The position numbers and the translations under genes are program-made. A DNA stretch of 64,000 nucleotides from Natronorubrum thiooxidans (GTDB taxonomy: Archaea > Halobacteriota > Halobacteria > Halobacteriales > Natrialbaceae): assembly GCF_900156475.1 (NCBI RefSeq), contig NZ_FTNR01000008.1, positions 1-64,000 of the forward strand, read 5' to 3'. Below the pieces are notes generated by a model. It did not search any database, had not been told where the DNA came from, and was given only the letters and a program-made list of their open reading frames with translations. Positions 1-64,000 of this stretch are shown one piece after another. The first letter of the stretch is position 1. The number at the start of each line of letters is the position of its first letter.

Positions 1-285
1 GAGATTCTGCTGTACGCGGCGCTGTTGTCCTTGGTCGTGAGCCGTGAGTTGCTCAGTCTGGTCATCGAACACGCAGATGATGACCTCGTGTTTCCATCGG
101 AACGCTGGGCGGCGACCTTCCGGTCGCACGCCCAGCTCATTCTCTACCGGTTGAGTGGCTATCTTGGGTATTCTCCACCGCCACTGCTTGATCGGCTGAT
201 CGCCGACGCGAAGAAGATCCACAAACAACGGCCGGTTCTCCAGGAACAACTCGCTACCGCCATCAAACCGGCAGCTGAGGCCTAA
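1..285 (+). CDS. IS4-type transposase, C-terminal fragment (runs off the window start)
   Basis: The frame is open from the first base and reads EILLYAALLSLVVSRELLSL before the first internal start, so the true gene begins outside the window. That stretch resembles the C-terminal helix of IS4-family DDE transposases, where a hydrophobic run precedes an SREL motif. No catalytic residues are visible because the DDE core lies upstream. The stop is only 38 bases from the start of the ABC transporter gene, so the insertion sequence end must lie in that gap. The family assignment is by pattern memory and moderate. Confidence 0.55.
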   Translation, partial: EILLYAALLSLVVSRELLSLVIEHADDDLVFPSERWAATFRSHAQLILYRLSGYLGYSPPPLLDRLIADAKKIHKQRPVLQEQLATAIKPAAEA

Positions 286-323
286 CTAAAGACCAATGAG
301 GGCGTTCGTTTATTCGGTAGAGT

Positions 324-1925
324 ATGAAGATTGCTGACAATCAAAAACTCGATCGACGTGCCCTGCTGAAGCTTACGGGGGCCGCAGGGACGGCGGGTTT
401 AGCAAGTATGGCGGGATGTCTCGACGACCCATCCGCTGACGACGACGGAGAGATCGACGAACTGACGATTACGCTGTCGCAGTTCCCGGACACGATCGAT
501 CCGCTCGACCACATCACCGGGGATTTCTTCGACGTCTACGACCACATCTACGAACCGCTGTTCGATTTCGAACCCGGAGAAGGAATCTTCCCACGTGTCG
601 TCGATGATTGGGAGATTCAGGAAGGCGAGGGCGCGACCGAACTCTATCTGCGGGACGACGTGGTGTTCCACAACGGCGACGACCTGACCGCAGAAGACGT
701 CGCCTGGACGATCAATCGGACGGTCGATCCAGAGATGGGCGTCATCAGCGACATCGGCTCGTTCGGTCTCGGCTCGATCGAAGGTGCAGAAGCACTCGAT
801 GAGACGACCGTTTCCGTCGAGTACGGTGCAGCACCAGGACTCGCCGAGTTCGAGTTCGGGAACTACGCTCGCGCACTCGATATGCAGTGGGCGATCGATA
901 ACCACGACGCCGAAAACGAGGCCATTTCCGGTGCTGATCCAGAAGATTTCAACGGGACAGGACCGTACGAGGTCGTCGACTTCACGTCGGGCGAGGAAAT
1001 CGTCCTCGAGCGATTTGACGACTACTGGGGCGACGAGCCACCGTTCGAGACGGTAATCTTCAACGCCGACGGCGAATCCAACGGTCGGGTAAACTCGCTT
1101 CGAACGGACGCGACGGATCTCACGATCAACATCCTGCCGGAGGACGTCTCGACCGTCCGGAACGCCGACGACATCGAGATCAGACGGGTAACGAGTTTCC
1201 GGAATATCTTCTGTCCGATGAAAAACACCGTCGAACCGTTCGACAGCCAGGAGTTCCGGCAGGCGATGAACTACGCTGTCGACAACGAAGGAATCGCCAG
1301 CTCAGTGCTTAGCGGGTACGGTGAAGCGAGAGGTCAGCCTATCGCGCCCGGAATCAACGGCTTCAACGACGAGATCGAACCCTACGAACAGGACGTCAGC
1401 ATGGCCGAGAGCCTCGTCGAAGAGAGTGGGTACGGCGGCGTCGAGATCGAACTCACCGTACCACAGGGCCGCTATCTCAACGATGCCGAAGTCGGTGAGA
1501 CGGTCGCTGATCAGATCGACCAACTCGAGAACGTCAGCTGTGAGGCGAACATCGTCGAGTTCGGTACTGTCTCCGACGCGAATTCAGCCGGCGTCGACCC
1601 TGACGTGATCGAGATTCCGTTCTACCTGATCGGCTGGGGAACCATCACCGGTGACACTGATTACGGTGTGCAGGGCTTCTTTACCATCCCCGACAACGAG
1701 GCGCGAACGTTCGACGACGAAGAGCTCAGCGACGCGATTCTGGAGAGCCAACAGATCGAAGATCCGGACGAGCGACGCCAGCAACTCGAGGAAGTCAACC
1801 GGCTGGCCCACGAGAAGGCCCCGTTCCTGTTCTTGCACACTCAGGAGAGTATCTACGGTGTCCGAGAGCAGATCGAGTGGGAGCCACGTGAGGACGAGAG
1901 CGTCTTCATCTGGGACATGGAGTAG
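324..1925 (+). CDS. ABC transporter substrate-binding protein, family 5 (peptide/nickel type)
   Basis: This is the extracytoplasmic binding lipoprotein of an oligopeptide-type ABC importer. The N-terminus has a twin arginine (DRRALLKL, residues 10-17), a short hydrophobic stretch and a lipobox-like MAGC with Cys at residue 32, so TAT export and lipid anchoring are expected. The mature part shows the SBP_bac_5 pattern: TLSQFPDTIDPLDH near the N-terminus, then LRDDVVFHNGDDLTAEDVAW and later GTGPYEV. The length of 533 aa is usual for the family. It heads a five-gene operon with both permeases and both ATPases. The ligand (di- or oligopeptide, nickel or sugar) cannot be told from sequence. The insertion-sequence tail lies directly upstream, so the native promoter may be altered. 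Confidence 0.93.
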   Translation: MKIADNQKLDRRALLKLTGAAGTAGLASMAGCLDDPSADDDGEIDELTITLSQFPDTIDPLDHITGDFFDVYDHIYEPLFDFEPGEGIFPRVVDDWEIQEGEGATELYLRDDVVFHNGDDLTAEDVAWTINRTVDPEMGVISDIGSFGLGSIEGAEALDETTVSVEYGAAPGLAEFEFGNYARALDMQWAIDNHDAENEAISGADPEDFNGTGPYEVVDFTSGEEIVLERFDDYWGDEPPFETVIFNADGESNGRVNSLRTDATDLTINILPEDVSTVRNADDIEIRRVTSFRNIFCPMKNTVEPFDSQEFRQAMNYAVDNEGIASSVLSGYGEARGQPIAPGINGFNDEIEPYEQDVSMAESLVEESGYGGVEIELTVPQGRYLNDAEVGETVADQIDQLENVSCEANIVEFGTVSDANSAGVDPDVIEIPFYLIGWGTITGDTDYGVQGFFTIPDNEARTFDDEELSDAILESQQIEDPDERRQQLEEVNRLAHEKAPFLFLHTQESIYGVREQIEWEPREDESVFIWDME

Positions 1926-2006
1926 ACACACGCTGCCAGCAACCGCAATAGTATAGCGTTCTCGATTTATTCGATACGATTCAATGACTACACATAAAAC
2001 GTTCAT

Positions 2007-2996
2007 ATGACGATGGGGAAATTCCTCGTACGGCGGATACTCCAGGGCATATTCGTTATCTGGGGTGTCATCACGGTTATGTTCGGTCTCCGGGCCGTTT
2101 CGCCTGGCGATCCAGCGACGTTGATGCTTGGAGAAGGAGCGACACAGGAACTCATCGAACGCGTCCGCGAACAGGAGGGACTAAACGAGCCGATCTACAT
2201 CCAGTACTTCGAGTACCTCCAGGGAATGGTCGTCGGGGATTTCGGGTACTCCTGGCGCTCTAACAGAGAAGTAGAAGCGATGGTGATCGAACGCGTTCCG
2301 GCCACGATAGAACTCGCCGTGGCCGCGACGATTGTCGCGATCGTCATCGCGATTCCACTGGGCGTCATCTCGGCGACACGCCGGAACGAGCCCGCAGACT
2401 ACGGAGCAACGCTGTTCTCGTTGCTCGGCATTTCGACGCCCAACTTCTGGCTTGGACTCATGCTGATCTTGGTGCTTGGCGTCTGGGCTGGTCTCTTTCC
2501 GACCGGACGGCGACCGGTCGGATTTGGACAGGCGATGATGACGCTCGTGCAGTACGGGTCGGTCTACGATCTGCTGGTCTGGTTGCAGTACATTACGCTG
2601 CCAGCACTGACACTGGGGACGTACTTTACGGCCCTTATCACTCGTCTTACCCGGAGTGGCATGGTTGACGAACTCGGCAAAGAGTACGTGATGGCGAGTC
2701 GGGCGAAGGGATTACCCGCGGTGCTCGTGCGGTATAAACACGTGCTGCGGAATACGATGATCCCAATTATCACGGTGCTTGGATTGCAGTTGGGGACCCT
2801 GCTGGGTGGCGCAGTCATTACAGAAACGGTGTTCAACTGGCCGGGACTCGGCCTCCGCCTCGTCGACGCACTCGGCGCACGAGACTGGCCGCTGATGCAG
2901 GGAATCATCGTGTTCATCGCCATCGCGTTCGTGACGATCAACATCGTCGTCGACGCGCTCTACAACTACCTCAATCCACAGGTGCGAGAAGGATGA
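2007..2996 (+). CDS. ABC transporter permease, DppB-like
   Basis: This is the first inner-membrane permease of the importer, 329 aa. It has the DppB/OppB layout: an N-terminal transmembrane helix (residues about 8-30), a conserved extracytoplasmic segment including PGDPATLMLGEGA, then five further helices. The EAA loop that contacts the ATPase is visible as YVMASRAKGLPAVLVRYKHV. The start is the ATG giving MTMGKFLVRRILQG, typical of this family. An 81-base gap separates it from the binding-protein gene, and its stop overlaps the next start by 4 bases (ATGA), which indicates translational coupling. Confidence 0.93.
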   Translation: MTMGKFLVRRILQGIFVIWGVITVMFGLRAVSPGDPATLMLGEGATQELIERVREQEGLNEPIYIQYFEYLQGMVVGDFGYSWRSNREVEAMVIERVPATIELAVAATIVAIVIAIPLGVISATRRNEPADYGATLFSLLGISTPNFWLGLMLILVLGVWAGLFPTGRRPVGFGQAMMTLVQYGSVYDLLVWLQYITLPALTLGTYFTALITRLTRSGMVDELGKEYVMASRAKGLPAVLVRYKHVLRNTMIPIITVLGLQLGTLLGGAVITETVFNWPGLGLRLVDALGARDWPLMQGIIVFIAIAFVTINIVVDALYNYLNPQVREG

Positions 2997-3988
2997 TCTC
3001 AGAGAGAGTTAAATCGAATCTCAAACAGACGTTCGCCGAAAGTCTGCTCCCGAAACTCGGGTTGGTACTGCTGGTCTCGATCGTTTTCATGGCGCTGTTT
3101 GCGCCGGTGTTAGCCACTCACGATCCGACACGGACGGGACACTACGACGAGCAGGGTGCACCGTATCCGCCGCTCGGACACGAGTACACGGCGGAAATCG
3201 TACAGGACGGCGAGATCGTCGAGGTACCGGTCGAACCGACCAGCGAACACATCCTCGGGACGAACAACGTCGGCCAGGACGTCTATTCGCGGTTCCTCTA
3301 CGGCGCGCGGATATCGCTTCTCGTTGGGTTCCTCGGGACGGGGATCGCACTGCTAATCGGCGTGCCGATCGGACTCATCGCCGGCTACTACGGTGGCCGA
3401 GTCGACGACGGACTGATGCGCATCGCAGATACGATGCTTGCGTTCCCAGCGCTCGTCCTCGCACTGGCCCTCTTGGGGGTGTTTGGACAGTCATCAATCC
3501 ACGTCCCTGATCCGCTCGTAATCGCTGGTCTCGCCGATGGAATGCCCGAATCGGTGCCGGTCCCAGGAACCGTCATCATCGTCGTTGCACTCGTTACCTG
3601 GGTCTGGTTTGCGCGTGTCGCCCGCGGCGAGGCGTTGGCGATCCGCAACGAAGAGTACGTCAAAGCAGCAAAGAGCTTCGGGACGAAAGACCGGACGATC
3701 CTTCGCAAACACGTGCTTCCGAACAGCCTCACACCGATAATCGTCCTCGCGACGATTCAGGTCGCAGCGATCATCCTGCTCGAGGCCTCGCTTGCGTATC
3801 TCGGCTTCTCCGGAACGACGCTCTCGTGGGGGTACGAGATCGAACGCGGCCAGGGAATTCTCCGTTCCAGATCGTGGGTCTCGATGGTTCCAGGGATCGG
3901 GATCGTGCTGACAGTGATCAGCGTCAACCTGCTCGGTGACTGGCTCCGCGATGCACTGGATCCGAACATTGAGGGAGAAGGACGATGA
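2993..3988 (+). CDS. ABC transporter permease, DppC-like
   Basis: This is the second permease, 331 aa, expected to pair with the DppB-like subunit to form the translocation channel. It has an N-terminal hydrophobic helix (about residues 20-42), the characteristic motif HILGTNNVGQDVYSR after it, and a BPD_transp_1 core with the EAA loop EEYVKAAKSFGTKDRTILRKH. An Asp/Glu-rich extracytoplasmic loop with repeated YPPLGHEYT and EIVEVPVEP lies between helix 1 and the conserved HxLGT motif, longer than in many bacterial homologues. Start and stop both overlap the neighbouring genes by 4 bases (ATGA). Confidence 0.93.
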   Translation: MISERVKSNLKQTFAESLLPKLGLVLLVSIVFMALFAPVLATHDPTRTGHYDEQGAPYPPLGHEYTAEIVQDGEIVEVPVEPTSEHILGTNNVGQDVYSRFLYGARISLLVGFLGTGIALLIGVPIGLIAGYYGGRVDDGLMRIADTMLAFPALVLALALLGVFGQSSIHVPDPLVIAGLADGMPESVPVPGTVIIVVALVTWVWFARVARGEALAIRNEEYVKAAKSFGTKDRTILRKHVLPNSLTPIIVLATIQVAAIILLEASLAYLGFSGTTLSWGYEIERGQGILRSRSWVSMVPGIGIVLTVISVNLLGDWLRDALDPNIEGEGR

Positions 3989-5262
3989 CAGAAGACATAC
4001 TTCGAGTAACGAACCTCTCGACACGGTTTTTCACGCAGGAAGGACAGGTGAATGCGGTCTCGAGTCTCGATCTTCGGATCGAACGCGGCGAGATCTTCGG
4101 GATTGTCGGCGAGAGTGGCAGCGGCAAAAGCGTCACTGCACGGTCGATCATGGATCTGATCGAGTCGCCCGGTGAGATCACCAGCGGCACGATCGAGTAC
4201 CGGAACGCCGACTTCGCCGCGGCAGTCGCTGACGACTATCCGGACGCCGTCGACGGCGAGTTCGTCGACCTGCTCGCGGTTCCCGAGCGAGTCAGACAGT
4301 CGCTTCGAGGGACGTCGTTCAGTATGATCTTCCAGGACCCGGAAAGCAGCTTCAACCCGACGCTGACGGTCGGGGAGCAACTTGCCGAAGCCGTCGAGGT
4401 CCAACGGCGAGCCAGTGCACAGCCACGGTCGACCAGCGCTCGGACGAACGAGTACTCGTTCAAGAACTATCTGCTCTCGACAGTTCTCTCCTCACAGCGG
4501 TACGTCTCGGATGAGAGTCGCGAACGAGCCATCGAACTGCTCGAGCTGGTCGGCATTCCCGACCCGGTCGAACGTGCCGACCAGTACCCACACGAGTATT
4601 CGGGCGGGATGCTCCAGCGGGCGATGATCGCACAGGCACTTGCGGGCGAACCCGACGTGTTAGTCGCCGACGAGCCGACGACGGCACTCGACGTCACGAT
4701 TCAGGCACAGATCCTCGACTTGCTCGACGAGCTGCAAGCGGAGACCGAGATGACCGTGCTGTTGATTACGCACAACCTCGGTGTTATCGCACGAATGTGT
4801 GACCGCGTCGGTGTGATGTATGCCGGCGAGATCGTCGAGCACGGCACCCTCGAGGATGTTTTCGACAACCACGTCCACCCCTATACGGACGGACTGCTCG
4901 GCTCGGTTCCCAACCTCGACGGCGTCGCCGAGCGACTCCAGCCGATCCACGGCAACGTCCCGAGTCTCCTCGACCACGAGATGGAAGACCGATGTTACTT
5001 CGCCGACCGGTGTCCGAAAGCGATGGAAGACTGTCTCGAGCATCCACAGGAGTTCGACGCATCGGGAAGCGAGGTTCACAAGGTCCAATGTGTCCTCGCC
5101 GAGACGGAGTACGACGAGTCACGGGCGGTTCCTGACGATTACTTCGCGGATCCGGCTCAGGACACCACGGACAAACGCGCCGACCGCGACGGTGACGAAC
5201 CCGATGGCCCGCCACAGCGAGCGGAATCGCCGATCGACAGCGCTGGAGGTGATCGCCAATGA
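3985..5262 (+). CDS. ABC transporter ATP-binding protein, DppD-like
   Basis: This is one of two cytoplasmic ATPases of the importer, 425 aa. Visible motifs are Walker A GESGSGKS (about residue 42), signature YSGGMLQRA, Walker [13 protein letters not shown] and the switch His in [13 protein letters not shown]-terminal oligopeptide/dipeptide transporter (oligo_HPY) domain carries the cysteine cluster [14 protein letters not shown], which in this family can bind a metal cluster. An insertion of about 50 residues after the Q-loop (near [20 protein letters not shown]) is unusual against bacterial DppD. The C-terminal 40 residues are charged and probably disordered. It overlaps both neighbours by 4 bases. 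Confidence 0.92.
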
Positions 5263-6584
5263 GTCTCGAGAGCACAACCCAGCCACTCGTTCGCATCGAC
5301 GGCCTCCAGAAATACTTCTGGGAGAACGACTCGATCCTCGATCGCCTATTCGGGAACGACCCGGTTCCGGTCCGTGCCGTCGACGGCGTGAGTCTGGATA
5401 TACATCAGGGGGAAACCCTCGGACTCGTGGGCGAATCCGGCTGTGGCAAATCAACGATGGGCGAAACGCTGCTCCGCCTGCAGGAGCCGACCGATGGCCG
5501 TGTCGAGTTTGACGGGCAGAACGTCTACGAACTGAGCGGCGACGAACTCACCGCGTTTCGACACGATGCACAGGTCGTATTTCAGGACCCGTTCTCGAGT
5601 CTTGACCCTCGAATGACGATCGGTGAAACCGTCAGACAACCGCTCGACGTGCACGACATCGGTTCCGAAACCGAACGGGACGAACGAGTAGCGGACCTTC
5701 TGGAACGCGTCGGACTCTCCGCCGATCAACTCGATCGCTACCCCCACGAGTTCTCCGGCGGGCAGCGCCAGCGGATCGGCATCGCACGAGCACTGGCGCT
5801 CGAGCCGGAGTTTATGGTCTTAGACGAGCCGACCTCGGCACTGGACGTCTCGGTGCAAGCCCAGGTTCTGAACCTACTCGACGATCTCCAAGACGAGTTC
5901 GACCTCACCTACTTGTTGATCAGTCACGACCTCTCGGTGGTGCGTCACGTCTGTGATCGCGTCGCCGTGATGTATCTCGGCGAAATCGTCGAGGTCAGGC
6001 CAGTCGACGAGCTGTTTACCGAGCCGAAACATCCCTACACGAAGGCCTTGCTCGAGAGCGTTCCGCGCGCGTCGACCGATGAACGCAAACGCGACCGGGA
6101 GACGCTTACCGGTGACGTGCCGTCGCCGCGAGACCCACCCAGTGGCTGTCGGTTCCGAACCCGGTGTCCGATGGTGATCCCACCTGAGGACATGGACATC
6201 GAGCAAGAGACCTACCGTGAACTGATGCACCTGCGTGAACGGGTCGAAAACCGTGATCTCTCCCTCGCCTCCGTCGGCGATGAGGGCCAGTTCGAGACCG
6301 ACAACGGTGGCGTTCCGGACGCAGACGTTCCCGCCTTCGTCGCGGCGCTCAAAGCCCGGTTGCTCGAGACCGAGCTCCCACCCCGTCACGACGCGATCGT
6401 CGAAGAGGCACTCGCGGAGCTAGCCGACGAAAACTGGGAGGCGGCTGCTGAGCGATTGCGGACGGCCTACGAGAGCGTCTGCGAACGGGACAACCCGTCC
6501 CTCGGTGACGGTGCCCATTCAGTCGCCTGCCACCTCCATGGTGTCGCCAGCGAGCGACCCAGTGAGCCGGACTCTTGGACCTGA
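5259..6584 (+). CDS. ABC transporter ATP-binding protein, DppF-like
   Basis: This is the second ATPase of the importer, 441 aa. It shows Walker [10 protein letters not shown], signature [15 protein letters not shown], Walker [13 protein letters not shown] and the switch motif [11 protein letters not shown], followed by the oligo_HPY domain with [12 protein letters not shown] tail of roughly 130 residues follows that domain. It is acidic, with predicted helices such as [15 protein letters not shown] and [17 protein letters not shown], and is absent from the bacterial enzyme. It may be a regulatory or dimer-stabilising add-on (inference). It is the last gene of the operon; a TnpB element follows. 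Confidence 0.91.
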
Positions 6585-6672
6585 ATCGGTCAATCCAACC
6601 GGGCTACACCCACCCTAAACTCGTCGATGATAAACCGGTGAGAACACTTCCAGATCTTGCAGTCGTCAACTG

Positions 6673-8059
6673 CCTCGGGGTCAAGCCCCGAGGCTTGTCA
6701 GTGGACTCCCGTTCTAACTGCGTAGAGCAGTAGGTCGGAATCGACCGTTCGCGTTCAGCGTCCCTGACTTCAGAGCCAGTTGACTCGTGGCTCGTCCAGC
6801 ACCGGACTTGAGCCAGTGCTGGACTAGACGCCACCCGGTATTTCGAGCGGCGTTATAATCGCTATGCAACTCCTTTCCGCACTTCAGACACTCGAACTCA
6901 TCACCGTCGCGATTGTCCTCGTGTGTGAACCCACACTCGCTGTGGCTACACCGTTGACTCGTGTATGCAGGATTCACGTCATCCACGCCGATACCGTGTT
7001 CTTCGGCTTTGTAATCGACGTGGCGTTGCAGTTCGCGGAACGCCCATTGCTGGAACTTGCTGGCGTTCGAGATACGCTTACGGATGCGTTCCAAATTCTC
7101 GAACGCGATAGCCGTACACCCGTTCTCTACGGCCTCACGAACGATTGCTTTCGAGATTCGGTGGAGGTAGTCGACACTCCACCGAGCGAACCGTGACCCG
7201 ATGCTCTTGATAGTAAGATGAGCGGAGCGAGTGCCTGTCTGTTGCAGGTTGCCGCGCCGACGTTCGTATTCGTCGCGGCGGTGATTGAGATAATCTGCGT
7301 TACCAAGGAACGCTCCTGTACTGGTGACGGCCACATATCCATCCACGTTAAGGTCAACACCGAGAACCACTCCGTTCTCGGATTCTTCATCGCTAGAATC
7401 AGGTTCAACCTCTTTCTTCACGGCGACGTGGAGGTAGTACGCGCCATCGCGTTTGTGGAGCGTTGCTTCGGCTTTCTTCCACTCGTCAGTCCAATAGTCC
7501 TCGAACGGTGTTCCCTCCTCGTTGACAGGCGTGACGTATTCAGCGGTCACGCGCTTGTCTGTGGTTGCGAGGGAAACATGGTCGTCGTTGTACGTGATGG
7601 TTCGACCGTTGTAGACGACGACGCTTCCTCGGAACTCGGGCTTGCTGGCTTTCTCACCGTCGAACTTGCGGTCTTTGCAGTTTGAGAGCGCGTCTGCCGC
7701 GAGGTTCCGGGCACTTTGAACAAGGCTGGATTGCAGGTCGAGTTTGTCACGGACATCGGAATACGTCTCGTCGTGGAGCGTGTTCTTGGTGTCCGTAATG
7801 TTGTAGGGGTTGTCGTCCCATCCGTGGTCTGCGACATGTTGCGCCGCTTGTCGGAACTGCTCGAACGTCTCATCGAGGACTTCTCCGCCCTCGTCGGAAA
7901 CGTCGAGTTTGACTTGGATGTTCCGAACAACCTCCATACATCATTAGTATGGGTAGAAATACTTAAAACTACATATATGAGTGTGGGGAGTCGGCCTTGC
8001 TATCGAGCGTGGTTTGAGAAGGGTAGTGTCGGCTTCCTCCCCGAGGTCAAGCCTCGGGG
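6673..8059 (-). mobile_element. TnpB-only insertion element (IS1341/IS605-like) with palindromic flanks
   Basis: The element consists of a single tnpB gene on the minus strand flanked by two short palindromes. The 6673-6693 copy is CCTCGGGG-TCAAG-CCCCGAGG and sits just past the tnpB stop. The 8039-8059 copy is CCCCGAGG-TCAAG-CCTCGGGG and sits upstream of the start. No tnpA (Y1 transposase) gene is present, so movement would need help in trans. The exact element ends are not determined; the coordinates given are the outer palindrome edges. In this family the 3' end of tnpB and the downstream hairpin normally encode the guide (omega/reRNA). Confidence 0.7.
6714..7937 (-). CDS. tnpB: RNA-guided endonuclease TnpB family protein
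   Basis: TnpB proteins are RNA-guided DNA nucleases of IS200/IS605-type elements and relatives of Cas12. This 407-aa copy keeps all three RuvC acidic residues: Asp195 in GVDLNVDGY, Glu280 in AIAFENLE and Asp360 in HSDYNAARN. It also keeps the four-cysteine zinc finger (Cys330, Cys335, Cys350, Cys353). It therefore looks catalytically intact. The start gives MEVVRNIQVKLDV, a usual TnpB beginning, and an AT-rich TATA-like stretch (TTTTAAGTATTTCT on the minus strand) lies just upstream. It sits alone between the ABC operon and a small regulator-like gene, with no tnpA nearby. Confidence 0.92.
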   Translation of the reverse strand: MEVVRNIQVKLDVSDEGGEVLDETFEQFRQAAQHVADHGWDDNPYNITDTKNTLHDETYSDVRDKLDLQSSLVQSARNLAADALSNCKDRKFDGEKASKPEFRGSVVVYNGRTITYNDDHVSLATTDKRVTAEYVTPVNEEGTPFEDYWTDEWKKAEATLHKRDGAYYLHVAVKKEVEPDSSDEESENGVVLGVDLNVDGYVAVTSTGAFLGNADYLNHRRDEYERRRGNLQQTGTRSAHLTIKSIGSRFARWSVDYLHRISKAIVREAVENGCTAIAFENLERIRKRISNASKFQQWAFRELQRHVDYKAEEHGIGVDDVNPAYTSQRCSHSECGFTHEDNRDGDEFECLKCGKELHSDYNAARNTGWRLVQHWLKSGAGRATSQLALKSGTLNANGRFRPTALRS

Positions 8060-8209
8060 TATCCGCCTCGACTTTTCGATGAATCGGTGGTAACTCCCCC
8101 GTGTCGGACGTTGTGTGCGGAATTTCGACCGCAATTGATCGGCCGTTCAGATCGAAGACCCAATCTGTGTTGGCAGTAGGTGTAATATCACTGGGTTCGT
8201 TGGGCGGGT

Positions 8210-8575
8210 ATGAACGACGCAACCGCCACCCGGATGGAAGCAGCGTGTTCCCTCCTCGCGGAGTCAGAACGCCGATACCTGCTCTACGAACTGGCGGAAC
8301 ACCGAGATGCGAACCTCGAGGACGTCGTCAGCCAGATTGCCGCGTTGAAACTCGACAGCCGTCCCGCACTGATCGATACGGAAACCAGACAGCGGATCTA
8401 CGTCTCGCTGGTCCACAACCATCTGCCTCGGCTCGCGGATTACGGGATTATCGAGTACGATCTGCGAAGCGGGGATATCGTGCTTGCCGACGGGTTTGAC
8501 GACATCAGGCCACTGTTAAAACAGTTCAAACAGACCGAGGACGATCCACAGATCCGCCAGCACTCATCGCTGTGA
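8210..8575 (+). CDS. DUF7344-like small winged-helix protein
   Basis: This 121-aa soluble protein has the pattern of the haloarchaeal DUF7344 family. It opens with a helix around LAESERRYLLYELAEHR, then RQRIYVSLVHNHLPRLADYG and IIEYDLRSGDIVLAD. The arrangement of helices followed by a short beta wing suggests a winged-helix DNA-binding fold and hence a transcriptional regulator, but no target is known. The start at ATG (MNDATATRM) leaves a normal-length N-terminus. It lies between the TnpB element and a DMT transporter gene on the same strand. Confidence 0.8.
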   Translation: MNDATATRMEAACSLLAESERRYLLYELAEHRDANLEDVVSQIAALKLDSRPALIDTETRQRIYVSLVHNHLPRLADYGIIEYDLRSGDIVLADGFDDIRPLLKQFKQTEDDPQIRQHSSL

Positions 8576-8699
8576 ACGGTCTGGGAACCGCTCATCCTAT
8601 CGGTGTCTCCAACAGGGTGTCCGAACGTCGCTGTACCGCCGCCCGCCGTGTGTAATTTCGAACCGAAAAATGTAGGCATCAACTGGCGAGACGTTCGAT

Positions 8700-9626
8700 G
8701 TGAGTCGATATCGAAACCTCGGGCTCTTTCTGGTCCTCGCAGGAATCTGGGGAACGGCGTTCGTCGCGATCAGTGCGGGCCTCGAGTACTTCCCACCCGT
8801 GTTGTTCGCGGCCTTGCGATACGACATTGCGGGCGTACTCATGCTTGCCTACGCAGCCTACGCCGTCGATGACTGGTACCCACGAGGTCGAGACGAGTGG
8901 GGGCTGGTCGTCGTCGGGGCGACCCTGTTGATCGCGGCCTATCACGTCTTCTTGTTTGTCGGCCAGCAAAACACGACTGCAGCTGCAGCCGCGATCGTTG
9001 TGAGTCTCTCGCCGGTCCTGACGACCGGGTTCGCTCGGCTCCTCGTCCCAACCGACGCGCTGTCGCCGCTTGGCACCGCCGGCTTACTCGTCGGGCTGGT
9101 CGGTGTTGGCGTGATCGCCCAGCCGGATCCCTCGAATCTACTGACAACAGATGTCGTCGCAACGCTGCTGGTGTTCTGTGCGGCCGCCGCGTTCGCCCTC
9201 GGCAGCGTCCTCACTCGTCGTTTCGACACCGCGTTGCCGATCGAGACGATGGAAGCGTGGTCGATGCTCGGCGGTGCACTCCTGATGCACGGCGTCAGTC
9301 TCACACTTGGCGAGCCACTCGAGCCATCGACGTGGACCCACCCCGAAGCAGTTGGCGCACTCGGCTACCTCGCCATTATCGCGAGCGCGCTCGGCTTCCT
9401 GCTGTATTTCGACTTGCTCGAGCGTCTTGGTGCCGTCGAGATCAACATGGTCTCCTACGTCGCACCGATCTTCGCCGCGCTGGTCGGCTGGCTCTATCTG
9501 GGCGAGGTCATCGACGCGACGACCGTCGTCGGCTTCGGACTCATCGCCGTTGGCTTCGTCCTTGTCAAGCGACAGGCGTTACGCAACGCCGTTGGACAGA
9601 TCAGCCGACACAGTCCACGTGAGTGA
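8700..9626 (+). CDS. EamA/DMT-family transporter
   Basis: This is a 308-aa polytopic membrane protein of the drug/metabolite transporter superfamily with two EamA repeats and about ten predicted helices. The first repeat contains IWGTAFVAISAGLEYFPPV and the second contains YVAPIFAALVGWLYLGEVID, both typical EamA signatures. The GTG start gives MSRYRNLGLF with the first helix following directly, so no longer start is needed. The substrate cannot be predicted; relatives export amino acids or other metabolites. It is convergent with the next small gene, with a 32-base gap. Confidence 0.88.
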   Translation: MSRYRNLGLFLVLAGIWGTAFVAISAGLEYFPPVLFAALRYDIAGVLMLAYAAYAVDDWYPRGRDEWGLVVVGATLLIAAYHVFLFVGQQNTTAAAAAIVVSLSPVLTTGFARLLVPTDALSPLGTAGLLVGLVGVGVIAQPDPSNLLTTDVVATLLVFCAAAAFALGSVLTRRFDTALPIETMEAWSMLGGALLMHGVSLTLGEPLEPSTWTHPEAVGALGYLAIIASALGFLLYFDLLERLGAVEINMVSYVAPIFAALVGWLYLGEVIDATTVVGFGLIAVGFVLVKRQALRNAVGQISRHSPRE

Positions 9627-9658
9627 GAAGCGTCCGGATCAGTCGCAAACCGCACTCG

Positions 9659-9949
9659 CTACTGGTCCGACTCCCGGCGACGGTGTGCATGCCCAACGTA
9701 CAGTGCGAGGAGATGCAAAACGACCAACCCAAGAAAGAGGCTGGCTCCGAAGGACGTCGACAGGCCAGTAATAAACACCGGGAGATAGAGGATCGGCAAG
9801 ACGATTGCACCCCAGAAGCCGGTGGTACGGATCGGTCCGGCAAGCGATGGCACGACCTTCTCGAGCGTTCCGTCGGCACTGTCCTGTCCAGTTGCCGACT
9901 CTCGAGGCGCTGTCGTCTTTCGGTCCTGATCTGACGGGGAATTCGACAT
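9659..9949 (-). CDS. small two-helix membrane protein of unknown function
   Basis: The protein has 96 aa. The first 38 residues are polar and probably disordered. Two predicted transmembrane helices follow (about residues 45-63 and 68-86), then a short basic tail HAHRRRESDQ. I do not recognise a family with a known function. The composition and the clear helical hairpin support a real gene. It faces the DMT transporter gene and stands alone on its strand, upstream of a 313-base gap. Confidence 0.65.
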   Translation of the reverse strand: MSNSPSDQDRKTTAPRESATGQDSADGTLEKVVPSLAGPIRTTGFWGAIVLPILYLPVFITGLSTSFGASLFLGLVVLHLLALYVGHAHRRRESDQ

Positions 9950-10262
9950 CGAACTGATCGGGTACGCCTAGTTCTCAGCTCTGGCGGATATATCGGCGCG
10001 AACGTTCCACTGGATTATGCGAGATTCACTCCACGTAAGACCAGCTTGTCCTCGCTGTAGCCGTTTCTCGCTCTGACTCGGCCGTTTTGAGAGTGAGTAT
10101 CACCCGAGCAGCTAGTTCAGTAAGACGGTGTTACTGCCGCTAAGCACGAAGTACACTGTTGTGCGCTGTGTGATCGCACACTACCGACGGCACAAAACCG
10201 CGATCGAGATTGTCCGTTTCCGTTCGGACTCGAGCGCTGCGCCGTTTACGGCGACGCCACGC
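9950..10262. other. intergenic, no gene seen
   Basis: This stretch lies between the start of the small membrane protein and the 3' end of the Cdc48 gene. It should hold the promoter of the former. The frames that are open here are extensions of shadows of the Cdc48 gene. I see no RNA gene or clear terminator. Confidence 0.5.
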
Positions 10263-12491
10263 TCACTGGAAGCCGATTCGGCTGCCACGACGGCCCGTCG
10301 GGTCCGGCCCGCTCGTACCACCTTTGAACTCCTCTTCGATCTGCTCGTAGTACTCGAGGATGTCGTCGGTAATCGTCGGCCGGACGTTCTCCATCGCCTG
10401 TCGGAAGTGACGCATCTCGACAATGTCGGCCTCGTGGTTCTCTCGCAGCGCCTCGATTGCCGCCTCGCGGGCGATCGACTCGAGGTCGCTGCCGACGTAG
10501 CCGTCCGTAATCTCGGCGATCTCACGGAGCGTGACGTCGGCGGCTAGCGGCGTTCCTTCCGTGTGAATGTTGAGGATGCGTTCACGACCGTCGATGTCGG
10601 GCTGGCCGATCATGACGAGCCGGTCGAATCGGCCCGAGCGCAGCAGTGCGGGGTCGATCATGTCCGGCCGGTTCGTCGCGCCGATGACCATCACGTTCTC
10701 CATCTCCTCTAACCCGTCGAGTTCGGTCAGAAGCTGGTTGACGACCCGCTCGGAGACGTTCGATCCGGTTTCGCTGCCCCGGCCCGGCGCGAGCGCATCG
10801 AGTTCGTCGAAGAAAATCACCGTCGGCGAGACCTGTCGCGCCTTGCGGAAGGTCTGTCGGATGGCTTTCTCCGATTCGCCGACCCACTTGCTGAGCAGCT
10901 GTGGGCCACGCACCGAGATGAAGTTCGCGTTAGTCTCGTTGGCGACGGCTTTCGCCATGAGCGTCTTCCCGGTGCCCGGCGGGCCGTACAGCAAGACGCC
11001 GGACGGTGGATCGACGCCCAGCCGGCTAAACCGCTCGGGATTGTTCAGTGGCCACTCGACGGATTCTTGAACCTGCTCTTTGGCGTCGTGGAGACCGCCG
11101 ACGTCGTCCCAGGAGATCTTCGGCAGTTCGACGAGCACCTCCCGCATCGCCGAGGGTTCGACCTCGTTGAGTGCGCCACGGAAGTCCTGGCGCTTGACGA
11201 TCATCCGGTCGATCAGGCTCGGCGGGATATCCTCCTCGTCGAGATCGATCTCCGGTAGGTATCGGCGCAGCGCCTTCATCGCGGCCTCTTTCGTCAGCGA
11301 CTCGATGTCCGCCCCGACGAAGCCGTGGGTCTCATCAGCCAGGTGGCTGAGGTTGACATCGTCCGAGAGCGGCATCCCGCGGGTGTGGATCTGGAGGATT
11401 TCCTCGCGACCCACCTCGTCTGGCACGCCAATCTCGATTTCGCGATCGAAGCGACCGGGTCGGCGCAGTGCCGGGTCGACCGAATCGACGCGGTTGGTCG
11501 CCGCGATGACGATGACCTGGCCGCGGGACTCGAGGCCGTCCATCATCGTCAGCAGCTGGGCGACGACACGGCGTTCGACCTCGCCGGTGACGTCTTCGCG
11601 TTTGGGCGCGATTGAGTCGAGTTCGTCAATGAAGATGATCGACGGCGACTCCTCGCTCGCGTCCTCGAAGATCTCCCGGAGCTGTTGTTCAGACTCGCCG
11701 TAGTACTTCGAGATGATCTCCGGGCCTGCAATGGAGAAGAAACTCGCGGACGTCTCGTTGGCGACGGCTTTGGCGAGTAGCGTCTTCCCGGTGCCCGGTG
11801 GGCCGTGGAGCAAGACACCCTGTGGCGGCTCGATCCCCAACTTCTTGAAGATCTGCGGGTGTTTCATTGGGAGTTCGACCATCTCCCGCACGCGTTGGAT
11901 CTCACCCTGGAGGCCGCCGATGTCCTCGTAGGTGATCCCGCCACCGGTCTTCTCGAAGCCGCTGATTGGCTCCTCGCGGAGTTCGACGTCGGTGTCCTCG
12001 GTGATGAGGACGACGCCTTCGGGTTCGGTTTCGACGGCGATGAGCGGAATCGCCTGCCCGGGAGAGCGCATGAACGGATGGTTCGTCGAACTCATCACGG
12101 GAACGATGTCGCGGCCGACGACCGGTCGTTTGAGGATCTGGCGTTTGACCATGCCAGCCGCGTCGGAACCGAACTGAACCGACGCCTCTTCCGGCGGCGC
12201 GAGCGTGAGTTTGTCCGCCTTCGTGGCTTCGGCTTTGCGGATCGTTACCCGCTCACCGATCCCCACGTCGGCGTTTTGCCGGGTGAAACCGTCGATACGG
12301 ACCGTATCCGTGTTCCAGTCCTGCCGGTCGGCGCGCCACACCTTCGCAGCAGTGGTGTTCGCGCCTTCGATTTCGATGATGTCGCCCGGACTCAGCTTTA
12401 GATGCAACAGCGTGTCCGGATCGAGCCGGGCGATACCACGACCCGAGTCGTTCGGGTATGCCTTCGCAACCTCCAGTTGAACTTCATTCAT
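10263..12491 (-). CDS. cdc48: Cdc48/VCP-family AAA+ ATPase
   Basis: This is a 742-aa protein unfoldase that extracts and unfolds substrates, in archaea probably feeding the proteasome. It has the full Cdc48 layout: an N-domain (residues about 1-185, beginning [20 protein letters not shown]), then two AAA modules. D1 carries GPPGTGKT near residue 230 and Walker [11 protein letters not shown]2 carries GPPGTGKT near residue 500 and VIFFDELDA. Second-region-of-homology arginines are present (RRPGRFDRE and RSGRFDRL). The pore loop KYYGESE in D1 and KWVGESE in D2 are typical. It ends in RIGFQ, as in other haloarchaeal Cdc48 proteins. It is monocistronic. Confidence 0.95.
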
Positions 12492-13049
12492 GATTCGGGA
12501 TGGACGGCGATATCAATGACTCCGCTTCCTGAGCGGATAGTTTTTTTGCTAGCCCAGATCGTCTCCGTGCTAGGTGCTATCACATCTGAGTATGACTGGC
12601 GCGTACATAGATGTACCGGCATCGGTTGGTTTTGGTGGTATCGACACTGTCTCCAGTCAGAGGGTCATGGCGAGCAGATGCGTTTTGTTGTGACCGATAC
12701 TGCACCTCGCGTTCGATGGCCGCGTGGGCACAAGCAGTAATCTGACCCTCAGCGAAGTGACCGATGTCAGAGTTGTCTCCGACGACTACGCCGAAGGCCA
12801 TGGCCCCACCGCAGCTGTCTCGAGATCTGCGAGCGCGTCGGGGGTGGACCTCGAGTCGGTGTTCGAGGGACGACGTGCTCGCGGTCTCCGGATCGCTCGG
12901 CGGAGTCAAGGCGGGCTCCACGGCGAGTCGATTGAGGATATCCCGGTTCAGTGGCAACTACACAACGTGCAGACAGTGAGGCAACCAACGCCGGTGATCC
13001 ACTACCGACCGAGGCCCGCTGCGTGACCACGAGCAGTTGGGGGCGGCGG
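12492..13049. other. gene-poor region upstream of cdc48
   Basis: The start-proximal part holds the cdc48 promoter region. A weak plus-strand trace around 12760-12830 (EVTDVRVVSDDYAEGHGP) may be the decayed N-terminal part of the larC-like remnant that follows, but this match is too short to be sure. No intact gene is convincing on either strand. Confidence 0.4.
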
Positions 13050-13332
13050 TGTCCGGACTGAGTATCTCAAGGCTTCGGGCTACAGCGCCGGCGGCTACGA
13101 TCTCGATCCACACCCCCAAGGTCCTGCGGGTGCTGGTCAGCGACAGGAGCGGTCGGGACGAACTAGTGAAAGACGATATCGCCGTCCTCGAGACGCACCT
13201 CGACGATACGATGCCGGAGATTCTCGGCTGGCTCCGGGAGACGCTGGCTGACTCGGGCGCGCGTGACGTTTACTTGCGATTGATACTCGGCGGACGATGC
13301 TTCCGCCCGAACACGTTGCAGTGGGGTATCTG
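13050..13332 (+). pseudogene. larC-like remnant (nickel-pincer cofactor biosynthesis)
   Basis: Two adjacent frames carry pieces of one LarC-like protein. The first reads RTEYLKASGYSAGGYDLDPHP. A frameshift follows, and the next frame reads VLRVLVSDRSGRDELVKDD and AVLETHLDDTMPEILGWL, then ETLADSGARDVY. In LarC, the nickel-insertion protein, SGYGAGGxD and xLETNxDDxxPEILG are family signatures. The remnant then loses similarity near the stop at 13333. The gene has no start in frame and lacks most of its N-terminal half. Identification is from recalled family motifs and is fairly strong; the exact ends are not defined. Confidence 0.6.
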
Positions 13333-14045
13333 ACGTTCTCGCTGCTGCGACGAGCGTACCGCGACAAGGTTTCGTCGGATTCGTCGATTCCGTGGTTACT
13401 CTTAGACACCTAACTCCCGAACCTGATTGACAAACCCTGGCATGATGGATCAGCATTCTTCCCTGGGGCCAATTTCTCAGTCATTTGTTGCCGTTTGCGC
13501 CCCTTCTGCTGTTCCTCGTCGATCGAAGGCTATGCCGCCGCGATCGATCGGGCGAAGGATTTTGAATGTATCACTCACTTCCTCACGGACGTGATCCCGG
13601 AACTGTGGGGCGCCCCGAGTGGATGTCGTTTTTGCTGTAGTCACTGTTTCCGGCTCTCGGCCGCTCTGTGGCCCCTCGGTCTGCGTGCATTCGGCCGAAC
13701 TCACGATTGGTGCAGCCGTCGTCATCCTCTGGGTCGTCGACGGATCGCCAGGTCTCACATGTGTTCGCACCGCTCGCGACTGGGTCAACGATGTCATTAG
13801 TGGCGAGTGCGGGTGAATTACCTCGGGGTCAAGCCCCGAGACACTCTGCCTTGCGCTTCTGTAAACCGCCTTCGAAGATCGTTCGGAATCCGCTCCGTCC
13901 CGACCTGATAAGTTCGTACGAGTGAAAGGCAATTGAGAGTGCAGATTGTGACACTCGGGCCGTGTTATCGACGGGGACCGTAACGTTCAATATCGGTACC
14001 ACCACCTGTTGACGGATAGCTGACAACGGAGTCCGGCCCACCACC
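13333..14045. other. decayed region without an intact gene
   Basis: Several short open frames occur on both strands but none has a recognisable domain or normal haloarchaeal composition. The one solid landmark is the TnpB-type palindrome at 13821-13841. The stretch lies between two pseudogenes and is best read as decayed chromosome scarred by mobile elements. Confidence 0.5.
13821..13841 (-). repeat. orphan copy of the TnpB-element terminal palindrome
   Basis: The sequence CCTCGGGG-TCAAG-CCCCGAGA matches the palindrome next to the tnpB stop (6673-6693) in 20 of 21 bases, including the loop. No tnpB gene adjoins it. It is probably the right-end scar of a lost element or part of a short non-autonomous derivative. 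The strand is given as for the tnpB copy, by analogy. Confidence 0.65.
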
Positions 14046-14436
14046 CCTCACCGTCTCCGTCGCCGATACCGGCCTTCAGGCGGTTGACCTAGAGGCGGGT
14101 GAGCAGCTGTAGCAGGAGTCGACGCTTGGCATTCGGTCTGCGGCGATCACTGACGGTCCCCGTCACTGGATGCAAGCAAGACTGGACTATGGAGGTAATA
14201 CGCGGGTTCTCGGCAGGTAGCGGATCTCGTCAGTGGGTGGCCGAACCCGAACGACCCGGCTCTTACCCATCGTCGCTGACGGCTCGTTGTTCGTCACCGC
14301 AGGCGACACCCCTCGTGTTTACGACCCTGTCGAGAGAGTACGGGTGCAGACACTCGGATCGCATCGCTCGGGGTTCCACGCTGTTTACGGCAGAGGGATC
14401 ACTCTACTCTCTGAGACCGACGTAATACCGCTTTAG
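14046..14436 (+). pseudogene. PQQ-type beta-propeller protein remnant
   Basis: The frames read VADTGLQAVDLEAGEQL, a stop, then ESTLGIRSAAITDGP, and in a later frame GGRTRTTRLLPIVADGSLFV and TAGDTPRVYDPVERV. These are the repeating blades of PQQ-like (BamB-type) propellers, where each blade has VxDGxLFVxxGxxxxYDPxxG. At least one in-frame stop and frame changes break the gene, and there is no start or signal peptide. It was probably a secreted or lipid-anchored propeller protein. The remnant ends at TAG near 14436. Confidence 0.6.
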
Positions 14437-14532
14437 ATATCCTCCAAGTCTGTGTTTCACCGCGTAATCAGCGAACTCGATCGAACCGAGGAAATACTAC
14501 ACCTGACCAGTGAACCGAAGGCTGCTACGGGC

Positions 14533-14554
14533 TGTGTTTCACGTGTGAAACACA
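14533..14554. promoter_or_regulatory. inverted repeat, possible operator upstream of the glycan operon
   Basis: The arms TGTGTTTCA and TGAAACACA are perfectly complementary over 9 bases with a 4-base centre. The half TGTGTTTCAC also occurs alone at about 14451-14460. The site lies about 175 bases upstream of the first glycan gene (14727). A dimeric repressor site is one reading; the distance from the start makes it uncertain. Confidence 0.4.
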
Positions 14555-14726
14555 TGGTTGGGTCCAAGCTTTCCGCTTTTATTAGGGACAAAAATAGCTA
14601 ATAGGAATATCACAGATTGCAATACGAGTCCGATACCTCCAGTGATATCGTTGGCTCTCTGGTTTGTTTACCGCTGAAACGGTCCAACCCCTTTTTCAGA
14701 AATACTGACCACCTCGCGACCGAGAT

Positions 14727-15320
14727 ATGAGTGAAAGGAAAGTAGACCGTGAGAGAAAAGCGGACACGGCGATTTCAGACCGGGCAACCGTAGGCCATCC
14801 ATATGAAGCGGAGAGTCGAAAGCCGGTCATCGGTACGAATCCAACGATCAGACCGGGGACGATCATTTACGACGACGTCGTCATCGGCGACCGACTCAAT
14901 ACTGGCCACTTTGCGGTGATTCGCGAACGAACTGAAATCGGCGACGATGCCCTCGTTGGAACAAACGTGACCATCGATGGAACGTCGACGATAGGCTCGA
15001 ACGCGAGTTTCCAGACCGGCGCGTACGTTCCTGCGGAGACCACAATCGGAGACCACGTTTTTCTCGGACCGAATGCTGTCCTAACGAACGATCCGTATCC
15101 GCTCCGGCGTGACGCCGATCTCGAGGGCCCGTCGCTTGAGGATCACGTGTCGATCGGTGCGAACGCGACGATCCTTCCCGGCGTAACCGTCGGTAGCGGA
15201 TCGTTCGTCGCCGCCGGGGCCGTCGTAACGCGGGACGTCCCCCAGCAGACGCTCGCGATCGGCGCACCGGCGAGTCACGAACCCCTTCCGGCCTCTCTTT
15301 GTGGGGGGAACGCCGAATGA
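14727..15320 (+). CDS. hexapeptide-repeat N-acetyltransferase, WbpD/WlbB-like
   Basis: The 197-aa protein is built of left-handed beta-helix hexapeptide repeats, visible as [33 protein letters not shown] and [18 protein letters not shown]. The ending [20 protein letters not shown] is typical of sugar acyltransferases. With the three following genes it matches the order of enzymes that make UDP-2,3-diacetamido-2,3-dideoxy-uronic acid, where this one would acetylate the 3-amino group using acetyl-CoA. It is cytoplasmic. Its stop overlaps the next start by 4 bases (ATGA). It is probably the first gene of a seven-gene operon. The exact acceptor is inferred from context. Confidence 0.87.
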
Positions 15321-16390
15321 TCCCGATTGCGAACCCCGTACTCGGTGAGCGGGAGATCGAACGCGTCTCGGCCGTCATCGAGAGTGGCATGCTCGCCGAC
15401 GGCGGCGAGGTCAGAGCGTTCGAGCAGGAGTTCGCCGATTATTGTGGCGTCGAACACGGAGTGGCGACCTCGAACGGGACAACGGCACTCCACGCGGCGC
15501 TCGAGGCCCTCGAGATCGGGGACGGCGACCGAGTCCTCACGACGCCGTTTTCGTTCGTTGCGACGGCGAACGCGATCAGACATGCCGGGGCGAAACCGGT
15601 GTTCGCCGATATCGATCCGGCCACGTACAATCTGGATCCGACGGTCGCTCGCGAGGCAGCGACGAAAGCGGACGTCGATGCGATACTCGTCGTTCACCTC
15701 TACGGCCTCCCAGCCGAGATGGGTGGGCTTACAGACCTCGCGGACGATCTCGGGGTTCCGCTGGTCGAGGACTGTGCGCAGGCCCACGGAGCGACCTATC
15801 GGGGCGACCATGTTGGGTCGTTCGGCGACGCCGCTTGCTTCTCGTTCTATCCGACGAAGAACATGACCACCGGCGAAGGCGGCATGATCTTGACCGACCG
15901 TCCCGAGGTCGCCGACCGCGCCGAGCGGTACGTCGATCACGGCCGAACAGACGATGGAACCCACGCTACCGTGGGCCACAACTTTCGGATGACGAACCTT
16001 GCGGCCGCGATCGGTCGCGCACAACTCGAGCGCCTTCCCGTGTTTCTCGAGCGGCGACGAGAGAACGCCGCTCGGCTGACCGATGGTCTCTCCGGCACGT
16101 CGCTATCGCTTCCGACCGAACCCGGGTATACCCGTCATACCTACCACCAGTATACCGTCCGCGTTCCCGATCGTCGAGCGTTGCGGGATCACCTTGCGGC
16201 ACACGATATTGGGTCAGGCGTCTACTATTCGGACTGTATCCACGACGAACCGGCGTACAACGATGTTACTCACGACGCGCCCGAAGCGGAGCAGGCAGCC
16301 GCCGAGGGACTGTCGCTACCGGTCCATCCGAACATCTCTGCCGACGATATCGACCATATTACCGAGGTAATCACTGACTATGCAGCCTGA
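15317..16390 (+). CDS. DegT/DnrJ/EryC1/StrS sugar aminotransferase, WbpE/WlbC-like
   Basis: This is a PLP-dependent enzyme of 357 aa that transfers an amino group to a keto-sugar nucleotide. The PLP-binding lysine is Lys181 in [12 protein letters not shown]. Other family signatures are [15 protein letters not shown] near the N-terminus, [13 protein letters not shown], and [17 protein letters not shown] with the ring-stacking region. The start at 15317 ([14 protein letters not shown]) is preferred over an upstream GTG-type extension because it gives the usual family N-terminus and an ATGA overlap. In this pathway it would aminate the 3-keto group left by the adjacent oxidoreductase. Confidence 0.9.
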
Positions 16391-17363
16391 ATTCCAACTA
16401 GATGTCGGCGTCATCGGCGTCGGATCGATGGGGGAAAACCACACTCGAGTGTACAACGGACTCCCGACCGCGAACCTCGTCGGCGTCTTCGACATCGACG
16501 AGAGTCGAGCAACGGCCGTCGCGGACGAATACGGCGTCTCGCCGGTGGCACTTGAGGACCTTCTCGCGTCCGTCGACGCCGTCTCGGTCGTCGTCCCCAC
16601 CCCCACCCACGAAGACGTGGCGACGAAGTGCATCGACGCCGGGGTTGCGATGCTCATCGAGAAACCCGTCGTCGAGGACCCCGAGGTCGGACGGAAACTC
16701 CAATCGGAGGCGCGGGCGGCTAACGTTCCGGTACAGGTCGGCCACATCGAACGATTTAATCCGGCCATCCAGATGCTCGAGGAACTGATCGGCGATCTGT
16801 CGATCATCAGCATCTCGGCCGAACGGCTCGGACCACCGCCGGGCCGCGTGATCGAAGACAGTGCAGTGCTCGACCTGATGATCCACGACATTGATATCGT
16901 CCTCTCGCTCCTCGGGGAGAAACCCACCAGGATACAGAGCAGCGGCGTAAATGGCAATCGCCACGCGACCGCGCTGCTCGAGTTCGAGTCGGGCACGATG
17001 GCATCGTTGACAGCGAGTCGATTAACGCAGCGGAAAGTACGGACGCTCACGGTGACCGCCGAGGAGTGTGTCGTCGAACTCGATTACATCGATCAGTCGA
17101 TCGAAATCCACCGCCAGTCAGTCCCCGAGTACGTCGCGGACAACGGCGATATCCGATTCAAACATGAGAGTCTCGTCGAACAGCCGCGTATTCCGAATGA
17201 AGAACCGCTTCGCGCCGAACTCGCCTCGTTCCTCGAGGCGATCACGTCGAACGAACCGCCGAAGGTGACGATCGACGACGGGATCACCGCGCTCGAGATC
17301 GCACAGCAGATCGAGACGCTGGGAACCGGTGATCGACTGGCCGCGGAGGTCGCGGATGACTGA
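16380..17363 (+). CDS. Gfo/Idh/MocA-family oxidoreductase, WbpB/WlbA-like
   Basis: This is a 327-aa NAD-dependent sugar oxidoreductase. The Rossmann motif is GVGSMGENHTRVYN near residue 10, and the conserved EKPV motif appears as MLIEKPVVEDP. A later VQVGHIERFNPA is also characteristic. In the Wbp/Wlb pathway this enzyme oxidises C3 of UDP-GlcNAcA and supplies the keto group for the aminotransferase. It overlaps the aminotransferase gene by 11 bases and the following dehydrogenase by 8 bases, so coupled expression is expected. The family call is secure; the substrate rests on gene context. Confidence 0.9.
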   Translation: MQPEFQLDVGVIGVGSMGENHTRVYNGLPTANLVGVFDIDESRATAVADEYGVSPVALEDLLASVDAVSVVVPTPTHEDVATKCIDAGVAMLIEKPVVEDPEVGRKLQSEARAANVPVQVGHIERFNPAIQMLEELIGDLSIISISAERLGPPPGRVIEDSAVLDLMIHDIDIVLSLLGEKPTRIQSSGVNGNRHATALLEFESGTMASLTASRLTQRKVRTLTVTAEECVVELDYIDQSIEIHRQSVPEYVADNGDIRFKHESLVEQPRIPNEEPLRAELASFLEAITSNEPPKVTIDDGITALEIAQQIETLGTGDRLAAEVADD

Positions 17364-18774
17364 GCAACGCCGGCAGTCCGACCACGACATCGATAGCCTG
17401 TACGGTGTCGAGAAACCGTCGAACCGACAGCGAGACGCGTTCCTGAGCGGTTCGATCCCGGTCGCCGTCTACGGCCTCGGGAAAATGGGGCTGCCCCTGG
17501 CGGCAGTGTTCGCCGAAACGACGGGAAACGTCATTGGCGCCGATATCGATCCCGCTGTCGTCGAGGCGGTCACCGACGGCGACTGCCACGTGAAACGGGA
17601 GCCGGGGCTGCCGTCGCTCGTCGCTGAAACGGTCGCCGAAGGCGCGTTTACCGCAACGACGAGTCCGCTCGATGCTGCCAAGCGCGCGTCGGTTCACGTC
17701 GTTATCGTGCCGACGCCGATCACCGAGGACAACGAGCCCGACCTCTCGATCCTCGACGCCGTTGTCGAGGAGATCGGGATCGGGCTCGAACGGGGCGATC
17801 TCGTGCTCATCGAGTGTACCGTCCCGCCGCGGACGACAGCCGACCGAGTCCTGCCCGCGCTCGAGGGCACGTCGGGCATCTCGCGCGATGAGTTCGGACT
17901 GGCGTTCTGTCCGGAGCGGACCTCGAGCGGCCAGGCACTCGAGGACATCCGCGGCTCGTACCCGAAAATCGTCGGTGGCGTTGATGAGGAGAGCACCCGC
18001 GCAGCGAACCTAGTCTACGAAACGATCAACGATGACGGCGTGATTCAGGTGACCGACGCGACGACGGCGGAGGCCGTGAAGGTCTTCGAGGGATTGTACA
18101 GGGACGTCAACATCGCGCTCGCCAACGAACTGGCGACGTTTACCGACGAATTCGGAATCGACGTCAGGGAAGCGATCGATGTCGCCAACACGCAGCCGTA
18201 CTGTGACATTCACGACCCCGGTCCCGGCGTCGGCGGCCACTGTATTCCCTTCTATCCGTACTTCGTCATCGAACCCTTCGAGACGGGTGCGCCACTGTTG
18301 CGGACCGCTCGAGAGGTCAACGACTCGATGCCGTCGTACACGGTCGACAAACTCCGCGAGGAGTTCGACGCAGAACGGGCCGGGTTGACCGACACGTCAG
18401 TCCTGCTGCTCGGACTGACGTACCGTCCCGGCGTCGAGGAAACCCGGGCGTCGCCGTCGCTTTCCATCGCCGAGGAGCTATCTGCCGCTGGGGCAGACGT
18501 GTACGGCGTCGATCCGTTGCTCGAGTCGTTCGAGGAGTTCGAGGAACGGGGTCTAACCTCCCTCTCACTGGACGATATATACGATCTACCTGTCGATAGT
18601 GTGATTCTCATTACGCCACACGAAGAGTTCGAATTGATCCGTTGGGACAAACTCGATCGCACTGACGGACGACTGATCGTTATCGACAGCCGCGATGCAC
18701 TCGACCAGAAGGTGCTTTCGCAGACGAGCCATCGCGTGTATACGCTCGGAACAGGGTTCACGAACGATGTATAG
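17356..18774 (+). CDS. nucleotide-sugar 6-dehydrogenase, WbpA/WecC-like
   Basis: This is a 472-aa member of the UDP-glucose/GDP-mannose dehydrogenase family, which oxidises a sugar-nucleotide C6 alcohol to the carboxylate in two NAD-dependent steps. The Rossmann motif is VYGLGKMGLPLAAVFAE, and the catalytic cysteine is Cys296 in GVGGHCIPFYPY. VEGT-type and SPER-type family motifs appear as LIECTVPPRTT and FCPERTSSGQA. I chose the ATG at 17356 (MTEQRRQ), which overlaps the upstream gene by 8 bases. Together with the three upstream enzymes it would turn UDP-GlcNAc into a diacetamido uronic acid, acting first in the pathway although its gene is fourth. Confidence 0.9.
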   Translation: MTEQRRQSDHDIDSLYGVEKPSNRQRDAFLSGSIPVAVYGLGKMGLPLAAVFAETTGNVIGADIDPAVVEAVTDGDCHVKREPGLPSLVAETVAEGAFTATTSPLDAAKRASVHVVIVPTPITEDNEPDLSILDAVVEEIGIGLERGDLVLIECTVPPRTTADRVLPALEGTSGISRDEFGLAFCPERTSSGQALEDIRGSYPKIVGGVDEESTRAANLVYETINDDGVIQVTDATTAEAVKVFEGLYRDVNIALANELATFTDEFGIDVREAIDVANTQPYCDIHDPGPGVGGHCIPFYPYFVIEPFETGAPLLRTAREVNDSMPSYTVDKLREEFDAERAGLTDTSVLLLGLTYRPGVEETRASPSLSIAEELSAAGADVYGVDPLLESFEEFEERGLTSLSLDDIYDLPVDSVILITPHEEFELIRWDKLDRTDGRLIVIDSRDALDQKVLSQTSHRVYTLGTGFTNDV

Positions 18775-19795
18775 GGGCCATACGGTCGCTGTCGTCGTCC
18801 CGGCATACAACGAGGAGGGATTCGTCGGCGAGGTGCTTGAAACGGTCCCGGACTATGTAGATCGGATTTACGCGATAGATGACGATTCGTCTGACGGCAC
18901 ATGGGCGGAGATTCGTTGCGCGGCTGCCGTACTGAACGAAATAGAAGGCGGTAGCGATCGCTTGCCGACCGTCACAACAACCAACAGGGGACCGGGAACG
19001 ACGAACCGCGTCGTCCCAATTCAGCATGAGACGAACCGGGGTGTCGGCGGCGCGATCAAGACTGGATATGTCAAGGCTTGCGACGATGTAATCGACATTA
19101 CAGCGGTGATGGGCGGTGACGGACAGATGGATCCCGATCTGCTTTCGCGGTTCCTCGATCCGATCGTGGAGAGGGAGGTCGATTACACGAAGGGGAACCG
19201 ACTCCTCTACCCGGAGTATCGCCGCGATATGTCCGCCTGGCGATTATTCGGCAACTCGATACTATCCTATCTAACGAAGATGGCCAGCGGCTACTGGAAG
19301 ATGATGGATCCACAGAACGGGTATACGGCTATCTCGTTGGATGCTCTGCAGACTATCGATCTCGACGGAATGTACGAAGATTACGGCTACTGTAACGATC
19401 TTCTGGTGAAACTCAACGTCGAGGAGATGCGCGTCGCAGACGTACCCATGCCCGCGGTATACGGCGACGAAGAGTCGGGGATTCAATATTCGACGTATAT
19501 CCCGAAGGTTTCGGGGATGCTCTTCCGGAACTTCTGTTGGCGGCTGAGAACGCGGTACCTCGCCTCGGGTTTCAACCCGCTCGTGCTAGGATACATTTTC
19601 GGTGTGTTTGTATCGCTGGCCGGTGCAGTGAGCGGTGCGCGGGCGCTGCTCTCGGGGCTGCAACGAGAGGACACCGCATTCGATCGCATCGCAACCAGCG
19701 GTCGCCTCCTACTCAGTGGCACAGTATTCCTCTCGCTCGCAGTGTTGTTCGACATGCGAAAGAACGAGGAGTTAGAGGTACATCAGTATGAGTGA
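18767..19795 (+). CDS. GT2-family glycosyltransferase with C-terminal membrane helices
   Basis: This is a 342-aa dolichol-phosphate-sugar synthase-like enzyme. The GT-A core begins VAVVVPAYNEEGFVGEVL, with the nucleotide-binding DDDSSDGTW, the acidic motif MGGDGQMDPD and KGNRLLYPEY. Two predicted helices near residues 265-285 and 315-335 anchor it to the membrane. A loop insert of about 35 residues after the first beta strands (ending HETNRGVGGAIKTGY) is longer than usual. The ATG at 18767 gives an 8-base overlap with the dehydrogenase gene, and the end overlaps the next gene by 8 bases. It may load the new uronic acid, or another sugar, onto dolichol phosphate. Confidence 0.88.
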   Translation: MYRGHTVAVVVPAYNEEGFVGEVLETVPDYVDRIYAIDDDSSDGTWAEIRCAAAVLNEIEGGSDRLPTVTTTNRGPGTTNRVVPIQHETNRGVGGAIKTGYVKACDDVIDITAVMGGDGQMDPDLLSRFLDPIVEREVDYTKGNRLLYPEYRRDMSAWRLFGNSILSYLTKMASGYWKMMDPQNGYTAISLDALQTIDLDGMYEDYGYCNDLLVKLNVEEMRVADVPMPAVYGDEESGIQYSTYIPKVSGMLFRNFCWRLRTRYLASGFNPLVLGYIFGVFVSLAGAVSGARALLSGLQREDTAFDRIATSGRLLLSGTVFLSLAVLFDMRKNEELEVHQYE

Positions 19796-20828
19796 CGCAC
19801 CCCGTATCATCGTCACGGTCCAGCACCCGGCGCACGTTCACTTCTTTCGGAACGCGATAACTGACTTGGAGGCCCTTGGATATGACGTCTGCGTGTTCGC
19901 CCGGGAGAAGGACATCGCGTGTACGCTTCTCGACACCTACGGGATCGAGTACGAGACACTCGCCGGGACCGCCAGTTCACCGATCGGTCTCGCGAAGACG
20001 CAGGCGATCTATGAGTATCGAATCCTAAGTCGAGTTCGTGCGCTGAAACCAGACGTACTGCTCGCAATCGGTGAACCAGCGGTCGCTCACGCATCGTCGC
20101 TCGTCGGGGGTCAAAGCATCATATTTACTGATACGGAACACGCGGCGGTGTCGAACGGGATTACGTTCCCCTTCGCAGACCTCCTCTGTACGCCGGACGC
20201 GTTCTGGGACGATCTCGGGGAACGACACCGCGTCTACAGCGGGTTCCACGAACTCGCCTATCTCCATCCGGACCGGTTTACGCCCGATCCGATGATCCTT
20301 GAAGACCTCGGCGAAAGCGATAACGAACAACTCGTCGTGTTACGACTGGTTTCGTGGAACGCCGCACACGACTTCGGCCGGAGTGGCATCGATGGAATCG
20401 AAACGCTAATCAACGAACTCGAGCGCGGCGGCGCGACAGTCCTCGTCACCGCCGAAGGACAGCTCCCGCCGTCGTTCGCGGACCGAGAGGTCGATGTACC
20501 TCCACACCGGATGCACGATTTACTCGCCGCTGCGGACCTGTTTCTCGGCGAGAGCGCGACGATGGCGATCGAAAGCGGACTTCTCGGAACGCCGGCACTG
20601 TACGTATCCGACCTCCAAGCAGGCGTCCTCGGTGAGCTCGAGACCAAATATCGGCTGCTTCGATGGCTCTCGCGTCGCGCCGGTCCGACAGAGATCGCGG
20701 ATCACGCCTGTGGACTACTGTCAGTCGACGATTCGACGTGGTCCGAACGGCGGCGGACCGTCCTTGAAGAGACGATCGACACAACGCAGTTCATCGTCGA
20801 TACCGTCGAGGAGGTTGCCCGAGGATGA
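19788..20828 (+). CDS. DUF354 protein, GT-B-fold, UDP-GlcNAc 2-epimerase-like
   Basis: This 346-aa protein has the DUF354 pattern, starting PRIIVTVQHPAHVHFFRNAI and with a second Rossmann-like half carrying LLAAADLFLGESATMAIESG. DUF354 proteins resemble UDP-GlcNAc 2-epimerases and GT-B glycosyltransferases and are common in archaeal glycan clusters, where they are usually unassigned. No signal or membrane segment is visible, so it is cytoplasmic. The end overlaps the deacetylase gene by 4 bases. It could be a glycosyltransferase or an epimerase of the operon's sugar; the sequence does not decide between them. Confidence 0.85.
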   Translation: MSDAPRIIVTVQHPAHVHFFRNAITDLEALGYDVCVFAREKDIACTLLDTYGIEYETLAGTASSPIGLAKTQAIYEYRILSRVRALKPDVLLAIGEPAVAHASSLVGGQSIIFTDTEHAAVSNGITFPFADLLCTPDAFWDDLGERHRVYSGFHELAYLHPDRFTPDPMILEDLGESDNEQLVVLRLVSWNAAHDFGRSGIDGIETLINELERGGATVLVTAEGQLPPSFADREVDVPPHRMHDLLAAADLFLGESATMAIESGLLGTPALYVSDLQAGVLGELETKYRLLRWLSRRAGPTEIADHACGLLSVDDSTWSERRRTVLEETIDTTQFIVDTVEEVARG

Positions 20829-21718
20829 CATTAAACGACTCCTTCGACGATCACGAATTCGCACTCTGTCTGACTCACGACGTCGATCGTGTTTTCAAGA
20901 CGTTTCAGGCCCCTTACTACGCAGTGACCGAGCGCGACCCCTCTCACTTGCGATCGTTGATAACCGACGAGCGACCGTACTGGCAGTTCGAGGAACTCAT
21001 GGCGCTCGAGGAGGAACTCGATGTTCGGTCGTCGTTTTACTTCCTCAATGAGAAGCGGCTCTTCGAACAGCCGCCACGAGAGTGGTTCCGGTGGAAAAAT
21101 TGGATGCTGTATACCGGCCGATACGAGATCACCGATCCGGAGATCGTCGACGTCATACGCACCCTCGATCGCGGTGGCTGGGAGATCGGACTTCATGGTT
21201 CGTACAACTCGTACGACGATGCCGATCGACTCCGATACGAAAAATCGGTCCTCGAGGACGTTCTCGAAAAATCGGTCCTCGGCGGCCGACAGCACTACCT
21301 CAATACGATGCTGCCTCAGACGTGGGACCATCACCGATCGATCGGGCTGCGGTACGATGCCAGCTACGGCTCGAGTACAACCTACGGGTTCGACGGTCGG
21401 TACGATGTCATCCGCCCGTTCGACGACGATTTTCTCGTGTTCCCGCTGACGGTCATGGAGACGCCGCTGCTCTCAAACGCGTCCTCGGTCGAGGCGGCAT
21501 GGCGGGAGTGTCGCCGACTGCTCGAGGAAGCGCACGAACACGACGCGATAATGACCGTTCTCTGGCACCCTCGGTACATGAACGAGGCGGAGTTCCCCGG
21601 CTACCGGACAATATACGAGCGGCTGATCCGGGAAGCGAAGGCCATGGACGCCTGGGTCGGCCCGTGCCGCGAGTGCTACTGGCGACTCGAGGCGACAACA
21701 CCGTCGTCGTTCGAGTAA
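20825..21718 (+). CDS. polysaccharide deacetylase-like protein (NodB superfamily)
   Basis: This 297-aa protein fits the NodB carbohydrate-esterase fold. Metal-binding candidates are THDVD at residues 17-21, HGSYNSYDD in the middle and LWHPRYMNEAEFPGY near the C-terminus. No signal peptide is visible, so it would act inside the cell, perhaps on lipid-linked sugar. It is the last gene of the operon and is convergent with the jelly-roll protein gene. A truncated relative of its first 50 residues lies at 27264-27431, directly upstream of a FemAB-like gene, so the two types were probably once adjacent. Confidence 0.82.
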   Translation: MTLNDSFDDHEFALCLTHDVDRVFKTFQAPYYAVTERDPSHLRSLITDERPYWQFEELMALEEELDVRSSFYFLNEKRLFEQPPREWFRWKNWMLYTGRYEITDPEIVDVIRTLDRGGWEIGLHGSYNSYDDADRLRYEKSVLEDVLEKSVLGGRQHYLNTMLPQTWDHHRSIGLRYDASYGSSTTYGFDGRYDVIRPFDDDFLVFPLTVMETPLLSNASSVEAAWRECRRLLEEAHEHDAIMTVLWHPRYMNEAEFPGYRTIYERLIREAKAMDAWVGPCRECYWRLEATTPSSFE

Positions 21719-21840
21719 GACCGGATGATAATCCTGCCCAGTACGGGCCGACTCGACTCGGAACGCTACGGACCGGCGAATCGGCGATCCGGCGAAAAGA
21801 ACGTCTCAATGCGGTCAGCGAGCAGTCTCCGTGTCAGGCT

Positions 21841-23655
21841 CTAGCTATAATCGGCGGGGTGGATGCGGTCCCGACCGACGTAGACCTGTGTCTTGCCCTC
21901 CATAAACGTGAACTCGACAAGGTTGCCCGAGAAACGAAACCGGTGGACATCGCGTTCGATCGTGCCCCTGACGCTGCTGTCCGAGAGCGATTCCGCCCCG
22001 TCACCCGAGACGATCTCGATAGAGCCGTCGACGGTCGCTTCGTAACTCACCTCGTTTCCGTTGCCGACGATAGTGAGCGTCGACAGTTCGTCATCATCGT
22101 CGGACGTGTCGATCTCCTCGCCGTTGAGGGAGACGTCTGCGTCACCGTCGACGGTGATATCCTGGAGTTCGCCGCTGAACTTGTAGGCGTCGCGCCAGCC
22201 GCCGACGGTACCGGTGACGTGACCGTCATCGATGACGTCGTCGTCGTTGATCGAGGCAGCCCGGTAGTTCGACTTCTCCACGCGGCCGCTGACTCGGAAC
22301 TCGTAGCGGCTACTTCCAGAGGAACCAATCCCGTCGATCAAGAGCATGTTCTCGAGCGGAGTATCGTCGTTCGTCGGCGGTTCAGAGGGATAATCCGACA
22401 GGTAGACCTGCTCACCGGAAAGCCACATGCTCCCAGGCTCGTGTTCCGAGTACAGCGCGACGATGTTTCCGTTGAGGAAGTAGCCGTCGACCGAGTTCGG
22501 TTCGCCGACGGCTTCGAGCATCGTGTATCCGCTCTCGCTCTCGTCCGCGGGAGTGACCGAGACCGTGTCGTTGTAGGTCGCCTGGCTCCAGTCAGACTGA
22601 ACGATCTCGCCGTCGACGTAGATCCGGTACGTCGAGGTCTGAGACGGATCTCGGTACGTGAATTGATGTTCGTACTGGTCGCTGTTGGCAGGATCTTCGA
22701 AGTAAGGATCGTCCTCGTAGGGTGATATCGGGTCAGTCGGTTCGTCGGTCGAACTCGTCTCGTCGGGCATGCCACCGATAGTGATCTTGTGACCGTCGTA
22801 GATCAGTGCGCTACCGGAGAGGTCGGAGCCGACGACGTAGCCGAGGGGGCCGACGCCCTCGATGAGGTTGTCCTCCGAAGTCGTGAACCGGAAATCCGTG
22901 CGCTCGTAAGCCAACTCGCCGTTTACCCAGTAGCGCATCACGCCGTCGGCGTTGGCCGACCCTCCCGAGAACGTGTTACAGCGGACGTACCCCTCAATGA
23001 GGTTCCACTCGTCCATCCAGACGGGCGTGCTCGTCATCTCGAAATCGCCAGACCCGCTCCGGTCCATGTGGTACGAGTAACTGAAGAGATTGTAGCCGTC
23101 AGGTGCGGGCGAGTCGTTCCGGTGGGCGAATCCGATCGCGTTCGACCAGCCGTTCGTCCCGTCCGTCCCCCCACCGCCGGAAGAGCCGGATCCGTTTGTC
23201 AGTGGCAACCAGAAGATACGAACCGTGTCGTACTGATCGAGTTCGATGTTCTCGGGGTATAGGTAGAACCGCGTGTACACCTCACGAGGCATCCCATGCC
23301 CATGCTCTTCGAACCGATACTCAAGGTTCGCTGTCTTCTGTGCGCTCGAGAACTCCGTTCGTAACGCCTGATCGTTGACCTTCGTCGGTGATGAGACGAA
23401 CTCCGGGGCGATGCCGCTCCGGTTGTCATTGACGTTGTAGAGGTCGGACGGACTACTGTAGTCGTCGTAATCAAGTATTAACTGGGTTGTGCTCTCAGCG
23501 GCCGAGACACTGGAAACCCCGGCAGAAGCGCCGAGGACGGTCGCGGTCGCGCCAGCCAGTTTCAGATACGATCGCCGGTTGATGCTGTTCTTCTCGCCGC
23601 AGTAATCATCTGTTTCGGACTGAAACTCATCCAGTTCCGATCGGTCGCGTGCCAT
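21841..23655 (-). CDS. TAT-exported jelly-roll protein (polysaccharide-lyase-like) with beta modules
   Basis: The 604-aa protein opens with a twin-arginine signal (NRRSYLKLAG, Arg27-Arg28) ending near ATAAES-like residues around 54. Residues about 57-295 form a concanavalin-type jelly roll resembling polysaccharide lyase family 14-type domains, with VMRYWVNGELAYERTDFRF as the signature strand. Three beta-rich modules follow (about 328-425, 437-516 and 527-604), each with a YxFxVxGxVxxS start and an FSGxL ending. Such modules accompany secreted carbohydrate-active enzymes in haloarchaea. It is one of three paralogues in tandem. Whether it cleaves or only binds glycans cannot be decided; I do not claim catalytic residues. 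Confidence 0.75.
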   Translation of the reverse strand: MARDRSELDEFQSETDDYCGEKNSINRRSYLKLAGATATVLGASAGVSSVSAAESTTQLILDYDDYSSPSDLYNVNDNRSGIAPEFVSSPTKVNDQALRTEFSSAQKTANLEYRFEEHGHGMPREVYTRFYLYPENIELDQYDTVRIFWLPLTNGSGSSGGGGTDGTNGWSNAIGFAHRNDSPAPDGYNLFSYSYHMDRSGSGDFEMTSTPVWMDEWNLIEGYVRCNTFSGGSANADGVMRYWVNGELAYERTDFRFTTSEDNLIEGVGPLGYVVGSDLSGSALIYDGHKITIGGMPDETSSTDEPTDPISPYEDDPYFEDPANSDQYEHQFTYRDPSQTSTYRIYVDGEIVQSDWSQATYNDTVSVTPADESESGYTMLEAVGEPNSVDGYFLNGNIVALYSEHEPGSMWLSGEQVYLSDYPSEPPTNDDTPLENMLLIDGIGSSGSSRYEFRVSGRVEKSNYRAASINDDDVIDDGHVTGTVGGWRDAYKFSGELQDITVDGDADVSLNGEEIDTSDDDDELSTLTIVGNGNEVSYEATVDGSIEIVSGDGAESLSDSSVRGTIERDVHRFRFSGNLVEFTFMEGKTQVYVGRDRIHPADYS

Positions 23656-23683
23656 GCAAGCCGAGTAATAAGATTATACCGCC

Positions 23684-23694
23684 ATAAACTTTTC
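23684..23694 (-). promoter_or_regulatory. TATA/BRE-like promoter 11-mer of the 604-aa jelly-roll gene
   Basis: On the minus strand the sequence is GAAAAGTTTAT, lying 29-39 bases upstream of the start codon. This is the spacing expected for a TATA box of a leaderless transcript. The same 11-mer occurs at the same distance before the next paralogue (24868-24878). Confidence 0.65.
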
Positions 23695-23776
23695 TGGCTG
23701 TTGATTGTTAATACATTCGTATATTTATTCAGAACATGAGTTTTTGTCTAACAATTTTGTACTTCGTACAGTATTT

Positions 23777-23798
23777 TATATATATATATATATATATA
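23777..23798. repeat. (TA)11 dinucleotide tract
   Basis: Eleven uninterrupted TA units lie in an AT-rich gap in a GC-rich genome, about 120-145 bases upstream of the 604-aa jelly-roll gene and downstream of its paralogue. Such tracts can change length by slipped pairing and can melt easily. A regulatory or phase-variable role is speculative. Confidence 0.85.
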
Positions 23799-23897
23799 TG
23801 GTCGTTCTATCGTCGGAACGGGAGCGCTTGGGAGACTTAGGAACGGCCGAGAAAAACAGTATTACTGGACCGAAAAACGAAGGGAAGCTCCGAACAG

Positions 23898-24839
23898 TTA
23901 TCGGGCGGCGTTCGTACTGACGCTGATCTCGTGCTCGTCGTAACGGAACGACTGGTCCTGCGGTGCAACTTCACCGCCGCCGTATCGGACGATCGGACCG
24001 ACGTATTCGATCGCTTGTCCGTCGGTCGTCGTCCAGCGGTAGTTCTCACGCTCGAAGGCGAGTTCGCCGTCGAGCCAGTACCGAACGACGCCATCGTGGT
24101 TCGCCGTCCCACCCTCGTGGGTGTTCATTCGAACGTAGCTCTCGAGCGAAACCCACTCGCCGACCGGAATCGCCGCGTTGGTCACCTCGAATTCACCGGC
24201 ACCGCTGTCGTAGTCCATGTGATACGTGTACGTCGCGAGGCGATAGGTTCCGGCCGGCGGATCCTCCCTGTTCGTGACGCAGATCACTGACGACCAGCCG
24301 TTATCGCCAGCGGGCGGCCCTCGAACGCCCGACCCCGCCGTTCCTGCCTCCGTGTTGAAGCCCATCGCCATGATTCGGCAGACGTCGTTCGGCTGCATCG
24401 TCCAGTCGTCGCTGAGACGAACCATGATCCGCTGATAGGCCTGTGTCGGTTGCCCGTACCCGTTCTCCGGCAGTGAGTACATTGCGTTCGTCCCCCAGCT
24501 ATCACCCTCTTTTACCGCCATCTCGAGTGCCTGTGAACTCGCAGTCGTCGGCGTATCAATGAATGACGCGGTCGTTTCGTCACCGGTCCAGACATCGTAG
24601 ATCTCCGACGGCTGGGTGTACTGATCGTAATCAATTGTTATCGCTTCTGAATCACTCTCGAGTGAATCGACGGGGCGGGTGCTCGGTGTAGCGCTTACAG
24701 CGTTCGTTGCAGTCGTGAAGGCTGCAGCCGCAACTCCCATCTTCTGGAGGAACGACCGTCGCTGGACGCCTTTACTACCGTCTCGGCCATGCCGTTGTGA
24801 TGTGTCGTTCCTGTCATACAGTAATCTTTTACCGTTCAT
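23898..24839 (-). CDS. TAT-exported jelly-roll protein, short paralogue
   Basis: The 313-aa protein has a twin-arginine signal at Arg27-Arg28 (VQRRSFLQKMG) and then a single jelly-roll domain (about 65-313). Signature segments are ENGYGQPTQAYQRIMVRLSD, TYTYHMDYDSGAGEFEV and GVVRYWLDGELAFERENYRW, matching both neighbours. It lacks the C-terminal beta modules of its two paralogues, so it is either a reduced copy or the ancestral single-domain form. It shares its promoter 11-mer with the downstream 604-aa paralogue. Extracellular polysaccharide binding or cleavage is likely but unproven. Confidence 0.75.
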   Translation of the reverse strand: MNGKRLLYDRNDTSQRHGRDGSKGVQRRSFLQKMGVAAAAFTTATNAVSATPSTRPVDSLESDSEAITIDYDQYTQPSEIYDVWTGDETTASFIDTPTTASSQALEMAVKEGDSWGTNAMYSLPENGYGQPTQAYQRIMVRLSDDWTMQPNDVCRIMAMGFNTEAGTAGSGVRGPPAGDNGWSSVICVTNREDPPAGTYRLATYTYHMDYDSGAGEFEVTNAAIPVGEWVSLESYVRMNTHEGGTANHDGVVRYWLDGELAFERENYRWTTTDGQAIEYVGPIVRYGGGEVAPQDQSFRYDEHEISVSTNAAR

Positions 24840-24867
24840 CTCGAACAGGAAACGACGCCATATCGTT

Positions 24868-24878
24868 ATAAACTTTTC
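24868..24878 (-). promoter_or_regulatory. TATA/BRE-like promoter 11-mer of the short jelly-roll gene
   Basis: The minus-strand sequence GAAAAGTTTAT lies 29-39 bases upstream of the start codon, identical in sequence and spacing to the site before the 604-aa paralogue. It points to leaderless transcription and shared control. Confidence 0.65.
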
Positions 24879-25270
24879 AAGTTAGAAGATATAAAAGTAT
24901 CATATATTACCTATATATCAATATAATAATAACGAAAATAAGAGTGTGCTGCTTCATTATATGTCGACCGGAGATTTAAACGGGACCCGCGATCAGGAGG
25001 TGGTCAACCGCCGTTCAGACGCGAACGAAGCCCCATCTCGATGACTGCTTCCGGGTGCCGGCTGTCAGACACTCGAATTAGCTCGGCGCTAGCACCGTCT
25101 ACTGCGCATCGCTATCCAAATACGCACCCAGATTTACAAGAAGCGAGACCCAGTAAACACGTACCAACAGGGACGCGCCAAGCACGTCGAACGTGTCGAA
25201 CGGTGGTTCTATACCGTTCTTGGAGCGGTTCGGACACAGCGGTCTTCCTCGACAATCGTACTAGATTCGA
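24879..25270. other. AT-rich intergenic region, no gene seen
   Basis: The first 80 bases beyond the promoter are strongly AT-rich (runs such as ATATATCAATATAATAATAA) and hold no open frame. The rest is GC-rich with only short unsupported frames. It separates the short jelly-roll gene from the 3' end of the third paralogue. No RNA gene or clear terminator is visible. Confidence 0.5.
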
Positions 25271-26566
25271 TCAGGCGTCCTCTGGAGACGACGGAACAGT
25301 GGCAGGATCGACTTGGTCGCCGGAGATCCATAACTCGGCTGGATCGGGATCCGCATCTAGGGCGACGAACTCGCCGTTGAACAGGTAGCCGTCGGCGGTA
25401 TGTGGCTTCGCCGTCGCCTCGGCGATCGCATACCCGCTCTCGCTCTCGTCGGCTGGCGTAATCTGGACCGTTTCGTTGTACTTCGACTGATGTCCGTCGA
25501 CGTTGCTCCAGTTCGAGTGAGCGACGAATCCGTCGATGTACAGTCGATACGTCGACTCCTCGTCACCGTTCACATACGTAACCCGCCCATCGTAGTCGTC
25601 TAAATTCGCCGGATCTTCGAAGTACGGATTGTTTTCGTACGGAGGTATTTCGGGAATGCCTGCGGCGAACAACTCGTGTTCGTCGTAGAAGACGGTCAGG
25701 TCGATCGGCGCGACTTCGCTGCCGCCGTACCGGACCAGTGGTCCGGCGTATTCAATCGCCTGTTCGTCGACCGTCGTCCACCGAAAGTCAGTCCGTTCGT
25801 AGACGAGCTCACCGTTGAGCCAGTAGCGCCCCTTCCCGTTTGGATCAGCCTCACCGTCGCTCACCGTGTTCATGACGACTTCAGTCTCGAGTTCAAACCA
25901 CTCGCCGGAATGCACTGGCGAATCGACGACTTCGAACTCTCCAGTGGATCCGGACTGATCCATGTGATACGTATACGTAGCGAGGTTGTACCCACTGTTC
26001 TCACCGTTTCGTCTGTCGGTGACCGCCAACATAATCGACCAACCGTCGTTACCCGACGGTCGTCCGCGACCACCGGAACCGTGCGGCCCAGCCTCCGTAT
26101 TTAAACCGGCAGTCCAGAATCGGCAGACATCGTTCTCTTCCATCGTCCAGTCCTCACTGAGCCGGATCATCGATCGCTGACGGACCTTATTGGGTTGGCC
26201 GTAGCCGTTGGCAGGAAACCAATAAGCGGCGTTGGTGCCGTTACTCGTCTCTTTTAGGATGTCACACCGTAGTGATTTTTCGCCGTCGAACGCGACGCTG
26301 TCATCAAACGACATCCTGTTCGGTTGGCCGGTCCAGACGCGGTACGCGTCTTCCGGTCTGCTGTGTTCGCTATAGTCGATTTCGATCAGTTCGGCGTTCT
26401 CTCTTTGTACGTCAACGGTGTCAGCAAGCGAGTCGTCCGATTCGTTACGTTCGTTTTCGTCAGAGCCGTCGTTCGATTGAAGAGAGGCTGCACCGACTAC
26501 TGTTCCACCCACGACAGTTGTCACACCAGATATTTTTAGAAGTGAGCGTCGACTAACCATCACCAC
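25271..26566 (-). CDS. TAT-exported jelly-roll protein, one beta module
   Basis: The 431-aa protein starts with a compact twin-arginine signal (SRRSLLKISG, Arg6-Arg7). The jelly roll spans about residues 55-310 with ANGYGQPNKVRQRSMIRLSE, TYTYHMDQSGSTGEFEV and GRYWLNGELVYERTDFRW. A single beta module (about 322-428) follows and matches the first module of the 604-aa paralogue, including PYFEDPANL, ITPADESESGY and DGYLFNGEFVALD. It does not carry the GAAAAGTTTAT promoter element at the position used by its paralogues, so it may be controlled differently. Confidence 0.75.
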   Translation of the reverse strand: MVMVSRRSLLKISGVTTVVGGTVVGAASLQSNDGSDENERNESDDSLADTVDVQRENAELIEIDYSEHSRPEDAYRVWTGQPNRMSFDDSVAFDGEKSLRCDILKETSNGTNAAYWFPANGYGQPNKVRQRSMIRLSEDWTMEENDVCRFWTAGLNTEAGPHGSGGRGRPSGNDGWSIMLAVTDRRNGENSGYNLATYTYHMDQSGSTGEFEVVDSPVHSGEWFELETEVVMNTVSDGEADPNGKGRYWLNGELVYERTDFRWTTVDEQAIEYAGPLVRYGGSEVAPIDLTVFYDEHELFAAGIPEIPPYENNPYFEDPANLDDYDGRVTYVNGDEESTYRLYIDGFVAHSNWSNVDGHQSKYNETVQITPADESESGYAIAEATAKPHTADGYLFNGEFVALDADPDPAELWISGDQVDPATVPSSPEDA

Positions 26567-27263
26567 TTCTTCGCCTCTACGACGTTGTATAGTGGGTGTA
26601 TCGTTCTATCACGGAATCACGGTATTACATTCAGGTCAGCATACTAGTTCTTTACTTACACACGTCGGATTCGAACGCACGAACTCGTTACGGTCACTGA
26701 AACTGCTGCCTGTAAGCAAAGCGCGCACGCCGTGTTCGCTCATTATGGCCACTGAATCTGACTCGCTCCCTGTTCGCATTCGCAGCCGTCTCGAAGGATT
26801 TCGTGACCGCGGACGAGACGGTCGTCGGGTGCCCCTCGAAACACACCACTTCAGTGACACGGAGCGGCGTCACTCGGGTCGGTCGACGATCCAGCAAGCG
26901 GCAAGCCATTGATTAATCAGTGAGTATAGCATTACGTTTCGAAATCTGATTACTAGTATATTTCATCGTGATGGTCGATAAAAGTACTTTCTTTTTCGCC
27001 GATAGGAAAGCAGTGTACAACAGGAGATCGAACACGACCAGTACTCAGGTCGGTTTCTGATACGGGCCGCTGTCACTGTGTACCGTGATCGAGACGAAAG
27101 GCGCTCACCCAGCAGCCCGCAGTTGCGCTGGTAATAACCGCCAGCGGCCTGTATGAGACAACCGGCGAGCAGTCTCCGGTTCGGGATCGATTCCATCTTT
27201 GAGCCGGGTAAAACTGGATTTCAGGGAATCGTATTTTTACGCTCGAGGTAGTGAATACTGCAA
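26567..27263. other. intergenic, no supported gene
   Basis: About 700 bases lie between the divergent jelly-roll gene and the truncated deacetylase. Short frames on both strands lack recognisable motifs. The last 20 bases contain the start region of the deacetylase fragment. The segment probably marks a rearrangement junction, because the next gene is a broken copy of one from the upstream operon. Confidence 0.45.
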
Positions 27264-27431
27264 ATGAAAGACCGTGGTTTCGTATTGTATCCGACGCACG
27301 ATGTTGATCGACCGTACAAGACGTTTCAGACGCCGAAAGAACGCAACCGATCATACCTGCCGTCCATGAGTCGCGACGACGGTTCCTACCGGCAGTTCGA
27401 CGAGCTGTCCCGTGAACGGGTGAGCCCATGA
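27264..27431 (+). pseudogene. truncated polysaccharide deacetylase (N-terminal 55 residues)
   Basis: The frame reads FVLYPTHDVDRPYKTFQTPK and DDGSYRQFDELSRE, aligning with residues about 12-58 of the intact deacetylase at 20825-21718 (FALCLTHDVDRVFKTFQAPY, DERPYWQFEEL). It then ends at a TGA that overlaps the FemAB-like start by 4 bases (ATGA). About 240 residues of the fold are missing, so it cannot be an active enzyme. An internal deletion that fused the early codons to the start of the next gene would explain the neat overlap. Confidence 0.75.
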
Positions 27432-28432
27432 GCATCGAGATCACCGAGTTCGACGTGGCCGATCGCGACGAGTGGAACGAACTAGTGAGTCGGTCGGCAG
27501 CGGGGACGTTCTTTCACCACTACGATGTTCTCGAGGTAATCGAAGAACACGCGTCCGCACGCCTGTATCCGCTGGTCGGTCACAAGGGGCAAGAGCCAGT
27601 CGGGCTCTTTCCAGTCTTCGAACTGCGGAACAAGGCTATCACGATGGCGTTCTCACCACCGCCCGAGCTAGGACTTCTGTTTCTAGGCCCCGCGACATTG
27701 ATGCACGACGGTCTCAAGCGGCGGAAACAGGAGCGCCGGCGAAGACGCTTCATTGAGGGCTGTCTCGACATTATCGAAGAGAGAGTGAATCCACGGTACT
27801 ACCGGTTTTGTACCCCGGTCGGGTACGAGGATCCACGACCGTTCACGTGGAACGAGTACGAGACGTCACCACTACACACCTATCGGCTCGATCTCGAACG
27901 CGATACCGAGGAAATCAAGCGATCGTTTTCGAAGTCGCTCCGGCGGTACCTCGATCCCGACGAGGACAACCGGTTCGTGATTGAAGAGGGTGATCAGGAT
28001 GCGATCCGATTCATACACGAGCAGGTAACAGCACGCTACGAAGCCCAAGATAAGACGTATTCTGTTCCGCTCGAGTTCTTGTTGGACCTCTACGAGCAAT
28101 CCGCCGACGGGCACGTTAGACCGTATATCGCTCACGTCGATGGCGAGCGTGTGAGCGGTATCATCGTGCTCGAAGACAAGTCGACCATCTACTTCTCGGA
28201 AGGTGGCGGCAAACCTGACATCGACTTTCCGATTAACGATATCCTCCACTGGCGGATCATACGAGACGCGCGCGAGCGTGGGATCGAAACGTACGATCTC
28301 TATGGTGCGAATACGCCCCGAATCTGCGAGTACAAATCGAAGTTCAACTCGGACTTAGCAACCTACTACGAGGCTGAGAAGGGATCGCTAGTCATGAGTA
28401 CTGCCGCAAAGTTGTACAAAAAATACGGATAG
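27428..28432 (+). CDS. FemAB/BioF2-like GNAT acyltransferase, paralogue 1
   Basis: This 334-aa soluble protein fits the double-GNAT FemAB/BioF2 acetyltransferase group. Segments shared with its paralogue at 35092-36090 are DEWNELVSRS near residue 15, YPLVGHKGQEPVGLFPVF, FSPPPELGLLFLGPATL, RPYIAHVDGERVSGIIVLED and IETYDLYGANTPRICEYKSK. Relatives transfer aminoacyl groups from tRNA to cell-wall precursors or acyl groups to amino-sugars. Here the glycan context suggests decoration of a surface polymer. The start overlaps the truncated deacetylase by 4 bases. The acyl donor and acceptor are unknown. Confidence 0.82.
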   Translation: MSIEITEFDVADRDEWNELVSRSAAGTFFHHYDVLEVIEEHASARLYPLVGHKGQEPVGLFPVFELRNKAITMAFSPPPELGLLFLGPATLMHDGLKRRKQERRRRRFIEGCLDIIEERVNPRYYRFCTPVGYEDPRPFTWNEYETSPLHTYRLDLERDTEEIKRSFSKSLRRYLDPDEDNRFVIEEGDQDAIRFIHEQVTARYEAQDKTYSVPLEFLLDLYEQSADGHVRPYIAHVDGERVSGIIVLEDKSTIYFSEGGGKPDIDFPINDILHWRIIRDARERGIETYDLYGANTPRICEYKSKFNSDLATYYEAEKGSLVMSTAAKLYKKYG

Positions 28433-28814
28433 CGTCCGAAATCGGTTGGCAGAATCATACCACTGGTCGTACTGGATTGAAATTCGGGCGATATGCTCCC
28501 GTAATGAATTACTGATACAGTCTGAGCGGTCGGCGAGCAACGGACGGTCCGTGCCGTCTACTGTTCCGACTCAACGAAAGTACGTGGTTCTGGTCGGGTA
28601 AATCAGCTTAGCTCTCGATGTTCGCTGGTACAGACCGCAGGCAACGTTCACGTATGCATGAAAGACGGGGGATAGCTTTTCTGACGTGGTTCACGTTACC
28701 CTGAACAACCGTGACTATTCATACAATCGTTCCAGGTCCCGCCGTCCGAACCGAGAGGCACGTCGTCCCATCGAGTTACCACTCTGCGGCCGCCTCACCG
28801 CCGGTCACCAGGGA

Positions 28815-30626
28815 ATGAGCCGACGCACCGCTGTCCTCTACGCCAGTGCGATAGTCGCCTTGCCGATCGCAGCGATCATCGGTATTGCCGCGCCACTTTG
28901 GCTGGGACTTACTAACCTCGCCATTCTAGGCCTGTACTTTGCAATTCCGATGCTCGTTTCGCCGGTTATCGTCCGACGGGTGTGGACTGACCGAACGAGG
29001 AGCCACTCTTTCATCACGTTTGTCGACTGGCGGGCGCTATCGATACTGTTTCACGTGGTCCTGAGCGTGCTCGTTCTCGTCGTGGCCGTCTCCGATGTCC
29101 GACCCACGACGTTCTTTCTGGGAATCGGCGTCCTCTACACACTGTGTTTCCTGCTCGCCGTGTCGGTCGACGGGAACGCAAGTCAGTCGGTCGTCCTCTA
29201 TCATATTGTAATCGCTCTGTTACTCGTTATTTTTAGCGTAACCCTCAAATACGGCTTTTTTGTCGGTCGGACCGATCTGTCGACGCATATTGCGCTGACA
29301 AACGAAGTCATCAAGACGGGATCGTCGCCAACACAGGTACCAGAGTACGAACCGTTCACCCTGTGGCACACCCTCACGGCAGCCACCTATCAGGTATTCG
29401 GTGGCTGGCTCACCCCACATGCCACAATGTATCTCGTCTCTGGGCTGGTTTTCGGTGCTGGTGTCCCGACGATGTACTCATTTTCTCGCCGGGTATACCC
29501 AAACAAACGGGTCGGCCTCCTCTCGTGTCTTCTCCTGATTTCGTTTCCTCTGTATATTTTCTATGGTATGTACTCGATTCCTCGGAGCATCACGTCCGTG
29601 CTCTTCCTCGGATTGCTACTTGCGATCGTGACGCCGCCGTCGCCCCGAACGAAGGCATTGAGTTTACTGTTTCTCATCGGAATCACCGTCTACCACACGG
29701 TCTCGATCCCGTTCGTTCTGGTGATACTCCTGCTCCTGTTCGTCACGGAACGGCTCCTTGGTCGTCGGGCCAGGATCGTCGACAGCTTTGTGCTTACCTC
29801 GGCCGTCCTTATCACGAGCATCTACTGGCTGTATCGCGCAGAGTTTATTATTACGAGAATCGCCGGCGCGATTGTCACCAGTTTCTTTGGTACCGCCGAG
29901 GAAACTGCACCCTCGAGCGTGCTCACCGAGCCATGGGTCGAACTCGCCAATTACGCCCAGTACGCGCTTCTTCTGGGATTCGTTCTCCTCGGCGTCCTGT
30001 TCTGGCTTCGATCCACTCGAACGCACGACTCGACGTTCGTCGCGGTCGGGCTCCTGACCGTCTTGATGGTCCCACTCATCTTTCCAGGACCGACACTCCT
30101 GCTCGACTCGCTGGTCGGAGTGAACGTCGGCCGGTTCGGACACTACAGTTTCATGCTTGTGTCAATCACCGGAGCCGTGGGGCTACACTACCTGCTGAAA
30201 CTGGGTGGGTTCAGAACCTTCGTCGTCCTTCTCGTCGTGATATCCTGTCTTTCCGTCACGGCCGTGTCAAACGACTTCGTCGCCACGGACAATCCAATGG
30301 TTGAACGGCCGTTCTACACGTATTATCTCACCGATCAAGAACGGCAGTCGTTCGAAACGATCGACGACCACCAGACCGGTGAGATCGGTGCCGACCGAGT
30401 TACCTGTCGCTATCTGCGGGAGATGCACTCGTCGGAGTGTGCGAGAATCGATGTGGCAGACGATAACCTGTTCGACGGGTACGACGGTGTTATCATCCGG
30501 GAGGGAGAACTGACACGACGGCCGTTACAGTTCACTGAGTACGTCTATGCCGATGAGCTCCCGTGGGAGGAGCTGGACGATCGAAACAGAGTATACGATT
30601 CGGGATCGGTATCGTTCTACGCATAA
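28815..30626 (+). CDS. large polytopic membrane protein (glycosyltransferase/PMT-like)
   Basis: This is a protein of about 603 aa with roughly 13-14 predicted transmembrane helices and a C-terminal soluble domain of about 100 residues. Between helices lies an acidic loop, GRTDLSTHIALTNEVIKTG and VPEYEPFTLWHTL, resembling the first extracytoplasmic loop of GT-C enzymes (an Asp-containing loop followed by a His). That suggests a dolichol-phosphate-dependent glycosyltransferase, but no diagnostic motif settles it. An upstream GTG at 28686 would add 43 basic residues; I prefer the ATG at 28815 (MSRRTAVLYASAIV), which leads straight into the first helix. Confidence 0.72.
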   Translation: MSRRTAVLYASAIVALPIAAIIGIAAPLWLGLTNLAILGLYFAIPMLVSPVIVRRVWTDRTRSHSFITFVDWRALSILFHVVLSVLVLVVAVSDVRPTTFFLGIGVLYTLCFLLAVSVDGNASQSVVLYHIVIALLLVIFSVTLKYGFFVGRTDLSTHIALTNEVIKTGSSPTQVPEYEPFTLWHTLTAATYQVFGGWLTPHATMYLVSGLVFGAGVPTMYSFSRRVYPNKRVGLLSCLLLISFPLYIFYGMYSIPRSITSVLFLGLLLAIVTPPSPRTKALSLLFLIGITVYHTVSIPFVLVILLLLFVTERLLGRRARIVDSFVLTSAVLITSIYWLYRAEFIITRIAGAIVTSFFGTAEETAPSSVLTEPWVELANYAQYALLLGFVLLGVLFWLRSTRTHDSTFVAVGLLTVLMVPLIFPGPTLLLDSLVGVNVGRFGHYSFMLVSITGAVGLHYLLKLGGFRTFVVLLVVISCLSVTAVSNDFVATDNPMVERPFYTYYLTDQERQSFETIDDHQTGEIGADRVTCRYLREMHSSECARIDVADDNLFDGYDGVIIREGELTRRPLQFTEYVYADELPWEELDDRNRVYDSGSVSFYA

Positions 30627-30682
30627 CGGATGCCCACCATCGCCGTTCTCCGAGGTTGGACGAGGTGCCGCTGGAAGCCCAG

Positions 30683-31438
30683 TTAGTACTCGGAGTACTG
30701 TCGAAGATCAGAACGGATGGTCTGATAGTTGCCGGCGAGAACCGATTCGTAGACTACCGAATCCCCATCGTAAAATAGCTTCGAGAGGACCGTCCTGAAC
30801 TGCTCGTCGAGGGTGGGATCCGAGGTAACTCGCTGACGAAGGTCGTTACACTTCGAAACGTAGCGATCGGGGAAGTCGCCATCGTAATCGAAGACGCCAC
30901 GACAGACGAGATGGGCGAGCGCGTCGGGTGGCGCAGGGATGTAGAACCCGTCGCGGTTGATCCGGCGATCGAGCATCGCGGCTTCCACGTCCGGGTCGAC
31001 CCGGATCTGCGACCCATCGAGCGTCGACTTGTAGGCCAAGTGGTTCTCCAGATCCATGACGATGGCGCCGTTACGGAACGTCCGTTCGACGTAATTCCTG
31101 TTGGAGAAATCCGCCGTAGTGACGGTCTCTTTTACGATTTCGATGACGTGTGACGGCGAGGTCGTGATCGTCTCTATGGTTTGCTGCGGTTGGCTCATCC
31201 CGGCGGATGCGAGTTTGAGGACGTTTCGGGCCGTCGGTTCGTCCAGTTCGAAGTCGTTCGCACAGATCCGGACCCCAACATCGAACGAAGACGCCTCGAC
31301 GAATACGTCGATGTCGCTACCTGTAATCGCGTCCGGGAGGTCGTCATATCCACGGAGAACGACGTATCGGATGTTTTGGTCTTCGAAAGAGTCGAAGACA
31401 CTAAAAATCGCCTCCTGCTGACCGGGGCTGATACTCAT
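30683..31438 (-). CDS. nucleotidyltransferase-fold protein of a glycan cluster
   Basis: This 251-aa protein has the minimal nucleotidyltransferase motif pattern: YVVLRGYDDLPDAITGSDID, where G-S-D-x-D is the metal-binding pair, followed by a third acidic strand near AIVMDLENHLAYK. Such proteins (NTP_transf-type) occur beside polysaccharide genes and are thought to transfer nucleotidyl or phosphosugar groups, but the substrate is unknown. Its start overlaps the upstream 63-aa gene by 4 bases, so it is the last gene of the three-gene minus-strand set with two tiny paralogues, and it faces the membrane protein gene. Confidence 0.72.
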   Translation of the reverse strand: MSISPGQQEAIFSVFDSFEDQNIRYVVLRGYDDLPDAITGSDIDVFVEASSFDVGVRICANDFELDEPTARNVLKLASAGMSQPQQTIETITTSPSHVIEIVKETVTTADFSNRNYVERTFRNGAIVMDLENHLAYKSTLDGSQIRVDPDVEAAMLDRRINRDGFYIPAPPDALAHLVCRGVFDYDGDFPDRYVSKCNDLRQRVTSDPTLDEQFRTVLSKLFYDGDSVVYESVLAGNYQTIRSDLRQYSEY

Positions 31439-31626
31439 TTTATTTCGTGAAGTGTCTCGTTCGCTTCTCGAATGACGGTCGCAAAGTGATCGAACTCGTC
31501 CGGAGACAGCTCGATTCGGCAGCTATCGAGATGGATGTGGATCACGCCAACGGTGTTGTACTCGATGCGGCACGTATCGATCTCGGAGAGTTCGAACGCG
31601 GCGAGTTCTTGTTCAACGATTCCCAT
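31435..31626 (-). CDS. 63-aa HxH-motif small protein, paralogue A
   Basis: This short acidic protein contains VGVIHIHLDSCRIELSPDEF followed by a helix (DHFATVIREANETLHEI). The same layout is seen in the next gene: GIHVHLRNTRIEMSIDDF. The conserved parts are an I-H-x-H-L strand, a RIE strand and an S-x-D-E/D-F helix cap. I do not recognise the family by name. It overlaps the nucleotidyltransferase gene by 4 bases and its paralogue by 14 bases, so the three are surely co-translated. Metal or sugar binding by the two histidines is possible. Confidence 0.7.
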   Translation of the reverse strand: MGIVEQELAAFELSEIDTCRIEYNTVGVIHIHLDSCRIELSPDEFDHFATVIREANETLHEIK

Positions 31627-31822
31627 GGTCGAGTTGCTTTTGAGCTGCGGTCACGTTTTCGGCAAAGGTCTCGAAGTCATCAATGCTCATTTCGATCCGC
31701 GTGTTTCGCAAGTGGACGTGGATTCCCTCGCCGATGTTATCTTCGACGACGAACTTGGTGGGTACGATGTCCGGTGTTGGGTCGACGGAATCGGAAGCCA
31801 ACATCTGAATGAATACGTTCAT
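31613..31822 (-). CDS. 69-aa HxH-motif small protein, paralogue B
   Basis: This is the first of the overlapping minus-strand trio. It carries KFVVEDNIGEGIHVHLRNTR and then IEMSIDDFETFAENVTAAQK, matching paralogue A across the whole strand-strand-helix core. The first 20 residues (MNVFIQMLASDSVDPTPDIV) are not conserved. The 14-base overlap with paralogue A in a different frame argues for real coding rather than chance. Function is unknown; it sits 74 bases downstream, in transcription order, of the ATP-grasp gene at 31896-33089. Confidence 0.7.
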   Translation of the reverse strand: MNVFIQMLASDSVDPTPDIVPTKFVVEDNIGEGIHVHLRNTRIEMSIDDFETFAENVTAAQKQLDHGNR

Positions 31823-31895
31823 ACTGATGTCTGGATAGCTACGTCCCTTGAGAAAATAAAGCTCTCCCCAGAAACTGAGGCGGCTATCATTACGC

Positions 31896-33089
31896 CTAGT
31901 CCTCGTCCGTAGCCTCCGAGACCACGACCGGTTCGATACCGTCTCCGTCGGTCTTCGAGTCTTTATAAAGACTGAACCAGTATCCTATCTGACCGAGAAT
32001 CGGGAGAGGGTCGTCTTTCGAGACGATGTCGTAACAACAGGGCTTCGACGATGGGGTAAAGAACTCGCGCATTGCAACGAGTCGGTTCTCGCGCTCCATC
32101 GCCTGTAACCAGTCGTGAAAGAGGGACCGTGCCTGTACGCCGACATCGTATGTGAGGTCCTGTTCGAGGGGCTCATCGGTAGCGAATCGATAGAGCAGAT
32201 AGGGGAAATCGACCCCCGCAAATACGGACAACGCCAGACTCCCCCACAGGCGCGGGTTAATTTCCATTAGCTTCGGCTCGCCGTCCCGCCGATCGTATCG
32301 ATATTCTGCCATAGCGACGCCTTGCCACCCGAGCGATGAGAGCAGTCGATCCGAGATTGCCACCAGCTCCGGATCCGAAATCGTCTCGCGGAACGTGCTC
32401 GCGCCGCCACCGGGTGGACGCGACCGGAGACGGTGTTGGACCGTGATGCCTGACAGCGTTGACGAGCGATCATACATCGTATAGACACCACGTTCGCCTC
32501 CGTTCGGTATGAATTCCTGAAGAATCACCGGGCCGTGTTGACGGAGTGTCCGCCGGTAGACACGGACGAGTTCCTCGTGTGAATCACAAACGGAAACCCC
32601 CTTTCCGCCGCTTCCTCGCCGCGGTTTTACGACTACCGGATAGCCACCGAGCGTCGATTCGATCGAATCGAGGTCGATCTCGTCGGACAAACGAGATTTC
32701 GGATGGGGAATGTCGTATCTCCTCGCGGCCTTGATCGTCGCTTCCTTGTCCAATCCAACTTTCAGCTGGTCGTACGGGAGGAAGGGGACGTTCGTGTGCT
32801 CTTCTAACTGAGATTTGTGCCTGACTACGACTTCTACTGTCTTTTGATCGACGGGCAAGATCATGCCGTAGTCGTGGTCCTGTAGTTCCTGCTCTATCGA
32901 TCGAACGAACTCGCCTGGTTTTTCTGCCGGTTTCGGATACGTTACGCACCGAGAGACGTATTTGGATGTTTTGCCAGCGTTCCACCGAATGGAGCTCCCT
33001 GCGGTTACGGCAAACCCTCGATTCCCCAAGCTCCGGATGGCAACGAGACCGTGTTTCGCGTGAGCGTCCAGAACAAATACGCGGTCCAT
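31896..33089 (-). CDS. ATP-grasp carboxylate-amine ligase-like protein, paralogue 1
   Basis: This 397-aa protein has the ATP-grasp fold: PVVVKPRRGSGGKGVSVC with the glycine-rich ATP loop, QEFIPNGGERGVYTMY, and the metal-binding LMEINPRLWGSLAL near the C-terminus. Related carbamoyl-phosphate-synthase-like ligases join a carboxylate to an amine with ATP. In a cluster that makes a uronic acid and carries FemAB-like transferases, amidation of a sugar carboxyl is a reasonable guess. The start MDRVFVLDAHAKHG at 33089 is chosen over one 21 codons upstream because it gives the usual N-terminal strand. Two tiny paralogues and a nucleotidyltransferase follow in the same direction. Confidence 0.85.
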   Translation of the reverse strand: MDRVFVLDAHAKHGLVAIRSLGNRGFAVTAGSSIRWNAGKTSKYVSRCVTYPKPAEKPGEFVRSIEQELQDHDYGMILPVDQKTVEVVVRHKSQLEEHTNVPFLPYDQLKVGLDKEATIKAARRYDIPHPKSRLSDEIDLDSIESTLGGYPVVVKPRRGSGGKGVSVCDSHEELVRVYRRTLRQHGPVILQEFIPNGGERGVYTMYDRSSTLSGITVQHRLRSRPPGGGASTFRETISDPELVAISDRLLSSLGWQGVAMAEYRYDRRDGEPKLMEINPRLWGSLALSVFAGVDFPYLLYRFATDEPLEQDLTYDVGVQARSLFHDWLQAMERENRLVAMREFFTPSSKPCCYDIVSKDDPLPILGQIGYWFSLYKDSKTDGDGIEPVVVSEATDED

Positions 33090-33254
33090 AATAGTCGATA
33101 CCGCTTCTACCTCCTCAATCACCCGCGGCACGCATAAGAGGCTGGCATACATATACTGGCTCGAATTATATTAATTTTATATCTAATATGATATTTTGTG
33201 TATTAATACTGGAAAACATTTTGGAATGAAATCCGGTAGTCTGCCATCCCAAAC

Positions 33255-34871
33255 TCACTCTAGATAGCCGAGATCGGAAAGGCGGTCTTCGACTCGGTGG
33301 TCCTCGGTCGCGACTGACTCAACTCCAGTAAAACGCGGGTAGTTTTGCGTCCCGATGGGCTCGACGCATGAGAGGGGCGCTCCATCCATTCGCTCGTCAT
33401 ACGGAATATTTAGCGTCGATAGGACGGTCGGTGCCACGTCAAAGAGTTGCGCACCCTCGAGGTCAGCGTCAGGCATTATATCCGCGCCGATTGCCGCAAA
33501 GGTCCCCTCAAATTTGTGATTCCACGGTTCCGTCGGGGGCCCGAACTGCTCACCTCGGAGTTTGGTGGACAGGAAATGATCGAAGTCCGCCGGAACAGTC
33601 ACGATATCTACACTGCGGTCGCTCTCCGGCCCGTGGAAGTGTTCCTCGCGCGGCAGAACAGCTTCGAAGACTGGCTTACCGTCGGGAGTCGTGACGGATC
33701 GGAGCACCTCTATCAGATCGGTACGCACCGCTTCGTATTCTGATGGTGGAACCACCCCGTCCGGGTCGCGCCCTTCAAGATTAATGCGAACGCCGAGTTC
33801 GATCCGGGCACGCATGTACGCCACTGAGTCGGGAAAAGAGACCCGGGTTTCGCCGGCTTTGACGAGCGTCGAAGGTACGCGTTTCGCGACCGGTTCTGTA
33901 ATTCCGAGCCGATCGAGCAATGTACCGACCCGCTGGCTCGTGACTCCGGCTTTGGCGGCGGCCGCGATAATCCGCTCGATGGCACCCTGTTCGTGACGCG
34001 TGGCCGACTCCCCTTCCTTGAGGTTCGCGTCCCGAACTGTCGCCCACGTCGGCATTCCGCGTCCGCCGCTTTCGATTTCGACGTACCCCTCCTCGAAGAG
34101 GTAATCATTCACTCGGAATTCGTATCCGTTGTACGGGCCGATCCCGTGATCGCTGGCGACGATCACGTTGTCCGGGTCGCAGATCTCGAGTAGGTCGTCC
34201 ACCTGACGGTCCACCTCGCGATAGATCGTCCGGATCGCGTCGTCATCGTCCGGACGCGCGTGAAAAATCGAGTCCGTCGCTTGGAACTGCACGAACCCGA
34301 ACGTCGGATCGAAACGATCCGCGAGATACTGGAACGCTTCTCCACGCATACGGACGCACGACTGACACGATTCGGTGAGCCCTACAACGTCGTTCTCGGG
34401 TGGATAGACACGATAGGTACCGATCGCGTTCCGAACCTCATCGAGTAACCCTTCGGGGTGACACTCGGGGTCTTCCGGCGCAGTGTAGCCAGGGATGAGT
34501 GCGCCGTCGAACGCACGCGGGGGATGAGTCACAGGGACATTTACGATGACGCTCGTTGTTTCATGTTGTCCGAGCAGCTCCCAGAGGGTTCGCTCTCGGA
34601 CATCCGTCGCGTTGACCACATCCCACTCGTAGTTGTCGAAGGAGAGGAAGCTGAAGACGCCGTGCTTTCCGGGATTCATCCCCGTGTAAAGCGACGGCCA
34701 CGCCGACGCCGTCCACGGTGGAATCTGTGAATCGAGCGGGCCGCTCGCTCCGTTTTCGAAGATCGATGCCAGTGTCGGTAGCTCCCCATCCTCGAACAAG
34801 GGCTGTAACACTCGATCACAGGCCGCATCGATGCCGATCAGCAGTGTCTCCAACGAAGTGCTGTGATCCAT
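33255..34871 (-). CDS. alkaline phosphatase superfamily enzyme (type I phosphodiesterase/NPP-like)
   Basis: This 538-aa enzyme begins LLIGIDAACDRVLQPLFEDG, giving the first metal-binding Asp14, and has the nucleophile Thr54 in PPWTASAWPSLYTGMNPGKHG. Later metal ligands fit DSIFHARPD and VIVASDHGIGPYNG. It therefore should hydrolyse or transfer a phosphate ester with two metal ions. No signal peptide or membrane helix is seen, so it is cytoplasmic or non-classically exported. Relatives are common in archaeal surface-glycan clusters, where a phosphotransfer role is possible. It is upstream of, and on the same strand as, the ATP-grasp gene. Confidence 0.87.
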   Translation of the reverse strand: MDHSTSLETLLIGIDAACDRVLQPLFEDGELPTLASIFENGASGPLDSQIPPWTASAWPSLYTGMNPGKHGVFSFLSFDNYEWDVVNATDVRERTLWELLGQHETTSVIVNVPVTHPPRAFDGALIPGYTAPEDPECHPEGLLDEVRNAIGTYRVYPPENDVVGLTESCQSCVRMRGEAFQYLADRFDPTFGFVQFQATDSIFHARPDDDDAIRTIYREVDRQVDDLLEICDPDNVIVASDHGIGPYNGYEFRVNDYLFEEGYVEIESGGRGMPTWATVRDANLKEGESATRHEQGAIERIIAAAAKAGVTSQRVGTLLDRLGITEPVAKRVPSTLVKAGETRVSFPDSVAYMRARIELGVRINLEGRDPDGVVPPSEYEAVRTDLIEVLRSVTTPDGKPVFEAVLPREEHFHGPESDRSVDIVTVPADFDHFLSTKLRGEQFGPPTEPWNHKFEGTFAAIGADIMPDADLEGAQLFDVAPTVLSTLNIPYDERMDGAPLSCVEPIGTQNYPRFTGVESVATEDHRVEDRLSDLGYLE

Positions 34872-35091
34872 CGGTCGTTTTCGGCTGGTGGAAGGTTTCG
34901 TTATACGCTTGATACAGATACTCCGCTACGTACCTGGCGTGATCCGCTGCAGTAATAGTATTTTAGCTCGACGACTTCCGCCGCTCCTACGGCGAGCTCA
35001 TCTATTTCGACGATTGAGCAGTCTTAGTCCCTCAATTCCTGGCAGAATGGTCAAACTATAGAGGCATTGATCCAATGAGCACGCCTTTTGG

Positions 35092-36090
35092 CTAGCGAAA
35101 ACGGTCGTACAGTGATTTGAGGACGTTCGTTGTCTTGGATGACCGTTCGAGCGAGAAATACGATCGAACGTCGGGGTTGAACTTCGATTTGTATTTACAG
35201 ATCCGGCGGTTATTCGCGCCGACGAGATCGTACCGTTCGATGCCACGGTTACGCGCGTCTTGGATTACGTGCCAATCAAGGATGTCAGTCGCTGGCACGT
35301 CGTGATCGCGATCATTGATAGACTGCCAACGGTATATCGTCTCGTCGTCCTCCAACGTGATCAAACCGCCGACAAATACTCCATCGGAGCGGCAGACGTA
35401 GCCACGCACGGTCCCCTCCGGCAGTTTTCGGTACAGATCGGAGGCGAACGACGGTGGAACGTCGTATGTGACGCCCTGCTCAGCGTGGCGATCATGTACG
35501 TTGGTTATTATTTCCTCGATATCGTCCGCTTTCCCTTCCAATAGCTCATAACTATCCTCGTTCGTTCGGCGAACGTTCCGCCGAACATCGCTGCTAAAGG
35601 TCATAAACAGCTCATCGGGGGAGCGTGAAATGTCAATCTCGTAGGTATAGCGCGGAGTGATATCGAAATTACTCCAGATGAACGGGCGGGGGTCAGTGTA
35701 CTCCGTTCCAGTTCTGACGTGGACGTACTGAGGGTCGATTTCGTGCTCTATCTCCTCGAAGACCGCCTCGTTGAATCGGCAGTGGCGTTTTTCGGCTTTT
35801 CTCTGTTTCGCTTTCCCTTGATTGAGCAGCGTCGGACCGAGATACGATATCTTCAGGTCAGGTGGTGGCGAGAACGCGGCTTGGATCGGTCCTCGCGACA
35901 GAGAAAACACCGGAAAGAGGCCGACGGCTTCCTGTCCTTTGTATCCAACGAACGGGTACAAGGTCGTGTTCGAATAGTCTGTAAATACATCTAGGGCTTC
36001 GAACCAATGAAACGGCGTTCGTTGCTGAGAGCGATCGACTAATTCGTTCCATTCATCGGCATCATCTGCGAGCGAAACATCGATACTCAT
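35092..36090 (-). CDS. FemAB/BioF2-like GNAT acyltransferase, paralogue 2
   Basis: This 332-aa protein is clearly homologous to the one at 27428-28432 over its full length: EWNELVDRSQQRTPFHWFEA, YPFVGYKGQEAVGLFPVFSL, FSPPPDLKISYLGPTLLNQG and GIERYDLVGANNRRICKYKS. Two paralogous transferases in one glycan region suggest two different acceptors or donors. It is on the minus strand, apparently alone. It is soluble, with no signal peptide. The substrate is not known; GNAT-type acetylation and FemX-type aminoacylation both remain possible. Confidence 0.82.
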   Translation of the reverse strand: MSIDVSLADDADEWNELVDRSQQRTPFHWFEALDVFTDYSNTTLYPFVGYKGQEAVGLFPVFSLSRGPIQAAFSPPPDLKISYLGPTLLNQGKAKQRKAEKRHCRFNEAVFEEIEHEIDPQYVHVRTGTEYTDPRPFIWSNFDITPRYTYEIDISRSPDELFMTFSSDVRRNVRRTNEDSYELLEGKADDIEEIITNVHDRHAEQGVTYDVPPSFASDLYRKLPEGTVRGYVCRSDGVFVGGLITLEDDETIYRWQSINDRDHDVPATDILDWHVIQDARNRGIERYDLVGANNRRICKYKSKFNPDVRSYFSLERSSKTTNVLKSLYDRFR

Positions 36091-36896
36091 CGTTCTACCT
36101 CGAATTCCGGAGGCCTCCTCGAGCGGGGCTTACACAGTGACGTCGTCGATGTCGGCTAGGCTATGTTGTATACAATCAATCGACAAAAGACTATGTGATG
36201 CCGACTATATTATGCCAAATTAATCCCATCATACAAACACATTGTATGTTCTACAGAACATTTGTATTGGTCTCTACTGTGTTTTAGAATATAGTTATAA
36301 AATTGGGCGAGGCACCAGTACACAACAAGTATGATCGGATTCTGCCCCGTGAACCTTAGCGAAACAGATTCGACAGGCTCGACCGGTGAGACGTGTGCGA
36401 GGTCGGCCGGAAGGAAGATCCAATATCGAAGTACTTCCAGAATCTCTCGTCCAGCGTCGACAAAACGTCGTGCGAAGCTCTTCTCATTGATCCCAAATAC
36501 ATATTACCTCTTCTCGAAATCAGTAATATCTTGATGAAGCGCCGACCTGTCTCGTCCAGGTCGATTACAAAGTCGATCATTTATTACGGCATGGGGAATA
36601 CGACCGCTGAATCGGAACGATGAGGGCTACAGAAACGAGGGTCAGGTTCCCTCATTTTGCGTCTCAAGAAGCCGCTTCTGTACCCGCATAGTCTCGGCCT
36701 CAGTTCACAAGATGCTGCTATCAGTACTACACTCGGCGAACACGCCTGCAATGAACCCGTTGCGTTCTTGCGCGATCGAGAAGCCTCCGACCGACCTGGG
36801 CAAAATCATGGGACGGGACTCCGAGAGCAAATGAGAGGGACTCATCCGCCGTCGCTCTCCGTTCACAAAGGGAGGGATGCAAGTCGACCCTAATCG
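36091..36896. other. AT-rich intergenic region, no supported gene
   Basis: About 800 bases separate the divergent FemAB-like gene from the flippase gene. The first 220 bases are AT-rich. Frames of 60-78 codons occur at 36331-36623 on both strands and at 36657-36918, but none has a familiar motif or normal acidic composition. A relic of a mobile element cannot be excluded. Confidence 0.45.
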
Positions 36897-38420
36897 ATGG
36901 CAAGATCACTCTCTGCAACGGCGCTCTCGATCTTCGCCTCGAGGATTTTCATCCTCACCATCAGCATAATTTTCACGCCGATTCTCGTCCGCCTGCTCGG
37001 GCCCACGCAGTACGGGCAATACGCGGTGATCCTGTCCGTTTATGGACTGATCAGTATCGTCATGCGGCAAGGAACGCAGGAGTCGATTCGTAAGTACATC
37101 TCCGAACGGACCGATTTGGAGTGGCAAAGCGCCGTTTTCGGCTACGTTCTTCGACCGGTAGTCGTACTCGGTCTCGTCGTCGGCAGTGGATTCGTGTTCG
37201 CCGCCTGGTCTGGGCTGGCCGCACGCGTGTTCGGCGACGCGTTCACTTCTCTGTTTTATCTTCTGGGTCTCTACGCGATCTGTCGACAGTTCCGAACTCA
37301 CATACTCTATACACTCATGGGACTGCAACTTGAGTCCCGCTCTGAGTTGCTTTATATCATCCGGAAAGTGATGTTCGTGACGCTTTCTCTCACGGTCGTC
37401 TATCTCGGCCACGGCGTGGAAGGAGTGCTGATCGCCGATATCATGACCAATACAGTTGTCGCCGTTATCGGATTGGGATTCGTCTCGCGGGAAATCTCGC
37501 TACGGTCAGCCATTTCACCGGCGGACGTCGGGCTACCGAAAAGACAGATATTCAACTACGCCATCAGTTCGGTCTTCTTTTTTTTATTTCTTACCTCGCT
37601 GTATCACGTCGATGTCCTCCTGCTTCAGTACTGGACCAGTGACGAGGTCGTCGGCTACTACAAAGGCGCGCTGGCGATCGCCGAGGTTCTCTGGTTAGCG
37701 CCGAAAGCCGTCCAGCTCTCGATATTACAGCGCGTCTCGATGCTGTGGAATCGGGACGAGATCGATGCGATCCAGCGAAAGGCCCAATTGGTTACGCGGT
37801 ACGTCTTTTTGTTCACCGCACTCCTTACGCTCGGAATGGCCGTGCTGGCCGCTGATTTTGTCCCCCTCTATCTCGGCGAGTCGTTCGATTCAGCGGTCAC
37901 ACCGCTGCAACTCCTCCTTCCGGGGGTACTCGGCTTCGCCATGGCACGTCCAACGCTCGCTATAAATCAGGCTCGTCGCTCCCTCCGACCGTTACTCGTT
38001 GCGACCGGCGCCTGCTCGCTCGTCAATCTCATCCTGAATCTCCTCCTGATACCCACGTACGGAATGATCGGTGCTGCTATCGCCACGTCCATTGGTTACG
38101 GTAGTCTCGTGGTCTTTCAATCGCTGGCTGCGCGTCACATGGGATACGACCCGCTCGGTGGACTGCAGGTGCGACCGACGCTTCTCACACTAGGTGCGAC
38201 TGCTGCGGTGATATTCCCGCTCGCCAGTGGACTCTCTTCGTCACTGATCGCACTAATCGTCGTTCCACCGGTCGGGGCCATAATTTATGTAACGGCTGCG
38301 GTCGCAACCGGCACTGTGACTGTTACCGACATCGAGAACATTATCAGCAGCATCGAGCTCATCCCGAATCGAGTCGAACGACGAATCGTCTTGGTTCTCG
38401 ATCGGATTCCGAAGATTTAG
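36897..38420 (+). CDS. Wzx-like polysaccharide/oligosaccharide flippase (MOP superfamily)
   Basis: This is a 507-aa membrane protein with about 14 predicted helices, typical of flippases that turn lipid-linked oligosaccharides across the membrane. The N-terminus (IFASRIFILTISIIFTPILV then RLLGPTQYGQYAVILSVYGL) has the classical RfbX/polysaccharide_synt pattern. YHVDVLLLQYWTSDEVVGYY in the middle is the second conserved stretch. It would export the product of the surrounding glycosyltransferases. A short soluble C-terminal tail follows the last helix. It has the plus strand to itself between two minus-strand genes. Confidence 0.9.
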   Translation: MARSLSATALSIFASRIFILTISIIFTPILVRLLGPTQYGQYAVILSVYGLISIVMRQGTQESIRKYISERTDLEWQSAVFGYVLRPVVVLGLVVGSGFVFAAWSGLAARVFGDAFTSLFYLLGLYAICRQFRTHILYTLMGLQLESRSELLYIIRKVMFVTLSLTVVYLGHGVEGVLIADIMTNTVVAVIGLGFVSREISLRSAISPADVGLPKRQIFNYAISSVFFFLFLTSLYHVDVLLLQYWTSDEVVGYYKGALAIAEVLWLAPKAVQLSILQRVSMLWNRDEIDAIQRKAQLVTRYVFLFTALLTLGMAVLAADFVPLYLGESFDSAVTPLQLLLPGVLGFAMARPTLAINQARRSLRPLLVATGACSLVNLILNLLLIPTYGMIGAAIATSIGYGSLVVFQSLAARHMGYDPLGGLQVRPTLLTLGATAAVIFPLASGLSSSLIALIVVPPVGAIIYVTAAVATGTVTVTDIENIISSIELIPNRVERRIVLVLDRIPKI

Positions 38421-38588
38421 ACGGAACCGTCTCCACGTGCACGTCTCATCTATTGTCTTCAGCATTTCATCGGCTCGATTTCACTGACGTCGTGCCTGAC
38501 TCGTTCTGGTAAATAGTTGGCTTTGATGTGACCCGGTGGTACCGTATCGGCGAGACTTTTCGTCGGTAGCATAGAACGCAGTGGGTTC

Positions 38589-39914
38589 CTACCGGACGAT
38601 CCTCCGCCACAGACGGACTAACGACTTAGTATAGGATATAGAATCTGTGTTCGGATTCGGGGCGCGAAACGAGCGTAGTGCATTCATAGAGGACCGATCA
38701 CTGGACCGAGACCTGCGCCAGTTAGCTCTGAGGACTCGCTCGAAGCCCGATAAAAAGGGGCGGGGGTCGTCAATCCGGAAGACGTCAAAATGTGGTGTCG
38801 TGTAGCACGATTCGAGTATCTCCCACGCCCTCCCTGCGAACGACGGTCGGTCGGCTAACGTCGGTTCATCGTTGAGGACGCTAAAAAGGTGCTTCAACTC
38901 GCCGTGGAGGAAATGACTCCTCACACCCACCTCGTAGTGAGGATCGATCAAATCCTGCCGTCCCGTCGCCTGGCACCAATAATCAAACGGGAAATCAGCG
39001 CCGGCCCGAACAGCACACGGGAGCGACTGCCACATCCGGGGATTGATCTCGAGTAACTTGTACTCGCCCGTCTCCGTGTCCTTCGCGTACTCCACGCAAG
39101 CGAGGCCGTGCCAATTAAGGCTATCCAAGAGTTGTTCGCCGACCGATTTCAGTTCGGGGTTCTTGATAGACTCCCGATAGACACCGCCGCCGTTGGCATA
39201 GGTGTTTCCGCGAATTTGTCTGTGCTGAAACGTGGTCACCGGCTCGCCGTGGTCGTAGAGGGCTCCGAATACGTACTGTGATTCGCATTGGACGTACTCT
39301 TGCGCGATCGGGACGTGATCCATCTCCGCAGCGATCGCAGCAACATCGATATCGCTACCGGATTTAACGTACCGTATCCCGTCTGCGAAGTCGGATTCAG
39401 TTGGCGAGTACGATGGCAGGTACTCCTCTGCGAGGAGATTGTATCGGGATTTGATGACGTAATCAGAGTCCCACTCGTCGACCTCATCGAGGGACCGGGT
39501 TTCCGGAACAGGAATCCCTGCCGCCGATGCAGCCTCGTGGAGACGCATTCGATCGTGAACGGTTTTGAGTACGTCGAGTGGCGGTACAACGAGCGACACG
39601 TACTGTTCGAATTCGTCCCGATACTTCGCGAATACGTAGGGATCCTCCGGTCGCGTCGGGATAATCGTTCGAACGTTCGGACGAGCGGCAATTCCTTTCA
39701 GCGAATCTTTGTAGGCAAACAGGTCATCGCTAGGTGCCGGAATTCGGACCCGTTCGTCACAGAATCGGGAGGCACCGGCCGGGACGCTCCTGTGCTCCGA
39801 TGCGACGATCGTACGAACACCGTGACGGCCCAGCGAACGCACGCACGGGTAACTCCAGGGAGTGAACCCTGTCGGAATAAGAACTGATACCCGATCAGCT
39901 GTTTTTTCCGCCAT
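38589..39914 (-). CDS. ATP-grasp carboxylate-amine ligase-like protein, paralogue 2
   Basis: This 441-aa protein is homologous to the one at 31896-33089, with SVLIPTGFTPWSYPCVRSLG at the N-terminus and the metal-binding LLEINPRMWQSLPC near residue 290. The ATP-binding glycine loop is not canonical: the region after YVIKSRYNLLAEEYLPSYSP lacks the GSGGKG stretch seen in paralogue 1. It may use a different loop or have altered ATP handling. Conserved QEYVQCESQYVFGALY and RGNTYANGGGVYRESI follow the family layout. It closes the accessory glycan region. The amine and carboxylate partners are unknown. Confidence 0.82.
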   Translation of the reverse strand: MAEKTADRVSVLIPTGFTPWSYPCVRSLGRHGVRTIVASEHRSVPAGASRFCDERVRIPAPSDDLFAYKDSLKGIAARPNVRTIIPTRPEDPYVFAKYRDEFEQYVSLVVPPLDVLKTVHDRMRLHEAASAAGIPVPETRSLDEVDEWDSDYVIKSRYNLLAEEYLPSYSPTESDFADGIRYVKSGSDIDVAAIAAEMDHVPIAQEYVQCESQYVFGALYDHGEPVTTFQHRQIRGNTYANGGGVYRESIKNPELKSVGEQLLDSLNWHGLACVEYAKDTETGEYKLLEINPRMWQSLPCAVRAGADFPFDYWCQATGRQDLIDPHYEVGVRSHFLHGELKHLFSVLNDEPTLADRPSFAGRAWEILESCYTTPHFDVFRIDDPRPFLSGFERVLRANWRRSRSSDRSSMNALRSFRAPNPNTDSISYTKSLVRLWRRIVR

Positions 39915-40167
39915 AGAGTTCTGAATGATTCCATTGTCCAGTCAACACCGCGAAAAGGGTATAGGAATGTGCTTCAGATAAATCAGACATTGTCAGACAA
40001 AAAGGAGTGCTAGGTCGATGTAATTCTTTACGCATCGATGAACGTCGTCGGATCGACGCCGTCGGCGTAATTACAGTTCTGTTTATAAATGAATATCTAT
40101 GTGACCATAAGTTATTTCTAACAGCTCGACAAGAGATTTACGGTCATTGCCGTCGTTATCACCGTAT

Positions 40168-40446
40168 ATGACGACGCCTCACCGGGTTCAGGTCGTGCGG
40201 AGACAAATCGGGTTGATGGGTGCAGTAATACTCACGCTGACCGCCCTAGAGGCGCTGTCGTACGGGCTATTTTTTGGCGTTTCACTGCTCGGGTTCTTGA
40301 TCGTAACGGAGCTGTCAAGCTCGCAGGTCGTAACCGTACCATGGCGATCACGACTCCGGCGGCTCGGAGCACTCGGTCTTTTCGTCTACGCGGTCATCGC
40401 GACCCTTCGGCTCTCCGACCTCCTTTCGGCTGTAACGCTTCCGTAG
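40168..40446 (+). CDS. small membrane protein of unknown function
   Basis: The 92-aa protein (from MTTPHRVQV) has three predicted hydrophobic segments, about residues 15-30, 32-48 and 70-90, separated by a basic loop (WRSRLRRLG). No family with a known role is recognised. An upstream ATG at 40147 would add 7 residues. It is convergent with the next gene, with a 21-base gap. Confidence 0.55.
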   Translation: MTTPHRVQVVRRQIGLMGAVILTLTALEALSYGLFFGVSLLGFLIVTELSSSQVVTVPWRSRLRRLGALGLFVYAVIATLRLSDLLSAVTLP

Positions 40447-40467
40447 CAACGGCCGCCCGAGTGGCCA

Positions 40468-41307
40468 TCATTCTCGACGCGAACCCCAGTAACAGATCAG
40501 CTGCCAATCGCCTTCTTCGGCTCCTGGAGCGACCTCGAGATTGACGGGCTGATCTAGTCCGACTGCGAAGCCGACGGCGAGGAACGACGCAGTGGGGTGA
40601 TCGAATCGGTCGAGGTCGCCGAGGACACTTCCGGAGACGGTAACAGTAACAGATTCTTCCCCGATGTCATACGGCTCGATGGCGTCTGCGAGTTCGAAGA
40701 CCTCCACGAGACCGCCGGCGAGCTGGGCTGTGAGTGGCTGCGGGTCGGTTGCCAGTTCGTCTTCGAGCACACGCTCGAAGTGCCGAAAGAGGCGTCCGGC
40801 AGTTGGTTCGAACGTCAATTCGCGACCATGCCCGCTGGTGTTCGGACCATCGAGGTTTAAATTGGTAGATTTCGACAGCTGCAGGCGTGCCGACACGGCG
40901 CCGTCACTCGGTACATACGTCGGTTCAGTTCGCAGTCCGAGCTCGTCTGCAATCGTGACTTGGTTGGCGGCGGCTGCCGTAGAGATGTGATCAGCGACCG
41001 TTGCATCGACGACACGATCAAGTGAGAGGGTGTATGCAAGCAGCCCTCCGAACAGCCCCGTTCCAGCCAGCGCGAACAGAACTCGACGTGCATCGGGGAA
41101 GACGACGCCGGCGCCGGCGGCGATGAACCCAACGACGGCTAGTCCGAGCGTCATCCGTCGGTAGCGAGACCAGGAAGATGATTCGTATTCGATCCAGTCT
41201 CGTTCGTCTCGAGACGGGACCCCGAATTGGTCGTCTCTTACCTCTCCTTCCTGAGGATCTGTTGTGGCTTCCGTCGAAACGGCGTTGTTGGAGTTTTTGC
41301 CGCTCAT
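40468..41307 (-). CDS. haloarchaeal membrane protein of unknown function
   Basis: The 279-aa protein starts MSGKNSNNAVSTEATTDPQE with an acidic, disordered N-terminus, then two transmembrane helices (about residues 53-70 and 75-95, GLAVVGFIAAGAGVVF and LFALAGTGLFGGLLAYTL). The remaining 180 residues form a predicted soluble alpha/beta domain with LVEVFELADAIEPYDIG and VTVTVSGSVLGDLDRFDHP. It resembles uncharacterised haloarchaeal proteins; I do not assign a function. The start at 41307 is preferred over one 42 codons upstream, whose extra residues are basic and unlike haloarchaeal coding sequence. Confidence 0.65.
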   Translation of the reverse strand: MSGKNSNNAVSTEATTDPQEGEVRDDQFGVPSRDERDWIEYESSSWSRYRRMTLGLAVVGFIAAGAGVVFPDARRVLFALAGTGLFGGLLAYTLSLDRVVDATVADHISTAAAANQVTIADELGLRTEPTYVPSDGAVSARLQLSKSTNLNLDGPNTSGHGRELTFEPTAGRLFRHFERVLEDELATDPQPLTAQLAGGLVEVFELADAIEPYDIGEESVTVTVSGSVLGDLDRFDHPTASFLAVGFAVGLDQPVNLEVAPGAEEGDWQLICYWGSRRE

Positions 41308-41774
41308 CTGTAGATAATATCTCGGAACTGACCGAGAGGGCAAGCGAAAAGAACGACGTGAGGACACACCGACCGCTCTGTCGTGACATGGGGAAGAGAC
41401 GAGGAGACTCGAGCGCTTCCCGATGGTGGCCACACAGCTCGGGCGCGCTCAGCAATCGATGTATACTGCATATCCGCGTAATATACTTGATTCGATTTGA
41501 AACCCACTGATGATCAAAACGATTAAATCAGTATTAATTCGGCCGAGCGTAGCCTGTGACTGGCTCGTACCTCGAGATATTCAGCTGGTATCACGGACCT
41601 CGCGTAGATTCTGTCATCTGTCGACCAATGATCAGCCGGGTCGAGCGCACTCTAGGCCGTAAAGGTGGGTTCCGACCAATCCCGTCAGATTCTTTTTGTG
41701 GCAGGAACCACTGCACCATTCATTCACAGTGGCTGACTGACCAAACTTAAGTGTCGGACGTTGAATTATTGGTG

Positions 41775-42854
41775 ATGGCCGACGCTCGTCCGTCGACGGT
41801 CTCCCGGCTACGAGACATACAAGTCCCCCCAGCGGACCTCACAGCAGTGGTCGCGATAGTGGCCCTTGCTAATTTCATCGTATTCGCCCCCGTAATTCGA
41901 GAGACGCCGCTTCGGGTTCCGATCGGCATTGTGTTCGTACTCTTCGCTCCAGGATACGCCCTCGTCGCCGCGCTCTTTCCCGAACGTGGCGAGAGGGATG
42001 CTGAGACGACTGCATTCGAGACGGACGCCAGATCCGAGAGTAACCGTCTCGACCCCCGGTTCTGGAATGCGCCGTGGCCCACGAGAATCGACGGGATCGA
42101 GCGTGTCGCCTACGCGGTCGGGACGAGCCTCGTAGTCGTTCCCCTCATTGCCGTCTCACTCGATCTCACACCGTGGGGGATTCGGCTGATCCCGTTTATA
42201 ACCGCGGTCTCTATGTTCACGCTGATCACGACAGCCGTTGCCACCGCTCGTCGATGGACCGTTCCGGCAGCGGAACGGTTTCGGGTTCCGTACCGATCGT
42301 GGCTGGCGACGGGGCGCGCTACACTGTTCGATACGCGCGCGGACGCGGCACTGAACCTCCTGCTGATCGGGTCCGTCGTCCTCGCGATTGGAAGCGTTGG
42401 CTACGCCGCCACGGTTCTCCCGCAGGACGATGAGTTCTCGGCGATTTACCTCCTCTCGGAAGACGGCGAATTCGAGGCCGACGGCTACCCGACCGACCTC
42501 GAAGCCGGTGAAAACGCTGAAGTTACCGTCGGTATCGACAACCGCGAGGACCGAACGGTAAACTACACCGTGGTCGTCGTGGAACAAGACATTGAGTCGA
42601 ACGGAAACGACACAATAGTCGCCGAGCAGCTGGAACTCGATCGATTCGACGTACGCGTTGCTGCCGGCGAGAGCGCCGAGTTCGGATACGAACTCGAGCC
42701 GACGATGACGGGCGAGGACGCTCGAATCATCTGGTTACTTTATCTTGACGAACCGCCGGACGACCCGTCGATATCGAACGCAAACCGGTACGTCTCACTC
42801 ACGATGGACGGGGAGGCGACCGCCGAAAACACAACGGAATCCGTTGCCGGATAA
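41775..42854 (+). CDS. DUF1616 membrane protein
   Basis: The 359-aa protein has the DUF1616 pattern: a helix near LTAVVAIVALANFIVFAPVI, the conserved LRVPIGIVFVLFAPGYALVA with FPERGERD, two further helices, and after a fourth helix a C-terminal extracytoplasmic beta domain (VTVGIDNREDRTVNYTVVVV). DUF1616 proteins are found next to archaeal glycan and surface-layer genes but lack a proven function. The ATG at 41775 lies about 27 bases past a TATA-like ACTTAAG (41745-41751), consistent with a leaderless transcript; the GTG at 41751 is the alternative. Confidence 0.85.
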   Translation: MADARPSTVSRLRDIQVPPADLTAVVAIVALANFIVFAPVIRETPLRVPIGIVFVLFAPGYALVAALFPERGERDAETTAFETDARSESNRLDPRFWNAPWPTRIDGIERVAYAVGTSLVVVPLIAVSLDLTPWGIRLIPFITAVSMFTLITTAVATARRWTVPAAERFRVPYRSWLATGRATLFDTRADAALNLLLIGSVVLAIGSVGYAATVLPQDDEFSAIYLLSEDGEFEADGYPTDLEAGENAEVTVGIDNREDRTVNYTVVVVEQDIESNGNDTIVAEQLELDRFDVRVAAGESAEFGYELEPTMTGEDARIIWLLYLDEPPDDPSISNANRYVSLTMDGEATAENTTESVAG

Positions 42855-42968
42855 GAAACTATTTATCACATCGCAGTTACGACGGCGACAACGTTCCAAT
42901 TTATATCTGATATTGAACTCTGATACCGTCTTCTATTTAAAAACAAGTCCACCCCAGGAGAGAGAGGT

Positions 42969-43930
42969 CTGTCTGGCTACTCTGCTATCGCCCTCGCAGC
43001 CGGCGAAGGAAACCGACTGCGCCCGCCCACTCGGAACCGACCGAAACCGATGCTGCCCGCAGCGACAAGACCGATCCTCGAGCACGTCTTCGATCAGCTC
43101 ATCGACGCTGGTATCGCGGAAATTGTCGTCGTCGGATACAGACGCGACCGCGTCCAGTCGCACTTCGGGCCGACGTATCGGAACGTTCAATTTACATACG
43201 TCACTCAGGAGCACCAGTTTGGGACCGGCGACGCCCTCCTGACCGTTGAATCGGCCGTCGACGGTACCTATCTCGCGATCAACGGCGACCAGATCGTCGG
43301 CAGCCGTCTCATTCGAGAAACGATCGACGGACACGAGCACGACGCTGCTGCGACCCTCGCATTGCTCCAGCGCACCGATATCGGCGAATACGGTAGCGTC
43401 ACCGTCGACGACGGGGAGATTATGAGCATCGTCGAGAACCCGAGCGACTGGCGGGATTACTACATCAACGCTGGTGTCTACGTACTTGAGCCCACGGCGT
43501 TCGACGCCGTGCGAGCGGCCGAATCGAGGAATGGGGAACACCTTCTAGTGGATGGACTCTCCGAACTTGTCGATTCAGGACGTCGGGTTTGAGGAGTCGT
43601 CTTCGACGGCAGCTGGGTTGACGCGACCTATCCGTGGAACCTGCTCGACGTTTCGTTTGAACTGCTCGACGAAGGAATCATTGACGGGACACGATCGTCA
43701 GACAGTCATGAGAAGTCGGCCGTCCACGAGTTCGCAGCGATCCGAGAGCCGGTCGTGATCGATCAGGACCGCGTGATCGAACCGGGCGAGTCGTGGGACC
43801 GTACGGGTGTCTCGGAGAGAACGTGACCGTCGGGCCGAATGCGGTCGTAGAACAGAGTGTCGTCGACGCCGATCCGGAATCGTATTGGCGACAGCAGCTC
43901 GTCGACGCCGGCTTTACAGTTGAACTGTGT
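42969..43930 (+). pseudogene. GlmU-like sugar-nucleotidyltransferase, dead copy
   Basis: This is a full-length but broken relative of the live gene at 44538-45716. In frame it reads SAIALAAGEGNRLRPPTRNR and MLPAATRPILEHVFDQLIDA, with no start codon at the expected place (CTG aligns with ATG). An in-frame TGA at 43590-43592 replaces what is probably an Arg codon (paralogue IVRGTVSEGLWV, here RV-stop-GVVFDGSWV). A frameshift near 43790 then moves the hexapeptide domain to the next frame (VGPYGCLGENVTVGPNAVVE). After about 43860 similarity is lost. Three independent lesions show it is no longer functional. Confidence 0.85.
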
Positions 43931-44519
43931 CATCAAGTCGATAGCCACCATCGAACGGACCCTACCACGTGTTCATCACAACGCCGTCGGTGAACTCAGA
44001 GACCAGCACCTGGCTTGAGTGCTACCTAAGCTAAGCTAGAATGAATGCCGTCGACGGGATCGGCTACATCAACGTCGCAGTCGACAGCAAACAAGCGGAG
44101 TGGTTGATTGAACTCGAGTGACGATCGATTACGTCCGTTGTTGACGCAATAATTCGGCATCGACACACCGCTAAAACACGTTTTCCGTGGGAAGACTCTT
44201 CCCTATCCCGCCCACGGCACTCGCGGCAACCTGACGTCTCGAGGTCGACGGCGGATCCGTTTAAAAGCGAACGGCAGTCGGACGTTTCAGAAACAATATA
44301 CGATAACGGGAGTATAACCCAATTGAAACAATCGGCGACGGGTGGGAGATAGACTTGACTGTATGCGTTTTACCGCTGTGCTACTGCCGTCTCGGTGAAA
44401 GCCGAAATTCCTCGGTATGTAAAAAACTATTTCTCCAATCACGGTAGTGACATCGAGAATACAACTATTCCATTTATTATTTACCTGATGATACGGTCGA
44501 CGGTTTAAAAGACGCTTCG
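43931..44519. other. intergenic with promoter of the live nucleotidyltransferase gene
   Basis: No intact gene is seen. A 26-codon frame at 44041-44121 (MNAVDGIGYINVAVDSKQAE) looks like the C-terminal end of some other protein but I cannot name it. A TATA-like TTTAAAA at 44504-44510 lies about 31 bases before the ATG at 44538, which suggests a leaderless transcript of the following operon. Confidence 0.45.
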
Positions 44520-44537
44520 ATGTCGAAGGAAACCCAT

Positions 44538-45716
44538 ATGAACGGCACCGCTGCGATCGTCTTGGCTGCTGGAGAGGGGAATCGATTGCACCCGCTGACG
44601 AAGAACAGGCCGAAACCGATGCTTCCAGCGGCCGCAAAACCGATCCTCGAGCACGTGTTCGATCAACTCGTCGACGCCGGGATCACCGAGATTGTCGTAG
44701 TGGTCGGATACAAACGCGAGCGAATCCAATCGCATTTCGGCCCCACATACCGAGACGTGCCACTTACGTACGTCACCCAGGACAAGCAACTTGGCACCGG
44801 CCACGCCGTCCTCGCTGCCGAAGCAGCCGTCGACGGAACGTGTCTCGTGGTCAACGGCGACCAGATCGCAGCAAGTCAGATCATCCGCGACACACTCGAG
44901 GCACACGACGCCGACGCAACAGTCGCGTTGCTACAGCGATCGAGCGTCGATGGTTACGGTGGCGTCTTAGTAGACGAAGAGCGGGTCACGACGATCGTAG
45001 AAGACCCGCCCGATGACCGGGAGTATCTCCTCAACGCGGGCATCTACGTCCTCGAGCCGGTGGCGTTCGACGCTATCCGCGCGGCAGAACCGCGGGCTGG
45101 CGAACGCTTGCTGGTCGATGGGCTCTCGAAACTCGTCGAGTGGGGAGATATCGTTCGTGGTACGGTTTCCGAGGGCCTCTGGGTTGACGCGACGTATCCA
45201 TGGGACCTGCTCGACGTCTCGTTCGAACTGTTCGACACCGGTTTCATCGGTGGGCAGTCGATGAGGAACGTTCACGAGACGGCAACGGTTCACGAATCTG
45301 CTGTGATTCGTGAGCCCATCATTATTGATCGGGACTGCGTCATCGAACCGGGTGCCGTCGTTGGGCCCAACGTTTGTCTCGGTGAGAACACCACTGTCGG
45401 ATCGAACGCGGTCGTCGAACGAAGCGTCGTCGATACCGACACGCGTATCGGAGCCAGCGCAACGGTGATCGAGTGTGTCACCGGAACAGGAGTGAGAATC
45501 GGACGAGGATCAACGATTCCCGGCGGTCCTGGCGACGTTCGCGTTGCGGATCGTGTCTTCGAAAACGAAACGCTGGGTGCGTTGTTAGCCGACCGCGTCC
45601 ACGATTGCGGTGGCGTCACGTACGTTCCCGGCACACTGGTCGGGCCACGCACGGAGATCCAAGCTGGGACAACGGTTCGTGGAACACTCGAGGCGGAAAC
45701 GGAGGTTCGATCCTGA
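44538..45716 (+). CDS. bifunctional GlmU-like sugar-1-phosphate nucleotidyltransferase/acetyltransferase
   Basis: The 392-aa protein has an N-terminal nucleotidyltransferase domain with AAIVLAAGEGNRLHPLTKNR and PKPMLPAAAKPILEHVF, the signature G-x-G-x-R and the RPKPM lysine. A left-handed beta-helix domain (about residues 250-380) follows, with CVIEPGAVVGPNVCLGENTT and TRIGASATVIECVTGTGVRI. This is the GlmU layout: GlcN-1-P acetylation plus UTP-dependent activation to UDP-GlcNAc. A thymidylyl/uridylyl specificity for another sugar is also possible. Its stop overlaps glmS by 1 base. I prefer the ATG at 44538 because the TATA spacing fits; an ATG at 44520 would add six residues. Confidence 0.88.
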   Translation: MNGTAAIVLAAGEGNRLHPLTKNRPKPMLPAAAKPILEHVFDQLVDAGITEIVVVVGYKRERIQSHFGPTYRDVPLTYVTQDKQLGTGHAVLAAEAAVDGTCLVVNGDQIAASQIIRDTLEAHDADATVALLQRSSVDGYGGVLVDEERVTTIVEDPPDDREYLLNAGIYVLEPVAFDAIRAAEPRAGERLLVDGLSKLVEWGDIVRGTVSEGLWVDATYPWDLLDVSFELFDTGFIGGQSMRNVHETATVHESAVIREPIIIDRDCVIEPGAVVGPNVCLGENTTVGSNAVVERSVVDTDTRIGASATVIECVTGTGVRIGRGSTIPGGPGDVRVADRVFENETLGALLADRVHDCGGVTYVPGTLVGPRTEIQAGTTVRGTLEAETEVRS

Positions 45717-47512
45717 TGTGTGGAATTATCGGCTACACTGGAGCCGGGAGGGACGAGGAGCTGTCGGAGATCCTGTTGAACGGCCTCTCGAGTCTCGAGT
45801 ACAGGGGATACGACTCGGCCGGCGTCGCGATCGCTAACTCGACTGTGTCGGTGTACAAAAGCGAGGGTGAACTGTCCGAACTCGAGCGTAAACTCCCTCC
45901 AAACACGCTTGAGGGATTCGCAGGGATCGGTCACACGCGATGGAGCACGCACGGCCCGCCCTCCGATACGAACGCGCATCCCCACACGGGCTGTGACAGG
46001 CGTGTTGCCGTTGTTCACAACGGAATTATCGAAAACTATGAAGAACTCCGTAAAGAACTCGAGGCAAACGACCACGAGTTCGAGAGTGAGACCGATACCG
46101 AAGTCGTCCCTCATCTCATCGAGGAGGCAATCACTCAGGGGTCAACCCCCGAAACCGCATTCCGGCAAGCGGTCCACCGTCTGGAGGGGAGCTATGCAGT
46201 CTCGGCAGTCGTTTCCGGTCACGACGCCGTCTTCGCGACACGAAACCAGTCGCCGCTCGTCCTCGGAATCGGCGACGACGGCTACTTTCTGGCGAGCGAC
46301 GTCCCGGCGTTTCTCGAGTACACCGACGACGTCGTGTATCTCGAAGACGGGCAGTACGTGTCGATCACCCGCTCGGGCGTCGAGATTACTGACGAACAGG
46401 GCACCCTCGTCGACATGCCAGTCGAGACTGTCGAGTGGGATGCAGCAGACGCGGGGAAAAGCGGGTACGACCACTACATGCTCAAAGAGATCAACGAACA
46501 GCCACACGCCCTCCGCGAGTGTCTTCGCGGGCGGCCCCGTGAACTGGAGGCGTCGATCGCGATCGACGAACTCGAGGGACTCAAGCAGCCGGAACGAGTC
46601 CACTTCGTATCCTGTGGGACTTCGTATCACGCATCGCGTTATGGGGCCAAACTGTTTCGTGAGCAGGGAATACAGACGACCACCTTTCTGGCGAGTGAGT
46701 ACGACGTCGACTCGATCCCGATCGACGAGGAGACACTGGTCGTCGGTGTCACACAGAGCGGGGAGACGGCTGACACCTTACGTGCGCTTCGGGCCGCCAA
46801 CAGCGTCGGTGCGGAGACACTGGCGGTGACCAACGTCGTCGGGTGTTCGGCCGCGCGCGAAACAGATTACGTGATGTACATCCGCGCCGGTCCCGAGATC
46901 GGTGTCGCCGCGACGAAGACGTTCGCCTCACAGCAGGTCGCACTGGCGATGCTCTCGCGGGACCTCTCAGGGAGGTGCTCGAGTGCGTTCATCGAGGCGT
47001 TGCGAGCGCTCCCGGATCAGGTCCAATCGATCCTCGATACATCGCACGCAGCAGCGGTCGCCGACGAGTACGTGGACGCGGACGCCTACTTTTTCATCGG
47101 CCGTGGCTTCGACGCACCGGTCGCACTCGAGGGGGCACTCAAAATGAAAGAGATCACGTACAAACACGCGGAGGGGTTCCCCGCCGGAGAGTTGAAACAC
47201 GGACCACTGGCACTGGTAACCGAACGGACACCGGTCTTTGCGATGATTTCCGGGAACTCGAATATCGAACGAATGGTGGGGAACGTGCGCGAGGTCGAAT
47301 CGCGTGGTGCACCGGTAGTCGCGGTCACGGACGTCCCAGGACGGATCGAGAACCACGCCGACCACGTGCTCGAGATCCCGGAAACACACGGGCTGTTCGC
47401 CCCGATTCTGGCGAATATCCAGTTACAACTCGTTTCCTACTGGGTCGCAAACCGGCTCGGTCGATCGATCGACAAGCCCCGGAACCTCGCAAAGAGCGTC
47501 ACCGTCGAGTAA
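45716..47512 (+). CDS. glmS: glutamine-fructose-6-phosphate transaminase (isomerizing)
   Basis: GlmS makes glucosamine-6-phosphate from fructose-6-phosphate and glutamine, the first step to UDP-GlcNAc. The 598-aa protein starts MCGIIGYTGAGRDEEL, with the catalytic nucleophile Cys2 exposed after Met removal, and has the glutamine-amidotransferase motifs GIGHTRWSTHG and VAVVHNGIIENYEEL. Two SIS domains follow: VHFVSCGTSYHASRYGAKLF with GVTQSGETADTLRALRAAN, and FIGRGFDAPVALEGALKMKE with the C-terminal LAKSVTVE typical of GlmS. The start at 45716 is fixed by the Cys2 requirement. The nucleotidyltransferase gene just upstream makes a two-gene operon for UDP-GlcNAc supply. Confidence 0.96.
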   Translation: MCGIIGYTGAGRDEELSEILLNGLSSLEYRGYDSAGVAIANSTVSVYKSEGELSELERKLPPNTLEGFAGIGHTRWSTHGPPSDTNAHPHTGCDRRVAVVHNGIIENYEELRKELEANDHEFESETDTEVVPHLIEEAITQGSTPETAFRQAVHRLEGSYAVSAVVSGHDAVFATRNQSPLVLGIGDDGYFLASDVPAFLEYTDDVVYLEDGQYVSITRSGVEITDEQGTLVDMPVETVEWDAADAGKSGYDHYMLKEINEQPHALRECLRGRPRELEASIAIDELEGLKQPERVHFVSCGTSYHASRYGAKLFREQGIQTTTFLASEYDVDSIPIDEETLVVGVTQSGETADTLRALRAANSVGAETLAVTNVVGCSAARETDYVMYIRAGPEIGVAATKTFASQQVALAMLSRDLSGRCSSAFIEALRALPDQVQSILDTSHAAAVADEYVDADAYFFIGRGFDAPVALEGALKMKEITYKHAEGFPAGELKHGPLALVTERTPVFAMISGNSNIERMVGNVREVESRGAPVVAVTDVPGRIENHADHVLEIPETHGLFAPILANIQLQLVSYWVANRLGRSIDKPRNLAKSVTVE

Positions 47513-48133
47513 CGTCACCGATTCGGTGTCAGTCACCCTCGAGTGATCGTCATCGAAGGTGATCAAACCGCTGTTAGTGAGGCCGTTCTTTTTTTCGCGG
47601 CGTTACTCGATCCACAACAGCCGAGCGTGACAAGAGAGGATCTGCGCTACCGCCCAGTTCGAACGACACCGTTCGGGCCACAGGAGACAGAATTTTCACT
47701 GGTGGGTGTGCGTACTCCGTCTCGACAGCCCTGGCGCAGCTCCGATCACACTGGTGGAATTTTGGAGGAGACGATACCGACGAGATGGGAGAGGGGTTCA
47801 GTACGGAGACGCCAGTTAGGTGACTCGTTCCAAACGATAGTCTCTCTATTCTCGATTCATCGCAGTGTATAGTAAAGTTACATCTCGAAATAGCCTGTTT
47901 CACCCCGAAAGGGTGAGTGAGACAGATGGTACGAGAAAACGAACGGTTGCGACGTACAGAACGTGCTGCCCTCGTGAGCGTCACGGGGACAGACACGGGT
48001 GCGTTCGCGCCCTCCAACGACGAAACGCCAGTCAGCGACGGCTTCCGCCGGGACTGGGACCAGCAAGCTCACAACAGTGACACTCGGCTAGAGACAAAAT
48101 CGATCGAAATAGACACATAATACAACACAACAC
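47513..48133. other. intergenic region with a short hairpin, no supported gene
   Basis: About 620 bases between glmS and the secreted charged protein. The open frames on both strands are basic and unconserved. A perfect 6-bp hairpin TCACCC-CGAAA-GGGTGA at 47900-47916 may be an operator or an RNA element. A 65-codon frame at 47925-48119 follows it but looks unlike haloarchaeal protein. Confidence 0.45.
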
Positions 48134-49312
48134 ATGACAAGCAAAACAACCACTCTCCAGAAAGGACGTGCAGTACTGTTAGCCGGACTGATGGTGCTGT
48201 CCGTCGTTGCCATGTCCGCAGCGTTTGCGGGCGCGGCGGCGGCAAACCACGCTGACGAAGATGTAACGTTTACTGACCAAGCCCTCGGCATATATGACGG
48301 TGACACTGCCTTTGTCGTCGAGTCAGTCGACGCCCACGAAGGACAGTACCTCGAGATCAAAAACGAAAACACCGGTGACGTAGTGTACGAAACAGAGATT
48401 AGCGAAGATCTCACCAATGCTGCTATCTACGTGCCCAGTGAAAAAGCGGGACAGTACACGGCAACTGTCTACGCGGATGACACTCGAGAGGACGCGAAAG
48501 CGTCCGACACCGCAATGGTGTACGGTGCTGGCATCCAGATGAGCGACCAGTCGGCAGATAGCTCGATCGACCAAGTGAGCGTTGACGTCGCGGCGCTACT
48601 CGATGGACACGATGACGACACCGAGTTCGGCGTCGTCCTCACCGACGAGGACGGGAACGAGCTCGGCGAGGCAACCGGACTGACCGGTGTGAACGAGGAT
48701 CTCGTCATCGAGACGTCGACGATCGAGACGGAGACCGTCGTTACAGCAACGGTCTACCTCGATGGCGAACCGATTCAAGCCTACTCTGATGAGGCCGAAA
48801 GCTTCGTCACGATCGCCGATTCGGCCACCGTGACGCCCGGTATGGACGATGGCGATGACAACGGCGATGATAACGGCGATGACGCGGACGACAAAGACGA
48901 CGACAAGGAAGGCGACGAGAAAGACCACGACGACAAGGACTACGAGAAAAAGGGCGATAAGGACTACGAGAAGAAAGGCGACAAAGACTACGAAAAGAAG
49001 GCTGACAAAGACTACGACGACAAGGAAGACGACGAGAAAGACCACGACGACGCGAACGGAGACAACGGCGCTGAAGACGACGACGGCGTCTCGAACGATG
49101 CGGACGGCGACCAGGACACCTCCTCGGAAACCGATCAGAGCCAGGACTCCGAGCAGGACGCCTCACAGGACGCTGAGAACGAGCAGGAACAAGACACAGA
49201 GCAGGAAAACGAGACCTCCAGTGACGAAGATGAACTGCCCGGCTTCGGTGTCGGTGTCGCCTTGGTCGCACTGCTCGCAGCCGCCATGCTGGCACTCCGA
49301 CGCCAGAACTGA
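48134..49312 (+). CDS. secreted surface protein with charged repeats and PGF-CTERM-like anchor
   Basis: The 392-aa protein has a Sec signal peptide (about residues 1-37, ending in a GAAAANHA-like region). A beta-rich domain follows (44-130, VTFTDQALGIYDGDTAFVVE), resembling DUF7282-type domains, with a second one to about 230. A highly charged linker (234-365) holds four tandem DKDYEKKG-type octapeptides and a Q/D/E-rich tract. The tail LPGFGVGVALVALLAAAML then RRQN is a PGF-CTERM sorting signal, read by archaeosortase A for lipid anchoring. It is therefore a cell-surface protein. Function unknown; the repeats resemble spacers. Confidence 0.85.
   Translation: MTSKTTTLQKGRAVLLAGLMVLSVVAMSAAFAGAAAANHADEDVTFTDQALGIYDGDTAFVVESVDAHEGQYLEIKNENTGDVVYETEISEDLTNAAIYVPSEKAGQYTATVYADDTREDAKASDTAMVYGAGIQMSDQSADSSIDQVSVDVAALLDGHDDDTEFGVVLTDEDGNELGEATGLTGVNEDLVIETSTIETETVVTATVYLDGEPIQAYSDEAESFVTIADSATVTPGMDDGDDNGDDNGDDADDKDDDKEGDEKDHDDKDYEKKGDKDYEKKGDKDYEKKADKDYDDKEDDEKDHDDANGDNGAEDDDGVSNDADGDQDTSSETDQSQDSEQDASQDAENEQEQDTEQENETSSDEDELPGFGVGVALVALLAAAMLALRRQN
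48932..49027 (+). repeat. four in-frame 24-bp tandem repeats (DKDYEKKG-type)
   Basis: Four consecutive 8-residue units lie in the linker of the surface protein: DKDYEKKG twice, then DKDYEKKA and DKDYDDKE. Since the unit is 24 bp, gain or loss of copies keeps the reading frame, so length can vary between strains without breaking the gene. Confidence 0.85.
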
Positions 49313-49891
49313 GCAGGCCAACTAACCACCGAACCGCTTCGGTCGTTACGTGCTCATTTTTCTCGGCGCTTCGATTGAGTAGCGATACCACCGGTATACT
49401 GCTGGACAACAGTCAGTCCCCTACTCGAGCGTGTCACAGCGATCGTCGCCACTGACAGTCGACGTACATCTCATCGCACGACGGCGACGTGAGTAGTGGC
49501 AATTCGTTTCAGTTGTGACGATAGTCGTCACTGCGGTCGCTGCACACTCGGTCGCACGGCGGTGGTGCAATTTTCTCAGTTGCGACTATCGCCGTCGCCA
49601 CCGATGGTCGTCGCTCGAGTGCGATTGAGACGATTTGCTATTCCTGTGTCCCGGCGCGGCCGCACGCTGGTTCGCGGTCGTGCCAGGGATCGATGACTCG
49701 AGGCTGACGAACGCGGACGGACGCGATTCTTCAGCACGGGTCGCGGTCGTCACCGAATCGAAGCCAGTGTGACGGAACCGTGGTCAGCACGAACGTCGTC
49801 ACTGACGAGGAATGAATCGTGTCGCTTCGAACGCGAGATCAGTAGCGCCAAAAATATGCGAACGTAAATCGGGTGTGCTGCGGAGGCGGTG
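49313..49891. other. intergenic region between convergent secreted-protein genes
   Basis: About 580 bases downstream of both the charged surface protein and the DQ-repeat protein. The region is GC-rich with some imperfect short repeats of GTCGTCACTG-like sequence. Nothing supports a gene or RNA here. It probably carries the two transcription terminators. Confidence 0.45.
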
Positions 49892-50326
49892 TTAGAAGCC
49901 GAAGTTGATGAAGTCCTGGAGTTCGAACTCTTGCTCGAAGTCGCTCTCGGCTTCGGTGTCAGCGTCTTGATCCTGGTCGGAGTCCTGATCGATGTCTTGG
50001 TCGATGTCAGCGTCCTGGTCCTGGTCGAGGTCGTTCTCCTGGTCGACCTCGTTCTCCGCCTCCGCATCACCGTGGACCGACAGTGCGATGTTGTCACCTA
50101 ACCAAGCATTGTTGGACTGGTCAGCAGCCTGCTTCTGGTTGTTTGCGGCGTCCTGTGAGGCGCCCTGCTTGTTGTCCTGTGCCTGGTCAGTCGCAGCGTC
50201 CGTGTCCTGTCCGACGTCAGCGTTGTTTTCGATCGTGGCGTCTGCAGCTGCTGTTCCAGCGAACCCCATAAATGCGAGGCTGCCGATTAGTGCGACCGTC
50301 AGTGCGAGTGAGAGTGCGCGTTTCAT
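49892..50326 (-). CDS. small secreted Asp/Gln-repeat protein
   Basis: The 144-aa protein starts MKRALSLALTVALIGSLAFM and has a probable signal cleavage near residue 28 (GTAAADA). The mature part is almost entirely Asp, Gln, Asn, Ala and Glu: DVGQDTDAATDQAQDNKQ, then a run of D-Q dipeptides (residues 99-121), and an aromatic end LQDFINFGF. There is no lipobox, transmembrane helix or sorting tail, so it is freely secreted. It is divergent from, and shares composition with, the Q/N-ladder surface protein at 50954-52864. I do not recognise a family; a partner or minor subunit of the same surface structure is possible. Confidence 0.75.
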   Translation of the reverse strand: MKRALSLALTVALIGSLAFMGFAGTAAADATIENNADVGQDTDAATDQAQDNKQGASQDAANNQKQAADQSNNAWLGDNIALSVHGDAEAENEVDQENDLDQDQDADIDQDIDQDSDQDQDADTEAESDFEQEFELQDFINFGF

Positions 50327-50953
50327 GTGTGTAATCTACCGCGTGTCGGGCACACGTGTCAAAGCTGCTTATCGCATCGGCCAACTCCTCATCGGTGCTG
50401 CCAACCTTCTCCTCTATGGCACGTTGCCCGGTTGGTAGCCAACCCGGTGATGAATATGAACCCCGGCAACGGTTTCGAGTAAAACCCCTGGTTAGCCGAT
50501 TTAAACCGGTCAAAACAACGTTACTGTGATTGAGACACTCGTCTGTACGAGGTCAATACGAAACGTTCAAGAATTAAAGAACTTCTTGTAGACAGGAATA
50601 TTGGCCCGCTGCAGTCATGGACATATTCACATTAGTTTCACATCGGTATTCGATTGAGAATATACATCATATCGACGGATAGATAAAACCGGTTACTGGG
50701 GAGAACAGTATCCGAATACGAATTGTTTCATCACGGCCGCGTCACACGGTTTCGATCGTATGGCTCCGAGTTCACACACTGAGACCGGCAGACCCCAGTC
50801 TGCGATCCCCACTCTCGAGTGAGTCTGCACTCGTGGTAGCCGACCTCTTCTTGCCCGTAACAGCCAGATAACAAAGACAGTAATCAAGCTAGATCAGTTC
50901 GTGTCGAAGATAGTCAATCAAAACGGACCCTCTTCGACGATTCTCAAAGTTGC
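50327..50953. other. divergent intergenic region, likely promoter zone
   Basis: It separates the DQ-repeat gene and the Q/N-ladder gene and must hold both promoters. AT-rich stretches occur at 50560-50700. Frames on both strands are short and unsupported. A TTTAAACC near 50497 and AAAACAAC nearby could be promoter parts, but I cannot pin a TATA box. Confidence 0.45.
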
Positions 50954-52864
50954 GTGAAACAAACCATGTCAAGACTACCACAGCTTTCAGTACTACTCGT
51001 CGCCGCGATGGTCATCCTCTCAATGACCGGGGCAGCGGCCCCTATAGACACAACCGAGGTGGCCTCTGAAACGGATACGACAGACGGGACAGTCCAGACG
51101 CTCGAGCACGGTGAGGACCTCTACTTCGTCTTCGGGGCGGAACTCGAGAATCGATCAGCTGATGAGTTCATCGAGTCCCAGTTGGCGGATCGTCCCGAGT
51201 CGATTACCGATCAGGAGGAGATCGCCGATGTTGTCCAGTATCAGGACGTCGAGCAGGTCGATTTCAACCGACAAGGGGGCGCGATCTCCATCGCGATCGA
51301 CGGCGGTGAGGCGACCGCTATCCAGGAGGCGAACCAACAGAATGCGAACAGCCAGGTCGGTGAGGCGACCGCCGAAAACACCCTGGCCATGCCCGAAGAC
51401 GTCGCCTTCGAAAACGTCGGAAACGTCCACATCGTATTCGGCACCGGCGACAATCAGACGTTCGACGGCTGGAGTGTCGCCGACGGGACGGGCGACGAAC
51501 CCACCCAGGACGTCACGCAGCCAACCGAGGCATCGACCGACCAAGAGCAAGACGTCGACCAGGTCAATTTCAACGACCAGAGTGCGGCTTTTGCGATCGC
51601 TGAAAACGCAAGCGAGGCGGTGGCATACCAGCGATCGACACAGGCGAATCAGAACCTCCAGCACGGATCGACGGAGTTGTTCGAAACTGCCGTCAGCGAC
51701 CCAGCGACCACCCAGTCGTCGCTCGCAAGCATCGATCAGTCACAGAACGTCTCACAGGCGAATCACAACCAGCAGGGCCTGGCAGTCGCGATCGCGGTCG
51801 GTCCTGATTCTGTCGCGACGGCGATCCAGATCACAGACCAGACCAACCTCAACGAGCAGGTTGCATCGACCGAAATCGTCTCCGTCCTCGATGTGATGTC
51901 GGGGATGAACGTCGCGACTGCCGACGTTGACAACAGTAGCGTGCTGTCGACGACCGGCGGCGACGGCGGCGACACTGACGACGCCGATGCCACCGAGGCG
52001 GCGGTCAGCGTGACACAGTACCAGAGCGCAGAGCAGGTCAACGTGAATTTACAGAGTGCTGCAGTGGCGATCGCGGTCAACGAAAGCAACGCGACGGCGA
52101 TCCAGTTGGCCGAGCAGCGAAACTACAACGAGCAGGTCGGCGTTATGGATGCCGAAACTACCGAACCACTTATTGATCCGCTCCTCGAGGCCGCGGCCGG
52201 AGCCGTCATCACCAACGAAACGACGGTGACGATCGGGGGCAACGAGATCGACGGCGAGCCGCTGCTGGCACTCGAGTACGACGGCGAGAGCGGCCAGCAG
52301 ACCGACGGCGAACAGTACTCGGCTGCCGCGCTTGACCAGATACAGTTCGTCAATCAGCTCAACGTCAATCAGCAGCAGGCTGCCCTCGCCATCGCCCAGG
52401 ACAACGGGAGCGCTGACGCATCACAGATCACGATCCAGGAGAACAGAAACGTGCAGTTCAGCGATGTCGAGTCGACGGCCGTCGGTTCACCGCCGGCTGA
52501 CGGCACTGATTCGAACGGTACGGACGGAACCGACGGCGACGGCACGGACGGGACGGAAGACGGTTCGACGGGTGCTGACAACGACGACGGTGACAAACCC
52601 ACGGAAGGAACCGGCGAGAAAGCCAAAAACGGCGCTGGCGACAAACCGACGGACGGCGATAAGGACGCCAAAGAGAAGACGGACGGCGGGACCGATGACA
52701 CGACGCCGTCCGACTCCGACGGCGACACCGACACCACCGGAGACACGACGCCAGCCGACTCCGATGACGAAGACGAAGACGACTCGATGCCGGGTCTCGG
52801 TGTCGGTGTTGCCCTTCTCGCGCTCCTCGTCGCTTCCCTGTTTGCAGCACGCGACGGACACTGA
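50954..52864 (+). CDS. Q/N-ladder repeat surface protein with PGF-CTERM-like anchor
   Basis: The 636-aa protein has a Sec signal peptide (about residues 10-29). Five repeats of about 45-50 residues follow at roughly 93-137, 195-239, 258-304, 352-396 and 456-504. Each has two arms: QxQxxxQxNxNxQ then an A-x-A-I-A strand, and later AxAxQxxxQxNxNxQ; repeat 4 reads QYQSAEQVNVNLQSAAVAIA. Regular Gln/Asn spacing with alternating small hydrophobic residues suggests a beta-solenoid or amyloid-like fold, in style like curlin repeats although the spacing differs. A Gly/Asp/Thr-rich linker and a PGLGVGVALLALLVASLF tail point to archaeosortase processing. A later ATG at 50966 is an alternative start. Confidence 0.85.
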   Translation: MKQTMSRLPQLSVLLVAAMVILSMTGAAAPIDTTEVASETDTTDGTVQTLEHGEDLYFVFGAELENRSADEFIESQLADRPESITDQEEIADVVQYQDVEQVDFNRQGGAISIAIDGGEATAIQEANQQNANSQVGEATAENTLAMPEDVAFENVGNVHIVFGTGDNQTFDGWSVADGTGDEPTQDVTQPTEASTDQEQDVDQVNFNDQSAAFAIAENASEAVAYQRSTQANQNLQHGSTELFETAVSDPATTQSSLASIDQSQNVSQANHNQQGLAVAIAVGPDSVATAIQITDQTNLNEQVASTEIVSVLDVMSGMNVATADVDNSSVLSTTGGDGGDTDDADATEAAVSVTQYQSAEQVNVNLQSAAVAIAVNESNATAIQLAEQRNYNEQVGVMDAETTEPLIDPLLEAAAGAVITNETTVTIGGNEIDGEPLLALEYDGESGQQTDGEQYSAAALDQIQFVNQLNVNQQQAALAIAQDNGSADASQITIQENRNVQFSDVESTAVGSPPADGTDSNGTDGTDGDGTDGTEDGSTGADNDDGDKPTEGTGEKAKNGAGDKPTDGDKDAKEKTDGGTDDTTPSDSDGDTDTTGDTTPADSDDEDEDDSMPGLGVGVALLALLVASLFAARDGH

Positions 52865-53048
52865 GCACCGCTGAGCCAGCGCCGTCGACATCTGTGGCTG
52901 TGGGCTTTTGCAATCTCGTGTATCGTACCGGCCAACAGCGGATCGAACCCGCTCGAGGGACGCCGACGTGCACGCTCGCCGATGGGGCCACGACACGAAA
53001 ACCGAGGGCAACGTCCGCCCGGGGGTTAGACATCGAACAGCACCTCGG

Positions 53049-53816
53049 TCAGTCGCTCGCGCGATCGTCGTCCGACTCGAGGTCGGTCTCCTCGCCGCGG
53101 TGTGTTGCGAGCGCTTCGTCGATCGTCAACTCACCCGACGCGACCCGCCGAGCCAGCAGTTCGTCGATCGCCCGGTTTTCGTCGCTCTGTTCGCGCGAGC
53201 GGTCCTTGATCGCCTGGAGTTCGCCCGCCGTCGGCTCGATCTCGCGTCGGTCGACCACCTCTCCCTCGAGTCGCGCGATGTTGACGGCCGCGAGCACGTC
53301 ACCCATCCCTCGCGCACCCGTCCCGAGATACGGTGTCGTGCCGGTCTCGTCGACGAGTTCGACCTGGATGTCCTCGAGGTCGTTGACGAGTGTCGATCCC
53401 TGGAGACGCGAGCCGTCACCGATTCGAACGACTGGCGAGGTGGCCTCGGCGGCCTCGCGTTGAATCACGTCGACTGCGTTGGCCAGTGGCACCTGAAAGG
53501 CGGCGACGACCATCTCCCCTGCAAGGACGGCGATCCCGGGGTTACGACCTGGGTCGACACCAATGACTGTGCGGCCACCGTTTCCTCGAGCCGCAGCGAG
53601 CGCCTGATCGACGGCGCGTCTGGGGGCGTCCGGCTCCGCGACGATCGTCGTCACGTCCTCGAACGCGTCGGCGTGCTCGGCTCCGGTGACGACGACCGTC
53701 GTTTGATCCGGGAGCGCCGCGTCGGGTTCGACGGTCGTGAACTCGGTCCCGCGCTCGCGGAGTTCGGTGACGACGCCGTGATAGACCTCGAAATCTGCTG
53801 TAGCGACGACAATCAC
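53049..53816 (-). CDS. RNase H/RuvC-like-fold protein of unknown function
   Basis: The 255-aa protein has an N-terminal alpha/beta half and then GGRTVIGVDPGRNPGIAVLA, where VDPGxxPG resembles the first strand of RuvC-like RNase H-fold nucleases with an Asp in the active-site position. A later segment TTPYLGTGARGMGDVLAAVN is also conserved-looking. The C-terminal 80 residues are helical and acidic, ending in EEALATHRGEETDLESDDD. It is divergent from radB across a 124-base gap, which hints at a DNA-repair link. I cannot confirm the remaining catalytic acids. Confidence 0.7.
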   Translation of the reverse strand: MIVVATADFEVYHGVVTELRERGTEFTTVEPDAALPDQTTVVVTGAEHADAFEDVTTIVAEPDAPRRAVDQALAAARGNGGRTVIGVDPGRNPGIAVLAGEMVVAAFQVPLANAVDVIQREAAEATSPVVRIGDGSRLQGSTLVNDLEDIQVELVDETGTTPYLGTGARGMGDVLAAVNIARLEGEVVDRREIEPTAGELQAIKDRSREQSDENRAIDELLARRVASGELTIDEALATHRGEETDLESDDDRASD

Positions 53817-53940
53817 ATGTCAGCCTTCGCTGCGGGTGTGAATAAACGTACGCGAACGCGATGTGTGACGGGACGTTCTCGAGAGAACGGTGACAGACCG
53901 GTTCCGGGGCCTTTTTGCGCGCAACCTGCCAACTCACCCT

Positions 53941-54648
53941 GTGAACGACGAGGCGATCCCGACCGGCTGTGGTTCGGTCGACGAGTTACTCGGTGGTGGG
54001 TTCGAGCGCGGGACCGTCACGCAGCTATACGGCCCGCCAGCCGCGGGCAAGACAAATCTGGCACTCTCCGCAGCCGTCGAGACGGCTGCCGATGGTGGCA
54101 CTGCGGTCTACATCGACACCGAAGGCGTCTCTGTCGATCGCTTCCAACAACTGCTTTCGGCACGTGTCGACGACGACGCCCTCGAGGCCGTCGCCTCGAG
54201 AATCGTCATCGAGGACGCCCTCGATTTCGAGGAACAGGCCGAAGCCGTTCGCGACACCGAGGGGTTCGCCGAACGGGCGGATCTGATCGTCCTCGACAGT
54301 GCAACCGGGTTCTATCGCCTCGAGCGAACTGCAGACGGCGACGAGGGCGAGGCACTGCGCAGTGTCGCCCGACAGGTGACCCATCTTCTCTCGCTGGCCC
54401 GGAAACACGATCTGGCGGTCGTGCTCACGAATCAGGTCTTTTCGGATCCCGACGCCGACCGCACGCGCGCGCTCGGTGGCAATACACTCGAGCACTGGAC
54501 TGGCGTCGTTCTCCGACTCGAGCGATTCCGTGGTGGGAAGCGGCGGGCGACCCTCGAGAAACACCGGTCGAAACCAGCGGGCGAGTCGGTCCAGTTCCGC
54601 ATTACGGATCGAGGCCTCGAAGGCGGCGACGCGGCGACGCGGCGCTGA
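53941..54648 (+). CDS. radB: DNA repair and recombination protein RadB
   Basis: RadB is an archaeal RecA/RadA paralogue that assists RadA-driven recombination. The 235-aa protein has no N-terminal helix-hairpin-helix domain, as expected for RadB, and starts directly with the core (NDEAIPTGCGSVDELLGGGF). Walker A is GPPAAGKT (residues 31-38), Walker B is ADLIVLDSATGFYR, and LAVVLTNQVFSDPDADRTRA is the RecA-type L2-like strand. The GTG start at 53941 gives the family's normal length; the upstream in-frame ATG would add 17 residues of unlikely sequence. Confidence 0.92.
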   Translation: MNDEAIPTGCGSVDELLGGGFERGTVTQLYGPPAAGKTNLALSAAVETAADGGTAVYIDTEGVSVDRFQQLLSARVDDDALEAVASRIVIEDALDFEEQAEAVRDTEGFAERADLIVLDSATGFYRLERTADGDEGEALRSVARQVTHLLSLARKHDLAVVLTNQVFSDPDADRTRALGGNTLEHWTGVVLRLERFRGGKRRATLEKHRSKPAGESVQFRITDRGLEGGDAATRR

Positions 54649-54707
54649 CCCGTCGCTCGATAACCGCCTCCCGAACAGTTACCCGGTGTCCGTCTGGACA
54701 CGGTAGT

Positions 54708-56921
54708 ATGAACGATTCGTCGGCCCGCGTCGAGCAGTTACTCACGGAGTTGACTCGCGAGGACAAACTGCGGCTGGTTCGTGGACGGGACGACCCCGAA
54801 GGGACGGCGACGGGGTATCTCCCGGGGGTCGATCGGCTCGAGATTCCAGAGTTCAGGCTGGTCGACGGGCCACTCGGCGTTCGGGCTGAAGGGAAGCGAG
54901 CGACCGCGTTTCCGGCCCCGATTGCTGTCGCGGCGACGTTCGATCCCGACCTCGCCCGCGAGAAGGGAGCCGCGATGGCTCGAGAAGCGACCGCGCTCGG
55001 CCAGCATGCGCTGCTCGCACCCGGGGCGAACCTGATTCGGGTGCCACACTGTGGCCGCAACTTCGAGTACTACGCGGAGGATCCGGTGGTGGCCGCTCGA
55101 ATGACCGCTGGTGCCGTCACTGGCATTCACAACGAGGACGTGATCGCGACGGTCAAACACTACGTCGCGAACAATCAGGAAACTGATCGCGTGCGTGTGA
55201 GTAGCGAGGTCGACGAGCGAACGCTCCGAGAGCTGTACCTGCGACCGTTTCGGGCTGCCGTCGAGGCCGGCGTCGGCTCCGTAATGACGGCCTACAACCG
55301 GGTCAACGGCACGCACATGAGCGATCACTCCCGCCTCGTCGGCGACGTGCTCAAAGCCGAGTGGGGGTTCGACGGCTACGTCGTCTCGGACTGGTACGGC
55401 ACCGAAAGTACTGTCGGCGCGGCGACCGCCGGACTGGACCTCGAGATGCCGGGCGTCGCAGCCGGCGACGAGTCGGACGACCAGTGGCCCTCGCCGGACG
55501 AGTTCGAAGGCGAGGCCGCCGAGATCATGGGTGGGCTCCCCGACGGAACCCGCGCGGGACTGTTCGGCGAGCCGCTCGCGGCCGCCGTCGACGCCGGCGA
55601 GGTCCAGCCTGACCGACTCGAGGACATGGTTCGGCGACTCCTCGGACAACGCGAGCGAGTTGGCTACCTCGAGGCGACTACCACCGACGAAAACACTGAT
55701 TCCGGCGCTTCCTCACTCGAGCGCGCCGGCGCGCTCGACACACCAGCCCACCGTCGCCTCGCCGAGCGCCTCGCCGCACGCAGCACCGTCTTGCTCGAGA
55801 ACGACGGCGTGCTCCCGCTAGCGGACGAGACGGACGTCGCGGTCATCGGGCCGAACGTCCACAAGGCGACACTCGGTGGGGGCGGCTCGTCGGAGACGAC
55901 GCCGTTCCAATCGACGAATCCGGCCGCGGGGACTCGCGCGCGAGCCGATGGGGCAGTCACGGTCGCCCGCGGCGTCGACACGGTTCCGGACCTCTCGCTG
56001 TTCGACGTGTTGCCGTTCGTCGGTGACGGCGAGGACGAGTCGGCTTCGGCGGACGAAATAGCCGCCACGGAACCGGTCGGAATCGACGTCGCCGAACCGA
56101 GCATCGACGCCGCCGTCGAGGCGGCTCGAGACGCCGCCGTCGCCGTCGTCTTCGTCCGCGACAGGACGACGGAAGCGAAAGACCGCGACTCGCTGCGACT
56201 ACCCGGCGAGCAGGACGAACTGGTCGAGGCAGTCGCCGCCGCAGCGGACGAAACGGTCGTTGTCGTCAACTCGAGTGGCCCTGTCGAATTTCCGTGGCGT
56301 ACGGACGTCGCCGCGATCCTCGAGGCGTGGTATCCGGGACAGGCCGACGGCGCGGCGATCGCCTCGGTGCTGTACGGCGACCGGGATCCGTCAGGTCGGC
56401 TGCCGGTGACGTTCGCCCCCGAGAGAACGTACCCTGCAAGCGACGAACGGCAGTACCCCGGCATCGACCGAAAAGCACAGTACGAGGAGGGCGTGTTCAT
56501 CGGCTATCGTCACTTCGACGCCGACGGCGTCGATGCGGAGCCGACGTATCCGTTCGGACACGGCCGCTCCTACGCGGCGTTCTCGTATCGAGACGCGACG
56601 GTCGTCGACGAGCGGACGATTCGTGTGACCGTCGAAAACGTCGCCGATCGGTCCGGCCGCGAAGTCGTCCAGGCGTACGTTCGACCGCCGGAATCGTCGC
56701 CGGTCGAGCGTCCGACGCGTGAACTCGCGGGGTTCGAATCGGTTGCACTCGAGGCCGGCGAGACGCAAACCGTCGACCTCGACCTCGAGTCGCGAGCACT
56801 CGGCCGCTACGACCTCGAGCAGGGGTGGGTGGTCGATCCGGGCACGTACACCGTCGAAGTGGCTCGCTCGGCTCGAGACGTGCGAAAAACGGTCAGTCTC
56901 GAGGTTACACGGGAAGACTGA
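54708..56921 (+). CDS. glycoside hydrolase family 3 beta-glucosidase-type enzyme
   Basis: The 737-aa enzyme has the GH3 layout: a TIM barrel (about 30-290), an alpha/beta sandwich (about 340-590) and a C-terminal fibronectin-III-like domain (about 640-730). The nucleophile is Asp228 in WGFDGYVVSDWYGTES. Other barrel motifs are VATVKHYVANNQETDR-like and VGSVMTAYNRVNG. The second domain carries VLLENDGVLPLADETDVAVI, and the third PFGHGRSYAAFSY. No signal peptide is visible, so it should act on small glycosides in the cytoplasm. Open-frame sequence extends far upstream through radB in another frame but the ATG at 54708 (MNDSSARVEQ) fits the family. Confidence 0.94.
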   Translation: MNDSSARVEQLLTELTREDKLRLVRGRDDPEGTATGYLPGVDRLEIPEFRLVDGPLGVRAEGKRATAFPAPIAVAATFDPDLAREKGAAMAREATALGQHALLAPGANLIRVPHCGRNFEYYAEDPVVAARMTAGAVTGIHNEDVIATVKHYVANNQETDRVRVSSEVDERTLRELYLRPFRAAVEAGVGSVMTAYNRVNGTHMSDHSRLVGDVLKAEWGFDGYVVSDWYGTESTVGAATAGLDLEMPGVAAGDESDDQWPSPDEFEGEAAEIMGGLPDGTRAGLFGEPLAAAVDAGEVQPDRLEDMVRRLLGQRERVGYLEATTTDENTDSGASSLERAGALDTPAHRRLAERLAARSTVLLENDGVLPLADETDVAVIGPNVHKATLGGGGSSETTPFQSTNPAAGTRARADGAVTVARGVDTVPDLSLFDVLPFVGDGEDESASADEIAATEPVGIDVAEPSIDAAVEAARDAAVAVVFVRDRTTEAKDRDSLRLPGEQDELVEAVAAAADETVVVVNSSGPVEFPWRTDVAAILEAWYPGQADGAAIASVLYGDRDPSGRLPVTFAPERTYPASDERQYPGIDRKAQYEEGVFIGYRHFDADGVDAEPTYPFGHGRSYAAFSYRDATVVDERTIRVTVENVADRSGREVVQAYVRPPESSPVERPTRELAGFESVALEAGETQTVDLDLESRALGRYDLEQGWVVDPGTYTVEVARSARDVRKTVSLEVTRED

Positions 56922-56954
56922 GCGGGAATCCGCAGCCGGCGGCGCGATGGCCGG

Positions 56955-58112
56955 TTACAGCTCGTTCAGTTTGCGCAGCAGCTGGCCGCGGTACTCCTCG
57001 TCGCTCGTGACGCCTTTGATTTCGAGAACGTTGCGCTCGAGTTTGTCGATGGCGACGCGGAAGGCGTTTTCTGCGCCGTAGCCCTCGCCGGTACCGGCAA
57101 CCTGTCCTTTGTTCGTTCGCAGCCGGATCTGACACTGGATGAGCGAGGTGCCACGGAGCTTCTCGTTGTGTTCGTGGAAACGGACGTGAGCGTGCATCAC
57201 CTGCATATCGGCGTACTTGTCCGCGACGTCCTCGATGCTCTGGACGATGGACTCTCGAGTGATCGTATCGAGCATCGAGATGTTGGTGATCTGGACGTCC
57301 ATGTGCTCTTCTTCGGTAAACGTCAGCGCCCGCAAGACGTCCGTCTTGGTGACGACACCGATAACGACTCGGTCGTCGTCTTCGGGTGTGACCATCAGCC
57401 CGGCGTAATCCTCCGAGAGCATCTCAGTGACTGCTTCTTTGGCAGAAGTATCAAGCGTGGTCGTCTCGACGGGACTGGTCATGATGTCGTAGACGGGGAC
57501 ATCGAGCAGCCGGTCGGAGTCACCGACACGGTCGCCGGTCGTCGTCGTGTGGTTTTCTCGGATGACGAAGTCGGCGATATCGTGGGTCGTCACGACGCCG
57601 GTGAGATAGCCGTTCTCGTTGACGACGGGCAGCCGTGAGATACCGTGTTCTCGCAGGTAGTTGATCGCCTTCCCGATCCCGTCGTCTTCTGCGAGGATGA
57701 CCGGATCGTCCGAGTAGACATCGCCGACGGTGAGCGTATCGAGATTGTCGATGACGGCCTCGAGGATCGCGTCGCCAGTGATGACGCCCCAGAGATCGCC
57801 GTGTTCGAACACCGGCGCGACCTTCGCGTTGCTCTCGATGAGCATTCGTGCGGTCTCCCGAACGTCCTCGTTTCGGTCGATTTTCGGTGCCGGTGAGTTA
57901 CGGCTGGGTTTGATGAGTGCAGCGACTTTGGCGTCGTCTTCGACGTGCGACTGGAGGACCTCTCGCTCGCTGATGACACCTTCGTACTCCCCATCATTGG
58001 TAACGATAATTCCCTTGGGGTTGCCGTTCTCGAAGGTCGAACGGACCTTCCCCATGCGTGTGCCAACGTCTACTTCAATATATTCCGTGGTGGCGATATC
58101 AGCGATATTCAT
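56955..58112 (-). CDS. four-CBS-domain protein with C-terminal HPF-like domain
   Basis: The 385-aa protein (from MNIADIATTEYIEVDVGTRM) has four CBS motifs, visible as repeated GxVTxxDxxxA or GVI-type signatures, e.g. GIIVTNDGEYEGVISEREVL, GDLWGVITGDAILEAV, GYLTGVVTTHDIADF and VVIGVVTKTDVLRAL. The last about 100 residues (QVMHAHVRFHEHNEKLRG to KLERNVLEIKGV) resemble the S30AE/HPF ribosome-hibernation fold in strand and helix order. CBS pairs bind adenosine nucleotides, so an energy-sensing ribosome-linked role is a reasonable guess. The start at 58112 is chosen over one 13 codons upstream. Confidence 0.82.
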   Translation of the reverse strand: MNIADIATTEYIEVDVGTRMGKVRSTFENGNPKGIIVTNDGEYEGVISEREVLQSHVEDDAKVAALIKPSRNSPAPKIDRNEDVRETARMLIESNAKVAPVFEHGDLWGVITGDAILEAVIDNLDTLTVGDVYSDDPVILAEDDGIGKAINYLREHGISRLPVVNENGYLTGVVTTHDIADFVIRENHTTTTGDRVGDSDRLLDVPVYDIMTSPVETTTLDTSAKEAVTEMLSEDYAGLMVTPEDDDRVVIGVVTKTDVLRALTFTEEEHMDVQITNISMLDTITRESIVQSIEDVADKYADMQVMHAHVRFHEHNEKLRGTSLIQCQIRLRTNKGQVAGTGEGYGAENAFRVAIDKLERNVLEIKGVTSDEEYRGQLLRKLNEL

Positions 58113-58215
58113 CGTTCTGTTCGGGTATACTCTCGCTGGGGTTTTGAACATACCGCACGTTCTAGCTGGGTGGGTTCAAGCCGGATGTTTTTGAATTGGC
58201 TATCGTACTCGGAGT

Positions 58216-58524
58216 ATGAACCCCGATATCAGTGTCCTCGGTCGGTACACCTACCTCGCGACGGAACTGTTCTGGGGGGCCATCGCCGTCCTGTTGCTTC
58301 GGCGTGCAGATGCCCTCCGAAACGCCGCCGTCACGATCCTCGCGCTGTATCCCATCGCCTACGTCTGGGATCGCTACACCCTCGCCGTCGGCGTCTTCGA
58401 CATCAAACTGCGAACCGGGATCGATATCGCAGGGATTCCGCTCGAGGAACACCTCTTTATGGCGGTCGTTCCCGGACTCGTCATCGGCTTCCACGAGACG
58501 CTGTTCGGCGACGATCCATCGTGA
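58216..58524 (+). CDS. lycopene cyclase domain-containing small membrane protein
   Basis: The 102-aa protein has three predicted helices and the conserved motif TGIDIAGIPLEEHLFMAVVP, in which PLEE is diagnostic of CrtYc/d-type lycopene cyclase and CarR domains. The DRYTLAVGVFDI stretch precedes it. A full archaeal cyclase (CrtY) has two such halves, so this single half is either a heterodimer subunit or a divergent relative. No carotenoid genes are in view. It is divergent from the CBS gene, with about 100 bases between. Confidence 0.83.
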   Translation: MNPDISVLGRYTYLATELFWGAIAVLLLRRADALRNAAVTILALYPIAYVWDRYTLAVGVFDIKLRTGIDIAGIPLEEHLFMAVVPGLVIGFHETLFGDDPS

Positions 58525-58605
58525 TCATCGACGGCGATCGAGGCGGCTGTCAGTGACTGCAACTGACCACGAGCGTCTTATTCTCGCCGCCCTTTTCAAT
58601 AGTCG

Positions 58606-59385
58606 ATGGGAGAGCGCCGTCCCGCAGACGACTCGTCCGGCGATGACCGCACCGATCGTGCCGTCGTCGGGGCACTACTGCGATTCGTCCTCGCCGTCGT
58701 CCTGATCGGGACACTCGCTCTCGGAACCGCGATGTTCGCACCGACCGTCCTCGAGGACCTCGGTATCGACAGCGACGAGTTCGAGATCCCAAACGACGTC
58801 GATACGGGTCCGTTCCCCCCTCCGAGCTCGGAGCCGCCGCCGGCTGGCGAGCGAAACCCCGCCGTCACTGACCCAGCAGACCCCGGCGAGTCGACCGTCC
58901 AAACCGACGTCGAGACCGTCGACTCGGCAACCGTCGAGGACTTCGTCCATGCCGAGGTCAACGACCGACGGGCCGACCACGACCTCGCTCCCCTCGAGTG
59001 GGACGGAACAGTCGCCTCCGTTGCTCGCGCCCACAGTTCCGATATGGCCGACCGGGAGTACTTCGATCACGTCACTCCCGACGGTGAGGAGCCCATGGAT
59101 CGTTTTACCGCCGTCGACGACTACTGTCGGGCCTACGGAGAGAACATCGCTCAGACGTGGATCGACCGTCCTGTTGGAGAGCCCGGAACCGACGATACCG
59201 TCCGCTATCAGACCGCAGAGGCGCTGGCAACCGGGCTCGTCGACCAGTGGATGAACTCCACACCGCATCGGCAGGCCATCCTCGAGGAAGGCACCGTGCC
59301 CGCCTGGGATCGTGGCGGTGTCGGCGTCTATCTCACCGATGATGGGACCGTTTATGCGACACACAACTTCTGTGTCGAGTGGTGA
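58606..59385 (+). CDS. membrane-anchored CAP/SCP-domain protein
   Basis: The 259-aa protein has one N-terminal transmembrane helix (about residues 25-47), an acidic Pro-rich linker (about 65-105) and a CAP domain in the C-terminal half. The CAP signature is VNDRRADHDLAPLEWDGTVA followed by HSSDMADREYFDHVTPDGEE and YGENIAQTW. The His residues and the acidic residues of the CAP cavity are present. It should face outward. CAP proteins in prokaryotes have varied roles, and the ligand here is unknown. It lies downstream of the lycopene cyclase-like gene on the same strand. Confidence 0.85.
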   Translation: MGERRPADDSSGDDRTDRAVVGALLRFVLAVVLIGTLALGTAMFAPTVLEDLGIDSDEFEIPNDVDTGPFPPPSSEPPPAGERNPAVTDPADPGESTVQTDVETVDSATVEDFVHAEVNDRRADHDLAPLEWDGTVASVARAHSSDMADREYFDHVTPDGEEPMDRFTAVDDYCRAYGENIAQTWIDRPVGEPGTDDTVRYQTAEALATGLVDQWMNSTPHRQAILEEGTVPAWDRGGVGVYLTDDGTVYATHNFCVEW

Positions 59386-59488
59386 GCAGACCAGTTCGAC
59401 AGCGGCTTCGAACGCCCTAGACTACAACGCGAGACAGAAACTGTGACCGACTGACAGGCCTTTAGTGCTGGCCGTCGTCGCTCCCCGT

Positions 59489-60280
59489 ATGGACGTCTCC
59501 GAGACCGTTATGTCGATCTACCGGACGGCAAGCGACCGCGATATCTCCTTTCTCGCGGCCGGGTTTGCCTACTACGCGTTCGTCTCGTTGATCCCGTTGG
59601 TCTTGCTCGCACTCGTCGTCGGCTCGCTTCTCGGCGGCGAGGATGCAGCCGAACGACTGATTCTCGTCGCTGGCGACTTCCTCCCCGAAGCGGGCGAGGA
59701 CCTCGTCACCGACGCATTGACGACCGAATCCGGACGCACGGAGGCGACCGTCATTGCGCTTGCCGTCGCCACCTGGGGTGCGCTCAAGGTCTTTCGCGGA
59801 CTCAGCCTCGCGTTCGACAAGGTCTACGACGAGGTCGCCGAGGACACGTTGGTCGATCAGGTCAAAGACGGCCTCACCGTGATCATCGCGGGCGCAGGTG
59901 CGATGGTGTTGATGATCGTGATCGGGACGGTCCTCGGGCTCGCCGCCGACCGCGTGCCGTTTGCCGGCGTGATAGGCTGGGTCACGCTGCTGATCGGGCT
60001 CGTTCTCGTGTTCGTGCCGATCTACTACGTCCTCCCACCGATTCCGGTCGCGGTCACCGATATCCTCCCCGGTGCCGTCTTCGCCGCCGTCGGGTGGACG
60101 ATTCTCCAGGTCGGTTTCCAGCTCTATGCCGCCAACGCGGGCCAATATCAGGCGTACGGCGCGGTCGGGGCCGTCTTGCTCTTTGTCACCTGGCTCTACT
60201 TTGCCGGCATGTTGATTCTCTTTGGCGCGGTGCTCAACGTCGTGCTTTCGAAACCAACGCTGGCCGAAGCGCCGGCCTGA
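59489..60280 (+). CDS. YihY/BrkB-family membrane protein
   Basis: The 263-aa protein has about six helices with the YihY/BrkB pattern: ISFLAAGFAYYAFVSLIPLV at the N-terminus, WGALKVFRGLSLAFDKVYDE in the middle, and YGAVGAVLLFVTWLYFAGM then LILFGAVLNVVL at the end. The family was once called ribonuclease BN but is now regarded as membrane proteins of unclear function. The ATG at 59489 (MDVSETVMSIYR) is preferred to an upstream start. It stands as a single gene. Confidence 0.88.
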   Translation: MDVSETVMSIYRTASDRDISFLAAGFAYYAFVSLIPLVLLALVVGSLLGGEDAAERLILVAGDFLPEAGEDLVTDALTTESGRTEATVIALAVATWGALKVFRGLSLAFDKVYDEVAEDTLVDQVKDGLTVIIAGAGAMVLMIVIGTVLGLAADRVPFAGVIGWVTLLIGLVLVFVPIYYVLPPIPVAVTDILPGAVFAAVGWTILQVGFQLYAANAGQYQAYGAVGAVLLFVTWLYFAGMLILFGAVLNVVLSKPTLAEAPA

Positions 60281-60471
60281 TACGGCCTGCTGTCGTCACT
60301 GACCACCGATCACCGATCTCGTCTCTGGTGATCAGCGAGAACTCGGTACAGCAGACCGTCTGAACCGGCCACCGAAAGCATGTTTCGACGGTTCAGTTTC
60401 GAGTTTCGGTCACTCGTCGTGACGATCACACTGGGCAACAGTTATGGTCTCCGCAGGGACAGACGTGCACA

Positions 60472-61167
60472 ATGAGCGACGAGCATCCCTCCCCGGACAA
60501 GCCGGAACCCGACTCGAGTGCGTCGACCGACGACGGCGACTCGAACGATAGTCTCGAGCCCAGCGGTGGCCCACAACGCGTCGTCTCCGACCAGAGCGTC
60601 GATGACATTCTCAACTCACTCAACGAGACCAAAGCAGCGGCCGACGACTCGAGTGACTCGACCGAGGAGACGGCGACCGAAACGGAGCCGTCCGTGACGA
60701 CCTCGTTCGACGAAGCCGACGTTCCGGCAGCCGACGACGGCACTGCCGACGCCGGAGACGATCCAGCGAGTGACGCAGCGACAGGGATCGATGCGGCGGC
60801 GACGGCGATTCCCGACGACACGGACCTGGACGAGGACGCCTCGCTCGAGGAGCTCGCGGCTCGCATCGAAGACGGCACCGTCACCGGCGCAGACGTCCGG
60901 GCCGCCGAGGCAGGGTCTGGACGAGAGTCGACGCCCGACGTCGACGAGATCGAGCTCTCGATGGACGATCTCGAGGCGACGCAGGCACAGTCGACGTCCT
61001 CGAACAGCGGAGGCGGGTCGGCAACAGCCGATCTCGGCGATGACGCCGGCCCCCTCGCCGGCTCGATCAGCCGCGATGCCGGCGACTCGAGCGAGAACGA
61101 CGACGAGGAGGATTCGGAAGAGGCGGCCGGTTTGTTCGCTCGGATCAAGCAGTTCTTCAGTGGGTGA
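60472..61167 (+). CDS. acidic, largely disordered haloarchaeal protein
   Basis: The 231-aa protein is rich in Asp, Glu, Ser, Thr and Ala and is probably disordered. Two short amphipathic elements stand out: VVSDQSVDDILNSLNETKAA (residues about 37-56) and a C-terminal GLFARIKQFFSG, plus a helix at SLEELAARIEDGTVTGADVR. No known domain is recognised. The hydrophobic tail could contact a membrane or a partner. It is followed at 84 bases by a small membrane protein gene on the same strand, so an operon is possible. Confidence 0.72.
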   Translation: MSDEHPSPDKPEPDSSASTDDGDSNDSLEPSGGPQRVVSDQSVDDILNSLNETKAAADDSSDSTEETATETEPSVTTSFDEADVPAADDGTADAGDDPASDAATGIDAAATAIPDDTDLDEDASLEELAARIEDGTVTGADVRAAEAGSGRESTPDVDEIELSMDDLEATQAQSTSSNSGGGSATADLGDDAGPLAGSISRDAGDSSENDDEEDSEEAAGLFARIKQFFSG

Positions 61168-61250
61168 ACGAAGCGAACTCGGCGGCGTCTGTCTGCATCT
61201 ACAGTGAATGTGGCAGTGGATTTACAATCGAAGATAGGGAAAACAGCGGC

Positions 61251-61532
61251 ATGAACCCCGGTCGCTTCGTTTCCGTCTGGTTTCTCTGCGTCGGGACATT
61301 GCTCCTCCTCTCGTTTCTTTTTGGCGTCGCGTCGGGTGAGTTGCAAGTCGGGCTCTCCGCAGCGACGTTTGGCGCACTCACACCGGGTATTGCGACGCTC
61401 TTTATCGGCGTTCACCGGATCAGCAACCCGACTGAAGAGACGTGGCCGGAGGAGTACGGCGTCTGGACGTACGTCGCGTCCCTCTTTCTGGTGGGGATGG
61501 CTGGCTGGTTGGTATACATCCTGGTTTGGTAA
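61251..61532 (+). CDS. small three-helix membrane protein
   Basis: The 93-aa protein (MNPGRFVSVWFLCVGTLLLL) has three predicted transmembrane helices, at about residues 7-26, 34-52 and 71-92, with an acidic loop NPTEETWPEEYG between the last two. The ATG at 61251 is used because the upstream extension to 61164 is polar and would overlap the preceding gene's end. No function is recognised. It is convergent with the AEC transporter gene. Confidence 0.62.
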   Translation: MNPGRFVSVWFLCVGTLLLLSFLFGVASGELQVGLSAATFGALTPGIATLFIGVHRISNPTEETWPEEYGVWTYVASLFLVGMAGWLVYILVW

Positions 61533-61581
61533 GCCAAAGACGGATCGCGACCGCGCCGGTCACTCGACACCCCAGTCCGTA

Positions 61582-62490
61582 TTAGCCAACCAGCGAAATC
61601 AGTACGAACAGCGATCCCATCGAGAGCAGCGTCGTCACGAAGACGTTCAGCGACGCAAATTCCGTGTCACCGCCGAGTTCGGCCGCGAAAACAAACGTCG
61701 AAACTGCGGTCGGCGTCGCGAACATCACGACTGCGGCAGTAAACGTCGCCGTATCGACGGCCAGCACAGAGAAGACGATCCACGCGAGGGCGGGCATACA
61801 GACGATCTTCAGCGCGACGACGGCACCGGTCGCGCCGTAGTCGATCGCCGGCAGGTCGACCTCGAGTGAGGCTCCAACACAGAGCAGTGCCAGCGGCAGC
61901 GCCAGCGAGCCGACTGCGTCGAGGCCGGTTGCAGCAGGGCCGGGAACCGAGAGGCCGACCGACCCAACCGTGAGTCCGACGAGCAACGAGAGCAACACGG
62001 GGTTTTTCGCCAGCCCTCGTAGCTTGGGTCCAAGCGCCGCATCAGCACCGTTGAGCGTCGACAGAATCAGCACGGACATCGGTAGCTGGGCCAGCGTCAC
62101 GACCCCGAGGATCACGCTCGCGATCGCCGCCACCGCCGGCTCGAACGTCGCGGCGATGAGCGGCACGCCGAGATAGCCGATGTTCGAGTGATACGACTGG
62201 ATCACAGCCACGCTCTGGCGGCCGCTCGAGTCTCGATTGCGGTGGACGAGCCACGCGAGTCCCGCCGTCGTGAACAGGACGAACACCAGTCCCACGAACA
62301 GCGCCAGCGAAAGGAGTTGGCCGATCGCCTGCTCGTATGTCGAGACGAAGATCAGTGCCGGCAGCGCGACGTAGTAGGCAACGGCGTTCAGCCGTGCCGT
62401 CCGGTCGGTGTCGAGCACACCGGAGGCTCGCAGTCCGGTCCCAAGCAGCAAGACGACGAGCAACCCCACCAGCCGGCCGACGACCTCCAT
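61582..62490 (-). CDS. AEC-family transporter (auxin efflux carrier-like permease)
   Basis: The 302-aa protein has about ten helices in two five-helix halves. It begins MEVVGRLVGLLVVLLLGTGL then NAVAYYVALPALIFVSTYEQ, the AEC/malonate-permease start. The second half contains LALPLALLCVGASLEVDLPA and CMPALAWIVFSVLAVDTATF, then VVMFATPTAVSTFVFAAELG. Substrates in the family are organic anions such as malonate or malate, or amino acids; this one cannot be told. It is a single gene, convergent with the small membrane protein. Confidence 0.9.
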   Translation of the reverse strand: MEVVGRLVGLLVVLLLGTGLRASGVLDTDRTARLNAVAYYVALPALIFVSTYEQAIGQLLSLALFVGLVFVLFTTAGLAWLVHRNRDSSGRQSVAVIQSYHSNIGYLGVPLIAATFEPAVAAIASVILGVVTLAQLPMSVLILSTLNGADAALGPKLRGLAKNPVLLSLLVGLTVGSVGLSVPGPAATGLDAVGSLALPLALLCVGASLEVDLPAIDYGATGAVVALKIVCMPALAWIVFSVLAVDTATFTAAVVMFATPTAVSTFVFAAELGGDTEFASLNVFVTTLLSMGSLFVLISLVG

Positions 62491-62654
62491 ACTGGCCTCG
62501 AGTCGACTCGCACGTTTCTACCGTTCGGTTAGTTCTGATGATGGGGTTGTCTGCCAGGACTCGAGTCAGTGAGGGAGGTGTGCAAAAAGCGGTGCTCACG
62601 GCTGTCTCTCAGCTAACGCCACGCATCGCTCGTCGGTATTGCGTCGTCAGAAAT

Positions 62655-62673
62655 GGGTTGGGCAGCTTTGAAC
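62655..62673 (-). repeat. partial duplicate of the tRNA-Val 3' end (possible att remnant)
   Basis: On the plus strand GGGTTGGGCAGCTTTGAAC repeats the tRNA 3' end (62776-62795) with one base missing and one changed. It lies about 100 bases beyond the tRNA's 3' end. Integrative elements that target tRNA genes leave such 3' partial copies, so this may mark the far border of a lost element. Confidence 0.5.
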
Positions 62674-62686
62674 CACGCCCGAGAAC

Positions 62687-62768
62687 CTGCGCCTGTGGCG
62701 CAGAACTTCGGTCTAGTTCAACCTGCTCAACGTAACGAGTTTGCGCCTCACGGATTTGTTCGGCGCAA
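62687..62768 (-). other. two GCGCC-stem hairpins downstream of the tRNA
   Basis: Two perfect 7-bp stems lie between the tRNA and its partial copy: CTGCGCC-TGT-GGCGCAG at 62687-62703 and TTGCGCC-(14 nt)-GGCGCAA at 62741-62768. They share the core GCGCC/GGCGC. They could form the structured 3' trailer of the tRNA transcript or a small RNA. The first is stable enough to act as a terminator-like stem, but archaeal termination does not need one. Confidence 0.5.
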
Positions 62769-62774
62769 AAATAG

Positions 62775-62849
62775 TGGGTTGGGGCAGATTTGAACTGCCG
62801 ACTTCCTCCGTGTGAAGGAGGTATCATAACCGGACTAGATCACCAACCC
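62775..62849 (-). tRNA. tRNA-Val, anticodon CAC
   Basis: The minus-strand sequence folds as a standard cloverleaf: acceptor GGGTTGG pairing with CCAACCC, an anticodon arm CCTCC-TTCACAC-GGAGG with anticodon CAC, and a T-arm with TTCAAATC. The D-arm lies in GATCTAGTCCGGTTATGATA. The discriminator base is A. CCA is not encoded. It reads GUG codons. No intron is seen. Confidence 0.93.
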
Positions 62850-62919
62850 GCACGAAACGATTCCCGGGCGTTCGACTTAAGACTTCCTTTCATCGGTCGT
62901 CGGCAGTCCTGACCGACCG

Positions 62920-63159
62920 TCACCGAACGCGACGCTCGAGTGTGCTTCCAACGTGCCGAACGCGTCGCTCGGCGGTCTGCTCGAGGCGCTCGAACTCCGT
63001 TCGCACCCGCTCGAGGCGAGCCGGCTCGGGGGCTGGCTCCCGGCCCAGCCGAACTCGAAGCGCGGTCAGGTGGGGCGCGAGGGATTCACGGACACCGAGT
63101 GTTGCGTGTTTGCCGGCTCGCGTGGCGTAGTAGAGGCTGTCATGGAAGTGTTTGTTCAT
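62920..63159 (-). CDS. DUF7553-like small protein
   Basis: The 79-aa protein begins MNKHFHDSLYYATRAGKHAT and contains EPAPEPARLERVRTEFERLE, matching the pattern of a haloarchaeal family (DUF7553-like) made of two helices. The C-terminal 20 residues are Arg-rich, less usual. It is soluble. The function is unknown. Confidence 0.68.
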   Translation of the reverse strand: MNKHFHDSLYYATRAGKHATLGVRESLAPHLTALRVRLGREPAPEPARLERVRTEFERLEQTAERRVRHVGSTLERRVR

Positions 63160-63447
63160 AACTCTCAGACAGTCTGGAGGCGATCAGCGAATATAGCCCT
63201 TTCGCAGACGACAGAACACGATTCGAGACGGCTTTGACACGTAGACCGGTTGCTGGACCGTCATCGGTCGACCTCGAGGACCGCACACAAAAGACGTGGA
63301 TACTCGAGCGGCCGGCCCGGTCCCGGCACCGACACATCGGGTGTCGGCCGACGCCCACACTGCAATCAGACGGTTTGCCGCCCCGACCGACCGGGACACC
63401 AGCAGGGCGGTCGCAGGTGTCCCGGGACTGACGGACAGCGGCTGGGC

Positions 63448-63981
63448 TCAGTACTGTGGCTGTTCTTCGCGTTCGCCGTCGCGTTTGTTCACGACGCGAG
63501 CGAGGGTAAACAGGCCGTCCGAGAGCCGATTCAGGTACTGGACGGCTTGTTCGTTGATCGGCTCTTCGTTGGCCAACGACACCGCCCGCCGTTCGGCGCG
63601 TCGACAGACCGTCCGTGCGTGGTGGAGCCGCGAGCCGTGTTCGCTGCCCGTCGGCAGGATAAACGAGGTCAGTGGCTCGAGTTCTTCGTCGTACTCGTCG
63701 ATCCATTCCTCGATGGTGTCGACGTGGTCGGCACGGACAACGGGATCATCATCGTCGGGGTCGGGGTTGGCGAAATCCGCCAGGACGACGTGGAGTTGGT
63801 TCTGAATCGTCCGTAGGCGCTCGTTGATATCGTCGTGGTCGGTCGGTCGAACCGTGCCGATGAGGGCGTTGAGTTCGTCGACAGTGCCGTAGGCTTCGAT
63901 GCGGGCGCTCGATTTCGAGACCCGGGTCATATCTCGGAGATCGGTTTTCCCCTCGTCGCCGCGACCTGTGTAGATCGACAT
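63448..63981 (-). CDS. cob(I)alamin/corrinoid adenosyltransferase, PduO type
   Basis: The 177-aa enzyme transfers the adenosyl group of ATP to a corrinoid to make adenosylcobalamin (cob(I)yrinic acid a,c-diamide adenosyltransferase). The PduO/MMAB motifs are all visible: MSIYTGRGDEGKTDL (ATP loop), SARIEAYGTVDELNALIG, FILPTGSEHGSRLHHARTVC and RRAERR, then YLNRLSDGLFTLAR with the conserved Arg and Asp. A short Asp-rich loop (NPDPDDDDP) is a haloarchaeal addition. No other cobalamin genes are in view. Confidence 0.93.
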   Translation of the reverse strand: MSIYTGRGDEGKTDLRDMTRVSKSSARIEAYGTVDELNALIGTVRPTDHDDINERLRTIQNQLHVVLADFANPDPDDDDPVVRADHVDTIEEWIDEYDEELEPLTSFILPTGSEHGSRLHHARTVCRRAERRAVSLANEEPINEQAVQYLNRLSDGLFTLARVVNKRDGEREEQPQY

Positions 63982-64000
63982 ACTCGAGTCGACGGACGGT

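Follow-up and report, generated by a model that had tools for sequence, protein, structure and literature searches.

A divergent gene pair encoding putative secreted repeat proteins

The window, the 64,000-nucleotide stretch of Natronorubrum thiooxidans DNA analysed here, contains two divergently oriented genes for putative secreted proteins with a common repeat (Table 1). One encodes a protein with five repeats rich in Gln and Asn (the large protein), and the other, which the earlier sequence-only reading of this DNA had overlooked, encodes a short protein with a single repeat (the small protein). The open reading frame of the large gene begins with GTG, and comparison with homologues makes an ATG at position 50966 the likelier start. 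The N-terminal export signals of both proteins were read by eye, and that of the large protein is plausibly a signal peptide. It is followed by a conserved segment with invariant F60, G61 and A62, which could possibly act as a cap, and the insert between repeats 1 and 2 contains invariant G172 and W173 in a region of low predicted local distance difference test (pLDDT) values in AlphaFold.

Table 1 Features of the large gene, its partner and the region between them
Feature	Length or residues	Position	Strand	Basis
Small partner, putative secreted Q/N/D protein, one repeat	144 aa	49892-50326	-	Profile homology to large-protein repeats
Shared divergent intergenic region	627 bp	50327-50953		Conserved blocks adjoining each gene
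Large subunit, putative secreted five-repeat Q/N-ladder protein	636 aa	50954-52864	+	Open reading frame and homologue matches
Putative N-terminal export signal, Sec type	about 1-30	50954-51043	+	Hydrophobic core, no RR motif, by eye
Conserved segment L-x-x-G-x-x-L-Y-x-x-F-G-A	50-62	51101-51139	+	Homologue alignment
Repeat 1	91-143	51224-51382	+	E 2.4e-20
Insert F-E-x-V-G...D-G-W between repeats 1 and 2	about 150-174	51401-51475	+	Conserved in alignment
Repeat 2	193-243	51530-51682	+	E 1.3e-19
Repeat 3, arms 28 apart	258-311	51725-51886	+	E 3.6e-18
Repeat 4	351-402	52004-52159	+	E 2.3e-19
Repeat 5	458-510	52325-52483	+	E 2.8e-17
Acidic D/G/T-rich stalk	511-608	52484-52777	+	Most homologues lack the stalk
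PGF-CTERM archaeosortase tag, PGLG variant	609-633	52778-52852	+	TIGR04126, E 5.9e-07

The two genes lie about 630 bp apart throughout the window's clade. Within this clade, a leader of about 225 nt adjoining the small gene is conserved, and a second conserved block precedes the large gene; these blocks possibly represent a long untranslated region or regulatory sites. An Rfam scan of the whole window returned one tRNA and nothing else. The conserved neighbours of the pair resemble unrelated housekeeping genes, and neither extra operon genes specific to the pair nor a dedicated assembly factor were conserved among them. The window also encodes, at 48134-49312(+), another putative secreted PGF-CTERM protein, with a signal of the surface-glycoprotein type and a stalk of KDYEKKGD-type lysine/aspartate repeats.

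Repeat architecture and the two faces of the ladder

The five repeats of the large protein each span about 53 residues and are separated by linkers rather than contiguous. Each is built from a pair of arms set 27 residues apart, or 28 in repeat 3, giving ten arms with the motif Q-x3-Q-x-[ND]-x-N-x-Q, of which nine match Q-x3-Q-x-N-x-N-x-Q exactly and one has D for the first N. None of 20,000 composition-preserving shuffles of residues 91 to 510 reached ten arms, and the shuffle maximum was two. The sequence-only reading had described five repeats of 45-50 residues, each with two arms of spacing Q-x3-N-x-N-x-Q flanking an A-x-A-I-A strand; the five repeats and their paired arms stand, whereas the repeats proved longer and separated by linkers, the proposed spacing omits one Q, and the strand is exact in four of the five repeats and inexact in one. 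With these small corrections, its overall observation on the large gene was confirmed.

Across 199 repeats from 44 homologues, positions alternate between two faces: a Q/N/A face that is near-invariant and uncharged (A V Q Q V Q N N Q / A A A / S A A Q S Q N N Q G A A N), and one that is variable and acidic. Mean entropy is 0.13-0.25 bit at the tested 'inward' positions, where 0.1% of residues are charged, versus 2.8-2.9 bits and 24-30% charged at the 'outward' positions, although the repeat units were chosen by a pattern that demands Q/N/E-type letters at several ladder positions and thereby forces some of these letters. The unbiased support therefore comes from positions outside the pattern (for example A1, V3, V9, A20, A22, A24, A30, A32, S36, G46, A48 and A50), which are also conserved and uncharged, and from the ladder columns of the alignment, which are invariant or nearly so across the 44 homologues. 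The alternation appears to be that of a buried and an exposed β-face, with the Q/N/A face presumably turned inward. Among the homologues the arms are 27 residues apart in 155 cases and 28 in 43. The absence of the ladder from close homologues had been named as grounds for abandoning the fibre idea, and the ladder is kept in close and distant homologues.

Homology and distribution of the two proteins

A relative of the small gene lies upstream of, and divergent from, the large gene at 38 of 48 loci. A profile built from large proteins only finds small open reading frames with E values down to 4.6e-11, a profile built from small proteins only detects the large protein of the window (E 4.9e-11), and a non-circular profile-profile comparison of the two families gave 96.3% and E 1.8e-9. 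On these comparisons, the repeat of the small protein is homologous to those of the large protein. A further profile-profile match, of the repeat alignment to the small family (97.7%), was set aside as circular because that alignment holds three small-family repeats. The window's small protein has 35 acidic residues, none of which are adjacent (10.3 adjacent pairs expected), with 25 pairs at a spacing of two; this acidic alternation is strong in the small proteins of several clades and absent in others.

Matches to the large protein were found in 33 of the 61 genomes searched, its own included, a few of them to the acidic tail only. In the class, the large-only profile has matches in 84 of 391 genomes, 79 of which belong to the window's own family, identified from the named loci as Natrialbaceae. 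The gene family is nearly confined to Natrialbaceae, the few outliers including Halalkalicoccus, and the nearest named relative of the window locus is in Natronorubrum sulfidifaciens. Of 382 class genomes, 81 have matches to the small-family profile, and those listed also carry the large gene; as large proteins are matched by this profile too, the informative result is only that small genes are absent where the large gene is missing.

The large protein has no Pfam match, its only NCBIfam match is the anchor tag, and a PDB sequence search returned nothing meaningful. An alignment-based search confirmed no viral relatives. A search of largely open-access literature found no description of the family.

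A C-terminal anchor tag largely confined to one clade

The C-terminal tag, previously noted as PGF-CTERM-like, scores 29.0 bits with NCBIfam TIGR04126, above the cut-off of 24.5, and a gene for the matching archaeosortase is present in the genome (TIGR04125, 335 bits), so that both hallmarks of a PGF-CTERM substrate are present. Lipid anchoring through ArtA is established in haloarchaea (PMC7157517). In a tree of 44 sequences, the tagged proteins comprise the six members of the window's clade (support 100/100) and one long-branched sequence. The other 37 lack the tag, and many homologues stop just past the last rung. Anchoring is thus a feature of the clade rather than of the family, and the lipid-anchored protein of the sequence-only reading applies to this clade and the one other sequence, but not to the family.

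Predicted structure of the repeats

AlphaFold, given 44 sequences, models the large protein with ten β-segments of about 25-29 residues; the pLDDT is mostly 75-88 in the repeats and low in the linkers, and the predicted template modelling score (pTM) is only 0.47. An AlphaFold check of the β-solenoid had been proposed, and the model, at this low pTM, is all-β with solenoid-like repeats. A Foldseek search with the model returned no significant match, its first row being CsgA (8c50, E 1.5). VIA-align superposed the model on the SufB and SufD solenoids with Z of about 8.5 and 2.3-2.5 Å over 145-152 residues (best, SufD: Z 8.5, 2.3 Å over 145 residues) and, with a root mean square deviation of 8.7 Å and Z 6.7, on CsgA 8c50; such Z values can reflect a mere common arrangement, so a solenoid-like β-stack of the large-protein repeats is moderately supported by the model. 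The prediction for the small protein alone was uninformative (pLDDT 44).

Two other readings of the repeats bear on this model. In the first, the repeats would form a flat sheet, for example one associated with the S-layer, or long antiparallel β-hairpins, in each of which the palindromic Q-x-N-x-N-x-Q arms would face and pair with one another. The nearly unbroken β-segments of about 25 residues in the AlphaFold model, with a turn of 3-4 residues between them, would suit this topology, as would arm positions that by eye seem mirrored about the turn, but the VIA-align fit is to parallel solenoids, and we consider hairpins quite unlikely. The second takes the proteins as a mostly disordered, acidic, low-complexity surface polymer and the β-model as an artefact of repetitive sequence. 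Although the low pLDDT of the linkers and the small protein and the very acidic composition are compatible with disorder, invariant ladder positions and a fixed 27-residue spacing would not be expected in divergent homologues, which makes this reading very improbable.

Comparison with curli and other β-structured systems

The pair resembles the curli proteins CsgA and CsgB in comprising two secreted proteins, putatively so here, with a common repeat, in which Gln/Asn ladders accompany small hydrophobic residues, and in a β-solenoid, which is predicted here and for which CsgA was the top, though weak, Foldseek row. However, its rungs are of 27 residues with the spacing Q-x3-Q-x-N-x-N-x-Q, whereas curlin has a repeat of about 23 residues with N-x-ψ-x-ψ-x-Q (PMC10192328). 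The curlin repeat profile PF07012 matched neither the window protein nor any of the 44 homologues, and an hhalign comparison with curlin found nothing. Membership of the curlin family is rejected at the profile level, and the caution of the sequence-only reading against claiming curlin homology was well placed. No csg genes for secretion or assembly, such as those for CsgG, CsgE and CsgF, were seen among the conserved neighbours of the pair; in an archaeon, which has no outer membrane, CsgG is not to be expected.

The SufB/SufD β-helix gave the best superposition as a generic parallel β-solenoid, but it is a cytoplasmic Fe-S scaffold with 5-10% identity, and what it shares with the large protein is at most a fold type. 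FapC of Pseudomonas, another functional amyloid, gave a weak row (9u4u, VIA Z 2.5), too weak for kinship. The sheath protein of Methanospirillum and Methanosaeta (SH/MspA) is an archaeal, extracellular, amyloid-like β-arch protein (PMC10593813). The present pair is likewise archaeal and putatively extracellular, with a β-structure that is only predicted, but SH/MspA builds the rings of a tubular sheath and includes a cap domain.

PF07012 exceeded its cut-off in two of 292 class genomes, both from Natrialbaceae and each time in a protein distinct from the pair (245 aa, L085:1300-2037(-); 207 aa, L087:994-1617(+)), consistent with the mention of one archaeal curli-like protein (PMC3521004). These true Pfam curlin-repeat proteins are not part of the large/small pair; their signal peptides resemble that of the small partner.

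A candidate two-component extracellular system

We propose that the pair forms a curli-like but non-homologous two-component extracellular β-solenoid system, in which the gene pairing and the homology come from sequence, the fold is predicted and the stacking is postulated; we give this proposal an even chance of being correct. Both proteins would be exported, and each repeat would fold into two β-rungs of about 27 residues. The inward face would carry the Gln/Asn ladder flanked by Ala, Val and Ser, and the outward face would be variable and acidic, fitting high salt. The large protein would provide a ten-rung segment as the base, which in the window's clade an archaeosortase would tie to membrane lipid through the acidic stalk. 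The single-repeat small protein would offer open β-edges and could stack on the large segment and on other copies of itself, yielding a cell-attached fibre or matrix with a role in biofilm or adhesion, by a curli-like mechanism rather than by descent. The conserved two-gene secreted repeat system is a good candidate for an archaeal functional amyloid. In its stronger form, the proposal is that this amyloid evolved independently, with single-repeat subunits polymerising on a five-repeat nucleator, anchored in one clade, to build haloarchaeal biofilm matrix on the ladder principle of curli without common ancestry; we regard this form as possible but somewhat short of probable.

Several observations count against the two-component fibre: an adjacent partner is missing at about ten loci, some of them owing to contig ends; no dedicated assembly factor is conserved beside the pair; the small proteins vary widely in layout; and long inter-repeat linkers would be unusual in an amyloid core. 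The constant five repeats and long insertions also suggest a defined object rather than an open-ended polymer and, with the stalk and tag of the window's clade, would suit a non-polymerising β-solenoid surface protein, in which the large protein would act as a rigid adhesin or spacer and the small secreted proteins, with the same repeat, as soluble ligands or decoys. Most homologues lack an anchor, however, many of them ending right past the last rung, and a single-repeat partner is hard to account for without stacking, so that we hold this explanation to be rather unlikely. The divergent partner with its shared repeat is the main reason for preferring an assembling system over a lone adhesin.

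Biofilms of Haloferax volcanii show amyloid staining that has not been traced to a protein; HVO_1403 is put forward as a potential determinant only (PMC4180959), and a review from 2025 gives it as unconfirmed beside the methanogen sheath protein MspA (PMC12520557). As matches outside Natrialbaceae are few, the pair does not directly explain the Haloferax staining; it offers a concrete archaeal amyloid candidate for one family with culturable hosts. If the pair forms fibres, a curli-like architecture evolved more than once, and the short gene list makes the fibre idea testable.

Variation among related loci

A search of the genomes for paralogues found a second 144-aa small-subunit paralogue in the window's own genome, on another contig (L084:1372-1806(-), G000 contig C48). 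In the small partners of four loci (L047, L052, L057 and L077), the two arms seem by eye to be reversed, in the order B arm, linker, A arm. In Natronorubrum bangense, the chromosome and a plasmid each bear a matching copy of the locus (L035 and L036). L071 and L073-L076 form a divergent subfamily, some members of which have, by eye, a twin-arginine-like signal (RRGYL), with a lysine-rich tail replacing the PGF anchor.
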